This document shows, one piece after another, positions 1 to 64,000 of a stretch of 64,000 bases of DNA. Under the pieces are notes generated by a model, which was not told the DNA's origin, ran no database searches, and worked only from the letters and a program-made list of their open reading frames with translations. Every line of letters starts with the position of its first letter. Position 1 is the first letter of the stretch. The position numbers were made by a program, and so were the translations under genes. The DNA is taken from NCBI GenBank assembly GCA_017472605.1, contig JAFUPV010000019.1, positions 62,001 through 126,000 of the forward strand, read 5' to 3'. The stretch is from Lachnospiraceae bacterium. GTDB lineage: Bacteria; Bacillota; Clostridia; Lachnospirales; Lachnospiraceae.

Positions 1-496
1 ACCAGAAAATGACAGCAAGACAGAAACTCCAGTGAATGTTTTTCAGCGAAATGAACAGACTGGAGCGGAACAGATCCATGATTGAAGTATGGAACTGGGA
101 CAGCAGCGGGAAAAACCAGGTGCCGATCAGGACGAAAATGAACAGGATACTTAAGAACAGGAACGAAAGAATCCGCAGAAGATCGTTGGGACTGCTGCTG
201 AACGCCCACCAGTTGACGGCGAGCATGAGAACAAAAGCAAGCATGATCAGCCAGACAATTGTTGCCTGACGGAAGTTTTCCTTAAAGGAATGGAAAAAAT
301 CCCGGGCAATGTAGCTTTCCTCATCCCGGGCCATTCGCAGTGTCGTATAGTAAACAGCTGTTGTCGATGCGCCGATGGTAATGATCGGCAGACTGCAGAT
401 CAGCCAGAGCAGGTTCAGCCAGGCCAGATACATGATTTTTGATAAAAAATTGGTGAACTTATTGTCAGGACTGAAAATACCGGTCAGTTTATTCAT
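1..496 (-). CDS. YesL-like DUF624 membrane protein, 3' end outside window
   Basis: The reverse strand reads open from an ATG at 496 to the window edge, about 165 residues, with no stop. An AAGGAG ribosome binding site lies just upstream. The protein starts MNKLTGIFSPDNKF and shows at least three hydrophobic segments (around residues 22-45, 85-105 and 115-135), typical of YesL/DUF624 integral membrane proteins. These are usually encoded beside LplABC-type oligosaccharide transporters and AraC regulators, as here, where the permeases run divergently from 832. The molecular role of YesL is not established; a helper role in glycan transport or its regulation is inference from context. The C-terminus is missing only because the window ends. 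Confidence 0.85.
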   Translation of the reverse strand, partial: MNKLTGIFSPDNKFTNFLSKIMYLAWLNLLWLICSLPIITIGASTTAVYYTTLRMARDEESYIARDFFHSFKENFRQATIVWLIMLAFVLMLAVNWWAFSSSPNDLLRILSFLFLSILFIFVLIGTWFFPLLSQFHTSIMDLFRSSLFISLKNIHWSFCLAVIFW

Positions 497-712
497 GGGC
501 TGCTCCTTTCGAAACTTCGTGCGATTTGCGCTGCGAGATTTCCCGCAAGCTACTTTGCGAAACATGCTGCGATCCGCTCTGTTATTGTTTTCGGATCCGC
601 TCCTGTTCTGATTATACATGGTCAGACGGCAGAAAAACAATATGATATGTTACCAGTGTTACTTTTCAGACTGTAAAAATTACCTCCCGCCCCATTATGG
701 TAGCTTTTGGGA

Positions 713-741
713 TTTCTTTTTTTGCCATGCCGGGTTAGAAT
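713..741 (+). promoter_or_regulatory. Possible activator-dependent promoter of the permease operon
   Basis: A TAGAAT -10 box lies at 736-741 with only a poor -35 (TTTCTT, 713-718), about 90 bases before the permease start. The poor -35 suggests dependence on an activator. An ACTGTAAAAAT motif at 670-680 resembles one of the repeats upstream of the solute-binding protein gene (6190-6200). The rest of 497-831 holds no gene that I can support. Confidence 0.4.
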
Positions 742-831
742 GCAGCTAAAGGCACAGGCAGAGGCGTGACATAAGGTCAGATATCAGACGGAATCGCTTC
801 TGCAAAAAATAAAAAGAGAGGGGAAGCATTT

Positions 832-1794
832 ATGTCGAAATCAAGAAAGAAAATGCCGAAGAAAAAAGGCGAAGGAGTCCTGAGAGGTCTGGCATATGAT
901 ATCCGGTACAATCCGTATCTGTGCATAATGGCTCTGCCCGCAGTCATCTGGTTCTGCATCTTTTCCTATGCGCCGCTGGTTTATCTGGTAGCAGCATTCA
1001 AAAAATATTCCGCAGTCAAAGGGCTGTGGGGAAGTGACTGGGTCGGTCTCAAGAACTTTGAAGCCTTCTTTGGTTCCAAAAGCTTCTACACAGTTACCTA
1101 CAACACCCTGTATCTGAACCTTCTGTTCATTCTTTCCGGCATGGTGGTATCCATCTTCATCGCCATCGCGCTGTCCGAAGTTTCCAGCAAATGGTTCAAA
1201 AAAATCACACAGTCGGTTGTCATCCTTCCGCATTTCATCTCCTGGACGGTTGTGGCACTTCTGTGCGAAGCGCTTCTGAAAACAAGCAATGGCTTCATTA
1301 ATAACGTCATCTCCGCACTTGGTTTTGAACGGATCAACTTCTATCAGAACGCAGATGTATGGCCGGCACTGCTGACCTTCCTGAAGGTATGGCAGGGCGC
1401 AGGATACGGCTCCATCGTCTATCTGGCAACCATCACCGGTCTGGATCAGGAAATGTATGAGGCAGCCCGTGTCGATGGGGCGACGAGAGGACAGTGTATC
1501 CGCTATCTGACCCTTCCGCTTCTGAAAAGCACAGCAATCATGCTGTTCATCATGAACATCGGTAAAATCTTCAACGGTGACTTCGGCATGATCTACAACC
1601 TGGTATTGAACAACACCATGCTCTACCGCACAACAAACGTCATTGATACCTATGTATACCGCATGCTGGTTGAGTCATCCAACATCGGTCAGTCTTCCGC
1701 GGTATCCCTGTATCAGTCAATCATGGGCTTCTGCATCGTGCTGGCGACCAATGCGCTGACCAGAAAGCTGGATCCGGATTCAGCTCTGTTCTAA
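832..1794 (+). CDS. Carbohydrate ABC transporter permease, LplB/YteP family
   Basis: This inner-membrane permease of a binding-protein-dependent oligosaccharide importer has 320 residues, normal for the LplB/YteP group. A short basic N-terminus (SKSRKKMPKKKGEG) precedes six predicted transmembrane helices starting near residue 30. The cytoplasmic EAA loop that docks the ATPase is visible as EMYEAARVDGATRGQCIRYL around residue 205. The ribosome binding site GAGAGGGG precedes the ATG. The next gene, 18 bases downstream, is the partner permease. The binding protein is encoded separately at 6344. No ATPase gene is present, as usual for this family, which shares an MsmX-type ATPase encoded elsewhere. 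The substrate cannot be told from the sequence; the adjoining enzymes suggest uronate- or arabinose-containing glycans. Confidence 0.95.
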   Translation: MSKSRKKMPKKKGEGVLRGLAYDIRYNPYLCIMALPAVIWFCIFSYAPLVYLVAAFKKYSAVKGLWGSDWVGLKNFEAFFGSKSFYTVTYNTLYLNLLFILSGMVVSIFIAIALSEVSSKWFKKITQSVVILPHFISWTVVALLCEALLKTSNGFINNVISALGFERINFYQNADVWPALLTFLKVWQGAGYGSIVYLATITGLDQEMYEAARVDGATRGQCIRYLTLPLLKSTAIMLFIMNIGKIFNGDFGMIYNLVLNNTMLYRTTNVIDTYVYRMLVESSNIGQSSAVSLYQSIMGFCIVLATNALTRKLDPDSALF

Positions 1795-1812
1795 AGAAAG
1801 GAGGAAACGAGA

Positions 1813-2745
1813 ATGGCAAAGAAAAACAAAGAATACACCTACGACGCGAAAAAACACATTAAGATGACAGGCAGCGACCGTGTCATGAACATGGGCTTTT
1901 ACCTGTTCATCACCATCTTCTCTGTGATCTGCCTGATCCCCTTTCTTCTGGTTGTCGGTTCATCCTTCACCGCGGAAAAGGCGCTGACCATGAACGGCTA
2001 CAACATCTGGCCGTCCGAATTCTCACTGGATGCCTACAAGCTGGTGTTTGTCAGCGGCGACATCCCCCAGGCCTATCTGGTTACTGTAGGAACCACCCTT
2101 GTGGGAACCTTCGTCTCCATGGTATTCACCTGCGGCGCAGCCTACGCCATGTCTGTTAAGAACTTCAAGTCCAGAGGTGTGCTGGCTCTGTTCATCTACT
2201 TCACCATGCTGTTCAACGGCGGTCTTGTGGCGAACTACCTGCTGATCACCAAATTCCTCCATCTGCAGAACACCATTCTGGTCCTGCTGCTTCCCTGTTT
2301 CTGCAATGCGTGGAATATCCTGCTGATGCGAAATTTCTTCAACGGAATTCCGGCATCACTGGCAGAGTCCGCAAAGATCGACGGAGCAAATGACATTGTG
2401 ATTCTGATCCGAATCATCCTTCCGATTTCCCTTCCGGGAATCGCTACCATCGGCCTGTTCTATGCGCTGACCTACTGGAACGAGTGGTACAAGTGCATGC
2501 TCTACATCGATTCCAACCACAAACAGTATTACACGCTGCAGTATCTGATCCAGCAGATTCTGCGTCAGGTAAACTACGCGGCCAACCAGCCGGCAGAGGC
2601 AGTCGGTCTGAACTCTCTGACCCTGCCCACCTATGCATACCGCATGGCGACCATTGTCGTGGCAATTGGTCCGATCATCCTGCTGTATCCGTTCCTGCAG
2701 AAATACTTTGTACAGGGATTGACAGTTGGTTCGGTAAAGGGTTAA
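1813..2745 (+). CDS. Carbohydrate ABC transporter permease, LplC/YtcP family
   Basis: This is the second permease subunit of the importer, 310 residues, with about six membrane helices. The EAA loop appears as PASLAESAKIDGANDIVILI near residue 185. The C-terminus ends LQKYFVQGLTVGSVKG, which is characteristic of the YtcP/LplC group (many end in GxxxGSVKG). It follows the first permease after 18 bases with a GAAAGGAGG ribosome binding site, so the two are co-transcribed and presumably form the transmembrane heterodimer. Downstream, a hairpin at 2772-2833 separates it from the isomerase gene. Confidence 0.95.
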   Translation: MAKKNKEYTYDAKKHIKMTGSDRVMNMGFYLFITIFSVICLIPFLLVVGSSFTAEKALTMNGYNIWPSEFSLDAYKLVFVSGDIPQAYLVTVGTTLVGTFVSMVFTCGAAYAMSVKNFKSRGVLALFIYFTMLFNGGLVANYLLITKFLHLQNTILVLLLPCFCNAWNILLMRNFFNGIPASLAESAKIDGANDIVILIRIILPISLPGIATIGLFYALTYWNEWYKCMLYIDSNHKQYYTLQYLIQQILRQVNYAANQPAEAVGLNSLTLPTYAYRMATIVVAIGPIILLYPFLQKYFVQGLTVGSVKG

Positions 2746-2771
2746 AATGAAAAAAAACAGGTAATGGAATA

Positions 2772-2833
2772 ACCGCCTGGTACTGTCTGCTGTGCATGCG
2801 AATACAGCCGGCTGGCAGTGCCGGGTGGTTTTT
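2772..2833 (+). terminator. Intercistronic terminator-like hairpin
   Basis: Arms ACCGCCTGGTACTG (2772-2785) and CAGTGCCGGGTGGT (2816-2829) pair over 14 positions with three G-U wobbles and are followed by five Ts. The roughly 30-base loop holds a smaller CTGT/ACAG stem. It sits between the second permease and the isomerase, so it probably lowers read-through or protects the permease mRNA 3' end rather than ending the operon outright. Confidence 0.6.
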
Positions 2834-2864
2834 CGCAAGCAGTGAGCCGGAAGGAGAATTTACT

Positions 2865-3629
2865 ATGGACAGACGAATTGGAGCACAGTACTACACGTTA
2901 AGAGAATCCATCAAAACAGTTGCAGACTTTGAAGAGACCTGCAGAAAGGTAAGGGAAATTGGTTACAAGACCGTTCAGATCTCCGGCACGCCACTGGCAG
3001 CCGCTGACATGAAGCCAATCCTTGACAAGTATGGACTGCAGGTAACCGTTACCCACAAGGGCTACGAACTGTTTCGCGACAATCTGCAGGAAATTATTGA
3101 CTACAACAAGACACTGGGCTGCCAGATCTGCGGAATTGGTTCCATGCCGGACTACTATCGTCAGAGTGATGAAAACCTGACCGAGTTCATCGAAGGAATC
3201 AATAAAGCGGCAAAGGAGCTGCGAAAAGAAGGACTTTATCTCGGTTATCATAACCATGCGCTGGAATTTGTCAAGTACAATGGACACTTCATCATGGATC
3301 GCCTGATCAGCGAGACGGATCCGGAAAACATCGTGTTCATTGTGGACACCTACTGGCTTCAGGTCGGCGGCATGGATCCGGCTTCCTTCATCCGCAAGCT
3401 GGGCAAGCGTGCCATGGCGATCCACTTCAAGGATCTGAAAGCAAACACGAACAACACAACGGAAATGGCTGAGATTGGTGAAGGAAATCTGGATTGGGAT
3501 GAGATCATCAACGCCTGCGAGGAAGCGGGAGCGCAGTGGGTGCTTGTCGAGCAGGATACCTGCCAGAGAGACCCGTTTGAATCCATGAAGATGAGCTATG
3601 AGTATCTGAAGACAAAAGGCTTCTATTAA
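2865..3629 (+). CDS. Sugar phosphate isomerase/epimerase family protein (xylose isomerase-like TIM barrel)
   Basis: The start is taken at 2865, where AAGGAG stands 8 bases upstream; an upstream in-frame ATG would begin inside the hairpin. The 254-residue product fits the AP-endonuclease-2/IolE-like TIM-barrel family (residues 5-250). It contains the family's conserved YHNHALEF motif, a VDTYWLQVGG stretch, an IHFKDLK segment and a VEQD segment, which together supply the usual His/Glu/Asp metal ligands. Such enzymes isomerise or epimerise free or phosphorylated sugars in the cytosol. Encoded with the transporter, it probably acts on an imported monosaccharide; the exact substrate is unknown. 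Confidence 0.9.
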   Translation: MDRRIGAQYYTLRESIKTVADFEETCRKVREIGYKTVQISGTPLAAADMKPILDKYGLQVTVTHKGYELFRDNLQEIIDYNKTLGCQICGIGSMPDYYRQSDENLTEFIEGINKAAKELRKEGLYLGYHNHALEFVKYNGHFIMDRLISETDPENIVFIVDTYWLQVGGMDPASFIRKLGKRAMAIHFKDLKANTNNTTEMAEIGEGNLDWDEIINACEEAGAQWVLVEQDTCQRDPFESMKMSYEYLKTKGFY

Positions 3630-3648
3630 TAAGAGCGAACAGGAAAAG

Positions 3649-3691
3649 AAGAGGGGAGACGATTACCGGCGATCATCGTCTCCCCTCTTTT
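3649..3691. terminator. Strong hairpin terminator between convergent genes
   Basis: AAGAGGGGAGACGAT (3649-3663) pairs perfectly with ATCGTCTCCCCTCTT (3675-3689), followed by a T run on the plus strand; the minus strand also gains Ts from the AAGA-rich left flank. It ends the permease-isomerase operon and may serve the opposing AraC gene as well. Confidence 0.9.
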
Positions 3692-3741
3692 GTACTGCTG
3701 ATACATTCAGGCAAACATGCCTGCGACATGTTCGGCCGGAT

Positions 3742-6075
3742 TTACCCGCGCAGGCGCGTTTCTCTCGTTGCCTGCGTTTCCATTTTCGCCTTCCGATACT
3801 CATTAGGCGTCACTTTCATGTGCTTCTTAAAGAACGTAAAGAAGTAATTCTTGGTGCTGAATCCCAGCTGATCGCTGATGTCCTGAATGCTTGTATCCGT
3901 TTCTGTCAGCAGACGGCAGATCAGGTCAATCTTTTTCTGCGTAATATAGTTGGAAAGCGATTCTCCCGTGTTCTCCTTAAAAATGCTTCTCAGATAGTTA
4001 ATCGAAAGGTGAACCTCTCCGGCCAGAAACGCAACCGAAAGATTGGGATTGGAAAGATTGTCATCCACCATCCGGATGATGTCCTGAATCAGCTCCGGCT
4101 TTTCCGTGCTGTGATTCTTAATCTCATCCAGTTCATCCATGTCAAGGAGACAGCGCGCATACAGGTTTTCGAAAATCGTCCGGATATCCAGCTGAGCCAG
4201 CGTATTCAGTTCCCAGGGGAGGAACTGTCCGGTCAGATTCTGTGAATTTTCAAACCGCTGGAGCGCTGCGTCCAGCTGGAGGATCGAGCGGATAATCTGA
4301 TCCATGTGGAACTGGCAGATTGCGTCATAGAACTGTTTCATCGCCAAAGCCAGCTCATTTTGATCAAGAGCTTTCATGGCAGAAATGATGGCATTGTCGG
4401 CGGAATAGGGATAATGCTGCCTTGCAAGCGGCGGCTGTTTCCGTTCCGAAGCAAAGTGAATGGAACTGTTTCCAGTCAGGAAACGCTGGCTCAAAGCATC
4501 CTGAGCGCTGGTATAGGAGAAGGAAATTTCATCCAGCTCGCTGACTGCTTCTCCAATTCCCATCGACAGCGTGATTTTGAAGTTGGTCTGGAGAAATTCC
4601 TGACCCTGAACAAGAATCGAGCGGAGTTTCTGGCCATCTGCGTCATCATGATTGATAAGATAAATGACGTTTGGAGAAATAATATCTATGTTCATGAAAA
4701 GAATGTCCGGTTCAAACAGTTCATTCATGACGTTGGTAATTGCATATTTCAGCAGATTGATGCTGTTTGCGTCCTCATCCTGTCTGGACTGGTAATCGAT
4801 GCTGATCAGAACCACCTGATAACATTCCTTTTCAAAATACTGGTTCAGCGATTCATACTGCTCCGGAAGGATCGGCTGGTTTGCGGCACTGTTTGTCATC
4901 AGCTGCTTCAGTGTCCGGCGGTCTTTTTCCTTCAGCCAGGTGTGGCTGAGATTCTGGAGACGCAAGTTCGCGCTGGTAATATCCCGATAGATGTTGGACA
5001 GGTAGGTAAAGTCATCGGTATCGGCTGTCTGCGGCGCAATGGAAATGGAACTGCTTTCTGCCAGCTGTTCCTTAAAGTTGCGGAAGGGGCGATAGACAAA
5101 AATGCTGATGCAGAAGGTAACAATCATTCCGATCAGGATAAAGGCAATGCCGCAAAGGAAGACAACCCAGAGCAGGTGATTGGCCGTGTAGAGGGCGCTG
5201 TGGTTGAAAATGCTCAGATAAGTAATGCCCAGTCCGCTGTTGTGCTGATAGGCAATGCGGCAGTCGGTTCCGTTCAGATTCCAGCTGAACGATCCGCAGC
5301 GGTCTGAGCGCTGCGCAATCTGTGCATATACATCATTGGCGGCATAATCCGTTCCGAAAAGAGAAAAATCGGATGCGGCGATCACCTGACCGTCGCGGCT
5401 GATCTGGATCCATTCCAGATAGTCACTGGATTTCAGCTGGAGAAGCTGGGCATAGGCATTGTAGTCGATGTTTACCACAAGCGCACCGCGGCTGCTGGCA
5501 TAGTAAATAATAGAAAAGACAGGCACGTTGGTAAGTGCGAAGGAGCTGGATTTGCGGAAGAGCTTTCGGCTCACACCATAGGTTGGGGTTTTGCTTGGCT
5601 CGTGGTTTTCCAGATAGGCAAACAGTTCTGCGTCATAGTGAGTCTCAATCGGAACACGGGAGTAATTATCCATAACCATTCCGGTTCGATAATTAACAAA
5701 ATACACAGAGTGAATAATTGAACTGGTCTGTCGGATCTGGTTGTGAAGCTTCTGGGCCGTCAGTGCCATGGTAGTTGTGTATTCAGAGTTATAAAGAACT
5801 CTGGGCAGATCCGCGTCATCCATCAGGGTGTAGCAGGTACTGTAGATGTCCTGCAGAACGGTCTGGTTCAATTCATGGGACTGTTCAATGGTCTGCTCCT
5901 GTACCTCAATTAATGTGGATTTGTAATCCTCATTAATATAGTATATAATGAGAATGGAGAACAGAAAGAACAGCAGGCAGGAGATGAACGTGTAGGTGCA
6001 GAACAGCTGCTTGAAATAGGAATGCTTTCTCAGTTCCCGTCTGAAAAAGGTAAAAAAAGAACGTTTTTGCTGCAT
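3742..6075 (-). CDS. Membrane-bound AraC-family transcriptional regulator (sensor type)
   Basis: The 777-residue protein has one membrane helix near residues 24-47, an extracellular sensory region (about 48-290, probably a dCACHE-like domain), a second helix near 293-325, a cytoplasmic middle region and a C-terminal AraC-type double helix-turn-helix (about 668-765, with LSINYLRSIFKENTGESLSN and QLGFSTKNYFFTFFKKHMKV). This architecture is typical of one-component glycan sensors in Paenibacillus and Lachnospiraceae that control neighbouring LplABC-type importers. It is transcribed divergently from the solute-binding protein. Direct repeats at 6153-6204 in the shared intergenic region are plausible binding sites. 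The ligand is unknown. Confidence 0.93.
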   Translation of the reverse strand: MQQKRSFFTFFRRELRKHSYFKQLFCTYTFISCLLFFLFSILIIYYINEDYKSTLIEVQEQTIEQSHELNQTVLQDIYSTCYTLMDDADLPRVLYNSEYTTTMALTAQKLHNQIRQTSSIIHSVYFVNYRTGMVMDNYSRVPIETHYDAELFAYLENHEPSKTPTYGVSRKLFRKSSSFALTNVPVFSIIYYASSRGALVVNIDYNAYAQLLQLKSSDYLEWIQISRDGQVIAASDFSLFGTDYAANDVYAQIAQRSDRCGSFSWNLNGTDCRIAYQHNSGLGITYLSIFNHSALYTANHLLWVVFLCGIAFILIGMIVTFCISIFVYRPFRNFKEQLAESSSISIAPQTADTDDFTYLSNIYRDITSANLRLQNLSHTWLKEKDRRTLKQLMTNSAANQPILPEQYESLNQYFEKECYQVVLISIDYQSRQDEDANSINLLKYAITNVMNELFEPDILFMNIDIISPNVIYLINHDDADGQKLRSILVQGQEFLQTNFKITLSMGIGEAVSELDEISFSYTSAQDALSQRFLTGNSSIHFASERKQPPLARQHYPYSADNAIISAMKALDQNELALAMKQFYDAICQFHMDQIIRSILQLDAALQRFENSQNLTGQFLPWELNTLAQLDIRTIFENLYARCLLDMDELDEIKNHSTEKPELIQDIIRMVDDNLSNPNLSVAFLAGEVHLSINYLRSIFKENTGESLSNYITQKKIDLICRLLTETDTSIQDISDQLGFSTKNYFFTFFKKHMKVTPNEYRKAKMETQATRETRLRG

Positions 6076-6152
6076 GTGAAAATCCCCCTCATAACTCCGT
6101 TTTATCCATGCGAAACATCAGTTAATCTGTGAATTATTGTAACATTGGAACC

Positions 6153-6204
6153 GGTAAAAATCAAATCAATTGGTAAAGATTAAAACGAACTGTTAAAAAA
6201 TGTA
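6153..6204 (+). promoter_or_regulatory. Three direct repeats resembling an AraC-type operator
   Basis: GGTAAAAATCAAAT (6153), GGTAAAGATTAAAA (6172) and GTTAAAAAATGTAC (6192) recur 19 and 20 bases apart, about two helical turns, upstream of the binding-protein promoter. AraC-family proteins commonly bind such phased direct repeats. The first two agree at 11 of 14 positions. Assignment to the regulator at 3742-6075 is inference. Confidence 0.5.
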
Positions 6205-6261
6205 CTTTTTTAAATAAAACTTCAAAAGCTAAAGACTGCGAATCGGCGTTAGTTTGTGGGA

Positions 6262-6289
6262 TTGAAAAAATGGAGAAGTCGGGTAGAAT
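6262..6289 (+). promoter_or_regulatory. Sigma-A-like promoter of the solute-binding protein gene
   Basis: TTGAAA (6262-6267) and TAGAAT (6284-6289) are separated by 16 bases. They lie about 55 bases before the start codon and downstream of the direct repeats. Confidence 0.65.
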
Positions 6290-6343
6290 GAAGCCATAGC
6301 CCGGCGAGAACGGGGCAGCGAAAAAATTTCAGGAGGATAAACC

Positions 6344-7975
6344 ATGAAAAAATTAACAAGAGTAACCGCAATGGCGCTGGCAGGTCTGATGACTATGGGA
6401 TGTGCAGCAGCAATGGTACCAGCAGCAGAGTCTGACGAAATCGTAACTATCAAATTCATGCACAAGGGACCGGAACCGGACAACTGGGATGCAGTGTATG
6501 CAGAGTACGAAGCGAAGTACATGGAAGAAGTCGGTGTGGCACTGGATATCACATGGGTTGAACATGCAGACTACAAGGATAAGCTGAATCTGGAAATCAC
6601 CAGCGGCAACGAGTGGGATCTGGTTTTCGACGCATCCTGGGTACAGCTGAAGAACCTGGCTCCGGAGCACTACTATGCAGATCTTTCTTCCTACTTCAAC
6701 AATCCGGATGAGTATCCGGGACTGGCAGCAGCCTTCAGCGAGGATGTGATGAAAGCAAACATCTGGTTCGATCAGATGTGCTACATTCCGCTGTTTGAGA
6801 CCTATGGAAACGGTATTCCGGTTGTCTGGTACCGCAAGGACTGGGCAAAAGACTGGGGCGTTGGCACAGACGGACAGATTAACAGCTACGAAGAGATGGA
6901 AGCATACTGGCAGGCTGCGAAGGATGCAGGTCTGATCGCATATGGCGCATCTCAGGCAAGAGGATTCTTCCAGCAGCTGTCTATCCGCGGCGAAGCACAT
7001 GAGAATGAAAATGGAAATACAGCAGCAGCCGGTGTGCAGCAGTTCAGCTCCGCAGGTCTGACGGTATGGACCTATGTAAAGGACGGCGAACTGGTAAGCT
7101 ATGCAGTGGAAGGTTCCGGCGACGAAGCATTTGCTGATTTCCCGGAGGGATGGAACTATGACTTTGGCGCGGACCGTTATGAGAAGTTTGCAGAGTGGCA
7201 GGATGCCGGCTACATCGATCCGGATTCTCTGAGCGTTACCGACTATGCAACTCCATTTGAGGCTGGACTGAACGCATCCATTGTTGGTACACTGGATGAC
7301 TATGTTGGAAACATGAAGTATGTTGACTCCTGGAAGGCAGGCGGCGATGAGGACGCAGAGCTTGGTTACTTCATTTATGTGGATTCCATCCGCAACATGG
7401 AAGCAGGCGCAATCCCGACCGACCGTTCCGGTAATAACGGTCTTGCGATCCCGGCAACTTCCACCAAGATTGATGCAACCATGAAGTTCCTTGACTGGAT
7501 GTTTGGTTCTCAGGAAGCACATGACCTGATCCAGTATGGTCTGGAAGGCGTTGACTTTGCGTATGGCGAGATTGAGGGAACAGTTGATGTTCTTACCGAT
7601 TACAACTCCCAGTTCGGCGGATACGGCATGACCTGGAACCCGACCTATGCTCTGCTTGGAACTTACTATGACGAGCAGACTCTGACCTACAGACAGTATG
7701 AGTACACAGAGGACAGCTTCATTACCATGCCGATTACCGGTTTCCGCTTCGACACCTCTGATGTGGATCTTTCCACCGCAGTTGCACAGTGTAAGGCTGT
7801 TACTGACATGGTAGCTACCGTTAAGCTTCACGGAATCAAGACCGATGGTTATGGCAACAGCTATGATACCATGGAAGAAATGCTGAAGGCAAACGTGGAA
7901 GAGGCTCTTGCAAACGGCGGACAGGAAGTTGTTGATGCAATGATCGCACAGCTGAAAGAGCATCTGGCAAAATAA
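6344..7975 (+). CDS. Extracellular solute-binding protein of an oligosaccharide ABC importer (LplA-like)
   Basis: The 543-residue protein begins with a clear export signal (MKKLTRVTAMALAGLMTMGC, continuing AAAMVPAAES). The cysteine stands in a poor lipobox (TMGC rather than L-A-G-C), and a signal peptidase I site after VPAA is also possible, so lipidation is uncertain. The rest matches family 1 binding proteins, with a C-terminal region (about 400-540) like that of LplA proteins. A GGAGG site precedes the ATG. It delivers extracellular oligosaccharides to permeases such as those at 832-2745, but unusually it is separated from them by the AraC sensor gene. A terminator follows directly, and the degradation operon begins after it. 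Confidence 0.95.
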   Translation: MKKLTRVTAMALAGLMTMGCAAAMVPAAESDEIVTIKFMHKGPEPDNWDAVYAEYEAKYMEEVGVALDITWVEHADYKDKLNLEITSGNEWDLVFDASWVQLKNLAPEHYYADLSSYFNNPDEYPGLAAAFSEDVMKANIWFDQMCYIPLFETYGNGIPVVWYRKDWAKDWGVGTDGQINSYEEMEAYWQAAKDAGLIAYGASQARGFFQQLSIRGEAHENENGNTAAAGVQQFSSAGLTVWTYVKDGELVSYAVEGSGDEAFADFPEGWNYDFGADRYEKFAEWQDAGYIDPDSLSVTDYATPFEAGLNASIVGTLDDYVGNMKYVDSWKAGGDEDAELGYFIYVDSIRNMEAGAIPTDRSGNNGLAIPATSTKIDATMKFLDWMFGSQEAHDLIQYGLEGVDFAYGEIEGTVDVLTDYNSQFGGYGMTWNPTYALLGTYYDEQTLTYRQYEYTEDSFITMPITGFRFDTSDVDLSTAVAQCKAVTDMVATVKLHGIKTDGYGNSYDTMEEMLKANVEEALANGGQEVVDAMIAQLKEHLAK

Positions 7976-8023
7976 GAAAAATAAAATTTGAATTTGAATC
8001 AGGAATTTCTGTTCCGGAGAATT

Positions 8024-8048
8024 GGGACCGCTTCGGCGGTCCCTTTTT
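8024..8048 (+). terminator. Intrinsic terminator with UUCG tetraloop
   Basis: GGGACCGC and GCGGTCCC form a perfect 8-bp stem around a TTCG loop, followed by five Ts. It lies between the binding-protein gene and the heparinase-like gene, whose ribosome binding site starts only 11 bases later. No separate promoter is seen for the downstream genes, so partial read-through is likely. Confidence 0.9.
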
Positions 8049-8070
8049 GCAGAATTCAGGGAGGAATGCA

Positions 8071-11000
8071 ATGACTTCACTATCTCAATATCTTCAGAAA
8101 GAATCTGCCTGTGAATATCTGTGCAGGAAAACGACCGATCAGAGCACAGGTTTTTATCATCACGGACTATTCCGCCGCAATGAAGATGTGTTTGATCTCT
8201 ACCACAGCCCGGTGCTGGCACTGAAGCTGTCGCAGGAGCAAGCAAAGGAAAACCGGATTACCGTAGAATTGGAACTGGCAAAGCTGATCGGCAACGCGGA
8301 TGTGAGACGGATTCCAGCGGAAACAACCATTCTTCTGTCCGGAAACAGGCAGTGGTTTTTCCTTCACCGGGATCAGTTTTCCCTTCCGCTGACCCGCGCC
8401 AGAGAGTACCTGTTCACGGCTCAGATTCGTGTGCGGTCGGAGCATCCAATTAATATAGAAGAAATTGCTTTGCAGAAGTCAGATGGAATTTCTCTGGAAG
8501 CGGATCGGTATTCGCAGGCAGCGGAAGCAGGAATGCATGCAGTTTACCGGCTGACAGTTCGGAATGAGAGCAGGGAACAGAAAACAGTTCTTGTGAAATA
8601 TGCGGATGACGGATGGAAAGAAATGAGACCGGTGCTGCGAACTGCGGAACCGGGGAATGTGCTTCCGGGAGAAACGCTGCACAGGGAGACGGTGCAGGGG
8701 GAACAGACGCAGAAAGAAGAGCGGCAGGAGGCAGGGCAGACGCAGAAAGAAAGACGCCAGGAGATGGATCAGGTGCAGAAAGAAAGGAGCCAGGAGGCAG
8801 GGCAGGAAGAAATCTGGCTGGCTCTTCGTCCCGGTGAAACAAAATCAATCTGCGTAGAAGTATTGGTGTCAGAAAAGCTGGCACCCGGCGGCTATGAGTC
8901 CATGCGGATTCTTGCATTGCCGGGAGGCAGCCGGAGCGGGAGCGCGGAAATCACCCTGCAGACCGGCCGCAGGCAGCCCCATCCCTGTGTTGTGTTTGAT
9001 GCGGAGCTTTTGTGCGAAATCCGGGAGAAAATCAATCGGGAACCCTGGGCGAAAGCCGCCTATGAGAAGGGGTATCAGGCAGCACAAAACTGGCAGCCGC
9101 CAACGATTGATCTGCAGAAGGATTACCTGTTTGACACCTCTCATGCGCACCATGCCCGTGACTGTGCCATCATCTGGCAGCTGAGCCGCGAGACATGCTT
9201 TGCGGAGAAAACGGTGGCCTTTTTGAGAGAGTGGAGCGATCCGGACCGTGGCTATCTTCGCCTCCCAAGGGCAGGAAATCAGGAACTGGTCCATGACGGC
9301 GAATTCTTCAAGAGCGCGGCAACCGCCTATGATCTGGTCTATGACTGGGACGGCTGGACAGAGGAGGATCGGAAACGACTGGAAGCAACCATGCGTTATT
9401 ACATGGACTACATCGACGCGGAAATTCAGAGCGGCGAAGCTTCCAACTGGCTTTTGGCAGAAATTGCGGGTGCTGTTTACAGCGCAGCCGTTCTGGAAGA
9501 CCGGGAACGGATGGAGCGCTTTCTCTACGGTCCGGGCGGCGCGGCAGACCAGCTGGCAAAAGGCGTGTTTGATGACGGCTGGTGGTATGAGGCGTCCATC
9601 GGCTACAACCTGATGTGTGCCGGCCTGTTTTCCGAGCTTGCACTGGCAGCTGCCCACTTTGGCTTCGATTTTGCCCACATCCGTGTCAATCCGGTTTACC
9701 GGCAGACCAACTGTGTGGGAACCGCAGGATTCGACGGACTGGTGAACGATGCCTGGGGACAGAATGTCAAAAACGATCGAAGCATCGACATGCTCTGGGA
9801 CAGTCTCATTGACTTCTATGACTACCGGGGTGTCATCATGGGAATCAACGATTCTGCCGAGCAGAAAAGCAATGCCCAGACGAAAGCATTCTATAAAACC
9901 GACTATGAGCTTGCCTACCGGCTCTACCGGAAACCGGAATATGCATACATGATCTCCAGACTGGGAGATGAGGAACGCAATCTGATGTTTGGAGAGGCAA
10001 AACGCCCTGAATTTGAACTGGAGCGGATGCCCTGTGAAAAGAGCTGCTATGCGGAAAATGCCGGACTGGCTGTGCTGCGCTCCCGGAAGCCGGGCCGTCC
10101 CATCCGGGAACAGATTCAGGTCGGCCTCAAATATGGCTCTCACGGCGGCGCCCACGGTCACTATGACCGCGCCAGCATGACCGGTCTGATGCGCTATGGA
10201 AAGTCCCTGACCAACCCGGAAAACATCTGGTACAGCTACCACACATTTATGTACAAATTTTACTGCCAGACCTCCATCAACCACAACATGGTCACTGTTG
10301 ATCTGAAACAGCAGGAAGCCTCTGAGCCGAAACGGCTGCTGTTTTACAGCGGGGATAAGATGCAGGTCTTCGGAGTCCAGAACATGAGCCGGTGGAGCAA
10401 TCCGCCTTACGGCGGCTGGCCGGTTGGTTCGGTGAAAACCATTGAAGAACGACAATGGAAAGAAGGAAGATCCTTCCCAATTCCCAAAGATCATCCGGAC
10501 TATGCGGCGAGAAGCGGGTTTACGGAGCCGGTTCTGACAAGGCGGGTTACTGTCGTTACCGATGACTATGTTGTAAACTTCGATTATGGAAAAAGCGAAA
10601 CCCCTCATCGGTTCCAGTGCATGTATCATTTGCAGGGGCTGAGGGGGATGGAAGTGTTGAATGCGCAGGAAGCGAAGCGTACGCAGAATGTACAGAAGGC
10701 GCAGAGTATACAGGAAATACACAATGTCCGCAGTTGTGTCCAGACCGGAAGAATGGAACGGAAGAAGCACACAGAGCAGCTTGACCCGGATCCGCTGGGA
10801 AGTGCGCAGTTTATCACAGACTGTGACTGGTACCGCACGCTTGGCGTCATTCATTTTTCTTTTGAAGCTGATTACGAAGAGAAGTGGAACAACTACTGGA
10901 AGTTCGACTGGAAATGGCAGAACCGGACCGCATACAACGAACTTGGAAACCTGAAAACAGAATTGTATTACATACAGCCGGAGGAAGTAACCATGGCAGT

Positions 11001-11943
11001 TGCCTCTCCGCCGGAATTTGCACTGGTGAACAAGCGGCTGCAGTGGAACGTGACGGGAGATCAGAAGCATGTTCTTGCGCAGGGCGCATTCGGCGCATGG
11101 ATCCTCGGAAAAGAGAGGATAAACGTGGACATTTCGGGGATAACTTCTCTGGAACTTCGGGTTTCTGTGGAAAGCGGAACGCAGGGAGATCTCTATGAAT
11201 ATGAATCTCTGAACACGATTTTCTGGGGAGATCCGGTCATTACAACAAAAGACGGACGGCGGATTCCAATGAAGGAGCTGCGTTACACCACGGAAAACAC
11301 CAATCCGGGCTTTGGCCCTGGTGTTGATTACGAGGGCGGACGAGTTATGATCCAGGCAGAGGAATTCCCCAGTGCCATCCCGGCAGAACCGGAAGACAAA
11401 ACAAAGCCGGGCATCATCCGTGTTGATTTAAGCGGACTGGAAGCGGTCCGTCTGGAAGCAGTGATCGGCGGCGACTATCCGGTAGGTGACGAGAGCAGAA
11501 AACGGCGTACCGTTCTGGAACAGCAGGAGGGAACCAGTGCAAGATTTATCACATTGATCGAGCCCCATGAAAACGAATCCATGATCCGCGGCATCCGCCT
11601 GCTGGACACCTGGAAACTGGAAGTGGAGCTGACCAACGGACGGACACAGATTCTTTCGGTGGACGGGCTGGAAGCTGAGGGAGAAGAGACTGTATCAGAA
11701 GCAGCGACGGCAGAGGAGACTGTATCAGAAGCGGCAGAGGCAGAGGCGACTGTATCAGAAGCGACAGAGGCAGAGAAGACTGTATCAGAAGCGACAGAGG
11801 CAGAGAAGACTGTGGAAGAGGAGACAGCGTCAGAAGCAGCGACAGCAGAGGTAATTCCGACAGAAAGAAGTTCAGACTGCAGGGTTTCCGTTACGCTTTG
11901 TGAGTTTGCGGACGGTATACCTGTCCGCACCGAACGAACATAA
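8071..11943 (+). CDS. Heparinase II/III-family protein with repeat insertions
   Basis: The start is the ATG at 8071, preceded by GGGAGG. The 1,290-residue protein has no signal peptide, so it should act in the cytosol on imported oligosaccharides. An N-terminal beta-rich region (about 1-300) precedes an alpha/alpha barrel (about 310-600) and a heparinase II/III-like beta-sandwich from about residue 650, with a HGGAHGHYDRASM segment near 690 that carries the expected catalytic His/Tyr. Family members are polysaccharide lyases that cleave uronic-acid-containing glycans. Three low-complexity stretches interrupt the fold: residues 213-245 (three 11-residue units), 864-885 (imperfect 6-residue units) and 1206-1260 (10-residue units). 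The substrate is uncertain; the GH88 gene downstream supports an unsaturated uronate product. Confidence 0.85.
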   Translation: MTSLSQYLQKESACEYLCRKTTDQSTGFYHHGLFRRNEDVFDLYHSPVLALKLSQEQAKENRITVELELAKLIGNADVRRIPAETTILLSGNRQWFFLHRDQFSLPLTRAREYLFTAQIRVRSEHPINIEEIALQKSDGISLEADRYSQAAEAGMHAVYRLTVRNESREQKTVLVKYADDGWKEMRPVLRTAEPGNVLPGETLHRETVQGEQTQKEERQEAGQTQKERRQEMDQVQKERSQEAGQEEIWLALRPGETKSICVEVLVSEKLAPGGYESMRILALPGGSRSGSAEITLQTGRRQPHPCVVFDAELLCEIREKINREPWAKAAYEKGYQAAQNWQPPTIDLQKDYLFDTSHAHHARDCAIIWQLSRETCFAEKTVAFLREWSDPDRGYLRLPRAGNQELVHDGEFFKSAATAYDLVYDWDGWTEEDRKRLEATMRYYMDYIDAEIQSGEASNWLLAEIAGAVYSAAVLEDRERMERFLYGPGGAADQLAKGVFDDGWWYEASIGYNLMCAGLFSELALAAAHFGFDFAHIRVNPVYRQTNCVGTAGFDGLVNDAWGQNVKNDRSIDMLWDSLIDFYDYRGVIMGINDSAEQKSNAQTKAFYKTDYELAYRLYRKPEYAYMISRLGDEERNLMFGEAKRPEFELERMPCEKSCYAENAGLAVLRSRKPGRPIREQIQVGLKYGSHGGAHGHYDRASMTGLMRYGKSLTNPENIWYSYHTFMYKFYCQTSINHNMVTVDLKQQEASEPKRLLFYSGDKMQVFGVQNMSRWSNPPYGGWPVGSVKTIEERQWKEGRSFPIPKDHPDYAARSGFTEPVLTRRVTVVTDDYVVNFDYGKSETPHRFQCMYHLQGLRGMEVLNAQEAKRTQNVQKAQSIQEIHNVRSCVQTGRMERKKHTEQLDPDPLGSAQFITDCDWYRTLGVIHFSFEADYEEKWNNYWKFDWKWQNRTAYNELGNLKTELYYIQPEEVTMAVASPPEFALVNKRLQWNVTGDQKHVLAQGAFGAWILGKERINVDISGITSLELRVSVESGTQGDLYEYESLNTIFWGDPVITTKDGRRIPMKELRYTTENTNPGFGPGVDYEGGRVMIQAEEFPSAIPAEPEDKTKPGIIRVDLSGLEAVRLEAVIGGDYPVGDESRKRRTVLEQQEGTSARFITLIEPHENESMIRGIRLLDTWKLEVELTNGRTQILSVDGLEAEGEETVSEAATAEETVSEAAEAEATVSEATEAEKTVSEATEAEKTVEEETASEAATAEVIPTERSSDCRVSVTLCEFADGIPVRTERT
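8707..8805 (+). repeat. Three in-frame 33-bp tandem repeats
   Basis: Units at 8707-8739, 8740-8772 and 8773-8805 encode TQKEERQEAGQ, TQKERRQEMDQ and VQKERSQEAGQ inside the heparinase-like gene. They form a charged, Gln-rich, probably helical or disordered insertion. Confidence 0.9.
11686..11850 (+). repeat. In-frame 30-bp tandem repeats near the 3' end of the heparinase-like gene
   Basis: Four units of 30 bp (from 11686, 11716, 11746 and 11776) encode ETVSEAATAE, ETVSEAAEAE, ATVSEATEAE and KTVSEATEAE. A diverged 45-bp copy follows. Neighbouring units differ at few bases, which suggests recent expansion by slippage or unequal exchange. Confidence 0.92.
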
Positions 11944-11997
11944 GTAATATTGGGCAGAAGCCGGAAATTTTGGATAAGGCAGAAAACGGAGGAAGAT

Positions 11998-12657
11998 ATG
12001 AAAGTTCAAAATCCAATTTTACGTGGGTTCTACCCCGACCCATCCATCATCCGGGTAGGGGAGGACTACTATATTGCAAACTCAACCTTTGAATGGTGGC
12101 CGGGCGTCAGCCTTCACCATTCCCGGGATCTGGTTCACTGGGAGAAGCTGCCTTCCCCGCTGAATCGTCTCTCCCAGCTGGACCTTCGCGGCGTCGGTGC
12201 CTCGCAGGGAATCTGGGCGCCCTGCCTGACCTGGGATCAGGGAATCTTTTATCTGGTGTATACCGTGGTCAAATCCTTCTACTGCAACATATATGACACC
12301 GCCAACTATCTGGTCACGGCAACGGATATCCGCGGTCCGTGGTCGGAGCCGGTTCCGCTGAACAACTTTGGCTTTGATCCGTCCCTCTTCCACGACGAAG
12401 ACGGCCGCAAATACATGGTCAGCATGGTCACGGATCACCGGGTTCCGAAAAAATATGCCGGACGTCTGGTGCTTCAGGAATATGATCCGGTGCAGAAGAA
12501 GATGGTCGGAGACGTGAAAGAAATCTTCTGCGCAGATCAGGTCTATCTGGAAGGTCCCCATATCTTCCGGCGGAACAGCTGGTACTACCTGTTTGCGGCA
12601 GAAACCGGCATTCCGATGAAAGAGAACCGGTTCTGCTGGAAGGCTGCAGAGATGTGA
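11998..12657 (+). pseudogene. Truncated GH43 glycosidase (beta-xylosidase/arabinofuranosidase-like)
   Basis: The start ATG at 11998 has GGAGG 5 bases upstream. The first 200 residues are a good GH43 N-terminus: YPDPSIIRVGEDYYIANSTF holds the catalytic base Asp, and FGFDPSLFHDEDGRKYMV holds the second conserved Asp. Similarity stops after YYLFAAETG, where intact members continue into the catalytic-acid Glu blade and a C-terminal sandwich (about 500 residues in all). Here the frame ends after 219 residues with an unrelated tail (IPMKENRFCWKAAEM). The general-acid region is therefore lost and hydrolase activity is unlikely. The gene would have attacked beta-xylosides or alpha-arabinofuranosides in this operon. 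Confidence 0.75.
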
Positions 12658-12710
12658 GGGGAACAATTGAAACAGGGCAGGAGAACGAATGACAGAGAGG
12701 GAGGATAAAA

Positions 12711-13305
12711 ATGACAGATTTTCGAATTCCAAAAGAAAAGAAAGCACGTGTAATCATCAATACAGATGCGAAAAACGAAGTAGATGACCAGTTTGCAATC
12801 AATGAAAAATGATGACAGGCCGCTGTATCTGGCTTTTCTCGGACCTCTGACAGACATGGCATCCGCTATTTTAATCGAACCGGAAATTTTGAAGCGGAAA
12901 CTGATCGTAGTCTGGATCGGAGGAGGAAACTGGCCGGAGGGCGGTTGGGAATATAATCTGAAAAATGATGTAACTGCGGCAAATGTAGTATTCAAATCGT
13001 CCGTTGAGCTGTGGCAGATTCCAGGAAACGTGTACCGGATGATGCCTGTCAGTTTTGCAGAGCTTTTTGATCGGGTCAGGCCGTGGGGTGCCATTGGTGA
13101 ATATCTGTGTGATAATGTAATCCATTTCAATAACATGGATCCCGGCCGACCAACGGAATACCGGATTCTTGGTGATTCCCCGGCCATCGGTGTCATCCTG
13201 TACAGCGGCTGCGGCGAGTGGGAGTGGAAACCGGACCGTGATACAGACGAAGCGGAGCGGGACAGCGAGTTGTCCGGAATGAGAATCGCTGGTCAGGTAC
13301 TGTAA
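12711..13305 (+). pseudogene. Nucleoside hydrolase-like gene with internal deletion and frame change
   Basis: A gene with a GGGAGGA site starts at 12711 and encodes a nucleoside-hydrolase-like N-terminus (VIINTDAKNEVDDQFAI, with the Asp cluster that binds calcium in the family), then stops at 12810-12812. In a different frame, 12784-13305 encodes the C-terminal half (RPLYLAFLGPLTDMASA, VVWIGGGNWPEGG, YNLKNDVTAANVVF). About 120 residues of a usual 310-330 are missing between the halves, so a deletion near 12800 is the simplest explanation. An intact homologue would hydrolyse an N-glycosidic or related ribosyl bond; relatives are common in Lachnospiraceae glycan clusters. Together with the truncated GH43 it marks a stretch of decay inside the operon. 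Confidence 0.75.
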
Positions 13306-13321
13306 ATTCGAGGAGGAAGAT

Positions 13322-16300
13322 ATGACAGTCAGAGAGGAATTGAAACAACAGATTGATCAGGCATATGCACTTTTGAAAGAAACGGAAGGATATACAACAG
13401 AACAGAACCGTTTTGCGTTAAAGGACATGATTGCTCAGGCAGAACGGGCTTTGGATGGAACCGGGAAAGTACCCTTCACCAGAAAACGTGAATTTCTGAA
13501 TCCGAGACCGGATGAAGCCTGCTGCTTTGCTCTGGAGCGCTACACAATGGTTTCAACATTTCTGACCGGGCGAAGCGTCTATAACACCTATGGTCTGAAG
13601 GGGGCCATCGACTGGTTTCGCAGTACCGATTTACGACTGCCGCTTCCAGCATCCGAGGTAGAAGCCGGGGCTGAGGGAATGCTCAGTGAAAAAGAGAAAG
13701 TTGATTTCTATAGAGACCAGTGCAGAGAATTTCTGGACCGCTGCGTATGCGGAACGGAAATTGGACAGTATGGGAAAGCGAAAAAAGATGCACTGGAAGC
13801 AGCACTGAAAAAGCTGGATTGGCTGGAGCAATCAAACAGAACCGGACAGATGCATTCAATAGAGCAGACAGAAATCAGGAAGGGATCTGTGGGCCAGGCA
13901 GAAATAAAGAAGGAAGCCGGAGTGCAGATCCCTGTAAAAGAGCAGATGGCGGCTGCACTGACCGATTGTGTCAACTGCCTTCAGGAGCTTCGCTTTTCCA
14001 GAGTTCTGCGAAGCGACATGGATACGGACTCATCGCTGCTTCTGACTGCAAAACAGATGGAAGCGCTGCGCCATAAGGTTGAGAGCGATCCAATTGCGGC
14101 AGGAGAATACAGAAAAATCCAGGAAATCGCTGACCGTGTGACACTGGAAACGAGAAAAGAAGCCTACGAAACACTGTTTTGTGCCGACGACTACGAGGCG
14201 ATGAACCGTCAGTTTCACATTTGGGGAAGCGCTGGAAATCCGCCCAGCTTCACTGCGCCCGAAGGCTCCTGCGAAGCGGTTTTGACCCTGCGTCTTCCTT
14301 CGGAAGACAACGAAGCCGATGGACTGGGACACATCTGGATTACCAATCTGTCGATCCGTTCCTCAGCCGGTCCCAATCTGGCGATTATAAACGGAGATTT
14401 TTCACTTGGCAAAGAGATTCCCGAAGGCTGGAAACCGGTTGCCAAAAAAGGAAATCCGATTCTGAAAACCGAACGAAAGGCAATGCGTCCGAAGACCGAT
14501 TCCATTCTTCTGAATCCGGAAAAAACAGGAAACTGTCTGTATCTGTGCAACCCGACTTCCGAGGATGAAGGTGTGTGGGAACAGATCAGCCGGATTCCGG
14601 TGCAGGACGATGCCATGTACACCATGCAGTTCGAAGCAAAACAGGATGGAAAGTTCTGCCATGGCCTGGAAGTAGCGATGACCTTTTTCAATTCCGACGG
14701 ACAAAAGACCGGCACGCACACCTTCCTCTATAATCGGAAATCCTGGCTGGACGTAAAGAAATACAATCTCTATGCCCAGTGTGATGCCATCTGCTACTGG
14801 TATACAAAGGATATCACTTATGCGGAAAAAGCAAAAATTGAAATTTTTCATTTTCTGGACGATTTCCTTCAGGGCGCGGAACACTGGCTGGTCAAAAACA
14901 GCAGACCGGAGGGAAGCGATGCCTACGGTGCGGTTCAGGGCGGCCGTGACATGTTCGCCCTTGCCTGTGCCTATTCGCTGATTCGAAACAGCGGCGTATT
15001 TTCGAAGGAAGATAAGGAGCGCTTCTATCGGTTGATTGACTATTTTCTCAGATACCTTTCCGACCTGCGCGACCGGATGACATTGTCTCCTGAGCGCGCA
15101 CAGCGGTTTACCAGCAACTGGCAGACCGACATGTGCATCGGAACAGCCGCAATGATGATTGTTCTTCCGGATTTTCCGAACCGGAAGACCTGGATCTATA
15201 ACGCGGAAGCGGTACTTCGGGCACAGCTGCAGCTGAAAGTAAATCCGGATGGCTCCTGGCCGGAGTCGATCCGCTACCATCATGCGACACTGGAACACTT
15301 TGGACTGTATGGACGGATCTGGCTTCTGGAATCCGGGGAAAACTGGTTTGAAACAACACGTCTTCTTGACCTGTTTGGCTACTCACTGAATACACAGACA
15401 CCGCCGTATGACTATTATAATAAAAATATTGCGACACCGCCGTTTGGGGATCATAAACTGGGCGACGGATCGGAATTTTCAATCTTCGGATTATACTGTG
15501 AACTGATTGCCGGATATGACAAAGCCATTGCTGACCGCATGTATGAAACCTGGTGTCTGGCAAAGAAGCCGGTAAAAGGGCTCTGGGGCGAGTCAATGGC
15601 GTTGGAAAACCTGATGTATGTGACGGAAAATGGCTATCAGACGGAACCGGGTTTTTCGCTGAAACTGGAATCCACAGGAGCATTTTCCGATGCCGGAATC
15701 TACCTGTTCCGGAAAAACTATGGAACACAGAAACAGAATTATCTGGCAGTCATGTCCAGTCCGCGCAAGGTTGGACACGGCCATCTGGATCAGGGCGCAT
15801 TCATTTTGTATTACCATGGTGTGCCGGTGATCATGGATTCGGGAATTGAAGGCTACTTTGACTCGACAACACCGTGGCATCTGTCTTCCTACTCTCACGC
15901 GGTGATGCAGTTTGCAACCGGAAAAAGACAGTTTGAAAAACAGAAAGGCGGGTTCATCAACCTGACCGCAGGCACATACAGTCTGGAGCGCGGCTGGAGT
16001 GACGGACCGGACTGCAGCCGTGTAACGGAGCTTTCCATCGGGGGAATGCAGGAGCAGATCACAATGGAAATTGAAAATCCGGAAGGAAAGGGACTGCAGA
16101 CTCGAACCATCCAGACCGATCATGAGACAGAAACCTGGCTTGTGACCGATCAGGTGACCGGCTTTGAAGGAATGGTTCTCTTCAACCTTCCCCTGCTGAT
16201 GAAATCCGCACGGGTGGAAGGAAACACCATTCTTGCAGAAGGCTGGTATGGAGTAAACATAACTATTTATTTCGAAACAGAGATTGAATCAATATGGCTG

Positions 16301-16426
16301 GAAGAAGGACGTGCTACACCGATGGATCCGGGGGCAAAGGACTGCTCCATGCTGATTTATGTCAGAGCGACCGCAAAGGCAGCCAATGGATTTCGGGTAA
16401 GGATTTGCCCACAGGAGGAAGAATGA
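13322..16426 (+). CDS. Heparinase II/III-family protein, second copy
   Basis: The 1,034-residue cytosolic protein (no signal peptide) starts at an ATG behind GAGGAGGAAG. It has a helical N-terminus, a jelly-roll-like middle region (about 300-480, possible carbohydrate binding), an alpha/alpha-toroid and a C-terminal heparinase II/III-like sandwich with RKVGHGHLDQGAFILYYHG near residue 815. It is only distantly similar to the copy at 8071, so it is not a recent duplicate and may cut another linkage of the same polysaccharide. Residues 179-203 are a degenerate charged repeat (EQTEIRKGSVG, then QAEIKKEAGV) absent from typical members. The stop overlaps the start of the GH127 gene, showing coupling. 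Confidence 0.85.
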   Translation: MTVREELKQQIDQAYALLKETEGYTTEQNRFALKDMIAQAERALDGTGKVPFTRKREFLNPRPDEACCFALERYTMVSTFLTGRSVYNTYGLKGAIDWFRSTDLRLPLPASEVEAGAEGMLSEKEKVDFYRDQCREFLDRCVCGTEIGQYGKAKKDALEAALKKLDWLEQSNRTGQMHSIEQTEIRKGSVGQAEIKKEAGVQIPVKEQMAAALTDCVNCLQELRFSRVLRSDMDTDSSLLLTAKQMEALRHKVESDPIAAGEYRKIQEIADRVTLETRKEAYETLFCADDYEAMNRQFHIWGSAGNPPSFTAPEGSCEAVLTLRLPSEDNEADGLGHIWITNLSIRSSAGPNLAIINGDFSLGKEIPEGWKPVAKKGNPILKTERKAMRPKTDSILLNPEKTGNCLYLCNPTSEDEGVWEQISRIPVQDDAMYTMQFEAKQDGKFCHGLEVAMTFFNSDGQKTGTHTFLYNRKSWLDVKKYNLYAQCDAICYWYTKDITYAEKAKIEIFHFLDDFLQGAEHWLVKNSRPEGSDAYGAVQGGRDMFALACAYSLIRNSGVFSKEDKERFYRLIDYFLRYLSDLRDRMTLSPERAQRFTSNWQTDMCIGTAAMMIVLPDFPNRKTWIYNAEAVLRAQLQLKVNPDGSWPESIRYHHATLEHFGLYGRIWLLESGENWFETTRLLDLFGYSLNTQTPPYDYYNKNIATPPFGDHKLGDGSEFSIFGLYCELIAGYDKAIADRMYETWCLAKKPVKGLWGESMALENLMYVTENGYQTEPGFSLKLESTGAFSDAGIYLFRKNYGTQKQNYLAVMSSPRKVGHGHLDQGAFILYYHGVPVIMDSGIEGYFDSTTPWHLSSYSHAVMQFATGKRQFEKQKGGFINLTAGTYSLERGWSDGPDCSRVTELSIGGMQEQITMEIENPEGKGLQTRTIQTDHETETWLVTDQVTGFEGMVLFNLPLLMKSARVEGNTILAEGWYGVNITIYFETEIESIWLEEGRATPMDPGAKDCSMLIYVRATAKAANGFRVRICPQEEE

Positions 16427-18252
16427 TGTTTCAGAAGTTTCAACGAAATGAAGTCAGACTGACTGACGGAGAATTTGCAAAACGGAGGAATCTGATAAAG
16501 ACATATCTGTCGGAATTCAACGTAGAGCGTCTCCTCTATACCTTTAAGAAAAATGCGGGAATTCCCACGGAAGCGGAACCGCTTGGCGGCTGGGAGTCTC
16601 CGGAATGTGGTCTGCGCGGCCATTTTGTGGGTCATTTTCTGTCTGCATGTGCAAAAATGGCAAACAGTGACTCTGATTCCGCTCTGAGAAAGAAGACAGA
16701 GGTCATTGTGGAAATTCTGAGTCAGTGCGCAGTGGAAGGCGGCTATCTGAGTGCCTTTGAAGAGTCCGTGCTGGATGAACTGGAGAAAGAGGAGAACCGG
16801 AACATCTGGGCTCCTTACTATACCCTGCACAAAATCCTTCAGGGACTGATCGACTGTTATCAGCTGCTGGGAAATGAGAAGGCTCTTGATCTGGCGGTGA
16901 ATCTGGCGAATTATATCGCACGCCGCTTTGAGAAGCTTTCCCACTGGAAAATTGACGGAATGCTCCGGTGCACGAAGCTGAATCCGGCCAATGAATTCGG
17001 TGGAATCGGTGAGGCGCTGTATCAGCTCTATGATATCACGAAGGATCCGTCCGTGCTGAAAACGGCCCAGCTGTTTGACCGGGACTATTTTCTGGAACCG
17101 CTGTACCGGGGTGAAGACATTCTGGAGGATCTTCATGCAAACACCCATCTTCCGATGATTCTTGCAGCCATGCATCGCTATGAAATAACCGGCGAGGAAA
17201 AATACCGCATTGCTGCGGAAAATTTCTACCGGTATCTGAAAGGCAGAACGTTTGCCAATGGAAACAACAGTGCAAAGGCAACGCATTTCATTCCAGGCGG
17301 CGTGTCGGAAGCTTCCGAGCACTGGGGCGGATATCAGAAGCTCCAGGATGCGCTGACCGGCGGCGAAAGCGAGAGCTGCTGTGCGCATAACACAGAAAAA
17401 ATCGCGGAAAAACTGTTTCTCTGGACCGGCGACCGGGAGTATCTGGATCACATCGAGCGGCTGAAATATAATGCGGTTCTCAACAGTGCCAGCCGCGTCA
17501 GCGGACTTTCTCAGTACCATCAGCCAATGGGAAGAGGAAAAACGAAAAAATTCAGCAGTAAATATAACACGTTCTGGTGCTGCACTGCTTCCGGCATGGA
17601 AGCCATGAGTGAAGTGCAGAAAAACATCTGGTTTCGGAGCGGGGAGGAGATTCTTGTAAACATGTTTGTCCCGTCCATTGTAACATGGAATGAAAAGGGC
17701 GTCATGATTGAACAGAAAACTGCGTATCCCTGTGAGTCCATTGTGCGCTATGTCATCCATGCGAAACAGCCGATTTCCTTCCGCTTTCTCTGGAAGGAAG
17801 AACGGATTAACTGTGTGAAGTGCAACGAAGAACCGGTGAAGTTGGATTATAAAAATAGATATTGTTTCCTGGAACGGACATTCCACGACGGAGATACCAT
17901 GGAACTGGAGCTTCATTCCGGTTTCCATCTGGAAGAACTTCCAGGGGATGAAAATCGGGTGGCGTTGCTGTTTGATCAGATTCTGATGGCTGCGATTGAG
18001 AAAGAAGCAAGTCCAGGCGCCGTGTCTGACAGAAACGGAGAATCTGTATCGGAAACGATTACCGATCCATTGCATCAGGAATGCCTGAATGCGTTTATCG
18101 CCCGGGAAAATCTGCCTGGTTCGCCGAAGGTACGCTGGATGCCTCTCTACCAGGTGGAAGACGAGACATATACGGTATATATCGATCGGGAAAATCGGGA
18201 AGAAGGACTGGATGAGGGAAAAGAAGTGAAAGATGGAAGTCATGCATATTAA
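16423..18252 (+). CDS. GH127/GH146-type beta-L-arabinofuranosidase family protein
   Basis: The start at 16423 (ATGATG) is preceded by AGGAGG and overlaps the stop of the previous gene. The 609-residue protein carries the zinc-site signature of GH127: ESESCCAHNTEKIAEKL near residue 316 and FWCCTASGMEAM near residue 385, supplying the Glu and Cys residues, one of which is the catalytic nucleophile in characterised enzymes. The alpha/alpha barrel spans about 40-420 and a beta-sandwich follows. GH127 and GH146 enzymes remove beta-L-arabinofuranosyl units, pointing to a plant-type arabinose-containing substrate. There is no signal peptide, so action is cytosolic. Confidence 0.9.
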   Translation: MMFQKFQRNEVRLTDGEFAKRRNLIKTYLSEFNVERLLYTFKKNAGIPTEAEPLGGWESPECGLRGHFVGHFLSACAKMANSDSDSALRKKTEVIVEILSQCAVEGGYLSAFEESVLDELEKEENRNIWAPYYTLHKILQGLIDCYQLLGNEKALDLAVNLANYIARRFEKLSHWKIDGMLRCTKLNPANEFGGIGEALYQLYDITKDPSVLKTAQLFDRDYFLEPLYRGEDILEDLHANTHLPMILAAMHRYEITGEEKYRIAAENFYRYLKGRTFANGNNSAKATHFIPGGVSEASEHWGGYQKLQDALTGGESESCCAHNTEKIAEKLFLWTGDREYLDHIERLKYNAVLNSASRVSGLSQYHQPMGRGKTKKFSSKYNTFWCCTASGMEAMSEVQKNIWFRSGEEILVNMFVPSIVTWNEKGVMIEQKTAYPCESIVRYVIHAKQPISFRFLWKEERINCVKCNEEPVKLDYKNRYCFLERTFHDGDTMELELHSGFHLEELPGDENRVALLFDQILMAAIEKEASPGAVSDRNGESVSETITDPLHQECLNAFIARENLPGSPKVRWMPLYQVEDETYTVYIDRENREEGLDEGKEVKDGSHAY

Positions 18253-18346
18253 TGGCAGAAAATGAGAAGCCATGCAGGCCGACATCCGAGAGCATATGAA
18301 GAATCCATGTAATATTATGCAGCAATAGAAAAACGGGAGGATTGAA

Positions 18347-19513
18347 ATGATTGCTTTGTCAAAAGAAAATTCAGCATGGGTAGAAGAAGTTGTTAAAAAA
18401 ATAGAAGATAAAATGGCGTGGGTCAGCGAGAAGTCAAAAGACAAAATTCCTTATCTCACGGTGAACGGAACCCATGACGACCGTTCGGCTACAGACCGGG
18501 AGTGGAATGCGGATGACGGACTGAACTGGTGGACTAACGGCTTTTGGGGCGGAATGCTCTGGATGATGTACCACGCAACCGGAAACGGGCGGTATGCAGA
18601 AATTGCCCGGATTTCAGAGGAGAAAATGGACACCTGCTTTGAAAGCTATTATGGACTGCACCATGATGTGGGATTCATGTGGAGACCGACTGCGGCGGCA
18701 GATTACCAGCTGACCGGCAATCCGGATTCCCGCCGTCGGGCGCTTCATGCGGCAAATCTGCTGGCCGGCCGTTTCAATCCGGTGGGCCGTTTCATCCGCG
18801 CATGGAACGACATTCCCGGCTCCAAAGATGACACCAGAGGCTGGGCGATCATCGACTGCATGCTGAATCTGTCCCTGCTTTATTGGGCGTCGGAAGAAAC
18901 AAACGATCCGCGTTTTAAGCAGATTGCAATGATGCATGCGGACACGGCAATGAAGCATTTTGTCCGTCCGGACGGTTCCGTCAACCACATTATCGAATTC
19001 AATCCGGAAACCGGTGAATTTGTCCGTGCCTATGGCGGTCAGGGCTATTGTGAGGGCTCTTCCTGGACGAGAGGTCAGGGATGGGGCGTTTACGGCTTCA
19101 TGATCAGCTACATTCACACCGGAAAACAGGAATATCTGGACACGGCGAAAAAAATCGCCCATTATATCATGGCAAACATTCCGGACAGCGGCATCATTCC
19201 TGTCGATTTTCGTCAACCGGCTGAACCGGCATGGGAGGACTCCTGCGGCGCCTGCGTCATTGCCAACGGACTCATTGAAATTGCGAAGCATGTACCGGAG
19301 CTGGAGCAGGAAATGTATCTGCGTGCTGCTGTTAAAATCCTGAAAGCAATTGACAAAACAAGAGCAGACTGGAGCGAAGCGTGCGATTCCATCGTACAGA
19401 ACTGTACCGCGGCATATCACAATAAAGATCACCATTTTACCATGACCTATGCGGATTTTTATTTCATCGAAGCCGTTCTGAAGCTGAAAGGAAATGATGT
19501 GTTCATGTGGTAA
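18347..19513 (+). CDS. GH88 unsaturated glucuronyl hydrolase
   Basis: The 388-residue protein matches the GH88/GH105 family over its full length. WWTNGFWGGMLWMMYHATG (about 64-82) and KDDTRGWAIIDCMLNLSLLY (about 162-181) are signature segments; the second includes the catalytic Asp that protonates the 4,5-double bond. These enzymes hydrate the unsaturated uronic acid left by polysaccharide lyases, which agrees with the two heparinase-like genes upstream. A GGGAGG site precedes the ATG, and there is no signal peptide. The TAA at 19511-19513 is followed in the same frame by 43 open codons with 30-bp repeats (see findings), so the protein may once have had a longer tail. Confidence 0.92.
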   Translation: MIALSKENSAWVEEVVKKIEDKMAWVSEKSKDKIPYLTVNGTHDDRSATDREWNADDGLNWWTNGFWGGMLWMMYHATGNGRYAEIARISEEKMDTCFESYYGLHHDVGFMWRPTAAADYQLTGNPDSRRRALHAANLLAGRFNPVGRFIRAWNDIPGSKDDTRGWAIIDCMLNLSLLYWASEETNDPRFKQIAMMHADTAMKHFVRPDGSVNHIIEFNPETGEFVRAYGGQGYCEGSSWTRGQGWGVYGFMISYIHTGKQEYLDTAKKIAHYIMANIPDSGIIPVDFRQPAEPAWEDSCGACVIANGLIEIAKHVPELEQEMYLRAAVKILKAIDKTRADWSEACDSIVQNCTAAYHNKDHHFTMTYADFYFIEAVLKLKGNDVFMW

Positions 19514-19525
19514 GAAGGAGACGGA

Positions 19526-19607
19526 GAGCCGAAGGTCAGAGCGCTGAAATCCGAGGAGCCGAAAATCAAAGTGCTGAAATCCGGGGAAACGAAAAATCAA
19601 AGATCAG
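19526..19607 (+). repeat. 30-bp tandem repeats after the GH88 stop codon
   Basis: Two 30-bp units (19526-19555 and 19556-19585) and a partial third lie between GH88 and GH31. Read in the GH88 frame they encode EPKVRALKSE, EPKIKVLKSG and ETKNQRSEKLG. No stop occurs in that frame from 19514 until the TGA at 19643, which overlaps the GH31 start. Confidence 0.85.
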
Positions 19608-19641
19608 AAAAATTGGGAACAGGAAAGCAGAGGAGTAAGAT

Positions 19642-21690
19642 ATGATAAAGACAGCAAATGGTGTGTGGAAACTGACTCTGGGGGAACCGGAGCAGTTTAC
19701 ACCGGAACGTTTCAGAGAAAATGCGATTAAAATAGAAGAGATTGAAAGACTTCCGGTGAGCCAAAAGCTTCCTTTCAAGGAAACATCCATCTCCTGGGAG
19801 AAGACAAAACGGGGAATAACGATTACACTTCCAATGAAAACCGATGAGGATATCTATGGATTTGGTCTGCAGCTGCAGAGTGTGAATCATGCGGGAAGAA
19901 GGCGTTACATCAAGGTAAATTCCGATCCGGCTGCCAACACCGGCGAGGGACATGCACCGGTTCCGTTCTATGTTTCTTCTGCGGGATACGGCCTGTTTGT
20001 GAATACGTTCCGCTATACCACATTTCTGATGGGAACAAATACAGGCCGGGGAACTTCCAGCCACATGACAGCGGAAAACAAGATTCATGAAGAGTTTTCC
20101 GAAGCTGCGCTCTATGCGCTGAAGCGGGCAAAGGAGGAACGTTCGGTAATAATCGATATTCCTGCCGCGGATGGCGTTGAACTGTATCTGTTTGAAGGCT
20201 CCATTCCGGAGGTTGTTCAGCGCTATAACCTGTTCTCGGGCGGCGGCTGCGTTCCGCCGATGTGGGGACTTGGAAACTGGTACCGTGTGTACGGCGGCAG
20301 CGATGAGAACGACGTAAAGGCATTCGGAAAGCAGTTCCGTGAGGAACAGATTCCGATCAGCGTCCTGGGGCTGGAGCCGGGATGGCATTCGCACAGCTAT
20401 TCCTGTACCTATAAATGGTCCTACCTGTTCCCCAACCATCAGGAAATGATTGATGAACTGACGGCGGCAGGCTATCGGTTTAATCTCTGGGAGCATCTCT
20501 ATGTCTATCCCATGGCACCGTTCTATCAGGAACTGATGGATGTCAGCGGAGACTATGAGGTATGGAACGGACTGGTGCCTGATTTCGCGATGGAAAAAGC
20601 ATGCAGAGTCTTTGAGGACTATCACAGAGAGAACTTTGTGAAGAAGGGAATTTCCGGATTTAAGCTGGATGAGTGTGACAATTCGGATTATAATCCGTCC
20701 AACTGGGCCTTCCCGGACAGCACACAATTTCCCTCCGGCATGGACGGCGAGCAGATGCACATGGCCATCGGTGTTCTCTACCAGAACCTGATCCAGCGGA
20801 TCTATAAACAGGAAAATGCCAGAACCTATTCCCAGGTACGCTCCTCCGGTGCGCTGGCAGCACCGCTTCCCTTTGTCCTTTATTCCGATTTATATAATCA
20901 CAAGCAGTTCATCAAAGGCGTTGTCAGTGCCGGATTTTCCGGACTGCTCTGGTGTCCAGAGGTAAGAGACTGTGCCAACGGAGACGATCTGCTGCGCCGT
21001 TTGCAGACCGTCGTGTTCTCTGCCCATTCCCTGATTAACAGCTGGCGAATCCCGATGGCGCCATGGAAGCAGACAGATATTAAGAAAAATCTGGCAAAGG
21101 AAGAAATGGAAACTGCCGATTACTACACGGCGGAATGCAGAAAACTCTTTGAACTGCGGATGCAGCTGCTCCCCTATCTTTACAGTGCCTTTGTGGAATA
21201 CAGCAAAACAGGAAAGCCGCCGATCCGTTCCCTCGTCCTGGATTACCCGGATGATCTTGCAGTGCGCATGATTGAGGATCAGTACCTGTTCGGTGACAGC
21301 CTTCTGGTCTGCCCGCTGACCTATGAAGAGGGAACATCGAGAAAAATCTACCTGCCAGAAGGAAGCTGGTACAACTTCTTTACCGGGGAAAAGCTGGAGG
21401 GCGGACGGGAACATACCGTTTCTGCAGCCTACAACGAGATTCCGGTATTTGCAAAAGACGGAGCGGTGATTCCTCTGGCAAAGCCGGTAGAATCCGTATC
21501 CCGGGACACTGTTTTTGAAATGGAAATCAGAACGTTCGGGGAAGCAGAAGGAAGTTTCTGTCTTTATGAGGATGATTTTGAAACCTTCGCGTGGGAAACG
21601 GAGCAGAATCGTGTTGTGATTGAAAAGAAGGCGGATTCGGAGCCGGTGATCACAAGGGAAGGAAATGGGCCGGTTCGGTATTGCTTTTAA
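19642..21690 (+). CDS. GH31 glycosidase (alpha-glucosidase/alpha-xylosidase family)
   Basis: The 682-residue protein has the GH31 order: N-terminal beta-sandwich (1-190), (beta/alpha)8 barrel (about 190-540) and C-terminal sandwiches. The nucleophile Asp lies in GFKLDECD near residue 339. A second conserved region, RSSGALAAPLPFVLYSDLYN (about 400), is atypical compared with the RxxFAGSQRxxxxWxGD motif of alpha-glucosidases, so the subgroup is probably unusual. An LEPGWHSHSY segment begins the barrel. There is no signal peptide. It follows the GH88 repeats with an ATGA overlap to the open tail. Substrate could be an alpha-xyloside, alpha-glucoside or alpha-galactoside. Confidence 0.9.
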   Translation: MIKTANGVWKLTLGEPEQFTPERFRENAIKIEEIERLPVSQKLPFKETSISWEKTKRGITITLPMKTDEDIYGFGLQLQSVNHAGRRRYIKVNSDPAANTGEGHAPVPFYVSSAGYGLFVNTFRYTTFLMGTNTGRGTSSHMTAENKIHEEFSEAALYALKRAKEERSVIIDIPAADGVELYLFEGSIPEVVQRYNLFSGGGCVPPMWGLGNWYRVYGGSDENDVKAFGKQFREEQIPISVLGLEPGWHSHSYSCTYKWSYLFPNHQEMIDELTAAGYRFNLWEHLYVYPMAPFYQELMDVSGDYEVWNGLVPDFAMEKACRVFEDYHRENFVKKGISGFKLDECDNSDYNPSNWAFPDSTQFPSGMDGEQMHMAIGVLYQNLIQRIYKQENARTYSQVRSSGALAAPLPFVLYSDLYNHKQFIKGVVSAGFSGLLWCPEVRDCANGDDLLRRLQTVVFSAHSLINSWRIPMAPWKQTDIKKNLAKEEMETADYYTAECRKLFELRMQLLPYLYSAFVEYSKTGKPPIRSLVLDYPDDLAVRMIEDQYLFGDSLLVCPLTYEEGTSRKIYLPEGSWYNFFTGEKLEGGREHTVSAAYNEIPVFAKDGAVIPLAKPVESVSRDTVFEMEIRTFGEAEGSFCLYEDDFETFAWETEQNRVVIEKKADSEPVITREGNGPVRYCF

Positions 21691-21835
21691 GCAGTAAACC
21701 GGTCTGGAGTTATGTACGAAATTCCCTGTTTGTGTTATTATAGAAAGAGACAAAAGGAGTCAGGACTTTTCTGCATGTTACATGTACGAGATCCTGAAAG
21801 CATGAGGTAAAAAAACGATAACACTGGAGGGAAAT

Positions 21836-22903
21836 ATGTACCATTTTAATGAGCAGCTGAATCATACAAGAATCTATGCGGAAGCGTTCTGGAACCATGA
21901 AATGATTGACCGCCCATTTACGGCGATAACCGTTTTGGACAAAGATCCGGCGCTTCGCTGGACGATGAAAGACAATTTCCAGGCATGCATGACCGGAGTC
22001 TATGATTCGGTGCTGCAGAAAATGCGGGAGAAGAGCCGTCGTTCTTACTATGCCGGAGAGGCGCTTCCCCATTTTGATCCGTCACTGGGACCGGATCAGT
22101 ATGCTGCTTTTCTGGGAGGAACGATCCGGTTTGCGGATGATTCCAATACGTCATGGGTCTTGCCCTGTGTAGAGGACTGGGAAGATGTAAAGGCAGTGAT
22201 TGACCGGTCGGAAAATGGCTATTTTAATCGATTGAAAACGTATTATGCATATGCAGCAGAATTCTGTAAAGACGAATTTATGCTGGATATGCTGGATCTT
22301 CACAGCAACATGGATGCGCTCAGTGCCCTTCGGGGAGCAACCGAGCTTTGCTACGACCTGTATGATTCACCGGAAGAAGTAATGCGCGTGCTGAATGAGG
22401 TGAGAAAAACGTATCCGGAAATCTTTGGGATGGCCTATGAGTCCGGCCGTATGGCAGAAGTGGGAACCATCAGCTGGGCGCCAATCTACTGTCGGGGAAA
22501 ATCAGCTGTTCTCCAGTGTGATTTTTCGGCTGTCATCAGCCCGGAAATGGCGAAGCAATATGTATTTCCTGCAATCCGGGAAGAAGCGGAGCTGCTGGAT
22601 CACTGCATTTATCATCTGGATGGAAAGGATGCGCTTGTACATCTGGATGAGATTCTTACCATTGATAAAATTGACTGCATCCAGTGGACACCGGGAGCCG
22701 GTCAGCCGAGAACGATGGAATGGATGGACGTGCTGAAGCGGATTCAGGCGGCGGGGAAGGCAGTCTGGATCTTTGACTGGACACCGGCGGAAGTGAAAGC
22801 GTTCCATAAGGAGCTGCAGCCGGACAAGGTGGCATATACACTGAATGCGGAAACAAGAGAAGAAGCGGATGAGCTGCTGGAGTATCTGAGAAAGAATACC
22901 TGA
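21836..22903 (+). CDS. Uroporphyrinogen decarboxylase-family (URO-D) protein
   Basis: The 355-residue protein belongs to the URO-D/MtaA-like TIM-barrel superfamily: WVLPCVEDWEDVKAVI near residue 103, HLDGKDALVHLDEIL near 260 and IQWTPGAGQP near 282. It is not HemE itself, because the N-terminal substrate-binding signature of true decarboxylases is missing. Related proteins are found next to glycan operons in Lachnospiraceae and to corrinoid methyltransferases, and their reactions are mostly unknown. A GGAGG site precedes the start and the gap to GH31 is 145 bases. That gap contains an imperfect inverted repeat (TCAGGA ... TCCTGA, about 21760-21798) of unknown role. Confidence 0.85.
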   Translation: MYHFNEQLNHTRIYAEAFWNHEMIDRPFTAITVLDKDPALRWTMKDNFQACMTGVYDSVLQKMREKSRRSYYAGEALPHFDPSLGPDQYAAFLGGTIRFADDSNTSWVLPCVEDWEDVKAVIDRSENGYFNRLKTYYAYAAEFCKDEFMLDMLDLHSNMDALSALRGATELCYDLYDSPEEVMRVLNEVRKTYPEIFGMAYESGRMAEVGTISWAPIYCRGKSAVLQCDFSAVISPEMAKQYVFPAIREEAELLDHCIYHLDGKDALVHLDEILTIDKIDCIQWTPGAGQPRTMEWMDVLKRIQAAGKAVWIFDWTPAEVKAFHKELQPDKVAYTLNAETREEADELLEYLRKNT

Positions 22904-23011
22904 GGTGTAAAATGGCAGCGAGTTTCTTCTCATTTCCAGCCATAAAAAGAAACCGGTCAACGAAAGAGCGGAAAAGAATAATTTTAAGTACCCACCAACC
23001 CTAAAAGGTGG

Positions 23012-23017
23012 TATAAT
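23012..23017 (+). promoter_or_regulatory. Likely -10 box with inverted repeat, upstream of the LytTR regulator
   Basis: A TATAAT at 23012-23017 is preceded directly by the inverted repeat CCACC-N10-GGTGG (22992-23011). No good -35 is seen, so an activator or operator function of the repeat is possible. Confidence 0.45.
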
Positions 23018-23022
23018 GTCCG

Positions 23023-23120
23023 TGGAAGCAGCGAGCCGCGCGAGGGCGCTTGCGCACTCATGCGGCGAGCGCCACGACCCGGAACAAAGTTCCGGGCGAG
23101 TGGAAGCAGCGGGCCATGCG
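23023..23120. repeat. GC-rich intergenic repeat element, copy A
   Basis: A 46-base core (23028-23073) with the palindrome GCGCTTGCGC recurs at 55176-55221 with about 39 of 46 identical bases. Downstream there is a perfect hairpin CCCGGAAC-AAA-GTTCCGGG (23078-23096), and a second copy of the left flank (TGGAAGCAGCGGGCCATGCG at 23101, compared with TGGAAGCAGCGAGCCGCGCG at 23024). It lies in the leader of the LytTR regulator gene. Confidence 0.75.
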
Positions 23121-23152
23121 CTGTAAGGAAACAAGAGAGGAGAATTTCTGCC

Positions 23153-23872
23153 ATGCTGACGCACTGTCCCCTGAAAATCGCAATCTGTGATGATGATCAG
23201 ATGGATCGGACAAGAATTGCAGAATTAACAATAGAAATACTGAAAGAGGCCGACATTGCGCACAGCATCTCCGTGTTTGAAACAGGAAATGCTCTTTTGA
23301 ACACCATTCAGAGCGGAACTGCGTTTCATGTTCTTCTTCTGGACGTGATGATGGATACGCTGGACGGCATGGAGCTTGCTTCGATTCTAAGAAGGAACCG
23401 AAATAAGACAGCGATTATTTTCATTTCTTCCAATCGGGAGATGGCACTGCGCGGCTACGAGGTATCCGCCGCACGCTATCTGGCAAAGCCGATTGAACGG
23501 GAAAAGTTGAAAGAAGCGCTGCTGCACTGCTGGCATACACGACCGACAAAAAAAGAAATCCTGCTGCCAACCGCGCAGGGTCAGCAGAGGATTTCCGTTT
23601 CCAGTATTCAGTTTGTAGAAGCCTTTGACCGGGGCAGTCGGTTTGTTCTGGCGGAGGAGACCGTGGATGCCAGAATCAAGTTCAGTGAAGCGGAGGCAAT
23701 GCTTCCCAGGCTGTCGTTTCTTCTGTGTCACCGGGCGTACATCGTAAACATTGCCCACATCCGGCGCATCCACGCCCGGGAATTTGAGATGAGAAACGGT
23801 GCACGGATTCCCATCAGCAAACACCGGTATGACCAGGTCAGTAAAAAATTCTTTGAGTACATAGCAGACTAG
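23153..23872 (+). CDS. LytTR-family response regulator
   Basis: The start is the ATG at 23153 after AGAGAGGAGAA; the upstream open frame runs through the GC-rich repeat and is not used. The 239-residue protein has a receiver domain (1-120) with the acidic pocket in ICDDDQ, the phosphoacceptor Asp in LLLDVMMD and the conserved Lys in YLAKPIERE. A LytTR DNA-binding domain follows (about 135-238, with FVEAFDRGSRFVL and CHRAYIVNIAHIRRI). The likely partner is the GHKL kinase at 23953-25839, encoded tail-to-tail rather than in an operon. Targets are unknown. Confidence 0.93.
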   Translation: MLTHCPLKIAICDDDQMDRTRIAELTIEILKEADIAHSISVFETGNALLNTIQSGTAFHVLLLDVMMDTLDGMELASILRRNRNKTAIIFISSNREMALRGYEVSAARYLAKPIEREKLKEALLHCWHTRPTKKEILLPTAQGQQRISVSSIQFVEAFDRGSRFVLAEETVDARIKFSEAEAMLPRLSFLLCHRAYIVNIAHIRRIHAREFEMRNGARIPISKHRYDQVSKKFFEYIAD

Positions 23873-23952
23873 CGCGTGAACTGAGGCGGCAGCTCGGAGC
23901 AATGATTTTTCAAACACGCTCTGGGATATCTCCAGATCTGTGTGAACATGCA

Positions 23953-25839
23953 CTAGTTCAGGGGAAGCACAGCGCGAAGCTGATAGGAATGCTCTCCATA
24001 TTCCGTACTCACCATCCCACCATATCGTTCCGCGACTCCCTGAATAATCTTCAGTCCCAAACCGTGCTTCGGCACGGTTTCTTTCGTCTCAGCCATTTGG
24101 ATCATTTTGCTGTCTGCGGAATTTTCACAGAGAAAAGCCAGGAAATTCCCTTTTACATGGATATCGATCCGAATATATGGATTCACAATTCCGGCAGCGG
24201 AAGACGCAGTGATCGCATTGTCCAGAACATTTATTACCAGAGAACAGAGGTCGGCATCCGAAAGCGGAAGGCTTTCCGGGGCTTCTGCTTTGATAATTTC
24301 AACCGTGATTCCTGCATCCACAGCAGAGCTCAGCTTACCATTGAGAATAATATCAAGCATCTGATGTCCGCTCTGAACCACAGGGCGGATTTTCTGATTC
24401 TGACCAATCAGTTCCTCCAGATAGCTGTTGACCTGTCCGTCTGTACTGATGCTGCGCAGCGTCTGGAAATGACGGTTCATGTCATGGCGGAGCATCATGA
24501 TCTCCTCATGCTGGCGGCGCAGGTTTTCATAACTGCTCAGGGTAAGTTCTCTGCGCTCATCCAGAAGCCTTCTCTCAATCCGGTATTCGTTTCCCTTTTT
24601 CAGAGACTGCGCAGCTGCCAGAAACAGTGTTGTAACGGTAACTGCAGGAAGTGTGCTCCGGTAAAGGTAGGAAATGCTGGCATCTTGCAGGAACAGAACA
24701 ATCTGATTTGCCACTTCATCCGGGTTGGACAGGATAAGGTATACCCAGCAGCACGGAATTGCTATCCACACCAGCGGACAGAAAAAATGGTAGAACCAGT
24801 TCTCTTTGCGCCAGAAGACGGTGCCCAAAAGCAGCACAGTCAGAAATCCGGCAAACGCAAGCCATTCCTGAACCGGACCGGCAAAAAGAAACGCCGGGTT
24901 GGATGGAGAGAATGTGGGGAACAGAAGGCTTACTGTGATGAATGCGGCAATCGACAGGAAATAAGCTGCCGTGACAGTCCACAGAATTTTCCGGTATTTA
25001 CCAGCCTGAATGCCCAGGAAAATCAGCTGTACTCCGGAAGCAAGCTGCTTGATGACAGGTGCAAGAGAGACGAATTGGCTACCGAAGTAGGAATAACAGA
25101 AAGAGGTGTCGATCAGCTGGGAAGTCATCCACAGAAATGCCGACAGAGAAAGGAACAGCATGCTCACATCCCGAAGGAGAAGGAAGGAGAGCAGAAGCAT
25201 GACACCAAGAGCAAAGGACGCTGTCATAAGGACTGCGGTACGAAAGCTTTCGGCAATCAGACCGCTTTCATAGGAATAACCGCAGTAAAGCACGACGCTC
25301 GTCGGATATGCCTTTACCGAACCGCCTTCCGTGTAATCCGGGAACGACTGAGCGATGGTCAGCGTCTTTCCACGATAATTTAAAGGGAGAGAAATGGTAA
25401 TCAGATCGCTGCGGTCCCATTCCCCCATAGGCAGTGAGAGAAATCCGATCCGGTTATCCAGCTCCGGGCAGTCGGTATAGATCAGAACATCGTCCAGCCA
25501 GACGGAAAAGTTCCGGTTTACAGGAGCAATCTGCAGAGTAGGACTGTCCAGATCTTCTTCCAGCACACGGGAAAAATAGAAGGTCTGTCCCAGTTCGATG
25601 CCCAGGTAACCGCCTAATCCATCCGGTTCCAGTTCGGTTCTGGTATCTCCATTCTGCGTATAAACCGTCCATCCTTTGTCATCATAGGTTTCCGATACAA
25701 GGAATCCTTCTTCCATTCCCAGGGAAAGATTCAGCGAAACATCTTTCATCGGAACGGTATAGACCGTTAGTATGGCGCCAAACAGAAGGCAGAGAATAAG
25801 AGCAAGAATGACCGGCAGGACTTTATGGAGCTTTTTCAT
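23953..25839 (-). CDS. GHKL sensor histidine kinase with 7TM sensor region
   Basis: The 628-residue protein has a signal-anchor helix (about 8-28), an extracellular jelly-roll-like region (about 30-190), seven or eight membrane helices (about 195-400), a short coiled region and a cytoplasmic kinase. The phosphoacceptor His is in MMLRHDMNRHFQTL (about residue 452), the N box in VINVLDNAITAS and the G box in HGLGLKIIQG, as in AgrC/GHKL kinases. The outer part resembles the 7TMR-DISM layout. A stop at 23953 leaves 80 bases to the convergent LytTR regulator. A strong promoter is present at 25882-25910. Confidence 0.92.
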   Translation of the reverse strand: MKKLHKVLPVILALILCLLFGAILTVYTVPMKDVSLNLSLGMEEGFLVSETYDDKGWTVYTQNGDTRTELEPDGLGGYLGIELGQTFYFSRVLEEDLDSPTLQIAPVNRNFSVWLDDVLIYTDCPELDNRIGFLSLPMGEWDRSDLITISLPLNYRGKTLTIAQSFPDYTEGGSVKAYPTSVVLYCGYSYESGLIAESFRTAVLMTASFALGVMLLLSFLLLRDVSMLFLSLSAFLWMTSQLIDTSFCYSYFGSQFVSLAPVIKQLASGVQLIFLGIQAGKYRKILWTVTAAYFLSIAAFITVSLLFPTFSPSNPAFLFAGPVQEWLAFAGFLTVLLLGTVFWRKENWFYHFFCPLVWIAIPCCWVYLILSNPDEVANQIVLFLQDASISYLYRSTLPAVTVTTLFLAAAQSLKKGNEYRIERRLLDERRELTLSSYENLRRQHEEIMMLRHDMNRHFQTLRSISTDGQVNSYLEELIGQNQKIRPVVQSGHQMLDIILNGKLSSAVDAGITVEIIKAEAPESLPLSDADLCSLVINVLDNAITASSAAGIVNPYIRIDIHVKGNFLAFLCENSADSKMIQMAETKETVPKHGLGLKIIQGVAERYGGMVSTEYGEHSYQLRAVLPLN

Positions 25840-25881
25840 ACGTGGATATCCCCTCTTTCATAATCAATTCCGTTACCGTTT

Positions 25882-25910
25882 ATGATACTGTGAATGAAGA
25901 GTGGTGTCAA
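25882..25910 (-). promoter_or_regulatory. Sigma-A promoter of the sensor kinase gene
   Basis: On the minus strand TTGACA (25910-25905) and TATCAT (25887-25882) are separated by exactly 17 bases, giving a transcript start about 30-40 bases before the kinase ATG. Confidence 0.8.
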
Positions 25911-26056
25911 TCCGGGTTTTATCCCGTTCACGCACCATTTCAACCCTTTCGTGCAGGAGATATTGTTTTCTGCAGTTTTCTGCATTACACTATCCGAAGG
26001 AATCGAAAGAGGATTGGAAAAAGACAGGAGATTCTGGTTCAGATGAAGGAGGAGAC

Positions 26057-26707
26057 ATGATACATATTGCCTGTGTATCAATTTCCGGTATTACACCGGA
26101 GCTTTATGAAACGCTTTATGCAAAAGCGACTGAGCAGCAGAAAGAAAAGGCAGATCGCTGTCGGCATAAAGAAGACAGAATGCGGTGCGTGGTGACTGGT
26201 GCGCTGGTTCGGTACGCAGCGGAATCGGTGCTGTCTGAACCAAACTTTGAAGTCACATGTAGTTCATTCGGGAAACCATATCTGAAAAAGGAAGCAAACT
26301 TCTACTATAATCTGTCGCATTCCGGAGCCTGGACAGTGATTGCATACGGCAGCAGTGAAGTTGGGATCGATATCGAGCGGATGCTCATGAATACACAAAG
26401 AGAAGAAATCGTCAGCAGATATTTCACAGCAGACGAGCAGGAGTACATTTTGAACGGTGCGGATGCCCGGCGCAGTCAGCGGTTTTATCAGATATGGACA
26501 GCGAAAGAAAGCTATCTGAAATATGTGGGAACCGGACTGAGCCGGCCACTGAATTCGTTTTCCGTTCTGGCTGATGAGAAAAAACTTGGTGTACGGTTTG
26601 ATACCTGTATATGGGAGAAGGAATACTGCATGACGCTCTGCTCAACAGAAGAAAAAAGCACCATCCAGGTGCTGCGTGCGGAACAGTTGACAGGGGAAAG
26701 TATGTGA
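26057..26707 (+). CDS. Sfp-type 4'-phosphopantetheinyl transferase
   Basis: The start at 26057 follows AAGGAGGAG. The 216-residue protein shows all Sfp-family signatures: SSFGKPYLKK (about 75), FYYNLSHSGAW (about 87), the Mg-binding VGIDIERM (about 100) and FYQIWTAKESYLKYVG (about 144). It transfers phosphopantetheine from CoA to carrier proteins. Sfp-type enzymes normally serve NRPS, PKS or other secondary-metabolism carriers, but none is encoded in this window, so its partner is elsewhere or is the fatty-acid ACP. No clear promoter is seen in the 200 bases upstream. Confidence 0.93.
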   Translation: MIHIACVSISGITPELYETLYAKATEQQKEKADRCRHKEDRMRCVVTGALVRYAAESVLSEPNFEVTCSSFGKPYLKKEANFYYNLSHSGAWTVIAYGSSEVGIDIERMLMNTQREEIVSRYFTADEQEYILNGADARRSQRFYQIWTAKESYLKYVGTGLSRPLNSFSVLADEKKLGVRFDTCIWEKEYCMTLCSTEEKSTIQVLRAEQLTGESM

Positions 26708-26786
26708 TTATCATGCATCCTGTTTCATACTGCTGCAGGCTAAACGGGAAGAAAATTGCGAAAAAGAGAGAAACTCACATAAGAAC

Positions 26787-26836
26787 AAAGCCCGGCTATC
26801 TGCTGAATTGAAAGAATCTGGCAGACAGCCGGGCTT
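26787..26836 (-). terminator. Hairpin terminator of the GH78 gene
   Basis: AAGCCCGGCTATCTGC and GCAGACAGCCGGGCTT pair with one mismatch. On the minus strand the stem is followed by a T-rich tract, which fits the end of the rhamnosidase transcript; on the plus strand no T run follows. Confidence 0.8.
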
Positions 26837-26862
26837 GTGGATCCAGGAAAGAGGAAAGGAAG

Positions 26863-29304
26863 TTATTTCAGGATCCGGCAATTCATAGGTATTTCAATAT
26901 CCAGCTTACCATTCTCCCATTTCACAGTGATTTTTCCCCTGACACTTTCATATTCACAGGAAAAGCTGTCAAGAAATGCAGTACATTTTGGTTCAACGGA
27001 TATGGTTCGAAAACCGTCATCACTTTTGATTCCTGCCACTTCGGTAAAAAACCATTCCATGATATGTCCCATCATATCATGGTTGCGGCTTCGCGCATCA
27101 TCGCGCCAGAATTCCGGAAGCGTTGTTTCCCCTGACAGAACAAAACGAAGATACGAAGGATGTTCCTCCTGCAGGATCATTCGGTGAATCAGATCATGCC
27201 TGTCAGCGGCAGACAGTGCCCGGAGAATGTATACCAGTCCAATTTCGCCGCACTGCAGATGAGTTCCGTCACACAGCCGGATCAGCGTATCGCTGACTCC
27301 GGTTTTTTGGTCATCCGGAACCAGACCAAAGCAGAGCGGAATTGCCTGATTCGCCTGAGTGACGCGGCTGCCATCGTAGGAACGGTAGTAAATGGAAGAA
27401 CCTTCCGTTACCAGCAGGGAATGATTATACTGCCTTTTGACATCCTCCGCCTGACTGAGCAGAGTGTCCTCCTCTCCTTTGTTTAAAATAGACGAGATGG
27501 CCGCCATCGTTACAAGATCAAGATAGTAGAATGCGGTCTCAATGTTCTCACGGCATTCGCCTTTATTCTGCTGAATTCCCCAGTCACCCAGTCCGGCACA
27601 GATGAAGTGTTCTCCGCTGTTTTTCTGGTACAGGCGGTCATAGTTCCGGTACTGATCGGTGAGGTAATTCAGATATTTCATCGCACTTTCATAGTTATCG
27701 GCAAGAATCTGTTGATTTCCATAGAAACGGTACTGCTCCCAGGCAGCAAGAATGATGGAACTTCCCCATGGAATGATATCCCAGAAACTTCCCTGACCGC
27801 AGTCATGCAGAAAACGGGCATATCGGGGAGCAATGGATGGGATCAGTCCGCATTTATATTCATGATAAAAGGTACTTTCATCCAGATCGGATTCGTTTTC
27901 GCCATATTGGGAATCCCGCATATCCATCGCTATCTTTGACCAGAGCGTATCTACATTTTTATTATACATGACAGCCCGTGCCATCAGATGGTTTGGCTCC
28001 AGCCAGCCCAGCTTTTCAATTGTCGGACAGTCTGTATGAGAATGGTTCAGGTTACTTTCGATTGCTTTCAGAATCAGATGGTAAATCTGGTTGTAACGGG
28101 GATCGGAACAGCAGAAGGAACCGCAGTCTTCTGCTGACGATGTGGTAAACCAGGAGTGAAAATCAAGAATTTGTGCATCGCCAAGACCTTCTATCTTATA
28201 CCATCGGGCGCCATTTACGGAAAAACGCTGTTCAAAAACATCCACATCTCCGCTCAGTGTCAGGAGAGAACAGGTATCAACGGTTGGAAGGATATCGCCG
28301 TCGGACGAAAGCTTTTCCGCAGGAATCAGTTTAATGATCTGCCCTTTCCTTCCTTTGATTTTCAGCGAGAACTGGGAGGACATGTTCTGTCCGAAGTCAA
28401 AAATCATTCGTTTGCGGTCAACGGAGACTGGTGCGTAACAGGATTTTCGAATAATCGGCGGATAGGTGAGAGGAATCATCTGTCCTTTTGGAGCCAGGTC
28501 TGTCAGAAGCTGTGCCGGTTCCCAACGGAAGGGGAGGGTATGATCCATATCCTCACTGCCATAGATGTTGGCAAGGACTGTTTGTGAAGGACTGACCTGC
28601 CAGGAAGCATCTGTTACAATCTGTTCCTTTTCCATTTTCAGTTGTGCAATTAATGCAAGACATTCGCCAAAGGGACGATAGCCCTTGTCACAGGTATAGA
28701 AAAAGCGGGTTCCATTTTCGTGATCGCCAAGATACCAGCCGTTTGCTACTTCAATACAAAGTTCATTGTTTCCCTTAGAAAGAAGACTGGTTACATCATA
28801 GGTATAGTAGTGAATATGTTTATCAAAATCGGTATGGCTTCCTTCATAGGCATAGTTACCGACTTTTTTTCCATTAATAGCGGCTTCGAATTGTCCGACA
28901 CCGCAGACGGAGAGAATTGCCTGACCGGATCCTTTGTAAAAAAATGTTTTGCGGGCAAGAAATGGCTTTCGTGTTCCGTTGCCAATCCATGTGCCGGTCC
29001 AGTTTTTTACACCGGTAAGAAAGGAACAGAGAGTCGATGTTTCCTCCTGATCGTTCTCATCCCATACAGTAATTTGATAGAAATATTCTTTTTGTTCTTC
29101 CAGATCTGGCAGAAGCAGACGATGCATCTGGGAATCTGAAACGATTTTTTCTGTAGATGCAATCAGCTTTTCCTGATCATAAACACAGATTCGATAGGCC
29201 GTCTGAAAGTGGGTGCCAGATCCGTATTTCCACTGAAATACCGGATCACATCCGATACCTGTCTGGGTCGAATAATTTTGAATGGACGCTTTTGCAATTT
29301 TCAT
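26863..29304 (-). CDS. GH78-family alpha-L-rhamnosidase-like protein
   Basis: The start is placed at 29304 because GGAGG stands 11 bases before that ATG; an ATG six codons earlier overlaps the binding site. The 813-residue protein begins with a fibronectin-like domain (1-105), followed by the Bac_rhamnosid_N region (CGVGQFEAAINGKKVGNY near 165) and the alpha/alpha barrel. The acidic signature is TDCPTIEKLGWLEPNHLMAR (about 430), and the C-terminal general-base region reads SGETTLPEFWRDDARSRNHD (about 727), a variant of the usual G-A-T-T-x-W-E motif. No signal peptide is seen. It lies downstream of an AraC regulator gene on the same strand, which probably controls it. Confidence 0.9.
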   Translation of the reverse strand: MKIAKASIQNYSTQTGIGCDPVFQWKYGSGTHFQTAYRICVYDQEKLIASTEKIVSDSQMHRLLLPDLEEQKEYFYQITVWDENDQEETSTLCSFLTGVKNWTGTWIGNGTRKPFLARKTFFYKGSGQAILSVCGVGQFEAAINGKKVGNYAYEGSHTDFDKHIHYYTYDVTSLLSKGNNELCIEVANGWYLGDHENGTRFFYTCDKGYRPFGECLALIAQLKMEKEQIVTDASWQVSPSQTVLANIYGSEDMDHTLPFRWEPAQLLTDLAPKGQMIPLTYPPIIRKSCYAPVSVDRKRMIFDFGQNMSSQFSLKIKGRKGQIIKLIPAEKLSSDGDILPTVDTCSLLTLSGDVDVFEQRFSVNGARWYKIEGLGDAQILDFHSWFTTSSAEDCGSFCCSDPRYNQIYHLILKAIESNLNHSHTDCPTIEKLGWLEPNHLMARAVMYNKNVDTLWSKIAMDMRDSQYGENESDLDESTFYHEYKCGLIPSIAPRYARFLHDCGQGSFWDIIPWGSSIILAAWEQYRFYGNQQILADNYESAMKYLNYLTDQYRNYDRLYQKNSGEHFICAGLGDWGIQQNKGECRENIETAFYYLDLVTMAAISSILNKGEEDTLLSQAEDVKRQYNHSLLVTEGSSIYYRSYDGSRVTQANQAIPLCFGLVPDDQKTGVSDTLIRLCDGTHLQCGEIGLVYILRALSAADRHDLIHRMILQEEHPSYLRFVLSGETTLPEFWRDDARSRNHDMMGHIMEWFFTEVAGIKSDDGFRTISVEPKCTAFLDSFSCEYESVRGKITVKWENGKLDIEIPMNCRILK

Positions 29305-29477
29305 GTGAATGGATACCTCCATAATCGTTCAAGTAATAACAGGTCTGTCAGCATACGAAGATAGTAATTGCTCAATATCGTTGCCAGGTTTCAATAAACG
29401 ATATCACAGGATCTGGTTTCAGTCAATCCCGCCGCTTGTCATAAAGGACGCAGAAATTGACTTTCCATCAGGCGACA

Positions 29478-30347
29478 TTAGTTGGAGCGTCGGTATTCAC
29501 CGGCGCTCATTCCGGTATATTTTCGAAAGACCTTCTGGAAATTTCCAATGGATCCGTAACCACAGTAGCTGCTGATCTCACTGATGGAAAGATTGCTGTT
29601 GCGGAGCATATATTTTGCCCGTTCCATACGCGTTTCACGGATGAAATCCGAAAGATTGATTCCAGTGCATTTCTTAAAATAACGGGAAAGATATTCCGGG
29701 GACAGGTGGGTGTAGGAAGCAAGATAATCCAGTGTGAGCGGGCTGCCAAAATTGGTTTTGATCAGTTTACTCAGATCATCGATCACATCTTTCTTTGTTG
29801 TCATGACATGCTCCTGCTTCAGCGTATTTTCGTACAACCTGGTGATATAGATGAAAAGACTTATGGTTGAGTTTTGGATGATCTGGGTGCTGCCGTTGGT
29901 AAAATGGCGGTATTCATGAGCAGCAGCCAGCATCAGGCTGTAAACACTGGCGGATCCGCTTTTCATCTGAAGACAGAAAGGTGCGGATCCTGCAATCATT
30001 CGAGGCAGTGTATATTCATCCAGCTCCCTGATCGAGGACAGCCGTTCCGATATCCATTTCATGTGCTCTGGAGTGATCAGGAAATTGCAGACATGAACCC
30101 AGTTCCCCTTGTCAGGAGGCGGTGAGGTGATACAGTGGGAGATGCCTGGACTGACAAAGATAAAATCACCTTCCCGTATTGGCTGACTCTTTCCGTTTTC
30201 AAAATGATGAACCCCTTTTCCTTCAAAGACATAGGATATTTCCCAGAATTCATGGGAATGCATGTTCAATTCACGGTGCTCAATATAAAAATCAATGCTG
30301 ACCGGTTCATTCTCCTCGAAATATTCACTGATTAGAAACTGCTGCAT
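29478..30347 (-). CDS. AraC-family regulator with N-terminal cupin sensor
   Basis: The 289-residue protein has an AraC-type cupin (about 15-100; HSHEFWEISYVFEGKGVHHF) and a C-terminal double helix-turn-helix (about 190-285; YTHLSPEYLSRYFKKCTGIN and YCGYGSIGNFQKVFRKYTGM). The cupin is expected to bind a sugar released from the target glycan, and the GH78 gene 173 bases downstream on the same strand is the natural target. AAGGAG precedes the start. Divergent promoters lie between this gene and the damaged cluster to the right. Confidence 0.93.
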   Translation of the reverse strand: MQQFLISEYFEENEPVSIDFYIEHRELNMHSHEFWEISYVFEGKGVHHFENGKSQPIREGDFIFVSPGISHCITSPPPDKGNWVHVCNFLITPEHMKWISERLSSIRELDEYTLPRMIAGSAPFCLQMKSGSASVYSLMLAAAHEYRHFTNGSTQIIQNSTISLFIYITRLYENTLKQEHVMTTKKDVIDDLSKLIKTNFGSPLTLDYLASYTHLSPEYLSRYFKKCTGINLSDFIRETRMERAKYMLRNSNLSISEISSYCGYGSIGNFQKVFRKYTGMSAGEYRRSN

Positions 30348-30472
30348 TTAATTCTCCTTTTCTGCAAAAATAGAATAATAAGCAAATGGCGCTGCAACCA
30401 TCAATTTAGCTGTATTATACAGGTAAAAAACAGATATGTCAATATTTGCGGCATATACGTCAAGTGGTGAGA

Positions 30473-30501
30473 TTGACGGAAGAACAGTGCTTGCATATAA
30501 T
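30473..30501 (+). promoter_or_regulatory. Near-consensus sigma-A promoter facing a truncated cluster
   Basis: TTGACG (30473-30478), a 17-base spacer and TATAAT (30496-30501). It drives the strand carrying the truncated binding protein, GH78 and MGH1-like genes. A weaker divergent TTGATG-18-TATTAT on the minus strand fits the AraC gene. Confidence 0.85.
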
Positions 30502-30587
30502 TAAAACAGAGTTGAAGAACTTGATAGGTCAAAATATGCGTGTTATACACATGTTTTGCGAAAAAAATAGTTAAAGGAGGAACGCAG

Positions 30588-31383
30588 ATGGGAGCGGGAG
30601 GAAAGGTGAGTGCAGGAAGGAAATTAACGGGAATAGGGAAATCAGAAAATGTTCATTTCTCTTCCGTCTATCGGCGCAGATGCGGAAGACCGGTTTGGAA
30701 ACATGTACCGTGGTGAGAGACAGTATGTAATCAGTGCCGACGCTGAAAATCCGGAGCGCTGTGTTGCTCTGCTTGATTTCCTTTCCAGCTATGAGTTCTC
30801 CAGAATTGCATGGAATGGACTGGAGGGTACTTACTGGAACATGGAAGACGGCGTGCCGGTTCCGACCGATGAGTATCTGGATGTGACAAAGGATGATGCA
30901 CTTGGAGTGGAGACCGGAGTGAATGTGTATCATCATTTCTGTGGATTTGGTAATGGTACAATCGACCCGGAAACAGGGGTTGCGGTTGATCTGTATCAGT
31001 TTTCTCAGAAAGCGCTGGATGCAAACATGAACGAGACCATGAAGAATTTCCTGGAATACTATGGTCAGAACACTCAGGCAGCTGTTTACCGTGCAGAGAC
31101 TTCCGTCACCGCTTCCAGCAGCTTTATTTCTTTTGGCAGTCCCGAAGGAGATATCGCATCCTATGTAAACGAGATCAATGCATATATGGGTAAAAACGTA
31201 TTCAACTGCGTTGCAGCAGAGGATGATGAAGCATTTGCGGCAGCCCGCGATGCGATGATCGAGGAACTGCAGGCGGATTACCATGTCGATGAAGTGTTTG
31301 AGTACTTCTATCAGGAAGCTCTGGAGCAGGCAGATGAGGTGGCTGCTCTGGTTGAAATGAACAATGCGATTTATGGCGAATAA
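30588..31383 (+). pseudogene. 5'-truncated solute-binding protein
   Basis: An excellent ribosome binding site (AAAGGAGG) precedes the ATG at 30588, but that frame encodes about 42 unrelated residues and stops. From about 30649 another frame encodes 244 residues that match only the C-terminal half of a family 1 oligosaccharide-binding protein (ISLPSIGADAEDRFGNMYRG, SADAENPERCVALLDFLSSY). The export signal and about 300 N-terminal residues are missing, so a deletion between the start and 30649 is likely. Without its signal and N-lobe the product cannot bind sugar outside the cell. The permease genes that would usually follow are also absent. Confidence 0.75.
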
Positions 31384-31398
31384 AGAAGACGCCAGACT

Positions 31399-31428
31399 GA
31401 ACAGGGGGCGGGGAACCGTCCCCTGTTC
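31399..31428 (+). other. Intercistronic RNA hairpin
   Basis: GAACAGGGG and CCCCTGTTC form a perfect 9-bp stem with a further CGG-GGAA-CCG inside. No T run follows, so it is more likely an mRNA-stability element after the binding-protein cistron than a terminator. Confidence 0.6.
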
Positions 31429-31479
31429 GCAGATAAAGAAGTGCGGTCAACCGGAAAAGAAAGAGGAGAGAGATTGATT

Positions 31480-33591
31480 ATGAAGATTGTTCAGTGCAAA
31501 GTAAATCATTTGGTAAATCCTCTTGGTTATCAGATGAATTATCCTGTTTTTTCCTGGCAGGTAACAGAGACAAAGGGAAAAAGACAGACCAGAGCATGTA
31601 TTCGCGTATCGTTACAGGAAACAATGGAGGACTGCTGCGTAGATACGGGTATGATTGCTGGACTGAATCATGTAGCCAGTGAGATTCGGTTAGATATGAA
31701 ACCGCGTGTCCGTTATTACTGGACTGTTACCGTGCAGACAGATGCAAGTGAGGAGGAAACCAGTGATGTAAACTGGTTTGAAACAGGAAAGAAGGAAGAA
31801 CCATGGTATGCCGACTGGATTACATGTGAAGCGATGGATCGGCATCCGGTTTTTGAGAAGCAGATTGACGTAAGTCAGAAAGTAGTCAGTGCCAGATTGT
31901 ATATATGCGGACTAGGAGCATATGAAGTCAGCATTAATGGTAAAAAAGTATCAGATGAATTTCTTGCACCGTATTGCAATAATTATGAAAACTGGTTGCA
32001 GTACCAGACATACGATGTAACGAATGATCTGGAGTGGGGCGGTCTGATTCAGGTGATGCTTGGAAATGGATGGGCTCGCAGCCGGTTCGGGTACTGGTCT
32101 AAGGCAGGGGATAAATCTTATTATAACAAGCCGATGGAATTGATTGCTGAACTTCATTTACGGTTTCAGGATGGGAGCAATCGGATAATAGGAACAGATA
32201 AAAGCTGGAAAGTCAGGAGAAGTACAATCATTTTTTCCGGTATTTATGATGGAGAACATCGAGACGACAGCCTTTGCGAAACGGAAGTAGAAACGGTTCA
32301 AATCATTGAGGAAGAGACACCTCTTGTGGAACGGTTCAGCGTTCCTGTCCGAATTCAGGAACGGTTAAAACCTGTGGAATTGATTCATACACCGGCAGGA
32401 GAGCAGGTGATGGATCTGGGACAGAATATGACAGGAATTTTTCGGCTTCGAGTAAAAGAACCGGCTGGAACAAGAATTCATCTGCAGTTTGGAGAAATTT
32501 TACAAAATGGAAATTTTTATCGGGGGAATCTGAGAACTGCACTGGCAGAATACATATATGTCAGTAATGGAACCGAACAGGTCATTGAACCTCATTTTAC
32601 TTTCTTTGGTTATCGATATGTGAAGATTGAGGGAATTACGAATCTTTGCATAGATGATTTTGAAGGTCTTGCTGTTTACAGCAGCCTGGAGGAAATTGGA
32701 CAGATTCGAACTGGAAATGAGAAAGTAAACCGATTGATCCAAAATGCAGAATGGGGATTGCGGAGTAACTTTCTTGATGTACCAACGGATTGTCCCCAGA
32801 GAGATGAGCGGATGGGATGGACTGGGGATGCTCAGGTGTTTTCTGCGACAGCGTGTTTCCTGCGAGGATGCTATCCATTTTATCGGAAATATCTGCATGA
32901 CATGGAGACGGAACAGAAGTGTCTGGACGGTAAAGTTCCGAATATTATTCCATCGTTCGGCTATCATGATACTGCCAGTGTATGGGGAGATGCAGCCTGC
33001 ATTATTCCGTGGAATTTATATTTGTTTACGGGTGATCTGTCGATTTTACGGGAACAGTTTGACAGCATGAAGTCCTGGGTGAACTATATTCGAAGAATTG
33101 ATGGCACAGATCACAGCTGGCGAAAAAGATTTCACTTTGGTGACTGGCTGGCATTGGATAATCCGTTCAGCTGGGAGAATGTAAGTCTTGGAGGAACCGA
33201 TGAAGGGTATATTGCAGACATTTATTATGCATACAGTGCGGAACTTACAGCAAAAGCAGCTCAGCTGCTGAAACGGAAGAAAGAAGCAGAGGAATATGCT
33301 GCGCTGAGTGAAGATATACGAGGGGGGATTCGAGAAGAGTTTTTCTCCCCGAATGGAAGATGTTGTGTGAATACGCAGACCGCATTACTTCTTGCATTGC
33401 GTTTCCGCCTGATTCCGGATGAAACCGTATGCAGAGAGATGCTGCGGAAAAAAATGAAAGAAACCAGGGGAAAGCTGCAGACAGGTTTTGTTGGGACTCC
33501 AATTTTATGCAGCCAACTGACAGTGGAAGGAATGGAATCGATGGCCTGGGATTTGCTTTTGAATGAGGAATATTTCCACATGGTTTTTTGA
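31480..33591 (+). pseudogene. GH78 alpha-L-rhamnosidase gene, 3'-truncated
   Basis: It starts at an ATG behind AGAGGAGAG and encodes 703 residues. The fibronectin-like N-terminus, Bac_rhamnosid_N region (YICGLGAYEVSINGKKVSDE near 150) and first part of the barrel are intact. VPTDCPQRDERMGWTGDAQV (about 430) holds the acidic catalytic cluster. The protein stops after LLLNEEYFHMVF, where family members continue with a region ending in a G-A-T-T-x-W-E-R-W motif that supplies the general base, and then a C-terminal sandwich. That part, roughly 150-200 residues, is absent, so activity is doubtful. It runs directly, in another frame, into the MGH1-like gene. The stretch 31480-34754 is visibly richer in A/T-ending codons than its neighbours. 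Confidence 0.75.
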
Positions 33592-34754
33592 CGCCGGGGT
33601 CAGATTCGTACCCGGATGTGTTGTGGGACTGGGACTCTTATTTCTCTAATGTGGCATTGAAGCAAATTCTTGCTGAGACAGGAGCAGATCCTCTGGAAGC
33701 GGAGGAATATGAAAAAGGATGTGTATTGAATTTTCTTCATCTGACAGATGGAGATGGATATATGCCGATTACTGTGACACGTGGTGCAGAAAGAGAGTCA
33801 CTTCGCCCGGACAATATATACGAGGAAAACATGCATAAGCCAATACTGGCGCAGCATGCCGCTTTTCTTGTAAAATATGGAAATGGAGATGCACAGTGGC
33901 TGAAACGGGATTTTGCAAAATTACAGTATCATATCAATAATTATCTGAATCATCACAGACATAAGGAAACGGGTCTGTTCTACTGGCAGACAGACAAGAT
34001 GATTGGAGTAGATAATGACCCATGTACTTTTTATCGTCCGGACGGCTCTTCGGCGTCGATTTATCTGAATTGCCTGATGGTAAAGGAGCTGGAGGCGATG
34101 GAGTACCTCTGTACCAGATTGGGAAGAGAGGAATCCGGAGAAATTTACAGACAGGAAAGAGAAAAACTGACTGCAGCAATCAGAGAATACTGCTATGATG
34201 AAAGAGACGGTTTCTTTTACAATGTAGATATTAATCTGAGAACAATTGATTTCGAGAAGGAACCGTTTTACCATAGAGGGATGCCGAGACACTGGAGCTG
34301 TCTGATACAGAGAATTGATGTCTGGTCGGGTTTTATGGCTCTCTGGGCCGGAGTGGCGACAAAAGAGCAGGCAGCAAGGGTAGTTGAGCGTTACCGCGAT
34401 AAAAATTCTTTTAATTGCCAGGGTGGCGTGCGGACACTGTCTGCTCAGGAGAAAATGTTTCGGATTGCCGCGTCAAATAATCCATCCTGCTGGCTTGGTC
34501 CGGTATGGGGAATTGCAAATTATCTGACATTTCGTGGGCTGGTTAAGTATGGATATGCGGAAGAGGCAAGGGAACTTTGTGAAAGGACGATTCTTCTGTT
34601 TGGGCGTGATGTGGAACAGTGTGGTGCCATGCATGAATACTATGCACCGGACAGCGGTGCGCCGGTGATTAATCCAGGATTTCAGAATTGGAATATGCTT
34701 GTAATGAATATGATCAGCTGGTACGAGGGAAAAGAATATATTTGCGAATTCTAA
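33588..34754 (+). pseudogene. MGH1/GH63-like glycosidase, 5'-truncated
   Basis: The frame opens with only a TTG at 33588 and no ribosome binding site. It encodes 388 residues of an alpha/alpha-toroid glycosidase, beginning at SYPDVLWDWDSYFSNVALKQ, a segment normally about 30-40 residues inside an MGH1-type or GH63-like protein. VDNDPCTFYRPDGSSASIYL, PRHWSCLIQRIDVWSGFMAL and NPSCWLGPVWGIANYLTFRG are family-typical. It overlaps the end of the truncated GH78 gene at a run of six Ts; a -1 shift there would give one continuous polypeptide. The catalytic toroid is mostly present, but the missing start makes expression uncertain. Confidence 0.65.
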
Positions 34755-34837
34755 CGACCGGAGTGACAGGCAGTCTGATGTACAGTGATGGAAGTACGGC
34801 GATCAGGCAAACTTCTGTATTGTATGATAAAAAACAA

Positions 34838-34890
34838 CAGGAAAGATACATAATTGTCATCCTTGTTCTTTCCTGTAGATCTGATAGAAT
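34838..34890 (+). promoter_or_regulatory. GH95 promoter with overlapping inverted repeat
   Basis: TTGTTC (34863-34868), a 16-base spacer and TAGAAT (34885-34890) lie 35 bases before the GH95 start. A perfect inverted repeat CAGGAAAGA (34838-34846) / TCTTTCCTG (34867-34875) overlaps the -35, which suits a repressor site, though it could also be a weak terminator for the upstream genes. Confidence 0.6.
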
Positions 34891-34924
34891 AGATTGAAAA
34901 TAGTCAGATCAGGAGATGAACGCA

Positions 34925-37207
34925 ATGAATAGTAATTCTACTATATTTTTTAATAAGCCAGCCAAAGACTGGAACGAGGCTCTTCCTGTCGGCAACGGCC
35001 GCCTCGGTGGCATGGTATTTGGCAATCCTTACACCGAACTGATCCAGCTCAACGAAGACAGTGTCTGGTATGGCGGTCCGGTTGACCGCAACAATCGTTC
35101 TGCGCTGGAGAATCTGCCAAAGATCCGCCAGCTGATTTTTGACGGAAAGATTCAGGAGGCACAGGATCTCTGTGCCTTCGCTCTGTCCGGAACACCGGAA
35201 GAGCAGCGCCACTATGAACCGCTGGGAAACCTGTATCTTCTGTTTGATGGGGACGAAGCGGAAATCACGGATTACAGAAGGAGTCTGAACCTGGAAGATG
35301 CGGCTGCGGAAGTTTGCTTTACAAAAGCAGAAATTACATATCGCAGAGAAGTGATTGCCAGTTATCCGGATGGCGTGATGGCAGTGCGTCTGACGGCCGA
35401 CTGTCCCGGTCAGCTGTCGTTCCATGCGCAGATCACAAGGGGAAATCCCACCTGGGACTACACGCCATACCGGAAACAGACGTTTCGTCATCCAAACTAC
35501 AATTCCTATGTGGATCGTTGTGAAGCCATTGGCGGGGATACCCTGTTTCTAACGGCTCAGTGTGGCGGAAAGGGTGCTGTGGAGCTGTTCTGTGCGGTTA
35601 CCGCAGTGGCAGAGGGCGGTGAACTTTCGACCATTGGAAACAACATAGTTGTAAACCATGCGGACGGCGTGATTCTTTTACTGACTGCAGACACGACGTT
35701 TCGTGAAGCCGATCCTTCCAAAACGGTGCTTGACCGGCTGGTAAAGGCAAAGGCCATGACGTGGGAGGAATTGTATCGAAGACATCTGGAGGACTACCAT
35801 TCTCTGTATAACCGGGTGAAGCTGGAGCTGGCAGAAGATTTCTGCAGGAATGCCGGTCTTCCCGCACCGGAACGTCTGGAAGCCTTTCGGGCAAACGGGC
35901 AGGATAACAGACTGATTGAGCTGATGTTCAATTACGGACGCTATCTGCTGATTGCCAGCAGCCGTCCGGATTCCCTTCCTGCCAATCTGCAGGGCATTTG
36001 GAACATGGATATGACTCCGATCTGGGGCAGTAAATTTACGATTAATATCAACGCGCAGATGAATTACTGGCCTGCGGAGACATGCAATCTTTCCGAGTGC
36101 CATCTGCCGCTGATCGATCACATCGAGCGGATGAGGGAAAACGGAAGAAAAACAGCGAAGGGAATGTATAACTGTGGGGGATTCATGGCACACCACAACA
36201 CAGACATCTGGGGAGACACAGCTCCGCAGGATGTCTGCCTCAGTGCCTCCTACTGGGTTATGGGCGCAGCCTGGCTCTGTCTCCATATCTGGGAGCATTA
36301 CCGCTTTACACTGGACACGGAATTTCTGCGTGAACGCTATGGAACCATGGCGGAAGCTGCCGCGTTTCTCCTTGATTATCTGGTAGAAGACGGAGAGTGG
36401 CTGGTTACATGCCCGACTCTGTCTCCGGAAAATGAGTACCGGCTGCCGAACGGTGAGAAAGGCGTCATCTGCAAAGGCGCGTCCATGGACAATCAGATCA
36501 TTCGGGAATTGTTTACTGCCTGCATCCAGGCGGCAGACATTCTTGAGATGCGGGATTCCTTCACCAGTCGGCTGGAAGAAACGCTGACGAGGATCGCTCC
36601 TGTCAGCATCGGCAGACATGGCCAGATCATGGAATGGAATGAAGATTATGAGGAAATCGATCCGGGTCATCGCCACATCTCCCAGCTGTTCGCGCTTCAC
36701 CCGGGTACCCAGATTTCTGTTTCCGGGACGCCGGAACTGGCACAGGCAGCAAGGACAACCATTGAGCGCCGTCTCTCCCATGGAGGCGGTCACACGGGCT
36801 GGAGCCGCGCGTGGATCATCAACATGTGGGCGCGTCTTCAGGACGGAGACAAGGCTCTCTTCAACATTGGCGAGTTGCTGAAGCATTCAGTTCTGCCCAA
36901 TCTGTTTGATAACCATCCGCCCTTCCAGATTGACGGAAACTTTGGATGCACGGCAGGAATTGCCGAAATGCTTGTGCAGAGCCACGAGGGCAGAATCGTG
37001 CTGCTTCCTGCTCTTCCAAAGGATTGGAAATCCGGCAAAGTCAGCGGGCTGCGGGCACGGGGCGGTTTTACGGTCAGCATAGAATGGGAAAGCGGGGCGA
37101 TGACAAAAGCAGAGATTACTGCGGATCAGGATGCGGAAATTCTGGCAGAGGCAGGAACGCGTATCTGGCAGCTGAAACTGGCTGCAGGTCAGACTTGCGT
37201 TTTATGA
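34925..37207 (+). CDS. GH95-family glycoside hydrolase (alpha-L-fucosidase/alpha-L-galactosidase type)
   Basis: The ATG at 34925 is chosen because AGGAG stands 9 bases upstream; an ATG at 34916 abuts that site. The 760-residue protein shows GH95 hallmarks: WNEALPVGNGRLGGMVFGNP with LNEDSVWYGGP in the N-terminal sandwich, then the barrel with INAQMNYWPAETCNLSECH, FMAHHNTDIWGDTAP (metal/catalytic region) and MEWNEDYEEIDPGHRHISQL. Length is normal (about 760-790). Characterised members cleave alpha-1,2-L-fucosyl or alpha-L-galactosyl units. No signal peptide is seen, so it works on imported fragments. It has its own promoter and is intact, unlike the genes just upstream. Confidence 0.93.
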   Translation: MNSNSTIFFNKPAKDWNEALPVGNGRLGGMVFGNPYTELIQLNEDSVWYGGPVDRNNRSALENLPKIRQLIFDGKIQEAQDLCAFALSGTPEEQRHYEPLGNLYLLFDGDEAEITDYRRSLNLEDAAAEVCFTKAEITYRREVIASYPDGVMAVRLTADCPGQLSFHAQITRGNPTWDYTPYRKQTFRHPNYNSYVDRCEAIGGDTLFLTAQCGGKGAVELFCAVTAVAEGGELSTIGNNIVVNHADGVILLLTADTTFREADPSKTVLDRLVKAKAMTWEELYRRHLEDYHSLYNRVKLELAEDFCRNAGLPAPERLEAFRANGQDNRLIELMFNYGRYLLIASSRPDSLPANLQGIWNMDMTPIWGSKFTININAQMNYWPAETCNLSECHLPLIDHIERMRENGRKTAKGMYNCGGFMAHHNTDIWGDTAPQDVCLSASYWVMGAAWLCLHIWEHYRFTLDTEFLRERYGTMAEAAAFLLDYLVEDGEWLVTCPTLSPENEYRLPNGEKGVICKGASMDNQIIRELFTACIQAADILEMRDSFTSRLEETLTRIAPVSIGRHGQIMEWNEDYEEIDPGHRHISQLFALHPGTQISVSGTPELAQAARTTIERRLSHGGGHTGWSRAWIINMWARLQDGDKALFNIGELLKHSVLPNLFDNHPPFQIDGNFGCTAGIAEMLVQSHEGRIVLLPALPKDWKSGKVSGLRARGGFTVSIEWESGAMTKAEITADQDAEILAEAGTRIWQLKLAAGQTCVL

Positions 37208-37289
37208 CAGGTTGAAAAAAATTGTCAATTTATGACAGTAAATTACAATGCATTGTCGAACGATTCTTCGCCAGAATCCTGAAAAAGAA

Positions 37290-37318
37290 TTGCATGAAAT
37301 TCGTTTTTACGCTATACT
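37290..37318 (+). promoter_or_regulatory. Sigma-A promoter upstream of the Rpn-family gene
   Basis: TTGCAT (37290-37295), 17 bases, TATACT (37313-37318). It leaves a leader of about 240 bases. The gap 37208-37563 otherwise holds no gene that I can support. Confidence 0.75.
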
Positions 37319-37563
37319 ATTGATAACCAATGGAAATCGGATGAAGCTTCTGACCGATGATTCATCAAATTTCCGGTTTTTACGAAAGAGAAAATGTACT
37401 GGAGTGTGCTCCATGCAGGTAAGTGCCGGTTTCGGCTGCGCAGATCGCAGTGCGTATATCGCAAATCGACCGGCGAATGTACAAACGAACCGGAGGAGCA
37501 TTGCCTCTCCTTCCGGCTGTACAGCCCGTTGTTTGTTCCATTCAAAGGAAGGGGAGATTCCTG

Positions 37564-38562
37564 ATGAGCACAGCAAATGTTAATACACCCTATGATACCG
37601 CTTTCCGGACACTTCTTGCCGACTGTCCCAGACTGATCCTGCCGGTCGTGAATGAGATGTTCCAGGAAACCTATCAGGGGAATGAAACACTTCAGTTTTA
37701 CCCGAACGAGCAGTTCATCCTTCGGGATAACGGAGAAGAAAGTGAGCGGATCACCGACTCTCATTTCTCCGTGATCAGAGATGAGAGTTCCAAACGGTAC
37801 CACATCGAATGTCAGAGCACGGAGGACGGAACGATCCTTGTGCGGATTTTCGAATACGATTCCCAGATTGCCGTCCGAAACAGCGTAGTTACGGGAAACC
37901 GGTTAACGGTTTCGTTTCCGAATTCCGCTCTACTGGCCCTGCGCCACAGCAGCACAACCCCGGATCAGATGCAGATTGTAATCGTGACGCCTGGTGACAG
38001 TGTATCCTATAGCCTGCCGGTACTGAAGGCTGCAAGCTATTCGATGGATGAAATTTTTGAAAAGAAACTCTACTTTCTGATCCCGTTTCATATTTTCGTA
38101 TATGAAAAGGATCTGGAAGCAATCGAGAAGGATGCAGCTCGTCTCGAGAAATTGAAGAGCCACTATTTATCTATTACAGAACGCCTGGAAGCACTTTGTC
38201 AGCAGGGCAAACTGACCGAATATGAAAAGCGGGTTTTATTTACGCTTTCTGAGAATGTGGTCAATGCGCTGGCAAAGAAGCAGGAACAGGTGCGGAAAGG
38301 AGTTGGATCGATTATGGGCGGAGAGATTCTGGAATATGAAGCGAAGCGGATCTATCGTGCCGGACAGGAGTCTGGAAAGAATGAGGGACTCGCAGAGGGA
38401 AGACTCGAAGGTAAACTCGAAGGTAGAATCGAGGCAAAAATCTCTGTATACTTAAATCTGCGCCGTGATGGAATGTCGGCAGAGAAAGCGCAGAGCCTGG
38501 CAGAGCTGGACGATGAGCAGGTGAAAGAGGCGGAGCGCTTGCTTGTCGATGAAAAACCGTAA
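37564..38562 (+). CDS. Rpn-family recombination-promoting nuclease/putative transposase
   Basis: The start at 37564 has AAGGAAGGGG upstream. The 332-residue protein starts NTPYDTAFRTLLADCPRLIL, the usual opening of the Rpn (formerly transposase-like) PD-(D/E)XK family, with the nuclease core in ITDSHFSVI and YHIECQST (D-x(n)-ExQ, residues about 63-83). The C-terminus carries the family-typical short repeat LAEGRLEGKLEGRIEAK, encoded by 12-bp direct repeats near 38400. Rpn proteins have DNase activity and have been linked to RecA-independent recombination and to phage defence. No partner gene or mobile-element end is visible; a perfect terminator follows. Confidence 0.88.
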   Translation: MSTANVNTPYDTAFRTLLADCPRLILPVVNEMFQETYQGNETLQFYPNEQFILRDNGEESERITDSHFSVIRDESSKRYHIECQSTEDGTILVRIFEYDSQIAVRNSVVTGNRLTVSFPNSALLALRHSSTTPDQMQIVIVTPGDSVSYSLPVLKAASYSMDEIFEKKLYFLIPFHIFVYEKDLEAIEKDAARLEKLKSHYLSITERLEALCQQGKLTEYEKRVLFTLSENVVNALAKKQEQVRKGVGSIMGGEILEYEAKRIYRAGQESGKNEGLAEGRLEGKLEGRIEAKISVYLNLRRDGMSAEKAQSLAELDDEQVKEAERLLVDEKP

Positions 38563-38596
38563 AGTTTTTTGTGTAATTGGTTTATAAATGATGTGG

Positions 38597-38640
38597 AATG
38601 CCATAGCAAATCGGAATCAACAGATTTGTTATGGCATTTT
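38597..38640 (+). terminator. Terminator of the Rpn-family gene
   Basis: AATGCCATAGCAAATC and GATTTGTTATGGCATT pair over 16 positions with one G-U, followed by Ts. A TATAAT at about 38655 shortly afterwards may be the -10 of the next gene. Confidence 0.85.
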
Positions 38641-38720
38641 ATTTGCAGATCTGCTATAATGAATGGAAATGGATTCGATAGAAATCCGGATGAAAAACAG
38701 AGCAGAACGGAGGTTGAAGG

Positions 38721-39365
38721 ATGGAAAAGGAACCCTGGAGACTGGAAAAAGAAAAAATGGTAGAAGATTTCCGCGTGAAAAATCAGACCGCAGTAAAATG
38801 CCAGACTGTTTTTGCCGGATCCTCCCTGATGGAGATGTTCCCGGTGGAAGAGTGGACGAAAGAGATGGGGCCGGATGCGCCGATTGTGTACAATCGAGGT
38901 GTCGGCGGATACCGTACCAGTGACCTGCTGCCGATCTTGGATGCCTGTGTGTTTGAGCTGGAACCCGGAAAAGTGTTTATTAATATTGGAACAAATGACC
39001 TCAGCGATGCCGATGTACCAATGGAAGAAATCATGGATCGCTATGATCAGATCATTACAAAAATAGAAGAAAAACTGCCAGAGGTACAGATCTACATGAT
39101 GGCATACTATCCGGTCAACTATGAGGCAGCAGCTGACTGGATGAAGCCGTGCCTGCGGATTCGTACCAATGAAAAAATCAGCCGTGCGAATGGGCTGGTT
39201 GAACAGCTGGCAAAAAAGCATGGCCAGAAATTCATCAACGTCAATGCATCTCTGACCGATGAACAGGGACGCCTGAAGGCAGAGTATACAATTGAGGGGA
39301 TGCACATCAAGCCGGAAGGATACCGGGCAATCTTCGATGACGTGATGAATTATGTGAGAGAATGA
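38721..39365 (+). CDS. SGNH/GDSL-family hydrolase (esterase)
   Basis: The 214-residue protein shows the four SGNH blocks: VFAGSSLMEM (nucleophile Ser in block I), YNRGVGGYRTSD (Gly block II), INIGTNDLSD (Asn block III) and IEGMHIKPEGYRAI, where the catalytic His lies but the usual D-x-x-H Asp is replaced (G-M-H). A GGAGG site stands 7 bases before the ATG. There is no signal peptide. Enzymes of this group remove acetyl or acyl groups from carbohydrates or lipids. With many glycosidases nearby, deacetylation of imported glycans is plausible but unproven. Confidence 0.88.
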   Translation: MEKEPWRLEKEKMVEDFRVKNQTAVKCQTVFAGSSLMEMFPVEEWTKEMGPDAPIVYNRGVGGYRTSDLLPILDACVFELEPGKVFINIGTNDLSDADVPMEEIMDRYDQIITKIEEKLPEVQIYMMAYYPVNYEAAADWMKPCLRIRTNEKISRANGLVEQLAKKHGQKFINVNASLTDEQGRLKAEYTIEGMHIKPEGYRAIFDDVMNYVRE

Positions 39366-39444
39366 CCGGCAGGAAGAAACTCTGCAGGCAGAAATTCCCG
39401 CAGGAAAGTGGAAGGTCTTTGTAACAACAGTTGGGAGGAATCAA

Positions 39445-40290
39445 ATGAAATTTGCAGTAATTTCAGATCTTCATCTTGACATCAATAAAGAATATCCGGT
39501 ACTGGATCGTCTTGCGGAAATGGCTGCGGCCGGCAGGGCAGATGGGATTCTGATCGCCGGTGATATTACGGAGCATGTAAGCGAGTCCATTTCTGCAATG
39601 GAGCAGCTGGAGCAGAAAAGTGGATGCCGGGTGTTCTATGTACCTGGCAATCACGATTTGTGGAGCGGGGATTTTTCACAGCTTACGACAGAAGAAATTT
39701 ATGCCCGGTATGAAGCGGATCCGCGCTGTCTGACAGGGAAGCCCCAGATCCTGCAGGGAAAAGATGGTGTGTTTGCGCTGATCGGTGATGTGGGCTGGTA
39801 TGATTACAGCTTTGCGAATCCTCGTTTTTCGGAGACAGAGTTGGAGCAGATGAACAGGGATGGGAGAACCTGGCAGGACAAGTTAAAGAATCAGTGGACG
39901 GCTGATAATCTTCAGCGGATGAAGATTCAGTCCGGGAAGCTGGAGATGCGGTTGGCGCAGATCCGCTCCCGGTACGGAACGGATCTGCCGGTGATCGTCA
40001 TGACGCACATGATTCCGGTCCGGGAGTTCTGTGTCCCTGAGGAACGGACCATGTGGCAGTATTTTAATGCCTATCTTGGTTCTGCGCATCTTGGCGAGCT
40101 GTTTGAACGCTATAGGGTTTCGTACAGCATAAGCGGCCATGTCCATTACAGGAAGGAAGCGATACACGGAGCTACCAGGTATCTGTGCCCCTGTCTTGGC
40201 TATCACAGCGAATGGAAACTGTATAATGAAGCGCATGGAACCGATCTGGACTGGCAGCTGATAAATACGCTGCACTGGATTGAAATCTGA
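39445..40290 (+). CDS. Calcineurin-like metallophosphoesterase
   Basis: The 281-residue protein carries the five metal-binding blocks in order: ISDLHLD (6-12), IAGDITEH, VPGNHDLW (about 70), VMTHMIPV (about 187) and ISGHVHYR (about 230). A GGGAGG site precedes the ATG. Substrates of this family range from nucleotides to phosphodiesters and proteins, and nothing in the sequence or context fixes it. It follows the SGNH gene by 79 bases on the same strand, so co-transcription is likely. Confidence 0.92.
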   Translation: MKFAVISDLHLDINKEYPVLDRLAEMAAAGRADGILIAGDITEHVSESISAMEQLEQKSGCRVFYVPGNHDLWSGDFSQLTTEEIYARYEADPRCLTGKPQILQGKDGVFALIGDVGWYDYSFANPRFSETELEQMNRDGRTWQDKLKNQWTADNLQRMKIQSGKLEMRLAQIRSRYGTDLPVIVMTHMIPVREFCVPEERTMWQYFNAYLGSAHLGELFERYRVSYSISGHVHYRKEAIHGATRYLCPCLGYHSEWKLYNEAHGTDLDWQLINTLHWIEI

Positions 40291-40354
40291 AACATGCGGA
40301 ACTGGAATTGAGATTGGGCATAAAACTGCATACTGTAAAACTGCATATTATTTT

Positions 40355-40387
40355 AAAAGCGCCGGAACCTGTTGTCCCGGCGCTTAT
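40355..40387. terminator. Bidirectional hairpin terminator
   Basis: AAGCGCCGG and CCGGCGCTT form a perfect 9-bp stem. It is followed by TTTTAAAATAAT on the minus strand and a short T tract on the plus strand, so it suits both the phosphoesterase gene and the converging SDR gene. Confidence 0.75.
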
Positions 40388-40449
40388 GCGTGTGTCTGAG
40401 CTGGTTCTGGCTTTGAACGGATTTCGTGCCTGCACAGGTTCCGCGCTTG

Positions 40450-40491
40450 GCGGAGCAGCCGAACATTCCCTGCGGAGCGGCTGAATATTCT
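40450..40491. repeat. Short tandem duplication between convergent genes
   Basis: Two 20-base copies (40450-40469 and 40472-40491, 22-base period) differ only by four transitions. No function is evident. Confidence 0.6.
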
Positions 40492-40506
40492 CAACAGAAC
40501 AGCTGG

Positions 40507-41535
40507 TTATTTGACCGCATCAATCAGCCGTTTTTTCGCCTCTTCCATTCCATTGATCACCTGGTCACACCACTGATCAAATTCCGGATCCTCAATCTGC
40601 CGTTCCGGGTGGGAGGAGATGTATTCAAGAGACATCCGCACACCCTGATCAAAGCGAACAGCTGCAGTCCATCCGGGAACCGCCCGCTTCACCTTGCTGT
40701 TATCAAAGACAACAGTATTGGATTTGTCTCCCATCAGGCCACCCTTAAAATCATATGGTCCAACCGCATCCAGAAAATCGGAAGGAACGTAATAGGCTTT
40801 CAGCCCGACTCCCAGCGCATTGGCAATGGTTTGATAGATCTGGTTCCAGGTCAGCGATTCATCACTGGTAATCTGGAAGGCCTCTCCGATTGCATGGACA
40901 TTGCCCATCAGCCCGATGAACGCACGAGCAAAGTCACTGTTGTGAGTCATGGTCCACAGAGAAGTGCCGTCGCCCTGGATGATTACCGGTTTTCCTTCCA
41001 TCATACGTTTGATCACCTGATAGCTGCCTTTGTTTCCATGAACACCAAGCGGCACAGAACGCTCGTCATAGGTATGGCTGGGACGAATAATGGTAATTGG
41101 GAAGCCTTCTTCGCGGTAAAGCTTCATTAAATATTCTTCACAGGCAATTTTATTGCGGGAATATTCCCAGTATGGATTCGCCAGCGGTGTGCTCTCTGTG
41201 ATTTGATAGTTTGCCAGAGGCTTCTGATAAGCGGAAGCGGAGCTGATGTACATAAACTGCTTCGTTTTCCCTTTGAAGAGACGATAATCCCGCTCCAGCT
41301 GTGCAGGAACAAATCCAATGAAATCGCAGACAACGTCGAATTTCATGTCCTTCAGCTTTTCTGCTGCATCCGCTTCGTCATTAATATCTGCAGAAATCGT
41401 ATGAACGCTGGCCGGAACATTCTGGCTGCGGTTTCCCCGGTTGAGCAGATACAGTTCCCACTGCGGCATTTCTGCAAGCTGGCGTGTAATTGCCATGCTG
41501 ATGGTTCCGGTTCCGCCGATAAACAATGCTTTCAT
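40507..41535 (-). CDS. NAD(P)-dependent epimerase/dehydratase-like SDR protein
   Basis: The 342-residue protein is an atypical extended SDR with the nucleotide-binding motif GGTGTISMAI at residues 8-17 and a Y-x-x-x-K motif in YWEYSRNKIACEEYLM (about 142). It resembles the group related to mRNA-binding/NDP-sugar epimerases, in which the usual G-x-x-G-x-x-G is altered. It probably oxidises or epimerises a sugar nucleotide or sugar-derived compound. GGGAGG precedes the start. It lies downstream of mnmM and the GH113-like gene on the same strand, 118 bases away. Confidence 0.88.
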   Translation of the reverse strand: MKALFIGGTGTISMAITRQLAEMPQWELYLLNRGNRSQNVPASVHTISADINDEADAAEKLKDMKFDVVCDFIGFVPAQLERDYRLFKGKTKQFMYISSASAYQKPLANYQITESTPLANPYWEYSRNKIACEEYLMKLYREEGFPITIIRPSHTYDERSVPLGVHGNKGSYQVIKRMMEGKPVIIQGDGTSLWTMTHNSDFARAFIGLMGNVHAIGEAFQITSDESLTWNQIYQTIANALGVGLKAYYVPSDFLDAVGPYDFKGGLMGDKSNTVVFDNSKVKRAVPGWTAAVRFDQGVRMSLEYISSHPERQIEDPEFDQWCDQVINGMEEAKKRLIDAVK

Positions 41536-41653
41536 AAGAAAACCTCCCTGGAAATATATTTATTTAAATAGATAAAATGTACAACATGTAAGTGAAACTG
41601 TTTTGTGGCTTTGAAACAGAAGGCGTCGTCGCTAAAAGCTTCACACGCTGCAA

Positions 41654-42313
41654 TCAAAGTTTAATGACTGCAACCGGAATTGGTGGGTTATTTGGTCGAT
41701 TAAAATAACTGGTAAGCAGCACCAGATATTTTCTGGGATCCAGATTTTTCAGCCATTCCAGTACGGCATCCCGCTCATCGAATCCGCTGTCTTTGCCGCT
41801 GTAGATGCAGATGCTGAGCAGACCGTCTTTTTTCAGGATCTGCAGGCTCTGCTCCAACGCAGAGATCGTGGTCTGTGCAGCTGTCGCAATCGAATGATCA
41901 CCGCCGGGAAGATATCCGAGATTAAACACGATGCAGTCAGCCGTGTCCGGTTTGGCATATGCCTGAAGATTGGCATGAGAATCCAGACATAGACGGTAAT
42001 TATAGTGCTGATACCGGATGTGCTGTGCGCCCAAATCAGAGACAGCTGCACATACATCGCTATTATTATCGAAAGAAGATAAGCTGCATTCTGCAGGAAA
42101 TGCCTGATGCAGCCGGTCCTGCGTATGTGCCAGCGCTGCTTCCTGAATATCAAATGCAAGAACCTGTCCGCCCGGCCCTGCCAGATGGCACAGAAATTCC
42201 GTATCATTTCCATTCCCCATGGTCGCGTCAATGCAGAAAGAGCCTTCCTTCACATGCTCTTTCATCAGCCGCTGGCACCATGCGGTGATCTGATAATCCT
42301 GTCTTGCTGCCAT
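41654..42313 (-). CDS. mnmM: tRNA 5-aminomethyl-2-thiouridine-methyltransferase MnmM (YtqB family)
   Basis: The 219-residue SAM-dependent methyltransferase has the family-specific motifs: CIDATMGNGNDTEFL (SAM motif I, about 27-41), CIVFNLGYLPGGDHSI (motif IV, about 129) and SYFNRPNNPPIPVAVIKL at the C-terminus. In Bacillus subtilis, YtqB/MnmM completes the mnm5s2U modification of tRNA wobble uridines. The gene is 5 bases downstream of the GH113-like gene, an unusual operon partner for a tRNA modification enzyme. Confidence 0.88.
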   Translation of the reverse strand: MAARQDYQITAWCQRLMKEHVKEGSFCIDATMGNGNDTEFLCHLAGPGGQVLAFDIQEAALAHTQDRLHQAFPAECSLSSFDNNSDVCAAVSDLGAQHIRYQHYNYRLCLDSHANLQAYAKPDTADCIVFNLGYLPGGDHSIATAAQTTISALEQSLQILKKDGLLSICIYSGKDSGFDERDAVLEWLKNLDPRKYLVLLTSYFNRPNNPPIPVAVIKL

Positions 42314-42318
42314 AGAAG

Positions 42319-43251
42319 TTACCTGACCTTTCTGTAAAAATCGGAAACAATCTTCTCAGCCGGTTTCCGGTAGATATCATATCCTTTATTTTGCGGCATC
42401 TGTTCTTCGGAATATTGCTTCCAGGCCCAGTCCCAGAGAGCAAATCCGCCGACCCAGTCCCGTTTTTCACAGGCGGAAAACATGGCGTCATACCAGTCGG
42501 CCTGACCCTGCAGATCCACATCGCCGCGAACCGTCCAGTCATTGGGAACAAGATTAGAGCCGACGGTGGACATGCAGCCGCATTCGGCAAAGAAAAACGG
42601 CTTGCCGAACTTTTTGACAACCGCCTCAATCCGGTCCAGCTGACGCTCCCAGTCATGGATCGGATAGTAACCGCTGGAGGAAATCACATCAACCGCATCC
42701 CACCAGTTCACGTTGTGCTCCTGATATTTATCCGTATTATAGGAGACCGATCCGGAAAATTCGGTGCGGATGTCAGCAATCAGGCGGCGCCATTCCTCCT
42801 CGCGCCGCTGCGTCTGAACCATTTCACATCCGGCAATGAACATCTCACAGCCGTATTTCTGGGCAATTTCTGCGAAATGGAGCTGAAAATCGGTATAGGA
42901 GCGGAACCAGTTGCCCCATTTCGGTTCACAGGGGACATCCTCATCAAAAAAGTTGATATGGGCACGCCATGTGCCGTTTTTGCAGTTGACCGTCGGTTTG
43001 AGGGCAACGCGCAGACCCCGGTCCTGGGCGGCCTGGATTGTATGGATCAATTCCTCATCAGACATGGTAGCTTCCGAGCGGAAGTCAATCGTTTCGGACT
43101 GTGCCGTTTCCTGCAGGGCAGCCGGAGCAAGAATAATAAAATCTGCATTCGTCCTGGAAATCAGGTTATCCAGGCTTTTTGCTGCCTCCGGGGTGGAGAG
43201 ACAGCCGCGATGGGCAAAGGGCGCGAAGGTAATTCCTTTGATGTATTTCAT
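42319..43251 (-). CDS. GH113-like TIM-barrel glycosidase
   Basis: The ATG at 43251 is preferred because AGGAGGCGG lies 10-12 bases upstream. The 310-residue protein begins MKYIKGITFAPFAHRG and has LRVALKPTVNCKNGTWRAHI, the GH113 acid/base segment FIAGCEMVQTQRREEEWRRL with Glu at about residue 155, and a candidate nucleophile in PFFFAECGCMS (about 237). GH113 contains beta-mannanases, but many members are unassigned, so the substrate is open. No signal peptide is seen. It heads a minus-strand cluster with mnmM and the SDR gene. Confidence 0.75.
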   Translation of the reverse strand: MKYIKGITFAPFAHRGCLSTPEAAKSLDNLISRTNADFIILAPAALQETAQSETIDFRSEATMSDEELIHTIQAAQDRGLRVALKPTVNCKNGTWRAHINFFDEDVPCEPKWGNWFRSYTDFQLHFAEIAQKYGCEMFIAGCEMVQTQRREEEWRRLIADIRTEFSGSVSYNTDKYQEHNVNWWDAVDVISSSGYYPIHDWERQLDRIEAVVKKFGKPFFFAECGCMSTVGSNLVPNDWTVRGDVDLQGQADWYDAMFSACEKRDWVGGFALWDWAWKQYSEEQMPQNKGYDIYRKPAEKIVSDFYRKVR

Positions 43252-43667
43252 AGCAGTAATCCGCCTCCTGAAGATCATGTGCTTACCGGAAGCATTTTGC
43301 TTCGCTGATGTAAGTTTCTTTACAGGTCAATTTGTCTGCAGCAGCATTCACTCAGAAGAATCGGCTCCTTTCCGGTAAAATATAGTAAGTAGATCTTCCT
43401 ACAGTATAGCATGTTTTCCTCCGGTCTGCCACTGAATCACGGGTGATTTTACAAAATAATTATATGTTTAAGAAAATAAAAGATCGCAAATCATTACGTT
43501 CCGATTCTATTTTACAATTAATTTTCAAAACAACGGTTCCATTCTTTACAACCGGGCGGTATTCTGTTACCTGTAAGGCAGTCAGCCAGACCGAAACAAC
43601 CAGAAACAGGTGACGACACTTCCTTACCGTATGACCAGTTATATTTCGATTTAATTAGGAGGAAAAC
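43252..43667. other. Divergent intergenic region, no gene seen
   Basis: This 416-base gap between the GH113-like gene and the phosphatase gene should hold both promoters. On the minus strand a TATACT near 43408 follows a weak -35. For the plus strand I see no convincing promoter. GGTT-N11-AACC (about 43529-43555) can form a small hairpin, and a TTTACA lies near 43547. I could not identify a phosphate-box array. Confidence 0.5.
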
Positions 43668-45158
43668 ATGAAGAAGAGTTTGAAGAAAATCACGGCACTG
43701 TCCCTTGCAGGAATGATGGCAACCGCCTGTCTGACACCGGTTATGGCAGCAGAGACAACAACAGAAGAGACCACAGCACCAAAGTATATTTTCCTGTTCA
43801 TCGGCGACGGAATGAGCTATCCGCAGGTTCAGAGTACATCCTACTATCTTGGCGAGATCAATAATGAAGATTCCGAGTTCCCGGTTGGCGAGGCTCTTTC
43901 CTTTATGAATTTCGAGGTTGCAGGCTCTGCTCAGACCTTTGACAGTACCTCTTTCTGCCCGGATTCCGCATCTACCGCAACATCCATTTCCACCGGAAAC
44001 AAGACATACAGCGGAACCATCAACATGGATACCACAATGACCGTTGCCTATGAGACCATCAGTGAGAAGCTGAAGAGCCAGAAGGATTACAAGATCGGCG
44101 TAATCACTTCCGTAAACCTGAATCATGCGACTCCGGCAGCCTTCTATGCACATCAGGCATCCAGAAGCAGCTACTATGAGATTGGTCTGGAGCTGATTGA
44201 GAGCGGCTTTGATTACTTTGCAGGCGGCGGTCTTCTGAAGCCAACCGGAAGCAACAAGGATCAGGCAAACCTCTATGATCTGGCTGCAGAGGCAGGATAT
44301 AATGTAGTAATGACTCAGGAAGAGGCAGAGGCGCTGACCGCTGAATCCGGAAAGTCGATTGTTATCGGCGAAAGACTGGCAGACAGCGATTCCCTTCCCT
44401 ATGACATGGATCTGGAAGAGGGCGAGTGGAACCTGGCTGCTTATGTAGAGAAGGGAATTGAGCTTCTTGACAATGAGAACGGCTTCTTCATGATGTGCGA
44501 AGGCGGAAAGATTGACTGGGCATGTCACGCAAACGATGCAAAGTCCAGCATTACCGATACCAAGGCTCTCAGCGACGCAGTAGAAGTTGCAGTCGATTTC
44601 TATAACGAGCATCCGGATGAGACTCTGATTCTGGTAACAGGAGACCATGAGACCGGTGGTCTGACAATCGGTTATGCAGGAACCAACTATGATACCTTCC
44701 TGAGCAACCTGACCAATCAGACTGTTTCCTATGCAAAGTTTGATTCCGATTATGTGGCAGGCTACAAGGAGAACAACACGTCTTTCGAGGATGTAATGAC
44801 GGATGTTACCGCACTGTTTGGACTGACTGCTCCGGCAGAAGGCGCAGAGACCTATGGCACCGTTGCTCTGACCGAGTATGAGTATGGTCTGCTTCAGGCT
44901 GCTTATGAGAAGACCATGAGCGATTCTGAGGAAGAGCTGACTCAGGCTGAGTATGTTCTTTACGGCAGCTATGAGCCGCTGACAGTAACCATCACACATA
45001 TCCTGAACAACAAGTCCGGTATTGATTTCACTTCCTATTCCCATACTGGTCTTCCGGTTCCGGTATTTGCACAGGGTGTCAATGCAGAGGAATTTGCAGG
45101 ATACTATGACAACACAGATATCTTCAACAAGCTGGCTGCAATGACAGGTGTTGAATAA
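43668..45158 (+). CDS. Secreted alkaline phosphatase
   Basis: The 496-residue protein has a signal peptide with likely signal peptidase I cleavage after PVMA (residue about 27). The alkaline phosphatase core is complete: FIGDGMSYPQ (metal-binding Asp), CPDSASTATSISTG near residue 96 (nucleophile Ser), NHATPAAFYAH, CEGGKIDWACHAND, LVTGDHETGG and YSHTGLPVPVFAQG (zinc His). It releases phosphate from extracellular phosphomonoesters. Before the last block it holds a roughly 90-residue acidic insertion (about 355-445). AGGAGG precedes the ATG, and the stop directly abuts the start of the YibE/F gene. Confidence 0.95.
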   Translation: MKKSLKKITALSLAGMMATACLTPVMAAETTTEETTAPKYIFLFIGDGMSYPQVQSTSYYLGEINNEDSEFPVGEALSFMNFEVAGSAQTFDSTSFCPDSASTATSISTGNKTYSGTINMDTTMTVAYETISEKLKSQKDYKIGVITSVNLNHATPAAFYAHQASRSSYYEIGLELIESGFDYFAGGGLLKPTGSNKDQANLYDLAAEAGYNVVMTQEEAEALTAESGKSIVIGERLADSDSLPYDMDLEEGEWNLAAYVEKGIELLDNENGFFMMCEGGKIDWACHANDAKSSITDTKALSDAVEVAVDFYNEHPDETLILVTGDHETGGLTIGYAGTNYDTFLSNLTNQTVSYAKFDSDYVAGYKENNTSFEDVMTDVTALFGLTAPAEGAETYGTVALTEYEYGLLQAAYEKTMSDSEEELTQAEYVLYGSYEPLTVTITHILNNKSGIDFTSYSHTGLPVPVFAQGVNAEEFAGYYDNTDIFNKLAAMTGVE

Positions 45159-46304
45159 ATGACAGCAGGTAAGAGATTACGGGGCGGACTGGCAGCATAC
45201 AGTCCGCTCCTTCTCGGCGTACTTATGCTGATTGTACTGGTATTTTTGCCAACCGGATATGAGGATGCGGTAATTTACCGGGAATCCATTCCATGCCGGG
45301 TAACGATTCTGGAAGTGGATAACGAAGCAATCGTCAGTGCCGGACTGATTCAGTCCGGCGAACAGTTCTGTAAAATCCGGATTGAGGAGGGGATTTTCAA
45401 AGGTGAGGAAACAACCGGATACAACCTGCTCAGCGGTTCTCTGGAAGCAGACAAAATTTTCAGCATCGGTGATTCCGCGCTGGGAGTTGTCAGCCATTCG
45501 GACGGAACCATTCTGTCTGTCAATCTGATGGACCACTACCGCCTGGATAAAATGGCGATTCTTGGTATTCTGTTTGCTGTTTTTCTGATCCTGTTTGCGG
45601 GCAGAAAAGGCGTCCAGTCCATCATGTCCTTCTTCATTACCATCTTAAGCATCTGGAAAATTCTCATCCCGCTTTGCTTAAAAGGCTATAATCCCATTTA
45701 TGCCAGCCTGATTCTGGTGGCAGTGCTTACGTTTATTATTATCGTTTTTGTCTATGGCTTCGACCGCCGCAGTCTGACTGCAATCCTTGGTTCCATGCTT
45801 GGCGTCATTGCCTGCTGCATCATGGGCATCATTGGAACCAGTCAGTTCAAAATCCACGGCGCTGTTCTGTCCAATTCCACCAGCCTTCTCTATTCCGGTT
45901 ATCAGGATCTGAACCTGACCCAGCTGTTCATGAGCAGCATTTTTATCGGCGCGTCCGGCGCAATGATGGATCTGTCCGTGGACATCACTTCCGCGGTTCA
46001 TGAGGTGGTAGAAAAAAAGCCTGAGATCGGCCGTCTGGAGGCCATTCAGTCCGGCATGCACATCGGCAGGGCTGCCATGGGAACCATGACAACCACCCTT
46101 CTTCTGGCATACACCGGCGGATACATTGCCCAGCTGATGACCTTCATGGCTCAGGGAACACCGGTCTATAACATTCTCAACTACAAATATATGGCGGCTG
46201 AAATTCTGGAAACGGTCGTTGGAAGCTTCGGCCTTGTGCTGGTGGCTCCGTTTACGGCAATTGTGGCCGGTTGTCTGCTGACGCATCGGAAGCAAACGGA
46301 ATAG
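45159..46304 (+). CDS. YibE/F-family membrane protein
   Basis: The 381-residue protein has an N-terminal helix (about 8-30), an extracytoplasmic region (about 31-128) and around seven further helices. IFIGASGAMMDLSVDITSAV (about 260) and GMHIGRAAMGTMTTTLLLAY (about 300) are typical of YibE/F. The function of this family is not established; it has been proposed to act in transport. Its ATG follows the phosphatase TAA without a gap, and its upstream sequence supplies no separate binding site, so translation is probably coupled. Confidence 0.9.
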   Translation: MTAGKRLRGGLAAYSPLLLGVLMLIVLVFLPTGYEDAVIYRESIPCRVTILEVDNEAIVSAGLIQSGEQFCKIRIEEGIFKGEETTGYNLLSGSLEADKIFSIGDSALGVVSHSDGTILSVNLMDHYRLDKMAILGILFAVFLILFAGRKGVQSIMSFFITILSIWKILIPLCLKGYNPIYASLILVAVLTFIIIVFVYGFDRRSLTAILGSMLGVIACCIMGIIGTSQFKIHGAVLSNSTSLLYSGYQDLNLTQLFMSSIFIGASGAMMDLSVDITSAVHEVVEKKPEIGRLEAIQSGMHIGRAAMGTMTTTLLLAYTGGYIAQLMTFMAQGTPVYNILNYKYMAAEILETVVGSFGLVLVAPFTAIVAGCLLTHRKQTE

Positions 46305-46400
46305 AAGAAGCAAGTGCATGAGCGGCAAAAGTATCAGCAGTGAAACGGTTGGAATGATCTGCAGACAGAAAAGAATCCGGACAACTCAAGCATCGCTTGA

Positions 46401-46430
46401 TTGTAATTAATCGTTGGAATCTGCTATACT
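46401..46430 (+). promoter_or_regulatory. Promoter of the XRE-repeat regulator gene
   Basis: TTGTAA (46401-46406), 18 bases, TATACT (46425-46430), about 34 bases before the start codon. Confidence 0.65.
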
Positions 46431-46463
46431 GACGTCAGAAAAACACAGATGGAGGTTACGCAG

Positions 46464-47249
46464 ATGTTTGAAGTAGAAAAAGTGGCAAAGAATATCCGGG
46501 AAGCGAGGATCCGTAAGAATATGACACAGAGCAATCTGGCGGATGAGCTTGGCGTCAGTTATCAGGCAGTGTCCAACTGGGAGCGTGGTAATTCCATGCC
46601 GGATGTTTCCCAATATGAGGATTTGTGCCGGATCCTTGAGACGGATCTGGAGTCGCTGCTTGGATTTTCGTCGGATACCGCAACGGTGAGCAGATTTCTT
46701 GGGAACGGTACGGAAAACGCAGAAATCACAGCGGAAGAACTGACCAGAATTGCGCCGCTGCTTCCGCCGGATCAGCTGAAAGAAAAAACGGAGCACTATG
46801 CAGAAACGAAGCAGATTGACATGAACGTTCTGTGCGGACTGGCGCCGTTTCTGGATCAGGAAACTCTGGGGCAGATGATTGCCGGAATTGTCCAGAGCGA
46901 TGCAGAAATCACCATGGATATGCTGATTGCAATGGCGCCCTTTCCGGATCGGAGTACGCTGGAGATGATGGCTGCCAAAGTGACACCGACCCATATCAGT
47001 GAGCTGCATGGAGTGGCACCGTTTGTATCACCGGATGTGATGGAAATGCTGTATGACCGCCTGGGAGATCAGGAGGAGCTGTCCGTTTCCGATGTAATGG
47101 GACTGGCACCCTTTTTCAGCGGTGCAGCGGTTGACCGGATGGCGGAGAAAGTAACGATAACATGTGCAGAGGAATTGGACGCACTGATGCCCTGGGTTTC
47201 CGGCAGGGTGCTGAGCCGTCTGGCAAAGAAACTTTCATCTGAATATTGA
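46464..47249 (+). CDS. XRE-family regulator with six C-terminal 'APF' repeats
   Basis: The ATG at 46464 is used because GGAGG stands 7 bases before it; the ATG at 46449 lies upstream of that site. The 261-residue protein has an N-terminal HTH_3 domain (5-62; MTQSNLADELGVSYQAVSNW). It is followed by about 170 residues of repeats anchored at IAPLL (96), LAPFL (126), MAPFP (157), VAPFV (184), LAPFF (214) and LMPWV (241), spaced 27-31 residues. Each looks like a helical hairpin, so a small superhelical array is likely, perhaps for protein binding. I do not know this repeat by name. Its targets are unknown; the next XRE gene lies 104 bases downstream. Confidence 0.85.
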   Translation: MFEVEKVAKNIREARIRKNMTQSNLADELGVSYQAVSNWERGNSMPDVSQYEDLCRILETDLESLLGFSSDTATVSRFLGNGTENAEITAEELTRIAPLLPPDQLKEKTEHYAETKQIDMNVLCGLAPFLDQETLGQMIAGIVQSDAEITMDMLIAMAPFPDRSTLEMMAAKVTPTHISELHGVAPFVSPDVMEMLYDRLGDQEELSVSDVMGLAPFFSGAAVDRMAEKVTITCAEELDALMPWVSGRVLSRLAKKLSSEY

Positions 47250-47353
47250 AAATGGGATCGCTCTCGTGCTATACTGGTTTGCAGCATGGGAAGACAGCGT
47301 AAGCCGCACCCGGCGCTGTGGGAACCGGAAATGGAACGAGGGGGAAATGATCC

Positions 47354-47872
47354 GTGGGAAGAGCATCGACAAAAGCAAAGAAAAATATCTATCAGATCCG
47401 CAGAGAGGAACTGGGATTGACCAGAGAAAAAGCCAGTGAAGTACTGGAAACGCTGTCTCCGGAACGGATTGAGAAAATCGAAAGCGAAAAGACGCTTCCT
47501 CATCCGGACGAGGTTCTGACAATGGCGGACGGCTATAAAATGCCGAATCTCTGCAACTACTATTGCGCCAATCAGTGCCAGATCGGAAAGCAATATGTGC
47601 CGGAAGTGAAGGTCAGAGACCTGTCGCAGATCATTCTGGAAATGGTCGCGTCGTTAAATTCCATGCACAGGAAACAGGAACGGCTGATTGAGATTACGGC
47701 GGATGGCCGCATTGAAGAGGATGAAATCAGGGATTTTGTTCATATTCAGGAAGAACTGGAGCGGATTTCGGTCACGGTAGAAACGCTGCAGCTGTGGGCA
47801 GAGCAGATGCTTGCCAACGATGTGATCGACATGGATTTATATAATCGATATAAAAATCGAACAAAAAGATAA
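47354..47872 (+). CDS. XRE-family helix-turn-helix protein with Cys motif
   Basis: The start is a GTG at 47354, with GAGGGGGAA about 8-12 bases upstream. The 172-residue protein has an HTH domain (about 8-66; RREELGLTREKASEVLETLS), a cysteine-containing segment LCNYYCANQCQIGK (about 64-77) and a helical C-terminus (90-165). Small proteins of this design occur widely in Lachnospiraceae, but their function is unknown. The three closely spaced cysteines could bind a metal. It is probably co-transcribed with the preceding XRE gene and ends at a strong terminator. Confidence 0.8.
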   Translation: MGRASTKAKKNIYQIRREELGLTREKASEVLETLSPERIEKIESEKTLPHPDEVLTMADGYKMPNLCNYYCANQCQIGKQYVPEVKVRDLSQIILEMVASLNSMHRKQERLIEITADGRIEEDEIRDFVHIQEELERISVTVETLQLWAEQMLANDVIDMDLYNRYKNRTKR

Positions 47873-47932
47873 AAAGGATTCCGGCAGCAAAATAACCACC
47901 GCTATTTTGCTGCCGGAATCCTTTTCTTTTTT
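47872..47932 (+). terminator. Strong intrinsic terminator
   Basis: The 23-base arm 47872-47894 (AAAAGGATTCCGGCAGC then AAAATA) pairs perfectly with 47903-47925 around an 8-base loop. T-rich sequence follows. Confidence 0.95.
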
Positions 47933-48051
47933 CTGCGAAGAAGGTAAAATGAATACAAGTAAAACCGAGTATGGAAATGAAAGAGAATCCGATACGAAAA
48001 CTGGTTTTGAAAAGAGGTTAAATTACATGTAGAAGGGGTTAACAAAGGCTC

Positions 48052-48080
48052 TTGCCAAAATTGTCAGAATACTGTACAAT
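48052..48080 (+). promoter_or_regulatory. Sigma-A promoter of the flotillin gene
   Basis: TTGCCA (48052-48057), 17 bases, TACAAT (48075-48080), giving a leader of about 155 bases. Within the leader, GAAGC-GGCA-GCTTC (about 48178-48191) forms a small hairpin ahead of the structured ribosome binding site region. Confidence 0.75.
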
Positions 48081-48200
48081 TAACTTATCTTCTTTTGCAA
48101 ATGGCATGCAAATTGAAAAACAATAACAGCAAAGTTGCAGCGTGTGTAAAAATATGCAAAAAGAAAGGGTAAATTAAGAAGCGGCAGCTTCTTTAAGAAA

Positions 48201-48242
48201 GGGGGACGATGCGCACTGCCGGGTCCCGCATCGTGAGCACTT
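48201..48242 (+). promoter_or_regulatory. Hairpin between Shine-Dalgarno-like GGGGG and the flotillin start
   Basis: GGGGG (48201-48205) directly precedes an 8-bp perfect stem ACGATGCG (48206-48213) / CGCATCGT (48227-48234) with a 13-base loop; then GAGCACTT leads to the ATG at 48243. In linear sequence the purine tract is 37 bases from the start. With the stem formed it is only 8 unpaired bases away, the normal spacing. No other binding site lies close to the ATG. Confidence 0.55.
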
Positions 48243-49766
48243 ATGAAGTGGTTAGAAATGTTACTGCAGCCCGTTGTACTGATCCCATCCATCCTTGTGA
48301 TCGTACTGATTCTTCTGTTCGCCATTGGTTACCGAAAGGCACCGCCGGATACCGCGTACATCATCTCCGGTCTGAGAAAGAAGCAGAAGGTCCTGATCGG
48401 CCGCGCCGGAATTAAAATCCCGTTCCTTGAGAGAATGGATACCATCAGCCTGAAGCTGATCTCCATTGACGTCAAGACCTCAAGACCGGTTCCGACTGCT
48501 GATTACATCAACATCCTGGTTGATTCTACCGTCAATGTTAAGGTAAGCAATCAGCCGGAACAGCTGAGAAAAGCGGCAGAGAACTTCCTGAACCAGAATT
48601 CCCAGTACATTGCCAACGTGGCAAGAGAGGTTCTGGAAGGTAATGTCCGTGAGATCATCGGTAAGATGAAGCTGGCTGAGATGGTAAATGACCGTCAGAA
48701 GTTTGCGGAAATGGTAAAAGAAAATGCCGTTCCGGATTTAATGGCAATGGGACTTGATGTCATCAGCTTTAATGTTCAGAACTTCTCCGATGAGAATGGC
48801 GTTATCAATGATCTTGGTATTGATAACATTTCTCAGATTAAGAAGAATGCAGCCATTGCAAAGGCAATCGCCGAGAAAGAAATTTCCATCGAGCAGTCCA
48901 AGGCGGACACAGAGGCAAACAATGCCCGCGTTGCTTCCCAGACAGAGATTGCAAGAAAGAACAATGAGCTGGCAATCCATCAGGCTGAGCTGAAGAGACA
49001 GTCCGATATCAAGAAAGCGGAAGCCGATGCCGCTTATAAGATTCAGCAGGAAGAGCAGCGTAAGACCATCGAGGCAACGACGGTAATGGCAAACATTGCA
49101 CGTCAGGAAAAGGAAGTCGAGCTGCGCAGAAAAGAAGCGGAAGTGCGTGAGCAGATGCTTGATGCAGAGGTTAAGAAGCAGGCAGAAGCGGAGCGTTTCG
49201 CAAGACAGCAGAAGGCAGATGCAGAGCTTTATGAGCGTCAGCGTAAGGCAGAGGCTGAAAAGTTCGAAAAAGAAAAGGAAGCAGAAGCTCAGAAAGTCCA
49301 GGCAGATGCGGAAAAGTACCAGAAGGAGCAGGAGGCAGCTGCAATTGCCGCTCTTGGTCAGGCGGAGGCAGAGGCAATCCGTGCAAAAGGTCAGGCAGAA
49401 GCGGAAGCCATGGAAAAGAAGGCAGAGGCTTATCAGAAGTACACAGGCGCTGCTATGGTTGAGATGCTGGTACAGATCCTTCCTGAGATGGCAGGCAAGG
49501 TTGCTGAGCCGCTGTCCAAGATTGACAAGATTACGATTTTCGGCAATGGAAACGGCGAAGACGGCACCGTATCGCCGGTAGCGGGCAATGTTCCTCAGGT
49601 AATGGCTGCGACCTTCCAGACAATCAAGGAAGCAACCGGAATTGACATGGCTGAGATTGTGAAGGCGAATACCTATGACGCGAAGGTAAACCGCAACATC
49701 AATGTGACCGGCCTGGACGGTGAGAATGCGCAGATTCTGGATGCGGTTGTATCAGAGGAAATCTGA
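48243..49766 (+). CDS. Flotillin-family (SPFH/band 7) protein
   Basis: The 507-residue protein has an N-terminal membrane helix (about 8-28), an SPFH domain (about 30-190, with PPDTAYIISGLRKKQKVLIG), a long Ala/Glu/Lys-rich coiled coil (about 195-430, the flotillin domain) and a C-terminal oligomerisation region (GAAMVEMLVQILPEMAGKVA). It matches bacterial flotillins such as YuaG/FloT in order and length. These organise membrane microdomains and signalling complexes. The NfeD-like partner often encoded with it is not seen here. Initiation is unusual (see the hairpin entry at 48201). Confidence 0.93.
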   Translation: MKWLEMLLQPVVLIPSILVIVLILLFAIGYRKAPPDTAYIISGLRKKQKVLIGRAGIKIPFLERMDTISLKLISIDVKTSRPVPTADYINILVDSTVNVKVSNQPEQLRKAAENFLNQNSQYIANVAREVLEGNVREIIGKMKLAEMVNDRQKFAEMVKENAVPDLMAMGLDVISFNVQNFSDENGVINDLGIDNISQIKKNAAIAKAIAEKEISIEQSKADTEANNARVASQTEIARKNNELAIHQAELKRQSDIKKAEADAAYKIQQEEQRKTIEATTVMANIARQEKEVELRRKEAEVREQMLDAEVKKQAEAERFARQQKADAELYERQRKAEAEKFEKEKEAEAQKVQADAEKYQKEQEAAAIAALGQAEAEAIRAKGQAEAEAMEKKAEAYQKYTGAAMVEMLVQILPEMAGKVAEPLSKIDKITIFGNGNGEDGTVSPVAGNVPQVMAATFQTIKEATGIDMAEIVKANTYDAKVNRNINVTGLDGENAQILDAVVSEEI

Positions 49767-49856
49767 AAACCCCAGAACCTTCAATCGAAGATCCCGGGGC
49801 TGAAAGGGGAGGATAAGTAATAAAATCTTATCTTTGGTAATGTTTTCTGCTGTAAC

Positions 49857-49890
49857 GCCGGTGCCGGGAGGGGGAATCCCGGTCACCGGC
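49857..49890. other. GC-rich inverted repeat after the flotillin gene
   Basis: GCCGGTG-CCGGGA pairs with TCCCGG-T-CACCGGC with one bulged base, around a G-rich loop. No T run follows. It may stabilise the 3' end of the mRNA. Confidence 0.5.
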
Positions 49891-49982
49891 CAGAAGGAAC
49901 GCTTTACTTGTTTCCTCCTGACACCTATAGTATTACCGGACTTACCGGTTCTATTCAGAGAAAAAAATATTTTTGAAACAAT

Positions 49983-50033
49983 ATCAGCCCTGAGTGTGAT
50001 GTGGGAACAGGTTCCCATCTGCTCAGGGCTGAT
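49983..50033. terminator. Bidirectional terminator between convergent genes
   Basis: ATCAGCCCTGAG and CTCAGGGCTGAT form the outer stem, and GATGTGGGAAC / GTTCCCATC the inner one. It lies between the flotillin gene and the opposing membrane-protein gene, and T-rich tracts follow on the minus strand. Confidence 0.8.
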
Positions 50034-50076
50034 TGTCTGCTGTCCCGTCCGGGCTGGCAGAACAGGATATGCGTTT

Positions 50077-51078
50077 TTATTCTTCTTCTTTCAGTTCTTT
50101 AATGATGTGCCGCACCATCTGCTGATGCTCTCTGGAGTAGCCGTAGAAATAGTTGGGATATCTGGTTGTCAGCTCATGGTAGATGACCTGGACGTCTTCT
50201 GCGGTTTTCTGCTTCAGGTTGAATTCGTCTCCGTGGACTGTCACCACATGGATTGTGTAGGACAGGCGCTTGCCCTTCAGCGTGTAGCGCAGCGACGCGT
50301 GGTCATAGGTCCAGAGAACCGACTCCAGCGGGATGATTGCGCTGACATCTTCAGAAAATTCAATCAGATAGTCGCGGGTCAGTACCATGTCACGGGTGCG
50401 GATCAGGCTTCGTTTGCGAAGCTGGCGTTCCGCATCTGCCAGAAGCGCTTCCGGATCACCGTATTTGCGAAGTCTCTGGAAAGCCGGTGTCAGGCGTGGA
50501 TTGCAGCTGAAAATGACGGTCCGGGCAAGCACGGCAAGGGTGGCTGCCAAAACAGCGGCAAGGAGAACGATCAGAAAGATTTCTCTTCGGGTCAGGTACA
50601 CCGTTTCATTGATAAAGAAAGCGGAGGACATGGCATCTACGCCGGAGGCTGTCCAGTTCAGTTTGTTGGCCATTCGGGCATTCAGATCGTGCAGTTCATC
50701 GCCAAACGGATCGATACGTCCGGTAACGGTATAGTTTTCCAGTTCCGGATCGGCAGGCCGTCCGGCGCTGGCTTTGAGAACATAGTACTGACAGCTGTCG
50801 TCCAGCAGGGCATAGTAAAAATGTCCGGTCAGCTGTCCGCCGCTCCAGTAATCCTCTCCGGTGTAGTAAAGCGTTGTCACAGGAGCGTTGATGAACATGG
50901 AACTCTGGGCGGTTCGGTAGGTAATCGGCTCATCCGGCGGCAGCGTTTCCATCCGCAGATAGGAGACCGTCGAAGTCCGGGAGAGCAGGAAAAGAACAGC
51001 GATCAGCAGCAGAATCGGGTAGATCAGGCGCCGGCGCTGGCTTTTTGCAATATAGGATAAAATCATCTCAGCTTTCAT
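50077..51078 (-). CDS. Uncharacterised membrane protein with two helices
   Basis: The 333-residue protein has a membrane helix near 18-36, an extracytoplasmic domain (about 40-165, beginning SYLRMETLPPDEPITYRT), a second helix near 167-188 and a cytoplasmic C-terminus (190-333). The latter contains YLIEFSEDVSAIIPLESVLW followed by strand-like sequence resembling a PH-like fold. It ends in acidic KELKEEE. I recognise no function; similar proteins of unknown role occur in Lachnospiraceae (possibly the DUF6709 group). It stands alone, convergent with the flotillin gene. Confidence 0.75.
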   Translation of the reverse strand: MKAEMILSYIAKSQRRRLIYPILLLIAVLFLLSRTSTVSYLRMETLPPDEPITYRTAQSSMFINAPVTTLYYTGEDYWSGGQLTGHFYYALLDDSCQYYVLKASAGRPADPELENYTVTGRIDPFGDELHDLNARMANKLNWTASGVDAMSSAFFINETVYLTRREIFLIVLLAAVLAATLAVLARTVIFSCNPRLTPAFQRLRKYGDPEALLADAERQLRKRSLIRTRDMVLTRDYLIEFSEDVSAIIPLESVLWTYDHASLRYTLKGKRLSYTIHVVTVHGDEFNLKQKTAEDVQVIYHELTTRYPNYFYGYSREHQQMVRHIIKELKEEE

Positions 51079-51098
51079 GGCAAATCTCCTGAGTATGT

Positions 51099-51127
51099 TT
51101 GACTTTTCATGGGATTATCAGTATAAT
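51099..51127 (+). promoter_or_regulatory. Strong sigma-A promoter of the methyltransferase-hslO operon
   Basis: TTGACT (51099-51104), 17 bases, TATAAT (51122-51127), 70 bases before the likely start codon. Confidence 0.85.
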
Positions 51128-51197
51128 ATGATTTGCGTTTGAGTGCAAGCGCAGTACCGGGAAATTAATAAAATTGTAATGAATGCGAGGGGATTGT

Positions 51198-52103
51198 TTG
51201 GAAGCATATCAGGCATTTGCATCGGTCTATGACCGGATGATGGAAGAGATTCCATATGAGATGTGGTGTGACTATGTGACCGGGCTTCTGAAGGAACACG
51301 GCGTTTCTGACGGGCTGCTTCTGGAGCTTGGCTGTGGAACCGGAACGCTGACAGAGCTGTTTGCAGAACGGGGATTTGATATGATCGGCGTGGATGCATC
51401 GGAGGAGATGCTGGCCTGCGCCATGGAGAAACAGGCGTGGAGAGCTGGGGATCCGGACGATACGCTGGAAGAGCTGGAATGGATCGAAGAGGATCCGGAC
51501 GGTGAGCTGGAAGAGCCGGAATGGATCGAAGAGAATCTGGACGGTGTCAGGGCAGAATCAGGAGAAACAGAGACGGACGCAGGTCAGGATCCAAAGAAAA
51601 TCCTGTATCTGCTTCAGGACATGCGTGAGTTTGAACTCTATGGAACGGTGGCGGCTGCAGTCAGTCTTTGTGACACCATGAATTATCTGACGGAATATGA
51701 TGATCTGGTTCAGGTGCTGAAGCTGGTCAACAACTATCTGGATCCGGGCGGTGTTTTCATTTTTGATCTGAAGACTGCCCATTACTTTGCCAATGAGGTG
51801 GGGGATCGGGTATTTGCGGAAGCCGATGAGGATGTCAGCTACATCTGGCAGAATTATTATGATGAAGAAGCGTCCATCAACCAGTATGAACTGACTCTGT
51901 TTCTTCAGGAGGAGGACGGACGATACAGCCGCTGTGATGAAATTCACGAGCAGCGGGCTTACCGACTGGAGGAGGTCCGTGCGGCAATCAGGGAAGCGGG
52001 AATGGAGTTTGTGGCTGCTTATGACGGCTGCAGCAGAAAACCTGCTGATGAGAAAACAAACCGTATGTATTTTGTGGCAAGAGAGAAAGGAAAAAAACAA
52101 TGA
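51198..52103 (+). CDS. Class I SAM-dependent methyltransferase with acidic insertion
   Basis: A TTG at 51198 preceded by AGGGGA at ideal spacing gives the family-typical opening MEAYQAFASVYDRMMEEIPY; an ATG at 51183 would place the start before that site. The product has about 301 residues. LLLELGCGTGTLTELFAERG (about 36-55) is SAM motif I, and ILYLLQDMREFELYG is motif II. Between them is an insertion of about 45 acidic residues absent from typical members, made of two 14-residue copies (TLEELEWIEEDPDG and ELEEPEWIEENLDG). The methyl acceptor is unknown. It overlaps hslO by four bases, so the two are coupled. Confidence 0.88.
   Translation: MEAYQAFASVYDRMMEEIPYEMWCDYVTGLLKEHGVSDGLLLELGCGTGTLTELFAERGFDMIGVDASEEMLACAMEKQAWRAGDPDDTLEELEWIEEDPDGELEEPEWIEENLDGVRAESGETETDAGQDPKKILYLLQDMREFELYGTVAAAVSLCDTMNYLTEYDDLVQVLKLVNNYLDPGGVFIFDLKTAHYFANEVGDRVFAEADEDVSYIWQNYYDEEASINQYELTLFLQEEDGRYSRCDEIHEQRAYRLEEVRAAIREAGMEFVAAYDGCSRKPADEKTNRMYFVAREKGKKQ
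51462..51545 (+). repeat. 42-bp in-frame tandem duplication in the methyltransferase gene
   Basis: Copies at 51462-51503 and 51504-51545 differ at only a few bases and encode the two 14-residue acidic units. Confidence 0.9.
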
Positions 52104-52966
52104 GCGATTATATGATTCGTGCAACAGCGGCAGGCGGTCAGGTCCGCGCTTTTGCCGCAACGACAAGAGATCTGGTAGAATATGCAAGACAGGCCCACAA
52201 CACAAGTCCGGTAGTCAGCGCAGCCCTTGGCCGTACGCTGACTGGCGGTGTGATGATGGGAGCCATGATGAAGAGCGAGAAGGATCTTCTGACAATCAAG
52301 ATTGAAGGCGACGGTCCCATCGGTTCCATGCTGGTGACAGCGGATGCGCTGGGCCATGTAAAGGGCTATGCGCAGAATCCGCAGGTAATTCTTCCTGCCA
52401 ACGACAAGGGAAAGCTGGATGTTGCCAATGCGGTTGGCATCGGTGTCCTGAGTGTGATTAAGGATATTGGTCTGAAGGAGCCCTATGTTGGCCAGACCAT
52501 TCTGATTACCAGCGAGATCGCGGAAGATCTGACTTACTATTTTGCGACTTCCGAGCAGACACCGTCTTCCGTAGGTCTCGGTGTCCTGATGAACCGCGAG
52601 AATACTGTGCGTCAGGCAGGTGGTTTCATTCTGCAGATGATGCCGGATGCGACCGAGGAGACGATCAGCGCTCTGGAGAAGCGCCTGGGAGAGGTTTCCT
52701 CCGTTACTTCCATGCTGGATGCGGGAATGACACCGGAAGCAATTCTGGATCAGCTTCTTGGCGACATGGATCTGGCGATTCTGGATCGGATTCCTGTTTC
52801 TTTCCACTGCGACTGCAGCAAGGAACGTTTCGCCCGCGGAATCGCAAGCATTCAGAAAGCAGACATTCAGGAGATGATCGATGAAGGAAAAGAAATCGAA
52901 GTCTGCTGCCAGTTCTGCAATAAGGCATATGCGTTTTCACCGGAGGAATTGAAGGAACTTCTGTAA
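52100..52966 (+). CDS. hslO: Hsp33 redox-regulated chaperone
   Basis: The 288-residue protein matches Hsp33 over its full length. The N-terminal core (1-225) includes SPVVSAALGRTLTGGVMMGA and IKIEGDGPIGSMLVTADALG. The C-terminal zinc-binding redox switch has the CxC motif in FHCDCSKERF (about 236) and the CxxC motif in CQFCNKAY (about 272). Oxidation releases zinc and activates holdase activity in the cytosol. The start overlaps the methyltransferase stop (ATGA). Confidence 0.97.
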   Translation: MSDYMIRATAAGGQVRAFAATTRDLVEYARQAHNTSPVVSAALGRTLTGGVMMGAMMKSEKDLLTIKIEGDGPIGSMLVTADALGHVKGYAQNPQVILPANDKGKLDVANAVGIGVLSVIKDIGLKEPYVGQTILITSEIAEDLTYYFATSEQTPSSVGLGVLMNRENTVRQAGGFILQMMPDATEETISALEKRLGEVSSVTSMLDAGMTPEAILDQLLGDMDLAILDRIPVSFHCDCSKERFARGIASIQKADIQEMIDEGKEIEVCCQFCNKAYAFSPEELKELL

Positions 52967-53115
52967 GTGAGATAAAAACTGCCGTCTGGCAGGAAATGCA
53001 GGATTTATAAAAAGTTAAAAAAAGTTTCAATCAGGCGCAACCGATTCATTTTGTTACTTACATGATAGATGAAAGGTTCAATAAGAACCTAAAAAATTTT
53101 CAGGAGGAAAACAAA

Positions 53116-53703
53116 ATGAAGATGAAGAAAATGGTAGGTATGTGTCTGGTAGCGTTAACAACGTGCGCAATGCTGATTGGCTGCGGCAGCTCGTCAACGA
53201 AAACGCCGGATGAGGCAAAGAGCGGTAAGGTGGTCGTGAACATCGAGGGAACCGTTTCTGCTGTCAATGGAAATGAGATTACACTGGACAGCGGAAAAGT
53301 GGTAGTGATTACGGATGATACGGTTTTTGCAGGCGATCCGGATACCAACAGCCAGGTGAGTGACAAGATTGATGTGGGCAATTTTGTTCAGGGTTACACC
53401 AGTGATGATCTTTCACAGGACAAGGTGAATGCTTCCAGGATCTGGAGCAATGAAGCTATGCAGCGTACAGGAGGAAAGATTGTGATCAATTTTGAAGGTG
53501 TGGTAGCTTCTGTGGATGAAGACAGCGTGACTCTGGACAATGGTCAGGTAGTTCGTTTCAGCGACAGTACAATTGTTACCGATGTAAACGGTGCGGTAAA
53601 TGACGCAGTATTTGCAGAGGGTGGATTTATCCAGGGCTTCACAGAAAATGATCCGACTGATGAAGAAATCACTGCAAAGAGAATCCATATTGTTGTATAT
53701 TGA
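53116..53703 (+). CDS. Lipoprotein with two homologous beta-rich domains
   Basis: The start at 53116 follows CAGGAGG. The 195-residue protein has a lipoprotein signal with lipobox LIGC (cleavage before Cys about 20). Two similar halves follow: GKVVVNIEGTVSAVNGNEIT ... VQGYTSDDLSQDKVNASRIW (about 35-120) and GKIVINFEGVVASVDEDSVT ... IQGFTENDPTDEEITAKRIH (about 125-193). They suggest an internal duplication of an OB-like domain of roughly 75 residues. Function is unknown. It stands 122 bases upstream of a sigma/anti-sigma pair on the same strand, so envelope-stress regulation is a possibility. Confidence 0.85.
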   Translation: MKMKKMVGMCLVALTTCAMLIGCGSSSTKTPDEAKSGKVVVNIEGTVSAVNGNEITLDSGKVVVITDDTVFAGDPDTNSQVSDKIDVGNFVQGYTSDDLSQDKVNASRIWSNEAMQRTGGKIVINFEGVVASVDEDSVTLDNGQVVRFSDSTIVTDVNGAVNDAVFAEGGFIQGFTENDPTDEEITAKRIHIVVY

Positions 53704-53770
53704 TGATATCGGGAGTGAAAGGTCACATGTTTTCTTAAAAAGCATGACTTTGAAATCGGCAGAAACACAG

Positions 53771-53790
53771 GGGGCAAACAGGTTTGCCCC
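53771..53790. promoter_or_regulatory. Palindrome upstream of the sigma factor gene
   Basis: GGGGCAAAC-AG-GTTTGCCCC is a perfect 9-bp inverted repeat with a 2-base centre, 36 bases before the sigma factor start. The tiny centre favours an operator over a hairpin terminator; no T run follows. Confidence 0.5.
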
Positions 53791-53825
53791 TTGCATCATA
53801 TGGACGGGACCAGAGGAAAGAAACA

Positions 53826-54383
53826 ATGACAGATGACAGCATTATTGCTCAGTTTTGGGAACGATCAGAAAATGCAATCAGCAGTACAGCGGAAAAATAT
53901 GGGCGATACCTGATGAAGATTGCCGTCAATATTCTTCGTTTTCCGGAGGATGCGGAGGAGTGCGTTAATGATACCTATTACACGGCGTGGAAGCAGATTC
54001 CACCGGACCATCCGCAGAAACTGCTTCCTTATCTGGGGCGGATCACAAGATGCCTGGCTCTGAACCGGTATGACTATTTGACGGCGCAGAAACGAAATTC
54101 TGATTTCACAGTGCAGCTGACAGAACTGGAGGAATGCCTGAGTCAGCCGGAAACGGTGGAGAGTCAGTATGAAAGCGAGGAGTTGTCTGCGGAAATTTCA
54201 AAATTTCTGAGATCACTGGATCCGGAGAAGCGAAGATTGTTTGTACGTCGGTACTGGTTTTCTGATTCGATTGAGGAGCTTGCCAGTCGGTTTCGAATGA
54301 GTGAAAGCAAAGTGAAGTCGATCCTTTTCCGGGTCAGGAAACAGCTGAAAAGACATCTGGAAAGTGAGGGATATCAGATATGA
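53826..54383 (+). CDS. ECF-type sigma-70 family RNA polymerase sigma factor
   Basis: The start at 53826 lies behind AGAGGAAAG. The 185-residue protein has region 2 (about 15-85; YLMKIAVNILRFPEDAEECV and NDTYYTAWKQIP) and region 4 (about 120-180; RRLFVRRYWFSDSIEELASR and MSESKVKSILFRVRKQLKRH). It directs RNA polymerase to a small regulon. The next gene, overlapping by ATGA, is the likely anti-sigma factor. Confidence 0.93.
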   Translation: MTDDSIIAQFWERSENAISSTAEKYGRYLMKIAVNILRFPEDAEECVNDTYYTAWKQIPPDHPQKLLPYLGRITRCLALNRYDYLTAQKRNSDFTVQLTELEECLSQPETVESQYESEELSAEISKFLRSLDPEKRRLFVRRYWFSDSIEELASRFRMSESKVKSILFRVRKQLKRHLESEGYQI

Positions 54384-55045
54384 ATCGGGAAAAGCTTTAT
54401 CTGGAAATTGGAAACATTGATGATGATCTCATCGAAGAAGCTGCAAACACGTATGGACACAGACGGTATAGAAGCCGGGTGATCCGTCTGATTGGAATTG
54501 CCGCCTGTCTGTGTCTGCTGTGCATTGTTGTCGTTTTCAGCCAGCAGAGAGAGGTAATCTGCTTTAATAAAGGCGGTCTGCCGGTTGCGTCAAAATTACT
54601 GAATGCGTCCGGCGAGGATACAAAGCTTATTCCAATCGATGCGCAGGAACTGTTTGAATATTATGGAATTAATCCGTTTCCTTCCATTCTTTCCGGTCTT
54701 CGAATCGTGGAGAGAGACATGTACTATGTGTATGAAGATCCCCAGGGAAACCGATATGATACGAATGTCATTCAGTATCAGTCTGCTGACGGCGGGCAGG
54801 CACTGTCTGTTGTGATTACGAAGGAGAATCCGGGATACCACGAAACGGATGGTGAGGGAAAACGCTCCAGGATTGATGGTGTTTCTCTTGTGTTGGCAGT
54901 ATCTGATGAAAAATCTGGCGGACTGCCGGTATATTGGGCAGAGATTGGCTGGGAAGAGGTTTATCTGCGAATTGTATCAGACCGGATGGATGAGACATCG
55001 TTTGTAAATGCGATTCGGGAAGTGATTGCGCTGTTGAAGAAATAG
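54380..55045 (+). CDS. Membrane-anchored anti-sigma factor-like protein
   Basis: The 221-residue protein begins with a short cytoplasmic helix-forming segment (NREKLYLEIGNIDDDLIEEA) that is typical of Firmicutes proteins encoded after ECF sigma factors. A single membrane helix follows (about 37-56; LIGIAACLCLLCIVVVFSQQ), then an extracytoplasmic domain of about 165 residues. Gene order, four-base overlap and topology support a role in holding the sigma factor inactive at the membrane. The release signal is unknown. Confidence 0.8.
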   Translation: MNREKLYLEIGNIDDDLIEEAANTYGHRRYRSRVIRLIGIAACLCLLCIVVVFSQQREVICFNKGGLPVASKLLNASGEDTKLIPIDAQELFEYYGINPFPSILSGLRIVERDMYYVYEDPQGNRYDTNVIQYQSADGGQALSVVITKENPGYHETDGEGKRSRIDGVSLVLAVSDEKSGGLPVYWAEIGWEEVYLRIVSDRMDETSFVNAIREVIALLKK

Positions 55046-55120
55046 TGGAGAGAACTACGGTAAATGTGGTTGAACGCGGATGGATGCGTTTGGCCAAATC
55101 AGCCAAAATACGAAAAAAAG

Positions 55121-55163
55121 AAGCTGCAGCCTGCGCTGAATCTGTTAACGCAGGCTGCAGCTT
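55121..55163 (+). terminator. Terminator of the sigma/anti-sigma operon
   Basis: AAGCTGCAGCCTGCG and CGCAGGCTGCAGCTT pair perfectly over 15 bp around a 13-base loop and are followed by ATATTT. An A run precedes the stem, so it could also work on the minus strand. Confidence 0.9.
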
Positions 55164-55175
55164 ATATTTACGCGA

Positions 55176-55261
55176 GCAGCGAGTCGGGCGAGGGCGCTTG
55201 CGCACGCATCAGACGAGCGCCGCGATAATGAGAGAAACTCGCGTAGCGTGTTTCTCTCATT
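55176..55261. repeat. GC-rich intergenic repeat element, copy B
   Basis: The 46-base core 55176-55221 matches copy A at 23028-23073. As in copy A, an unrelated hairpin follows closely (AATGAGAGAAAC / GTTTCTCTCATT, 55227-55261). The two copies lie in unrelated intergenic sites. Confidence 0.75.
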
Positions 55262-55319
55262 GCGTATGCATCCAGGCGATTTTATAGACAGCGGATTGCA
55301 AATGTTCTGTGCATTGCTG

Positions 55320-56018
55320 TCACAGATGTTTGATTAATTCTTCCACCAGTCTTGCGGAATGGACAGATGCCATCTGGGAAAACTGCGGATAGTCCATGGT
55401 TGCGCTGCCGTCTGCCTTGTCGGAGATGGAACGGACAATCAGGAACGGGATGCGGTTCAGGGAAGCAATCTGAGCGATGGCACCGCCTTCCATCTCCGCG
55501 CACATACCGTGGAAAGTGTCAATCAGGCGGTCTTTGGAGGCGGAGCTGGAAATGAACTGGTCTCCGGTCAGGATGCGGCCCTGGAAAACGGTGACATCCG
55601 GGTTGGCCTCACGGCAGCAGGATGCAGCCAGTTCACGAAGCGTTTCGTCAGCGGTGAAGATTTTTCCGGTATCCGGTATCATACCCGGCTCATAGCCAAG
55701 ATCCTGAACGTCAACGTCATGCTGAATTACGTCGGTGGAAAGAACGATGTCGCCGATGTTGATGTCGGCGTTGAGAGAGCCTGCGGCCCCTGTGTTGATC
55801 AGGTACTTGACATCAAACAGGTCAGCAAGCATCTGTGTGCAGGCTGCCGCGTTTACTTTGCCGATTCCGGCTTTTACAATGACGACGGGATAGTCGTGGA
55901 TGGTTCCGCAGAAGAAGCGGGAAGCAGCTTTTACAACGGTACGCTCCAGGGTCAGAAGGTTGAGAAGCAGGTCAATTTCCTGCTGCTCGGCACCGATGAT
56001 GCCAAGGGTTGGTTTCAT
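55320..56018 (-). CDS. mtnN: 5'-methylthioadenosine/S-adenosylhomocysteine nucleosidase
   Basis: Two ATGs lie two codons apart; the one at 56018 has better spacing from AAAGGAG. The 232-residue protein matches MTA/SAH nucleosidase throughout: GIIGAEQQEIDLL (catalytic Glu near 11), VVIVKAGIGKVNAAACTQML, LINTGAAGSLNADINIGDIV, CAEMEGGAIAQIA (substrate-binding Met-Glu) and RSISDKAD (catalytic Asp near 196). It cleaves adenine from MTA and SAH in methionine salvage and methyl-cycle recycling. Confidence 0.96.
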   Translation of the reverse strand: MKPTLGIIGAEQQEIDLLLNLLTLERTVVKAASRFFCGTIHDYPVVIVKAGIGKVNAAACTQMLADLFDVKYLINTGAAGSLNADINIGDIVLSTDVIQHDVDVQDLGYEPGMIPDTGKIFTADETLRELAASCCREANPDVTVFQGRILTGDQFISSSASKDRLIDTFHGMCAEMEGGAIAQIASLNRIPFLIVRSISDKADGSATMDYPQFSQMASVHSARLVEELIKHL

Positions 56019-56100
56019 AATCATACACTCCTTTTCTAGTCCGGACTGTCTGCTTTTTGCTTATCCGGCAGTTTTTATCAATGAGATATGGAATTGTTCC

Positions 56101-56177
56101 GGTTATTGCTCGTATACTCCATGAGATCCGTAACGGCTACGGTTTATTGATCGTATATTCCATGAGATCCAGAATGG
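56101..56177. repeat. 36-37 bp duplication at the 3' end of the alarmone synthetase gene
   Basis: The sequence around the stop codon (56141-56177) is repeated immediately downstream of the gene (56101-56136) with a one-base indel and several substitutions, so the C-terminal coding tail has been partly duplicated. Confidence 0.75.
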
Positions 56178-57054
56178 TGGCCGTTTCTACAGTCTTCATG
56201 GTGTGCACATAGTCCGCAGAGTCGGTGACGTCGGATGCGGCAGCAGCCTGGAACGCGGCAAGAAGCTCGGAAAAATCAGGGGAATCGCCGGATGGCGAAA
56301 GATCCGAGGATTCAAGCTCAACAGCAGTTCCTTCAACAGCAGCTCCTTCCATACCGGTATCCAGTTCTTCGGAACAGGGCAGCTTTGGCGTGGAGCCGGA
56401 ATCGATCATTTTCCGGATTTCCTGCATGCGCAGATCGGTCGCAGTGATCACGTCGGCACAGTGGCGCAGCTCATTTGTGATGAAATCCATGTTTTCCACA
56501 TGCTTTTTATATTTCATCTTGTGGTCAAGACTTGCCCAGAAATCCATGGCGATCGTTCTGTACTGCACTTCCACATGCATATATCTTTTATCAGAAGAAA
56601 GATAAATCGGGATTTCCAGGATCTGATGCAGGCTGCGGTATCCGTTGGGTTTGGGACAGCGGATGTAGTCGCGGACCTCCGTCACCCGGATATCATCCTG
56701 CATTGCCAGCAGGGACGATACGGTATAAATATCATCCGGAAAGGAACAGATGACGCGGACGCCGGCGATGTCGTTGAGATGGTTCTCCATGCTTTCAATG
56801 GTAAGCGGAAGCCCTTTTCGGTTCAGCTTTTCCAAAATGCTCATGGGAGACTTGATCCTGGTTTTAATCGTCTCGATCGGGTTGCGCTGGTACTGTGTGC
56901 TGAACTCTTCATTCAGGACTTTCAGTTTTGTTTCTATTTCCATCAATGCACAGCGGTTATAGACCATCAGATCCAGGAACGGCTTCATGGATTTGAAATA
57001 TTTTTCCGTCTGTTCCAGCTGGGCCTGATTTAAAATGGTTTCTGATTCTGCCAT
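56137..57054 (-). CDS. Small alarmone synthetase-like GTP pyrophosphokinase
   Basis: The 305-residue protein contains a RelA/SpoT synthetase domain (about 40-205): IKTRIKSPMSILEKLNRKGL, NDIAGVRVICSFPDDIYTVS and PKPNGYRSLHQILEIP are typical, with the catalytic Glu in HVEVQYRTIAMDFWASLDHK. There is no hydrolase domain, so it resembles RelQ/SasB-type synthetases, which make (p)ppGpp. It is about 90 residues longer than RelQ, with a low-complexity acidic tail (GMEGAAVEGTAVELESSDLS near 235) that itself looks duplicated. It is a single gene, separated from mtnN by 118 bases. Confidence 0.9.
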   Translation of the reverse strand: MAESETILNQAQLEQTEKYFKSMKPFLDLMVYNRCALMEIETKLKVLNEEFSTQYQRNPIETIKTRIKSPMSILEKLNRKGLPLTIESMENHLNDIAGVRVICSFPDDIYTVSSLLAMQDDIRVTEVRDYIRCPKPNGYRSLHQILEIPIYLSSDKRYMHVEVQYRTIAMDFWASLDHKMKYKKHVENMDFITNELRHCADVITATDLRMQEIRKMIDSGSTPKLPCSEELDTGMEGAAVEGTAVELESSDLSPSGDSPDFSELLAAFQAAAASDVTDSADYVHTMKTVETATILDLMEYTINKP

Positions 57055-57125
57055 GTTAAATGACCTCCAATCAATGGTATTTTATCACACAGGCCTGCGG
57101 CGGGCAAGTAAACTTTCTATTAATC

Positions 57126-57147
57126 TTGATGGATTATAATATATCAA
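57126..57147. promoter_or_regulatory. leuA -10 region inside an imperfect palindrome
   Basis: TATAAT at 57135-57140 lies at the centre of TTGATGGATTA/TAATATATCAA, a 22-bp imperfect inverted repeat (9 of 11 pairs). The -35 is weak. Such an overlap suits repression of leuA. The alarmone synthetase promoter should lie nearby on the other strand. Confidence 0.45.
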
Positions 57148-57232
57148 CAAAACTGATTAAAATTACCACTACACATTTTGCAGTGTCTATGGTAAGATAA
57201 AATCCACCTATTAAATTGATGATTTTTAATTC

Positions 57233-57391
57233 ATGTACTGGCACAGCGGGATCGCGGTTGTGGTCAGGCTGGAAGTCAGTACACTGGTCTGCATGGACGT
57301 CTGTCGGAGCGCGGCGGTAAGGAAACGTGCGAAGGCAGCGAACATGTTGGTTTTCATAATTATAGAAGGAAATGAGAGGATGTTTATATGA
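57233..57391 (+). CDS. Possible leader peptide overlapping the leuA start
   Basis: An open frame of 52 codons starts at an ATG at 57233 and ends in a TGA that overlaps the leuA ATG (ATGA). It begins MYWHSGIAVVVRLEVSTLVC, rich in Val, Ile and Leu, as in many branched-chain leader peptides. Evidence against it: no good ribosome binding site precedes it, and I see no clear terminator hairpin between it and leuA. The opposite strand is also open here. Treat it as a candidate only. Confidence 0.3.
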   Translation: MYWHSGIAVVVRLEVSTLVCMDVCRSAAVRKRAKAANMLVFIIIEGNERMFI

Positions 57392-59376
57392 AGCCGAGTG
57401 AAAAGTATCAGAAACAGTATTTTATGCCGCCGGTCGTCACATACGACTGGGTGAAGAAGGATGCCATTGATAAAGCACCGCTGTGGTGTTCTGTGGACCT
57501 GCGTGATGGAAATCAGGCACTGGTTGAGCCGATGAGTCTGGATGAGAAGGTTGAGTTCTTCAAGCTTCTTGTGGATGTTGGTTTTAAGGAGATCGAGATC
57601 GGTTTCCCGGCTGCATCCGAGACCGAGTATCAGTTCTGCCGTACCCTGATCGAGCGCAACCTGATTCCGGAGGATGTAACGATTCAGGTTCTTACCCAGG
57701 CGAGAGAACATATCATCAAGAAAACCTTTGCTGCATTAAAGGGTGCGCCTCATGCAGTGGTTCATGTTTATAACTCTACTTCCGTTGCTCAGCGTGAGCA
57801 GGTGTTCAAAAAGTCAAAGGAGGAGATTCGGAAGATTGCTGTTGACGGTGCGACTCTTCTGAAGGAGCTGGCGGAGAAGACAGAAGGAAACTTCACCTTC
57901 GAGTACAGTCCGGAAAGCTTCACCGGAACGGAGATGGATTACGCGCTGGAGGTCTGCAATGCAGTTCTGGATGTATGGAAGCCGACTCCGGACAACAAAG
58001 CGATCATCAACCTTCCGGCAACGGTAGAGACGGCAATGCCCCATGTGTTTGCCTGCCAGGTGGAATACATGAGCAAAAACATGAAATACCGCGACGGCGT
58101 TGTGTTAAGCCTTCATCCGCACAATGACCGCGGCTGCGGCGTCAGCGACGCAGAACTTGGTCTGCTGGCCGGAGCGGATCGAATTGAGGGTACGCTGTTT
58201 GGAAACGGTGAGCGTACCGGTAATGTGGACATCATCACCCTTGCCATGAACATGTTCTCCCACGGCGTGGATCCGGAGCTGAATCTGACAGACATGAAGC
58301 ATCTGGTAGAGGTTTATGAGCGTGTGACCGGTATGGTGGTTCATGACCGCCAGCCATATGCAGGAAAGCTGGTGTTCACTGCGTTCTCCGGTTCCCATCA
58401 GGATGCCATTGCCAAGGGCATTGCCTGGAGAGAGGCGGGAAAGAGCTCCATGTGGAACGTTCCGTATCTGCCGATCGACCCGAAGGATGTGGGCCGGACC
58501 TACGATTCCGATGTCATCCGCATCAACAGCCAGTCCGGAAAGGGCGGTGTCAGCTACATTCTCAAGACCAATTTCGGCTTGAGTCTGCCGGAAAACATGA
58601 GAGAAGAGGTTGGCTATACGGTCAAGGATGTTTCCGACAAGGAGCATAAGGAGCTGACCCCGGCTGTTGTTTACCAGATCTTTGAGGACAATTACATCAA
58701 TCCGAAGAACGTGTTCCAGGTGATAGAGTGCCACTTTAAGCAGGAAAATGGAATTGTTGCCAATGCAACCCTTCATCACTGCGAACATAATCAGGTGGTT
58801 ACCGGAACCGGTAACGGCCGTCTGGATGCAGTGAGCAACGCAATTAAGAGCTATTTTAATGTCAGCTATGAGCTGAGCTTCTATGAAGAGCATTCGCTGA
58901 CCAAGGGAAGTTCGTCCAAGGCGGTTGCCTATGTTGGCGTTGTCAGCAACGGAAGACGCTACTGGGGTGTCGGCATTGATAACGATATCATCAAGGCTTC
59001 CATTGAAGCCCTTGCAGTTGCGGTAAATAAGGTGGAAGAGATTCAGAATGCCCAGTTTGCCCGGGACAAAAGAATGGTTGAGATCATGAACTACATTCAG
59101 GCAAACTACCTGAACGTAACTCTGGAGAGCCTGTCCGACAAGTTCTACCTGTCAAAGCCGTATCTGTCCAAATACATCAAGGAAAAATCCGGCATGACCT
59201 TTGGTGAGCTGGTGAAGAAGGTTCGTTTGAAGAAGGCAAAGACACTGCTTAAGAGCAGCTCTATGACCGTGGAAAGCATCGCGCTTTCGGTTGGTTACCA
59301 GAACGTCGAGCATTTCAACCGACTGTTCAAAAAGGCGTTCCAGATGACACCGGTTCAGTATCGGAATCAGAAATAA
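57388..59376 (+). CDS. leuA: 2-isopropylmalate synthase fused to a C-terminal AraC-type DNA-binding domain
   Basis: The 662-residue protein starts as a type-2 LeuA of normal length (about 1-556). SVDLRDGNQALVEPMSLDEK (about 36) holds catalytic Arg/Asp, GFKEIEIGFPAASETEY follows, and LHPHNDRGCGVSDAELGLLA with LFGNGERTGNVD supplies metal His and Asn. The leucine-sensing LeuA dimer region lies at about 425-556. Without a stop it continues into a complete AraC/XylS double helix-turn-helix (about 560-660): LESLSDKFYLSKPYLSKYIK with EKSGMTFGELVKKVRLKKAK, then ESIALSVGYQNVEHFNRLFK with KAFQMTPVQYRNQK. The synthase condenses acetyl-CoA and 2-ketoisovalerate in leucine synthesis. The fused domain could make it a leucine-responsive regulator. 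No other leu gene follows. Confidence 0.92.
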   Translation: MKPSEKYQKQYFMPPVVTYDWVKKDAIDKAPLWCSVDLRDGNQALVEPMSLDEKVEFFKLLVDVGFKEIEIGFPAASETEYQFCRTLIERNLIPEDVTIQVLTQAREHIIKKTFAALKGAPHAVVHVYNSTSVAQREQVFKKSKEEIRKIAVDGATLLKELAEKTEGNFTFEYSPESFTGTEMDYALEVCNAVLDVWKPTPDNKAIINLPATVETAMPHVFACQVEYMSKNMKYRDGVVLSLHPHNDRGCGVSDAELGLLAGADRIEGTLFGNGERTGNVDIITLAMNMFSHGVDPELNLTDMKHLVEVYERVTGMVVHDRQPYAGKLVFTAFSGSHQDAIAKGIAWREAGKSSMWNVPYLPIDPKDVGRTYDSDVIRINSQSGKGGVSYILKTNFGLSLPENMREEVGYTVKDVSDKEHKELTPAVVYQIFEDNYINPKNVFQVIECHFKQENGIVANATLHHCEHNQVVTGTGNGRLDAVSNAIKSYFNVSYELSFYEEHSLTKGSSSKAVAYVGVVSNGRRYWGVGIDNDIIKASIEALAVAVNKVEEIQNAQFARDKRMVEIMNYIQANYLNVTLESLSDKFYLSKPYLSKYIKEKSGMTFGELVKKVRLKKAKTLLKSSSMTVESIALSVGYQNVEHFNRLFKKAFQMTPVQYRNQK

Positions 59377-59425
59377 GAAATAGAAGTGAAAATCAGAATT
59401 TGAATTCGTAATCAGAAATAGAAAT

Positions 59426-59530
59426 AAAAAAACTCCGGCAAGTACGCAGAGAAATGAAATGCCTCCCAAAAGTCAGACCTGAAATCTGACGATTGGGAGG
59501 CAGGTTCAACATGTACTTGCTGGAGTTTTT
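59426..59530. terminator. Nested three-stem terminator between convergent genes
   Basis: The outer stem AAACTCCGGCAAGTAC / GTACTTGCTGGAGTTT (one G-U) encloses GCCTCCCAA / TTGGGAGGC, which encloses GTCAGA / TCTGAC. A-rich and T-rich flanks give a terminator in both directions, for leuA and for the opposing epimerase gene. Confidence 0.85.
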
Positions 59531-59625
59531 CTGTTCAGGTTCCTGATCCGGGTGAACGGGTGGTGACAAATCGGTTCCGATCGTTTGCACAATCAGCCGG
59601 AATCCTGGTGACCCATCCGCTGGCT

Positions 59626-60720
59626 TTACAGATACCGGATTTTTCCTTCCTCAATTCCCTTAATACCAAGACCTGGTTCATCGGAAACGGTGATCAGCTG
59701 CTCGTTGAACACAGCACCGCCGAGGATCGGATCCTCTTTACAGAGTACCGGTCCGTCCAGATCGATCTTGGTGATGATCTGCTTTGCGCAGGCCAGGTGG
59801 ACGGCGGCATTTACGCTGATTTTTGCTTCCAGCATGCAGCCGATCATGCATTCAACGCCGTAGACCTCAGCGGCGGAAGCGATCTTCAGCGCATTGTAAA
59901 GGCCGCCGCATTTCATCAGCTTGATGTTGATCAGGTCCGCTGCACCCATCTGCATGATTTTCAGGGCATCCTCCGGGGAGAAGACGCTTTCATCTGCAAG
60001 CACAGGAACGTAGGAACGCTCGGTAACATATTTCAGACCATCGAAATCATGGGCTTTGACCGGCTGTTCTACAAATTCGATGTCCAGACCGCGTTCCTGC
60101 ATGCCGTTCAGGATGCGGACTGCTTCCTTCGGTGTCCAGCCCTGGTTTGCATCAATGCGGATCAACGTGCTTGCCGGAACGGCCTGACGGATGGCAGAGA
60201 GACGGGCAATGTCTTTCTCCGGTTCCTTTCCGACCTTCACTTTCAGACAGTCATAGCCGCGCTCAATCGCGTTCATGGCATCGCGAACCATCTCGTCCGG
60301 ATCATTGACACTGATGGTGATGTCGGTTGTGATGGATTTTCTTGCGCCGCCCATCATTTTATAGACAGGAATCTTGTACAGCTGTCCGTACAGATCCCAG
60401 AGTGCCATGTCAACTGCCGCTTTTGCGCTGGTATTTTTGACAATGCAGTTCTGCAGGGCAATCATCAGATCTTCAAAATCATCCACATCGCGTCCAATCA
60501 GCGTCTTTTTCACATGATCATTTACTGCACCGATGATTGCGCCGGTGGTATCGCCGGTAATCACTCCGGTAGGCGGAGCCTCTCCATAGCCAACGGCACC
60601 GGTATCCGTGTGGATCTCAACAATCACATCTTCTACGCTGCTGACGGACCGAAGCGCCGTTTTGAACGGAACACGCAGCGGAACGGAAATCATACCCAAA
60701 CGAATGTCTGTTATTCTCAT
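59626..60720 (-). CDS. Dipeptide epimerase (L-Ala-D/L-Glu epimerase family, enolase superfamily)
   Basis: The start is the ATG at 60720 with GGAGGATAAGG upstream; open sequence before it has no binding site. The 364-residue protein has the enolase-superfamily capping domain (1-120) and barrel with the acid/base Lys pair K-x-K in CLKVKVGKEPEK (about 165), metal ligands in LIRIDANQGW, IEFVEQPV and PVLADES, and the opposing Lys in INIKLMKCGG. This pattern fits L-Ala-D/L-Glu-type dipeptide epimerases, which recycle murein peptides. It is 83 bases downstream of an XRE gene on the same strand. Confidence 0.9.
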   Translation of the reverse strand: MRITDIRLGMISVPLRVPFKTALRSVSSVEDVIVEIHTDTGAVGYGEAPPTGVITGDTTGAIIGAVNDHVKKTLIGRDVDDFEDLMIALQNCIVKNTSAKAAVDMALWDLYGQLYKIPVYKMMGGARKSITTDITISVNDPDEMVRDAMNAIERGYDCLKVKVGKEPEKDIARLSAIRQAVPASTLIRIDANQGWTPKEAVRILNGMQERGLDIEFVEQPVKAHDFDGLKYVTERSYVPVLADESVFSPEDALKIMQMGAADLINIKLMKCGGLYNALKIASAAEVYGVECMIGCMLEAKISVNAAVHLACAKQIITKIDLDGPVLCKEDPILGGAVFNEQLITVSDEPGLGIKGIEEGKIRYL

Positions 60721-60803
60721 AATCCTTATCCTCCACTTAAGAAATGCAACTGGCTGCATCATGGAGACGGATGAAACACCGGATCTGTCAGATGCCTTCG
60801 CAG

Positions 60804-61232
60804 TTACTGGCAATTGCTTACCACTTTCTTCATTGTACACAGTTCGTTGGAATTTGTAAAGTTAATCTGCGTGCTGGGACCGGAATTCGTGGAGATCCGG
60901 ACGGACAGACTGATCGAAGAATCCACATCGGTTACAAACGTATCGGAATCCAGTGCTGCGATCAGACGAATCAGGGATTTTCCGTTGACACTGCAGAGGC
61001 GATACTGTTCCAACAGCTGAAATTCCGGTTCACAGGCGGAATTCTGAAGAAACGAGTCAATCGTGAGATTCAAAGCGCGGCAGAGAGCAACAACGGTACC
61101 GAGTCGGGGATTTCTGGCCTTTCGGTACATTAAGTTACGGATGGTTTCCAGTGGAACACCGGAACGGGAAGAGAGGTCTTCCATTGTGATTCTTCGTCTG
61201 GTTAGCTGGTTTCGCAGTTGCTCGCTGATCAT
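60804..61232 (-). CDS. XRE-family transcriptional regulator
   Basis: The 142-residue protein has a helix-turn-helix domain at about 5-62 (RRRITMEDLSSRSGVPLETI, then RNLMYRKARNPRLGTVVALC) and a C-terminal part of about 75 residues without a recognised fold. An AAGGAG site lies about 12 bases from the ATG. It is probably transcribed together with the dipeptide epimerase and may control it. The region 61233-61464 upstream is very A+T-rich, contains no gene that I can support and should hold its promoter. Confidence 0.85.
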   Translation of the reverse strand: MISEQLRNQLTRRRITMEDLSSRSGVPLETIRNLMYRKARNPRLGTVVALCRALNLTIDSFLQNSACEPEFQLLEQYRLCSVNGKSLIRLIAALDSDTFVTDVDSSISLSVRISTNSGPSTQINFTNSNELCTMKKVVSNCQ

Positions 61233-61464
61233 GGTATTTATACTCCTTTATATATCTTTTGCGTATTCGGGTCATTTGTCTGGATTAAAGGTTAAATATG
61301 GCTTATTACAATATATATTATATCACGTATTTTCTATGGTACAAGCGTATAAATGTATATATTTTGAAAGGAAAATTAGCTATTTTGCCGATGTTCTCCG
61401 GGATTTGGCGAAAGAAAACAGAAAACGTGTCAGATAAGACATTCTAAAAATGGCATATGTGATA

Positions 61465-61511
61465 TTTACGGGTCAGACGATCCATTTTATAATTGCATCA
61501 TGCCTGTCGAA
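61465..61511 (+). promoter_or_regulatory. Promoter and candidate 0A box of the Spo0A-like gene
   Basis: TTTACG (61465-61470), 17 bases, TATAAT (61488-61493). A TGTCGAA heptamer, the core of the Spo0A-binding box, lies at 61505-61511, about where transcription should start. A 7-base match is expected by chance several times per window, so the box is tentative. Confidence 0.5.
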
Positions 61512-61583
61512 AAAGGCGAAAACCAGAATAACATGCAAAAGAGAATGACGGGCATGAGAAAAACACAGCAGGAGGATGATACA

Positions 61584-62048
61584 ATGTTTCAGATTTCAGA
61601 AGGAATTAAGGGCGTTCACATTATTGGGGTATTTGAGAACCGGGAATCTCTGGACCGTTTGCTGAGTACCTGTCCAATCAATCCGCGCAGCCGCTATGTG
61701 CTGATGGAAGTCGGACTGGATCGGGAAACGGTGCAGGATGTTCTGGCAGGACTTGGAATCAGCGGAACGCTGGCAGGTGCCCAGTATCTGCATGATGCGG
61801 TCACAATTGCGATGGATGACTTTGAGATGATTGAGCGGATTACAAAGCTGATGTATCCGCGCATTGCGAAGATGCATGGGACGACGGCGACCCGGGTGGA
61901 GCGTGCGATCCGTGTTGCAATTGAAAAATCATGGAATGAGGCGGATCCGGAGTATCGAAAGAAGGTATTCGGCATGATTGGCGGGCCGAAACAGGAACGT
62001 CCGACGAATACCGAGTATATTGCAACGATTGTACGCTATCTGAAGTAA
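61584..62048 (+). CDS. Receiver-less Spo0A-type DNA-binding protein
   Basis: The start at 61584 has GGAGG 8 bases upstream and lies after the predicted transcription start near 61500. The 154-residue protein carries the Spo0A C-terminal effector domain (about 48-154): TLAGAQYLHDAVTIAMDDFE, RITKLMYPRIAKMHGTTATR with VERAIRVAIEKSW, and ERPTNTEYIATIVRYLK, all strongly Spo0A-like. The usual 120-residue phosphoreceiver is replaced by a 45-residue N-terminus (MFQISEGIKGVHIIGVFENR) of unknown fold. Canonical Spo0A is therefore presumably elsewhere in the genome, and this would be a paralogue not controlled by phosphorylation. Confidence 0.9.
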   Translation: MFQISEGIKGVHIIGVFENRESLDRLLSTCPINPRSRYVLMEVGLDRETVQDVLAGLGISGTLAGAQYLHDAVTIAMDDFEMIERITKLMYPRIAKMHGTTATRVERAIRVAIEKSWNEADPEYRKKVFGMIGGPKQERPTNTEYIATIVRYLK

Positions 62049-62163
62049 TGAATCGGAGAAGAGGAAAAACAGAATCGGTCTGAGGTTGCGGAAAACGGCT
62101 GCTGTGACGGCATATTCGTAACGAATGCGCATACATATATAGACAAGAACCAATTGCGGGGGA

Positions 62164-62694
62164 ATGATGGAATATCTGGTGTCCGCATCTGCCGGAATGA
62201 TTCCGGCTGTCATTCTGATTCTTACCGGGTATGGCGTGATAAAACGTGTTTCGGTTTACGACAGTTTTGTGCGGGGCGCGAAACAGGGACTGAAAACAGT
62301 AACAGAAGTGTGTCCGACACTGATCGGGCTGATGACAGGAGTGGGCGTGCTGCGTGCCGGAGGATTTCTTGATTTTCTGGCAGCCACGCTCGCTCCTGTT
62401 GCTGAAATGGTGCATGTACCGGAACCGCTTGTGCCGGTTACTATTGTCCGGATGTTTTCTTCATCGGCGGCGACCGGCCTGATCCTTGATCTGTTTGAAG
62501 TCTACGGACCGGACAGTCTGATCGGTTTCATGGCATCCGTGAGCAATTCCTGTACGGAAACGGTGTTTTATACCATGTCCGTTTACTTCATGGCAGCAGG
62601 CGTGAAAAAGACACGGTGGACACTGGCGGGAGCTCTCCTCGCTACTGCGGCCGGGATTGCGGCAAGTGTGGTGCTTACATACTGGATGAATTAA
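62164..62694 (+). CDS. spmB: Spore maturation protein B-like membrane protein
   Basis: The 176-residue protein has five hydrophobic segments and the nucleoside-recognition (Gate) domain typical of SpmB: SFVRGAKQGLKTVTEVCPTL (about 36), PVTIVRMFSSSAATGLILDL (about 94) and VSNSCTETVFYTMSVYFMAA (about 123). SpmA and SpmB are needed for spore core dehydration in Bacillus. In many species spmA directly precedes spmB; here the gap before it (62049-62163) is only 115 bases and has no spmA. Start ATG at 62164 or 62167, with GGGGGAA upstream. Confidence 0.93.
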   Translation: MMEYLVSASAGMIPAVILILTGYGVIKRVSVYDSFVRGAKQGLKTVTEVCPTLIGLMTGVGVLRAGGFLDFLAATLAPVAEMVHVPEPLVPVTIVRMFSSSAATGLILDLFEVYGPDSLIGFMASVSNSCTETVFYTMSVYFMAAGVKKTRWTLAGALLATAAGIAASVVLTYWMN

Positions 62695-62758
62695 GAAAAA
62701 AGTAAGAAATACGGGCTTTTTTGAAGAAGTTGAAATAAAATCGTATGATAACCGGTAA

Positions 62759-62786
62759 TGACAAAGCGTGATCTTTCTGCTATAAT
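62759..62786 (+). promoter_or_regulatory. Promoter of the GLUG-repeat surface protein gene
   Basis: TGACAA (62759-62764), 16 bases, TATAAT (62781-62786), about 77 bases before the start codon. A weak AAAAAAG/CTTTTTT hairpin after spmB (62697-62722) may end the previous transcript. Confidence 0.65.
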
Positions 62787-62862
62787 GATAGTAACAAAAA
62801 ACGAATTACGACGGACTTGTGTCCGGAGCTTTTTTCTGTAGTGACAGTAAGGAGGAACGCAG

Positions 62863-64000
62863 ATGAGAAAACGGGAAAGAAAGATTGGGATGGCGCTGTT
62901 GATGGTTTCCTGCATGGTGGGAAATCTGCTTGTGCCGGCAGCTGCGTCTGAAAGTGGCAGTGAGGGAACCTGCGGTGTTTGCGGTTTGACGTTTACAGAT
63001 GGTTTTTGCATGACAGATCTGCTGAGTGAGGGCGGACTGGACGTGCCGGAACTGACCGTGAATCCGGATCTTGGCGGGGTATCGTCCTATGCAATTGAAA
63101 ATGCAGGACAGCTTGCCTGGTTCGCAAAAGGGGTGAACAGCAATACATTGCAGACGCAGAATGCGCATCTGACTGCGGATATCGACTGGACATCGATTTC
63201 CATGTACTTAAAGTGGGAGCCGATCGGTTCCTATATTGAATCTGTTTCTGAAGTACCTTATCAGGGAACCTTCGATGGAAACGGCTATGTGATCTCCAAT
63301 GTTGTGATTGAAGATAAGCTGGATGGAAGCATCCCGGCACTCTTTGGTGAAATTGGAAACGGTGCAAAGGTTATGGAACTGGGACTGGAAACGATTTCCG
63401 TAAAATCCCAGGCGGCAAGGACTGCAGTGCTGGCCGGAAACAATCTGGGACAGATTGCGGACTGCTATATTCTTGATTCGACGGTAACCGTTTCAGCGAG
63501 CGAAGTGACCGCTGCAGACATTGCGTCTATTAACAACGGAAGCATCACCAACTGTTTCAGCGATACCGTGTTCAAAGCCGGAACGCTGGCAGACGGAACG
63601 ACAGCTTCTTACTATGTGATGCCGATTTTTGGTGAAAACCGGATGGCAGCGGATGCAATTAAGAACAACTACTATCTGGAGCAGATCCAGGAGAACGGAA
63701 AAGAGCCGACAGTGACCGTTTTGGAGCAGGCAGACTCTGTGACGGCTGAGGAGTATAAGAGCGGAAGCGTTGCTTACGATCTGAACAACGGAAGAACACC
63801 TGCTGTGTTTGGTCAGGATCTGGCTCTGCAGCCGGACGGAACGCTGAAAGAGCTTGGACTGATCCGCTATTACGAGACAGACGATACCGGCGCCTATGTG
63901 ACCGACGGTGAGCCGCTTTACAAGGTAACACTGGACTATGCAGCGGCTGAGACGGCGGATTATTCCTTCTATTCCAATGAGGTACTGGCATTTGCAAATC
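62863..64000 (+). CDS. Large secreted GLUG-motif surface protein, 3' end outside window
   Basis: An ATG at 62863 behind GGAGG opens a frame that runs off the window after 379 codons. A signal peptide (residues 1 to about 28, KIGMALLMVSCMVGNLLVPA) precedes a short Cys-containing segment (CGVCGLTFTDGFC). A beta-helix-like region follows with YAIENAGQLAWFAKGVNS, LTADIDWTSISM, GTFDGNGYVISNVVI and GLETISVKSQAARTAVLAGN, the pattern of GLUG-type proteins of the Firmicutes cell surface. Such proteins are often over 1,000 residues with repeat and anchor domains, which cannot be seen here. A role in adhesion or matrix binding is inference. Confidence 0.85.
   Translation, partial: MRKRERKIGMALLMVSCMVGNLLVPAAASESGSEGTCGVCGLTFTDGFCMTDLLSEGGLDVPELTVNPDLGGVSSYAIENAGQLAWFAKGVNSNTLQTQNAHLTADIDWTSISMYLKWEPIGSYIESVSEVPYQGTFDGNGYVISNVVIEDKLDGSIPALFGEIGNGAKVMELGLETISVKSQAARTAVLAGNNLGQIADCYILDSTVTVSASEVTAADIASINNGSITNCFSDTVFKAGTLADGTTASYYVMPIFGENRMAADAIKNNYYLEQIQENGKEPTVTVLEQADSVTAEEYKSGSVAYDLNNGRTPAVFGQDLALQPDGTLKELGLIRYYETDDTGAYVTDGEPLYKVTLDYAAAETADYSFYSNEVLAFAN

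Follow-up and report, generated by a model that had tools for sequence, protein, structure and literature searches.

The stretch of DNA analysed here, hereafter the window, comprises 64,000 nucleotides. Within it, one gene runs as an uninterrupted frame from the ATG at 57388 to the TAA at 59376 and encodes a protein of 662 amino acids, a complete type-2 2-isopropylmalate synthase (LeuA) with a full C-terminal AraC-type domain. LeuA carries out the first committed step of leucine synthesis. The features of the locus are the following:

57134..57171, + strand: predicted operator, with ATCAA at 57143, TGATTAAA at 57154 and a third element at 57165
57190..57198, + strand: extended −10 element TGGTAAGAT, its hexamer 50 bp past the start of ATCAA
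57204..57229, + strand: weak second operator-like stretch downstream of the predicted transcription start, the window's copy recognized by eye only
57205..57387, + strand: untranslated leader without a T-box, with no Rfam match at gathering score
57388..59376, + strand: fused leuA-araC gene, domains by Pfam and NCBIfam
57481..58305, + strand: HMGL-like catalytic TIM-barrel domain, residues 32–306 (Pfam PF00682)
58369..58566, + strand: IPMS_D2 linker domain, residues 328–393 (Pfam PF22615)
58651..59034, + strand: LeuA_dimer domain, residues 422–549 (Pfam PF08502, 89 bits)
59035..59067, + strand: variable linker, residues 550–560 (mean conservation 0.57 across residues 550–581)
59068..59370, + strand: AraC-type DNA-binding domain with two helix-turn-helix (HTH) units, residues 561–661 (PF12833, PF00165)

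Two neighbors may be mentioned. A RelA_SpoT-domain protein of the small alarmone synthetase type, with no other Pfam match, is encoded at 56137–57054 (− strand); its gene and leuA diverge from an intergenic region that they share and that contains the operator. At 61500–62048 (+ strand) lies the gene of a 182-aa protein with a Spo0A C-terminal DNA-binding domain, in which no receiver domain was matched.

All Pfam matches on the 662-aa protein exceed the curated cut-offs, and within the AraC-type domain HTH_18 (PF12833) covers residues 582–661 and HTH_AraC (PF00165) residues 621–660. The NCBIfam model NF002991, 2-isopropylmalate synthase of the PRK03739 type, matches residues 4–548 with 804 bits against a cut-off of 455, and the equivalog TIGR00970 (leuA_yeast) scores 673.9, slightly below its cut-off of 697.4. 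The initial annotation had described a frame continuous from LeuA into a full double helix-turn-helix of about 100 residues. Both points are borne out by the open frame and these domain matches, and the latter also by an AlphaFold2 model, in which seven helices (residues 561–659) form the AraC domain after a short linker and the first HTH helix starts about 13 residues past the leucine domain's final long helix. The model (pLDDT 80.5, pTM 0.62, rmsd 18.9 to Mycobacterium tuberculosis LeuA) is good for the domains and not for their arrangement, so no geometry is argued from it.

The catalytic residues of the LeuA part appear intact. D40, E176, H243, H245 and N279, as well as H337 and Y360 slightly beyond the HMGL-like domain boundary, are identical in 100/100 aligned full-length fused proteins, and position 39 is equally invariant; the metal-binding and catalytic roles of these positions are presumed after M. 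tuberculosis LeuA. The LeuA_dimer domain we take to be the leucine-binding allosteric domain of the LeuA family. Among the best-conserved parts of the protein are the two recognition helices, whose mean conservation (identity to the commonest residue in the 100 fused proteins) is 0.88 and 0.91; the corresponding means are 0.86 in the catalytic domain, 0.75 across the HTH domain as a whole, 0.73 in the leucine domain and 0.57 in the linker. The HTH domain thus appears to be maintained for a reason, and degenerate DNA-binding residues, which had been considered at the outset, are not what is found. In the window's genome the fused gene is the sole match to the LeuA part; the 65 other matches start at residue 524 or later and are essentially the HTH part alone.

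The fusion is widespread. Named relatives indicate that the family is Lachnospiraceae. Of 299 genomes sampled from it, 270 match a LeuA-alone query at 1e-100, and 72 match a query made of the leucine domain plus the HTH at 1e-45; 68 of these reach the query end, one (G163) is cut by a contig end, and three (G061, G112 and G256) extend little past the leucine domain. As the leucine and HTH domains are matched as one stretch in 68 of the 299 genomes, the fusion is not an artefact, and the initial annotation's reading of an unbroken junction holds. The same junction recurs in dozens of separately assembled genomes, isolates among them (including Schaedlerella arabinosiphila, Butyrivibrio proteoclasticus and Mediterraneibacter glycyrrhizinilyticus), which practically rules out an assembly or frameshift artefact. 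The taxa of LeuA proteins with a C-terminal HTH were mapped, as had been suggested. Among the best 80 loci, fused genes occur in Schaedlerella, Mediterraneibacter, Faecalicatena, Butyrivibrio, Roseburia, Lachnospira, Lachnobacterium, Eisenbergiella and Suipraeoptans (several of the named fused loci being metagenome bins), and unfused relatives in Blautia, Lactonifactor and Ruminococcus. A draw of 398 genomes across the phylum yielded one genome outside the family with the full fusion (G575, assigned to another family, assembly contamination given as 2 percent).

The history of the fusion was read from trees of LeuA parts, the rooting of which does not come from the method and which have some weak inner branches. 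With 87 parts the fused/unfused label needs two changes; the larger tree of 163 parts requires eight, of which six or more fall on well-supported branches. Because unfused rows are nested in the fused clade, one gain followed by losses is the reading adopted, and the fusion circuit is likely to have a single origin in the family, added to a leucine T-box that was already there. Many of the genomes are metagenome-assembled, and the counts below are of loci, which are not independent events since the fused loci mostly form one clade. The loci were picked by similarity to the window's protein, so the unfused set is without distant LeuA proteins. Duplicates (L037, L243, L252, L253, L256 and L277) and a locus without a LeuA frame (L070) were dropped before the counts of 100 fused and 61 unfused loci; L073 and L025, with less than 200 bp upstream, stand outside the 100.

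When the upstream regions of fused genes are read side by side, one common box is visible, a predicted operator of 38 bp (TTAAAAwAnATCAAtnaAAnTGATTAAATTTrtCACT). Its ATCA, TGAT and rTCA are spaced 11 bp; a 22-bp direct shift gives r 0.37, and inverted axes give r 0.52 and 0.67. The window's copy lies inside the region that the initial annotation had named as regulatory (57060–57390) and has a weight matrix score of 42.0 with its own site excluded from training. ATCAA-N7-GATTAAA, allowing up to two mismatches, occurs within the 600 bp upstream of 59/65 fused genes (a count that includes both L037 and L062, which are the same locus) versus 4/42 unfused genes, and all four unfused matches carry two mismatches. 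The 38-column weight matrix was applied within 1000 bp to unique loci with at least 200 bp upstream, training loci being scored leave-one-out and new loci directly. It places the operator at 95/100 fused versus 2/61 unfused loci, with the contig-cut fusion L027 counted as fused (94/99 and 3/62 if counted as unfused). Both operator-bearing unfused loci sit within the fused clade. Held-out loci alone give 33/36 fused and 2/19 unfused, and the top score in 64 dinucleotide shuffles of fused upstream regions is −2.1, compared with a threshold of 7 that was chosen after the scores were known.

Four fused loci have neither an ungapped operator nor a T-box (L010, L257, L259 and L265). If the spacer may be one base longer or shorter, L010 reaches 20.6 (its site is one base shorter) and L257 still has nothing; L265 (3.7) and L259 (0.6) stay below the threshold of 7, still above all unfused loci (best −4.0) bar the two exceptions.

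The promoter that goes with the operator has a recurrent layout. An extended −10 element, TGnTAnnAT, is found at offset 50 in 68/94 loci and at 48–51 in 78/94, and is absent there in 16; its background rate is 0.0015 per position. With transcription putatively starting near 57205, the operator would cover about −71 to −34. The −35 of fused promoters is above chance yet poor: it has on average 3.29 of six consensus bases versus 2.73 in random windows, and at least four of six in 28/79 promoters versus 17 percent of random windows. A second operator-like site stands 74–76 bp from the first in 25 of 59 related loci (27 at any spacing); none was scored in the window itself or in 32 of the 59. The window's leader is GC-richer at 57226–57370 (+ strand), with a small open frame on the opposite strand; a repeat element was rejected for this stretch, which is single copy in the genome.

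Genome-wide searches indicate how far such a site could reach. Across 20 genomes with the fusion, the core ATCAANNNAANTGATTAAA has 16 exact matches, 15 of them at leuA; in 19 of these genomes leuA has a site with no more than one mismatch, and the window's genome has no other site at that level. Twenty unfused genomes contain no exact match to the core and 20 one-mismatch matches. Away from leuA, there are 25 core matches in the 20 fused genomes, and 12 of the 25 were inspected: none has the extended −10 in place, and 11 score below 7. An off-leuA match in L122, from the window's genus, scores 18.4 and has no −10. Among the sites inspected, the operator is nearly private to leuA, though weaker sites may lie in other parts of the genome.

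The initial annotation had looked to leu/ilv promoters in general, and of these leuA has a candidate operator. Before 15 leuC and 15 ilvC genes of 15 fused genomes no operator was found (best 2.6 against the threshold of 7), nor a T-box core. A wide leucine regulon is rejected on these grounds, and control by the fusion would end at leuA.

The T-box, a leader RNA that senses uncharged tRNA, is distributed in the opposite way. Its core (one mismatch allowed, within 1000 bp) is present at 54/61 unfused versus 21/100 fused genes; 23 of the 100 fused upstream regions have hits, and those of L047 and L260, far upstream of the operator and not in the leuA leader, were set aside. Letter-shuffled upstream regions gave 43 matches in 1550. 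The Rfam T-box (RF00230) was found in 10 of 11 core-positive and 0 of 9 core-negative loci, and neither the window nor L009 has one at gathering score. The specifier appears to be CTC or CTG, both leucine codons, in nine loci read by eye. Where fusion and T-box occur together, the operator lies upstream of the T-box in 20 of the 21 loci, L062 being the exception. A sigma-70-like promoter with at least 10 of 12 consensus bases is found in 35/51 unfused T-box loci (4/51 when letter-shuffled), whereas 3/21 fused T-box loci have one as strong. From this contrast in promoter and T-box, the fusion seems to accompany a change from a strong promoter with RNA attenuation to a seemingly activator-dependent promoter. 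Our best reading is that the T-box was often lost after the fusion, the window's lineage included. A tree-aware test of fusion against T-box gives on average 1.9 pairs for, 1.0 against and 3.1 tied, without a clear trend, so the order of events is our own reading.

In L016 (G007), the T-box ends about 500 bp before leuA and the operator is at −815, with a seemingly inserted stretch in the leader; a second T-box core at −104 is a weak match, like those of the letter-shuffled background. Stretches around leuA in L274 and L276 contain Clostridiales-1 RNA and TwoAYGGAY RNA.

Operator and HTH are also largely lost together. By our own reading of the tree, the HTH was lost about six times within the fused clade; four of these lineages are without the operator (L278, L077, L273 with L274, and L282) and two still have it (L272, where the HTH frame is broken, and L275). 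L275 (G078) has a LeuA without HTH; its operator and the distance to the −10 are preserved, and a T-box is absent. In L062, 11 of the 32 conserved HTH positions are altered, more than in any other of the 100 fused proteins, and there is no operator. G575, outside the family, has fusion, operator (47.9) and T-box together. A tree-aware sign test of fusion against operator gives four pairs for, none against and two tied (p 0.125), too few pairs for significance. Decay of the HTH correlates with operator score at rho −0.30 and decay of LeuA at rho −0.34; as a test, HTH decay against operator strength was rejected as not specific, LeuA decay correlating as well.

At the level of single residues, 61 of 93 loci have lysine and 17 have glutamate at position 590, which lies at the first recognition helix. 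With lysine, the operator has CA at offsets 24–25 in 43 loci, TCA at 24–26 in one and neither in 17; with glutamate, TCA at 24–26 in 13, CA at 24–25 in none and neither in four. Residue 590 and operator base 24 have the top corrected mutual information among the tested pairs, with a runner-up nearly equal, and much of the covariation traces clades.

The initial annotation had proposed that the fusion controls transcription directly. Comparison favors this, through the conserved recognition helices, the operator at 57134–57171 and the linked loss of HTH and operator; since HTH loss or decay mostly goes with operator loss, we consider direct control most plausible, with its own gene as the main target. 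In many gut bacteria LeuA has an HTH domain and a matching operator before its own gene, so that a single protein probably synthesizes leucine, responds to it and adjusts its own expression, a task for which relatives use an RNA switch. We therefore regard the fusion, at a probability of about 0.72, as a single-target, self-activating trigger enzyme that has succeeded the T-box at its own promoter. We infer that the fusion itself binds the DNA, that it activates rather than represses, and that leucine is its signal. In outline, the LeuA part would catalyze the first leucine step while its C-terminal domain binds leucine, and the AraC-type domain would bind the predicted operator (−71 to −34) of a promoter with an extended −10 and a poor −35. 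When leucine is scarce, the fusion would sit on the operator, recruit RNA polymerase and activate leuA; when leucine is bound, the enzyme would be inhibited and its DNA-binding domains released or re-oriented. In M. tuberculosis LeuA, leucine binds to the regulatory domain and the inhibitory signal is relayed via the linker domain (PMC10464499). In the fusion, such leucine-driven movement could extend to the HTH.

The same parts could be wired differently. As an autorepressor or dual regulator, the fusion would shut leuA off at high leucine from its operator or operators, the second site blocking transcription. Biosynthetic genes are usually under negative autoregulation, and the second site, found 74–76 bp off in 25 of 59 loci, would lie downstream of the predicted start. 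However, it is unscored in 32 of the 59 and weak in the window, and a main operator upstream of or touching a poor −35, at fixed spacing to an extended −10, is the layout of an activator; we consider this wiring unlikely.

A further alternative leaves the fusion out of leuA control: the operator would be the site of another regulator and the fusion's HTH would act elsewhere. Two unfused genes do keep the operator. Yet it accompanies the fusion from lineage to lineage, in most of the losses and in a second family as well; it occurs almost only at leuA, and it varies together with a residue in the fusion's own recognition helix, which makes this alternative improbable. Still less likely is the HTH to be a passenger with some structural role in the enzyme and no DNA binding. 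It was lost several times while LeuA stayed intact, but the recognition helices, at 0.88 and 0.91, are conserved above the catalytic domain (0.86) and the leucine domain (0.73), and we give this very little credence.

Beyond what had been noted at the start, then, the fusion is old and widespread in its family, and it seems to have leuA nearly alone as its target and to stand in for the T-box. With somewhat less assurance than for the self-activating trigger enzyme as such, we favor a stepwise course in which a one-polypeptide circuit, which catalyzes, senses leucine and activates its own single promoter, displaced a riboswitch: first the T-box alone, next the T-box together with fusion and operator, and finally these two without the T-box. 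All three stages would be extant in one family, with the cassette in a genome of a second. Such a series would be a natural one for following the replacement of a riboswitch by a protein switch, and the fusion itself would be a small, naturally occurring leucine sensor whose operator is short and defined. The bacteria concerned live in gut and rumen, where their branched-chain amino-acid metabolism matters to hosts. The initial annotation knew of no characterized example, and no title in the open-licence literature searched describes a LeuA-AraC protein, an absence that is weak evidence as it covers open-licence papers only; within that literature, the fusion would be the first described biosynthetic enzyme with an AraC-type activator governing its own gene.

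Several known systems share parts of this design. M. tuberculosis LeuA (1sr9, 3fig) is the best structural and sequence match, with the same domain order through the leucine domain; its chains stop there, whereas the fusion continues into the HTH. The T-box (RF00230) occupies the leuA leader of most unfused relatives and stands alongside the operator in some fused loci; its sensor is RNA in the leader, whereas that of the fusion would be a protein responding to leucine at the promoter. At araI of araBAD, AraC has its operator just upstream of or touching the −35, with elements at helical spacing, and the predicted operator is placed similarly. However, AraC senses via a cupin, the fusion would do so via the leucine domain of LeuA, and the fusion's promoter has an extended −10. 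Ada joins an AraC-type HTH to a DNA repair methyltransferase and activates its own gene. The fusion likewise combines an AraC-type domain with a catalytic one and, as we propose, activates itself; but Ada is a repair protein with an irreversible methylation switch, whereas LeuA is an enzyme that turns over and has an allosteric domain with a reversible ligand. PutA, BirA and NadR, like the fusion, unite a metabolic enzyme and a DNA-binding domain in one protein, and their DNA-binding domains have folds other than the AraC type. Trigger enzymes are enzymes with an acquired DNA-binding domain, PutA among them (PMC8249747). PutA is described there as a repressor whose binding is confined to the spacer that separates its own gene from putP (PMC8249747); the fusion is likewise predicted to act beside its own gene, but with an AraC-type domain, from an activator position and on a biosynthetic gene.
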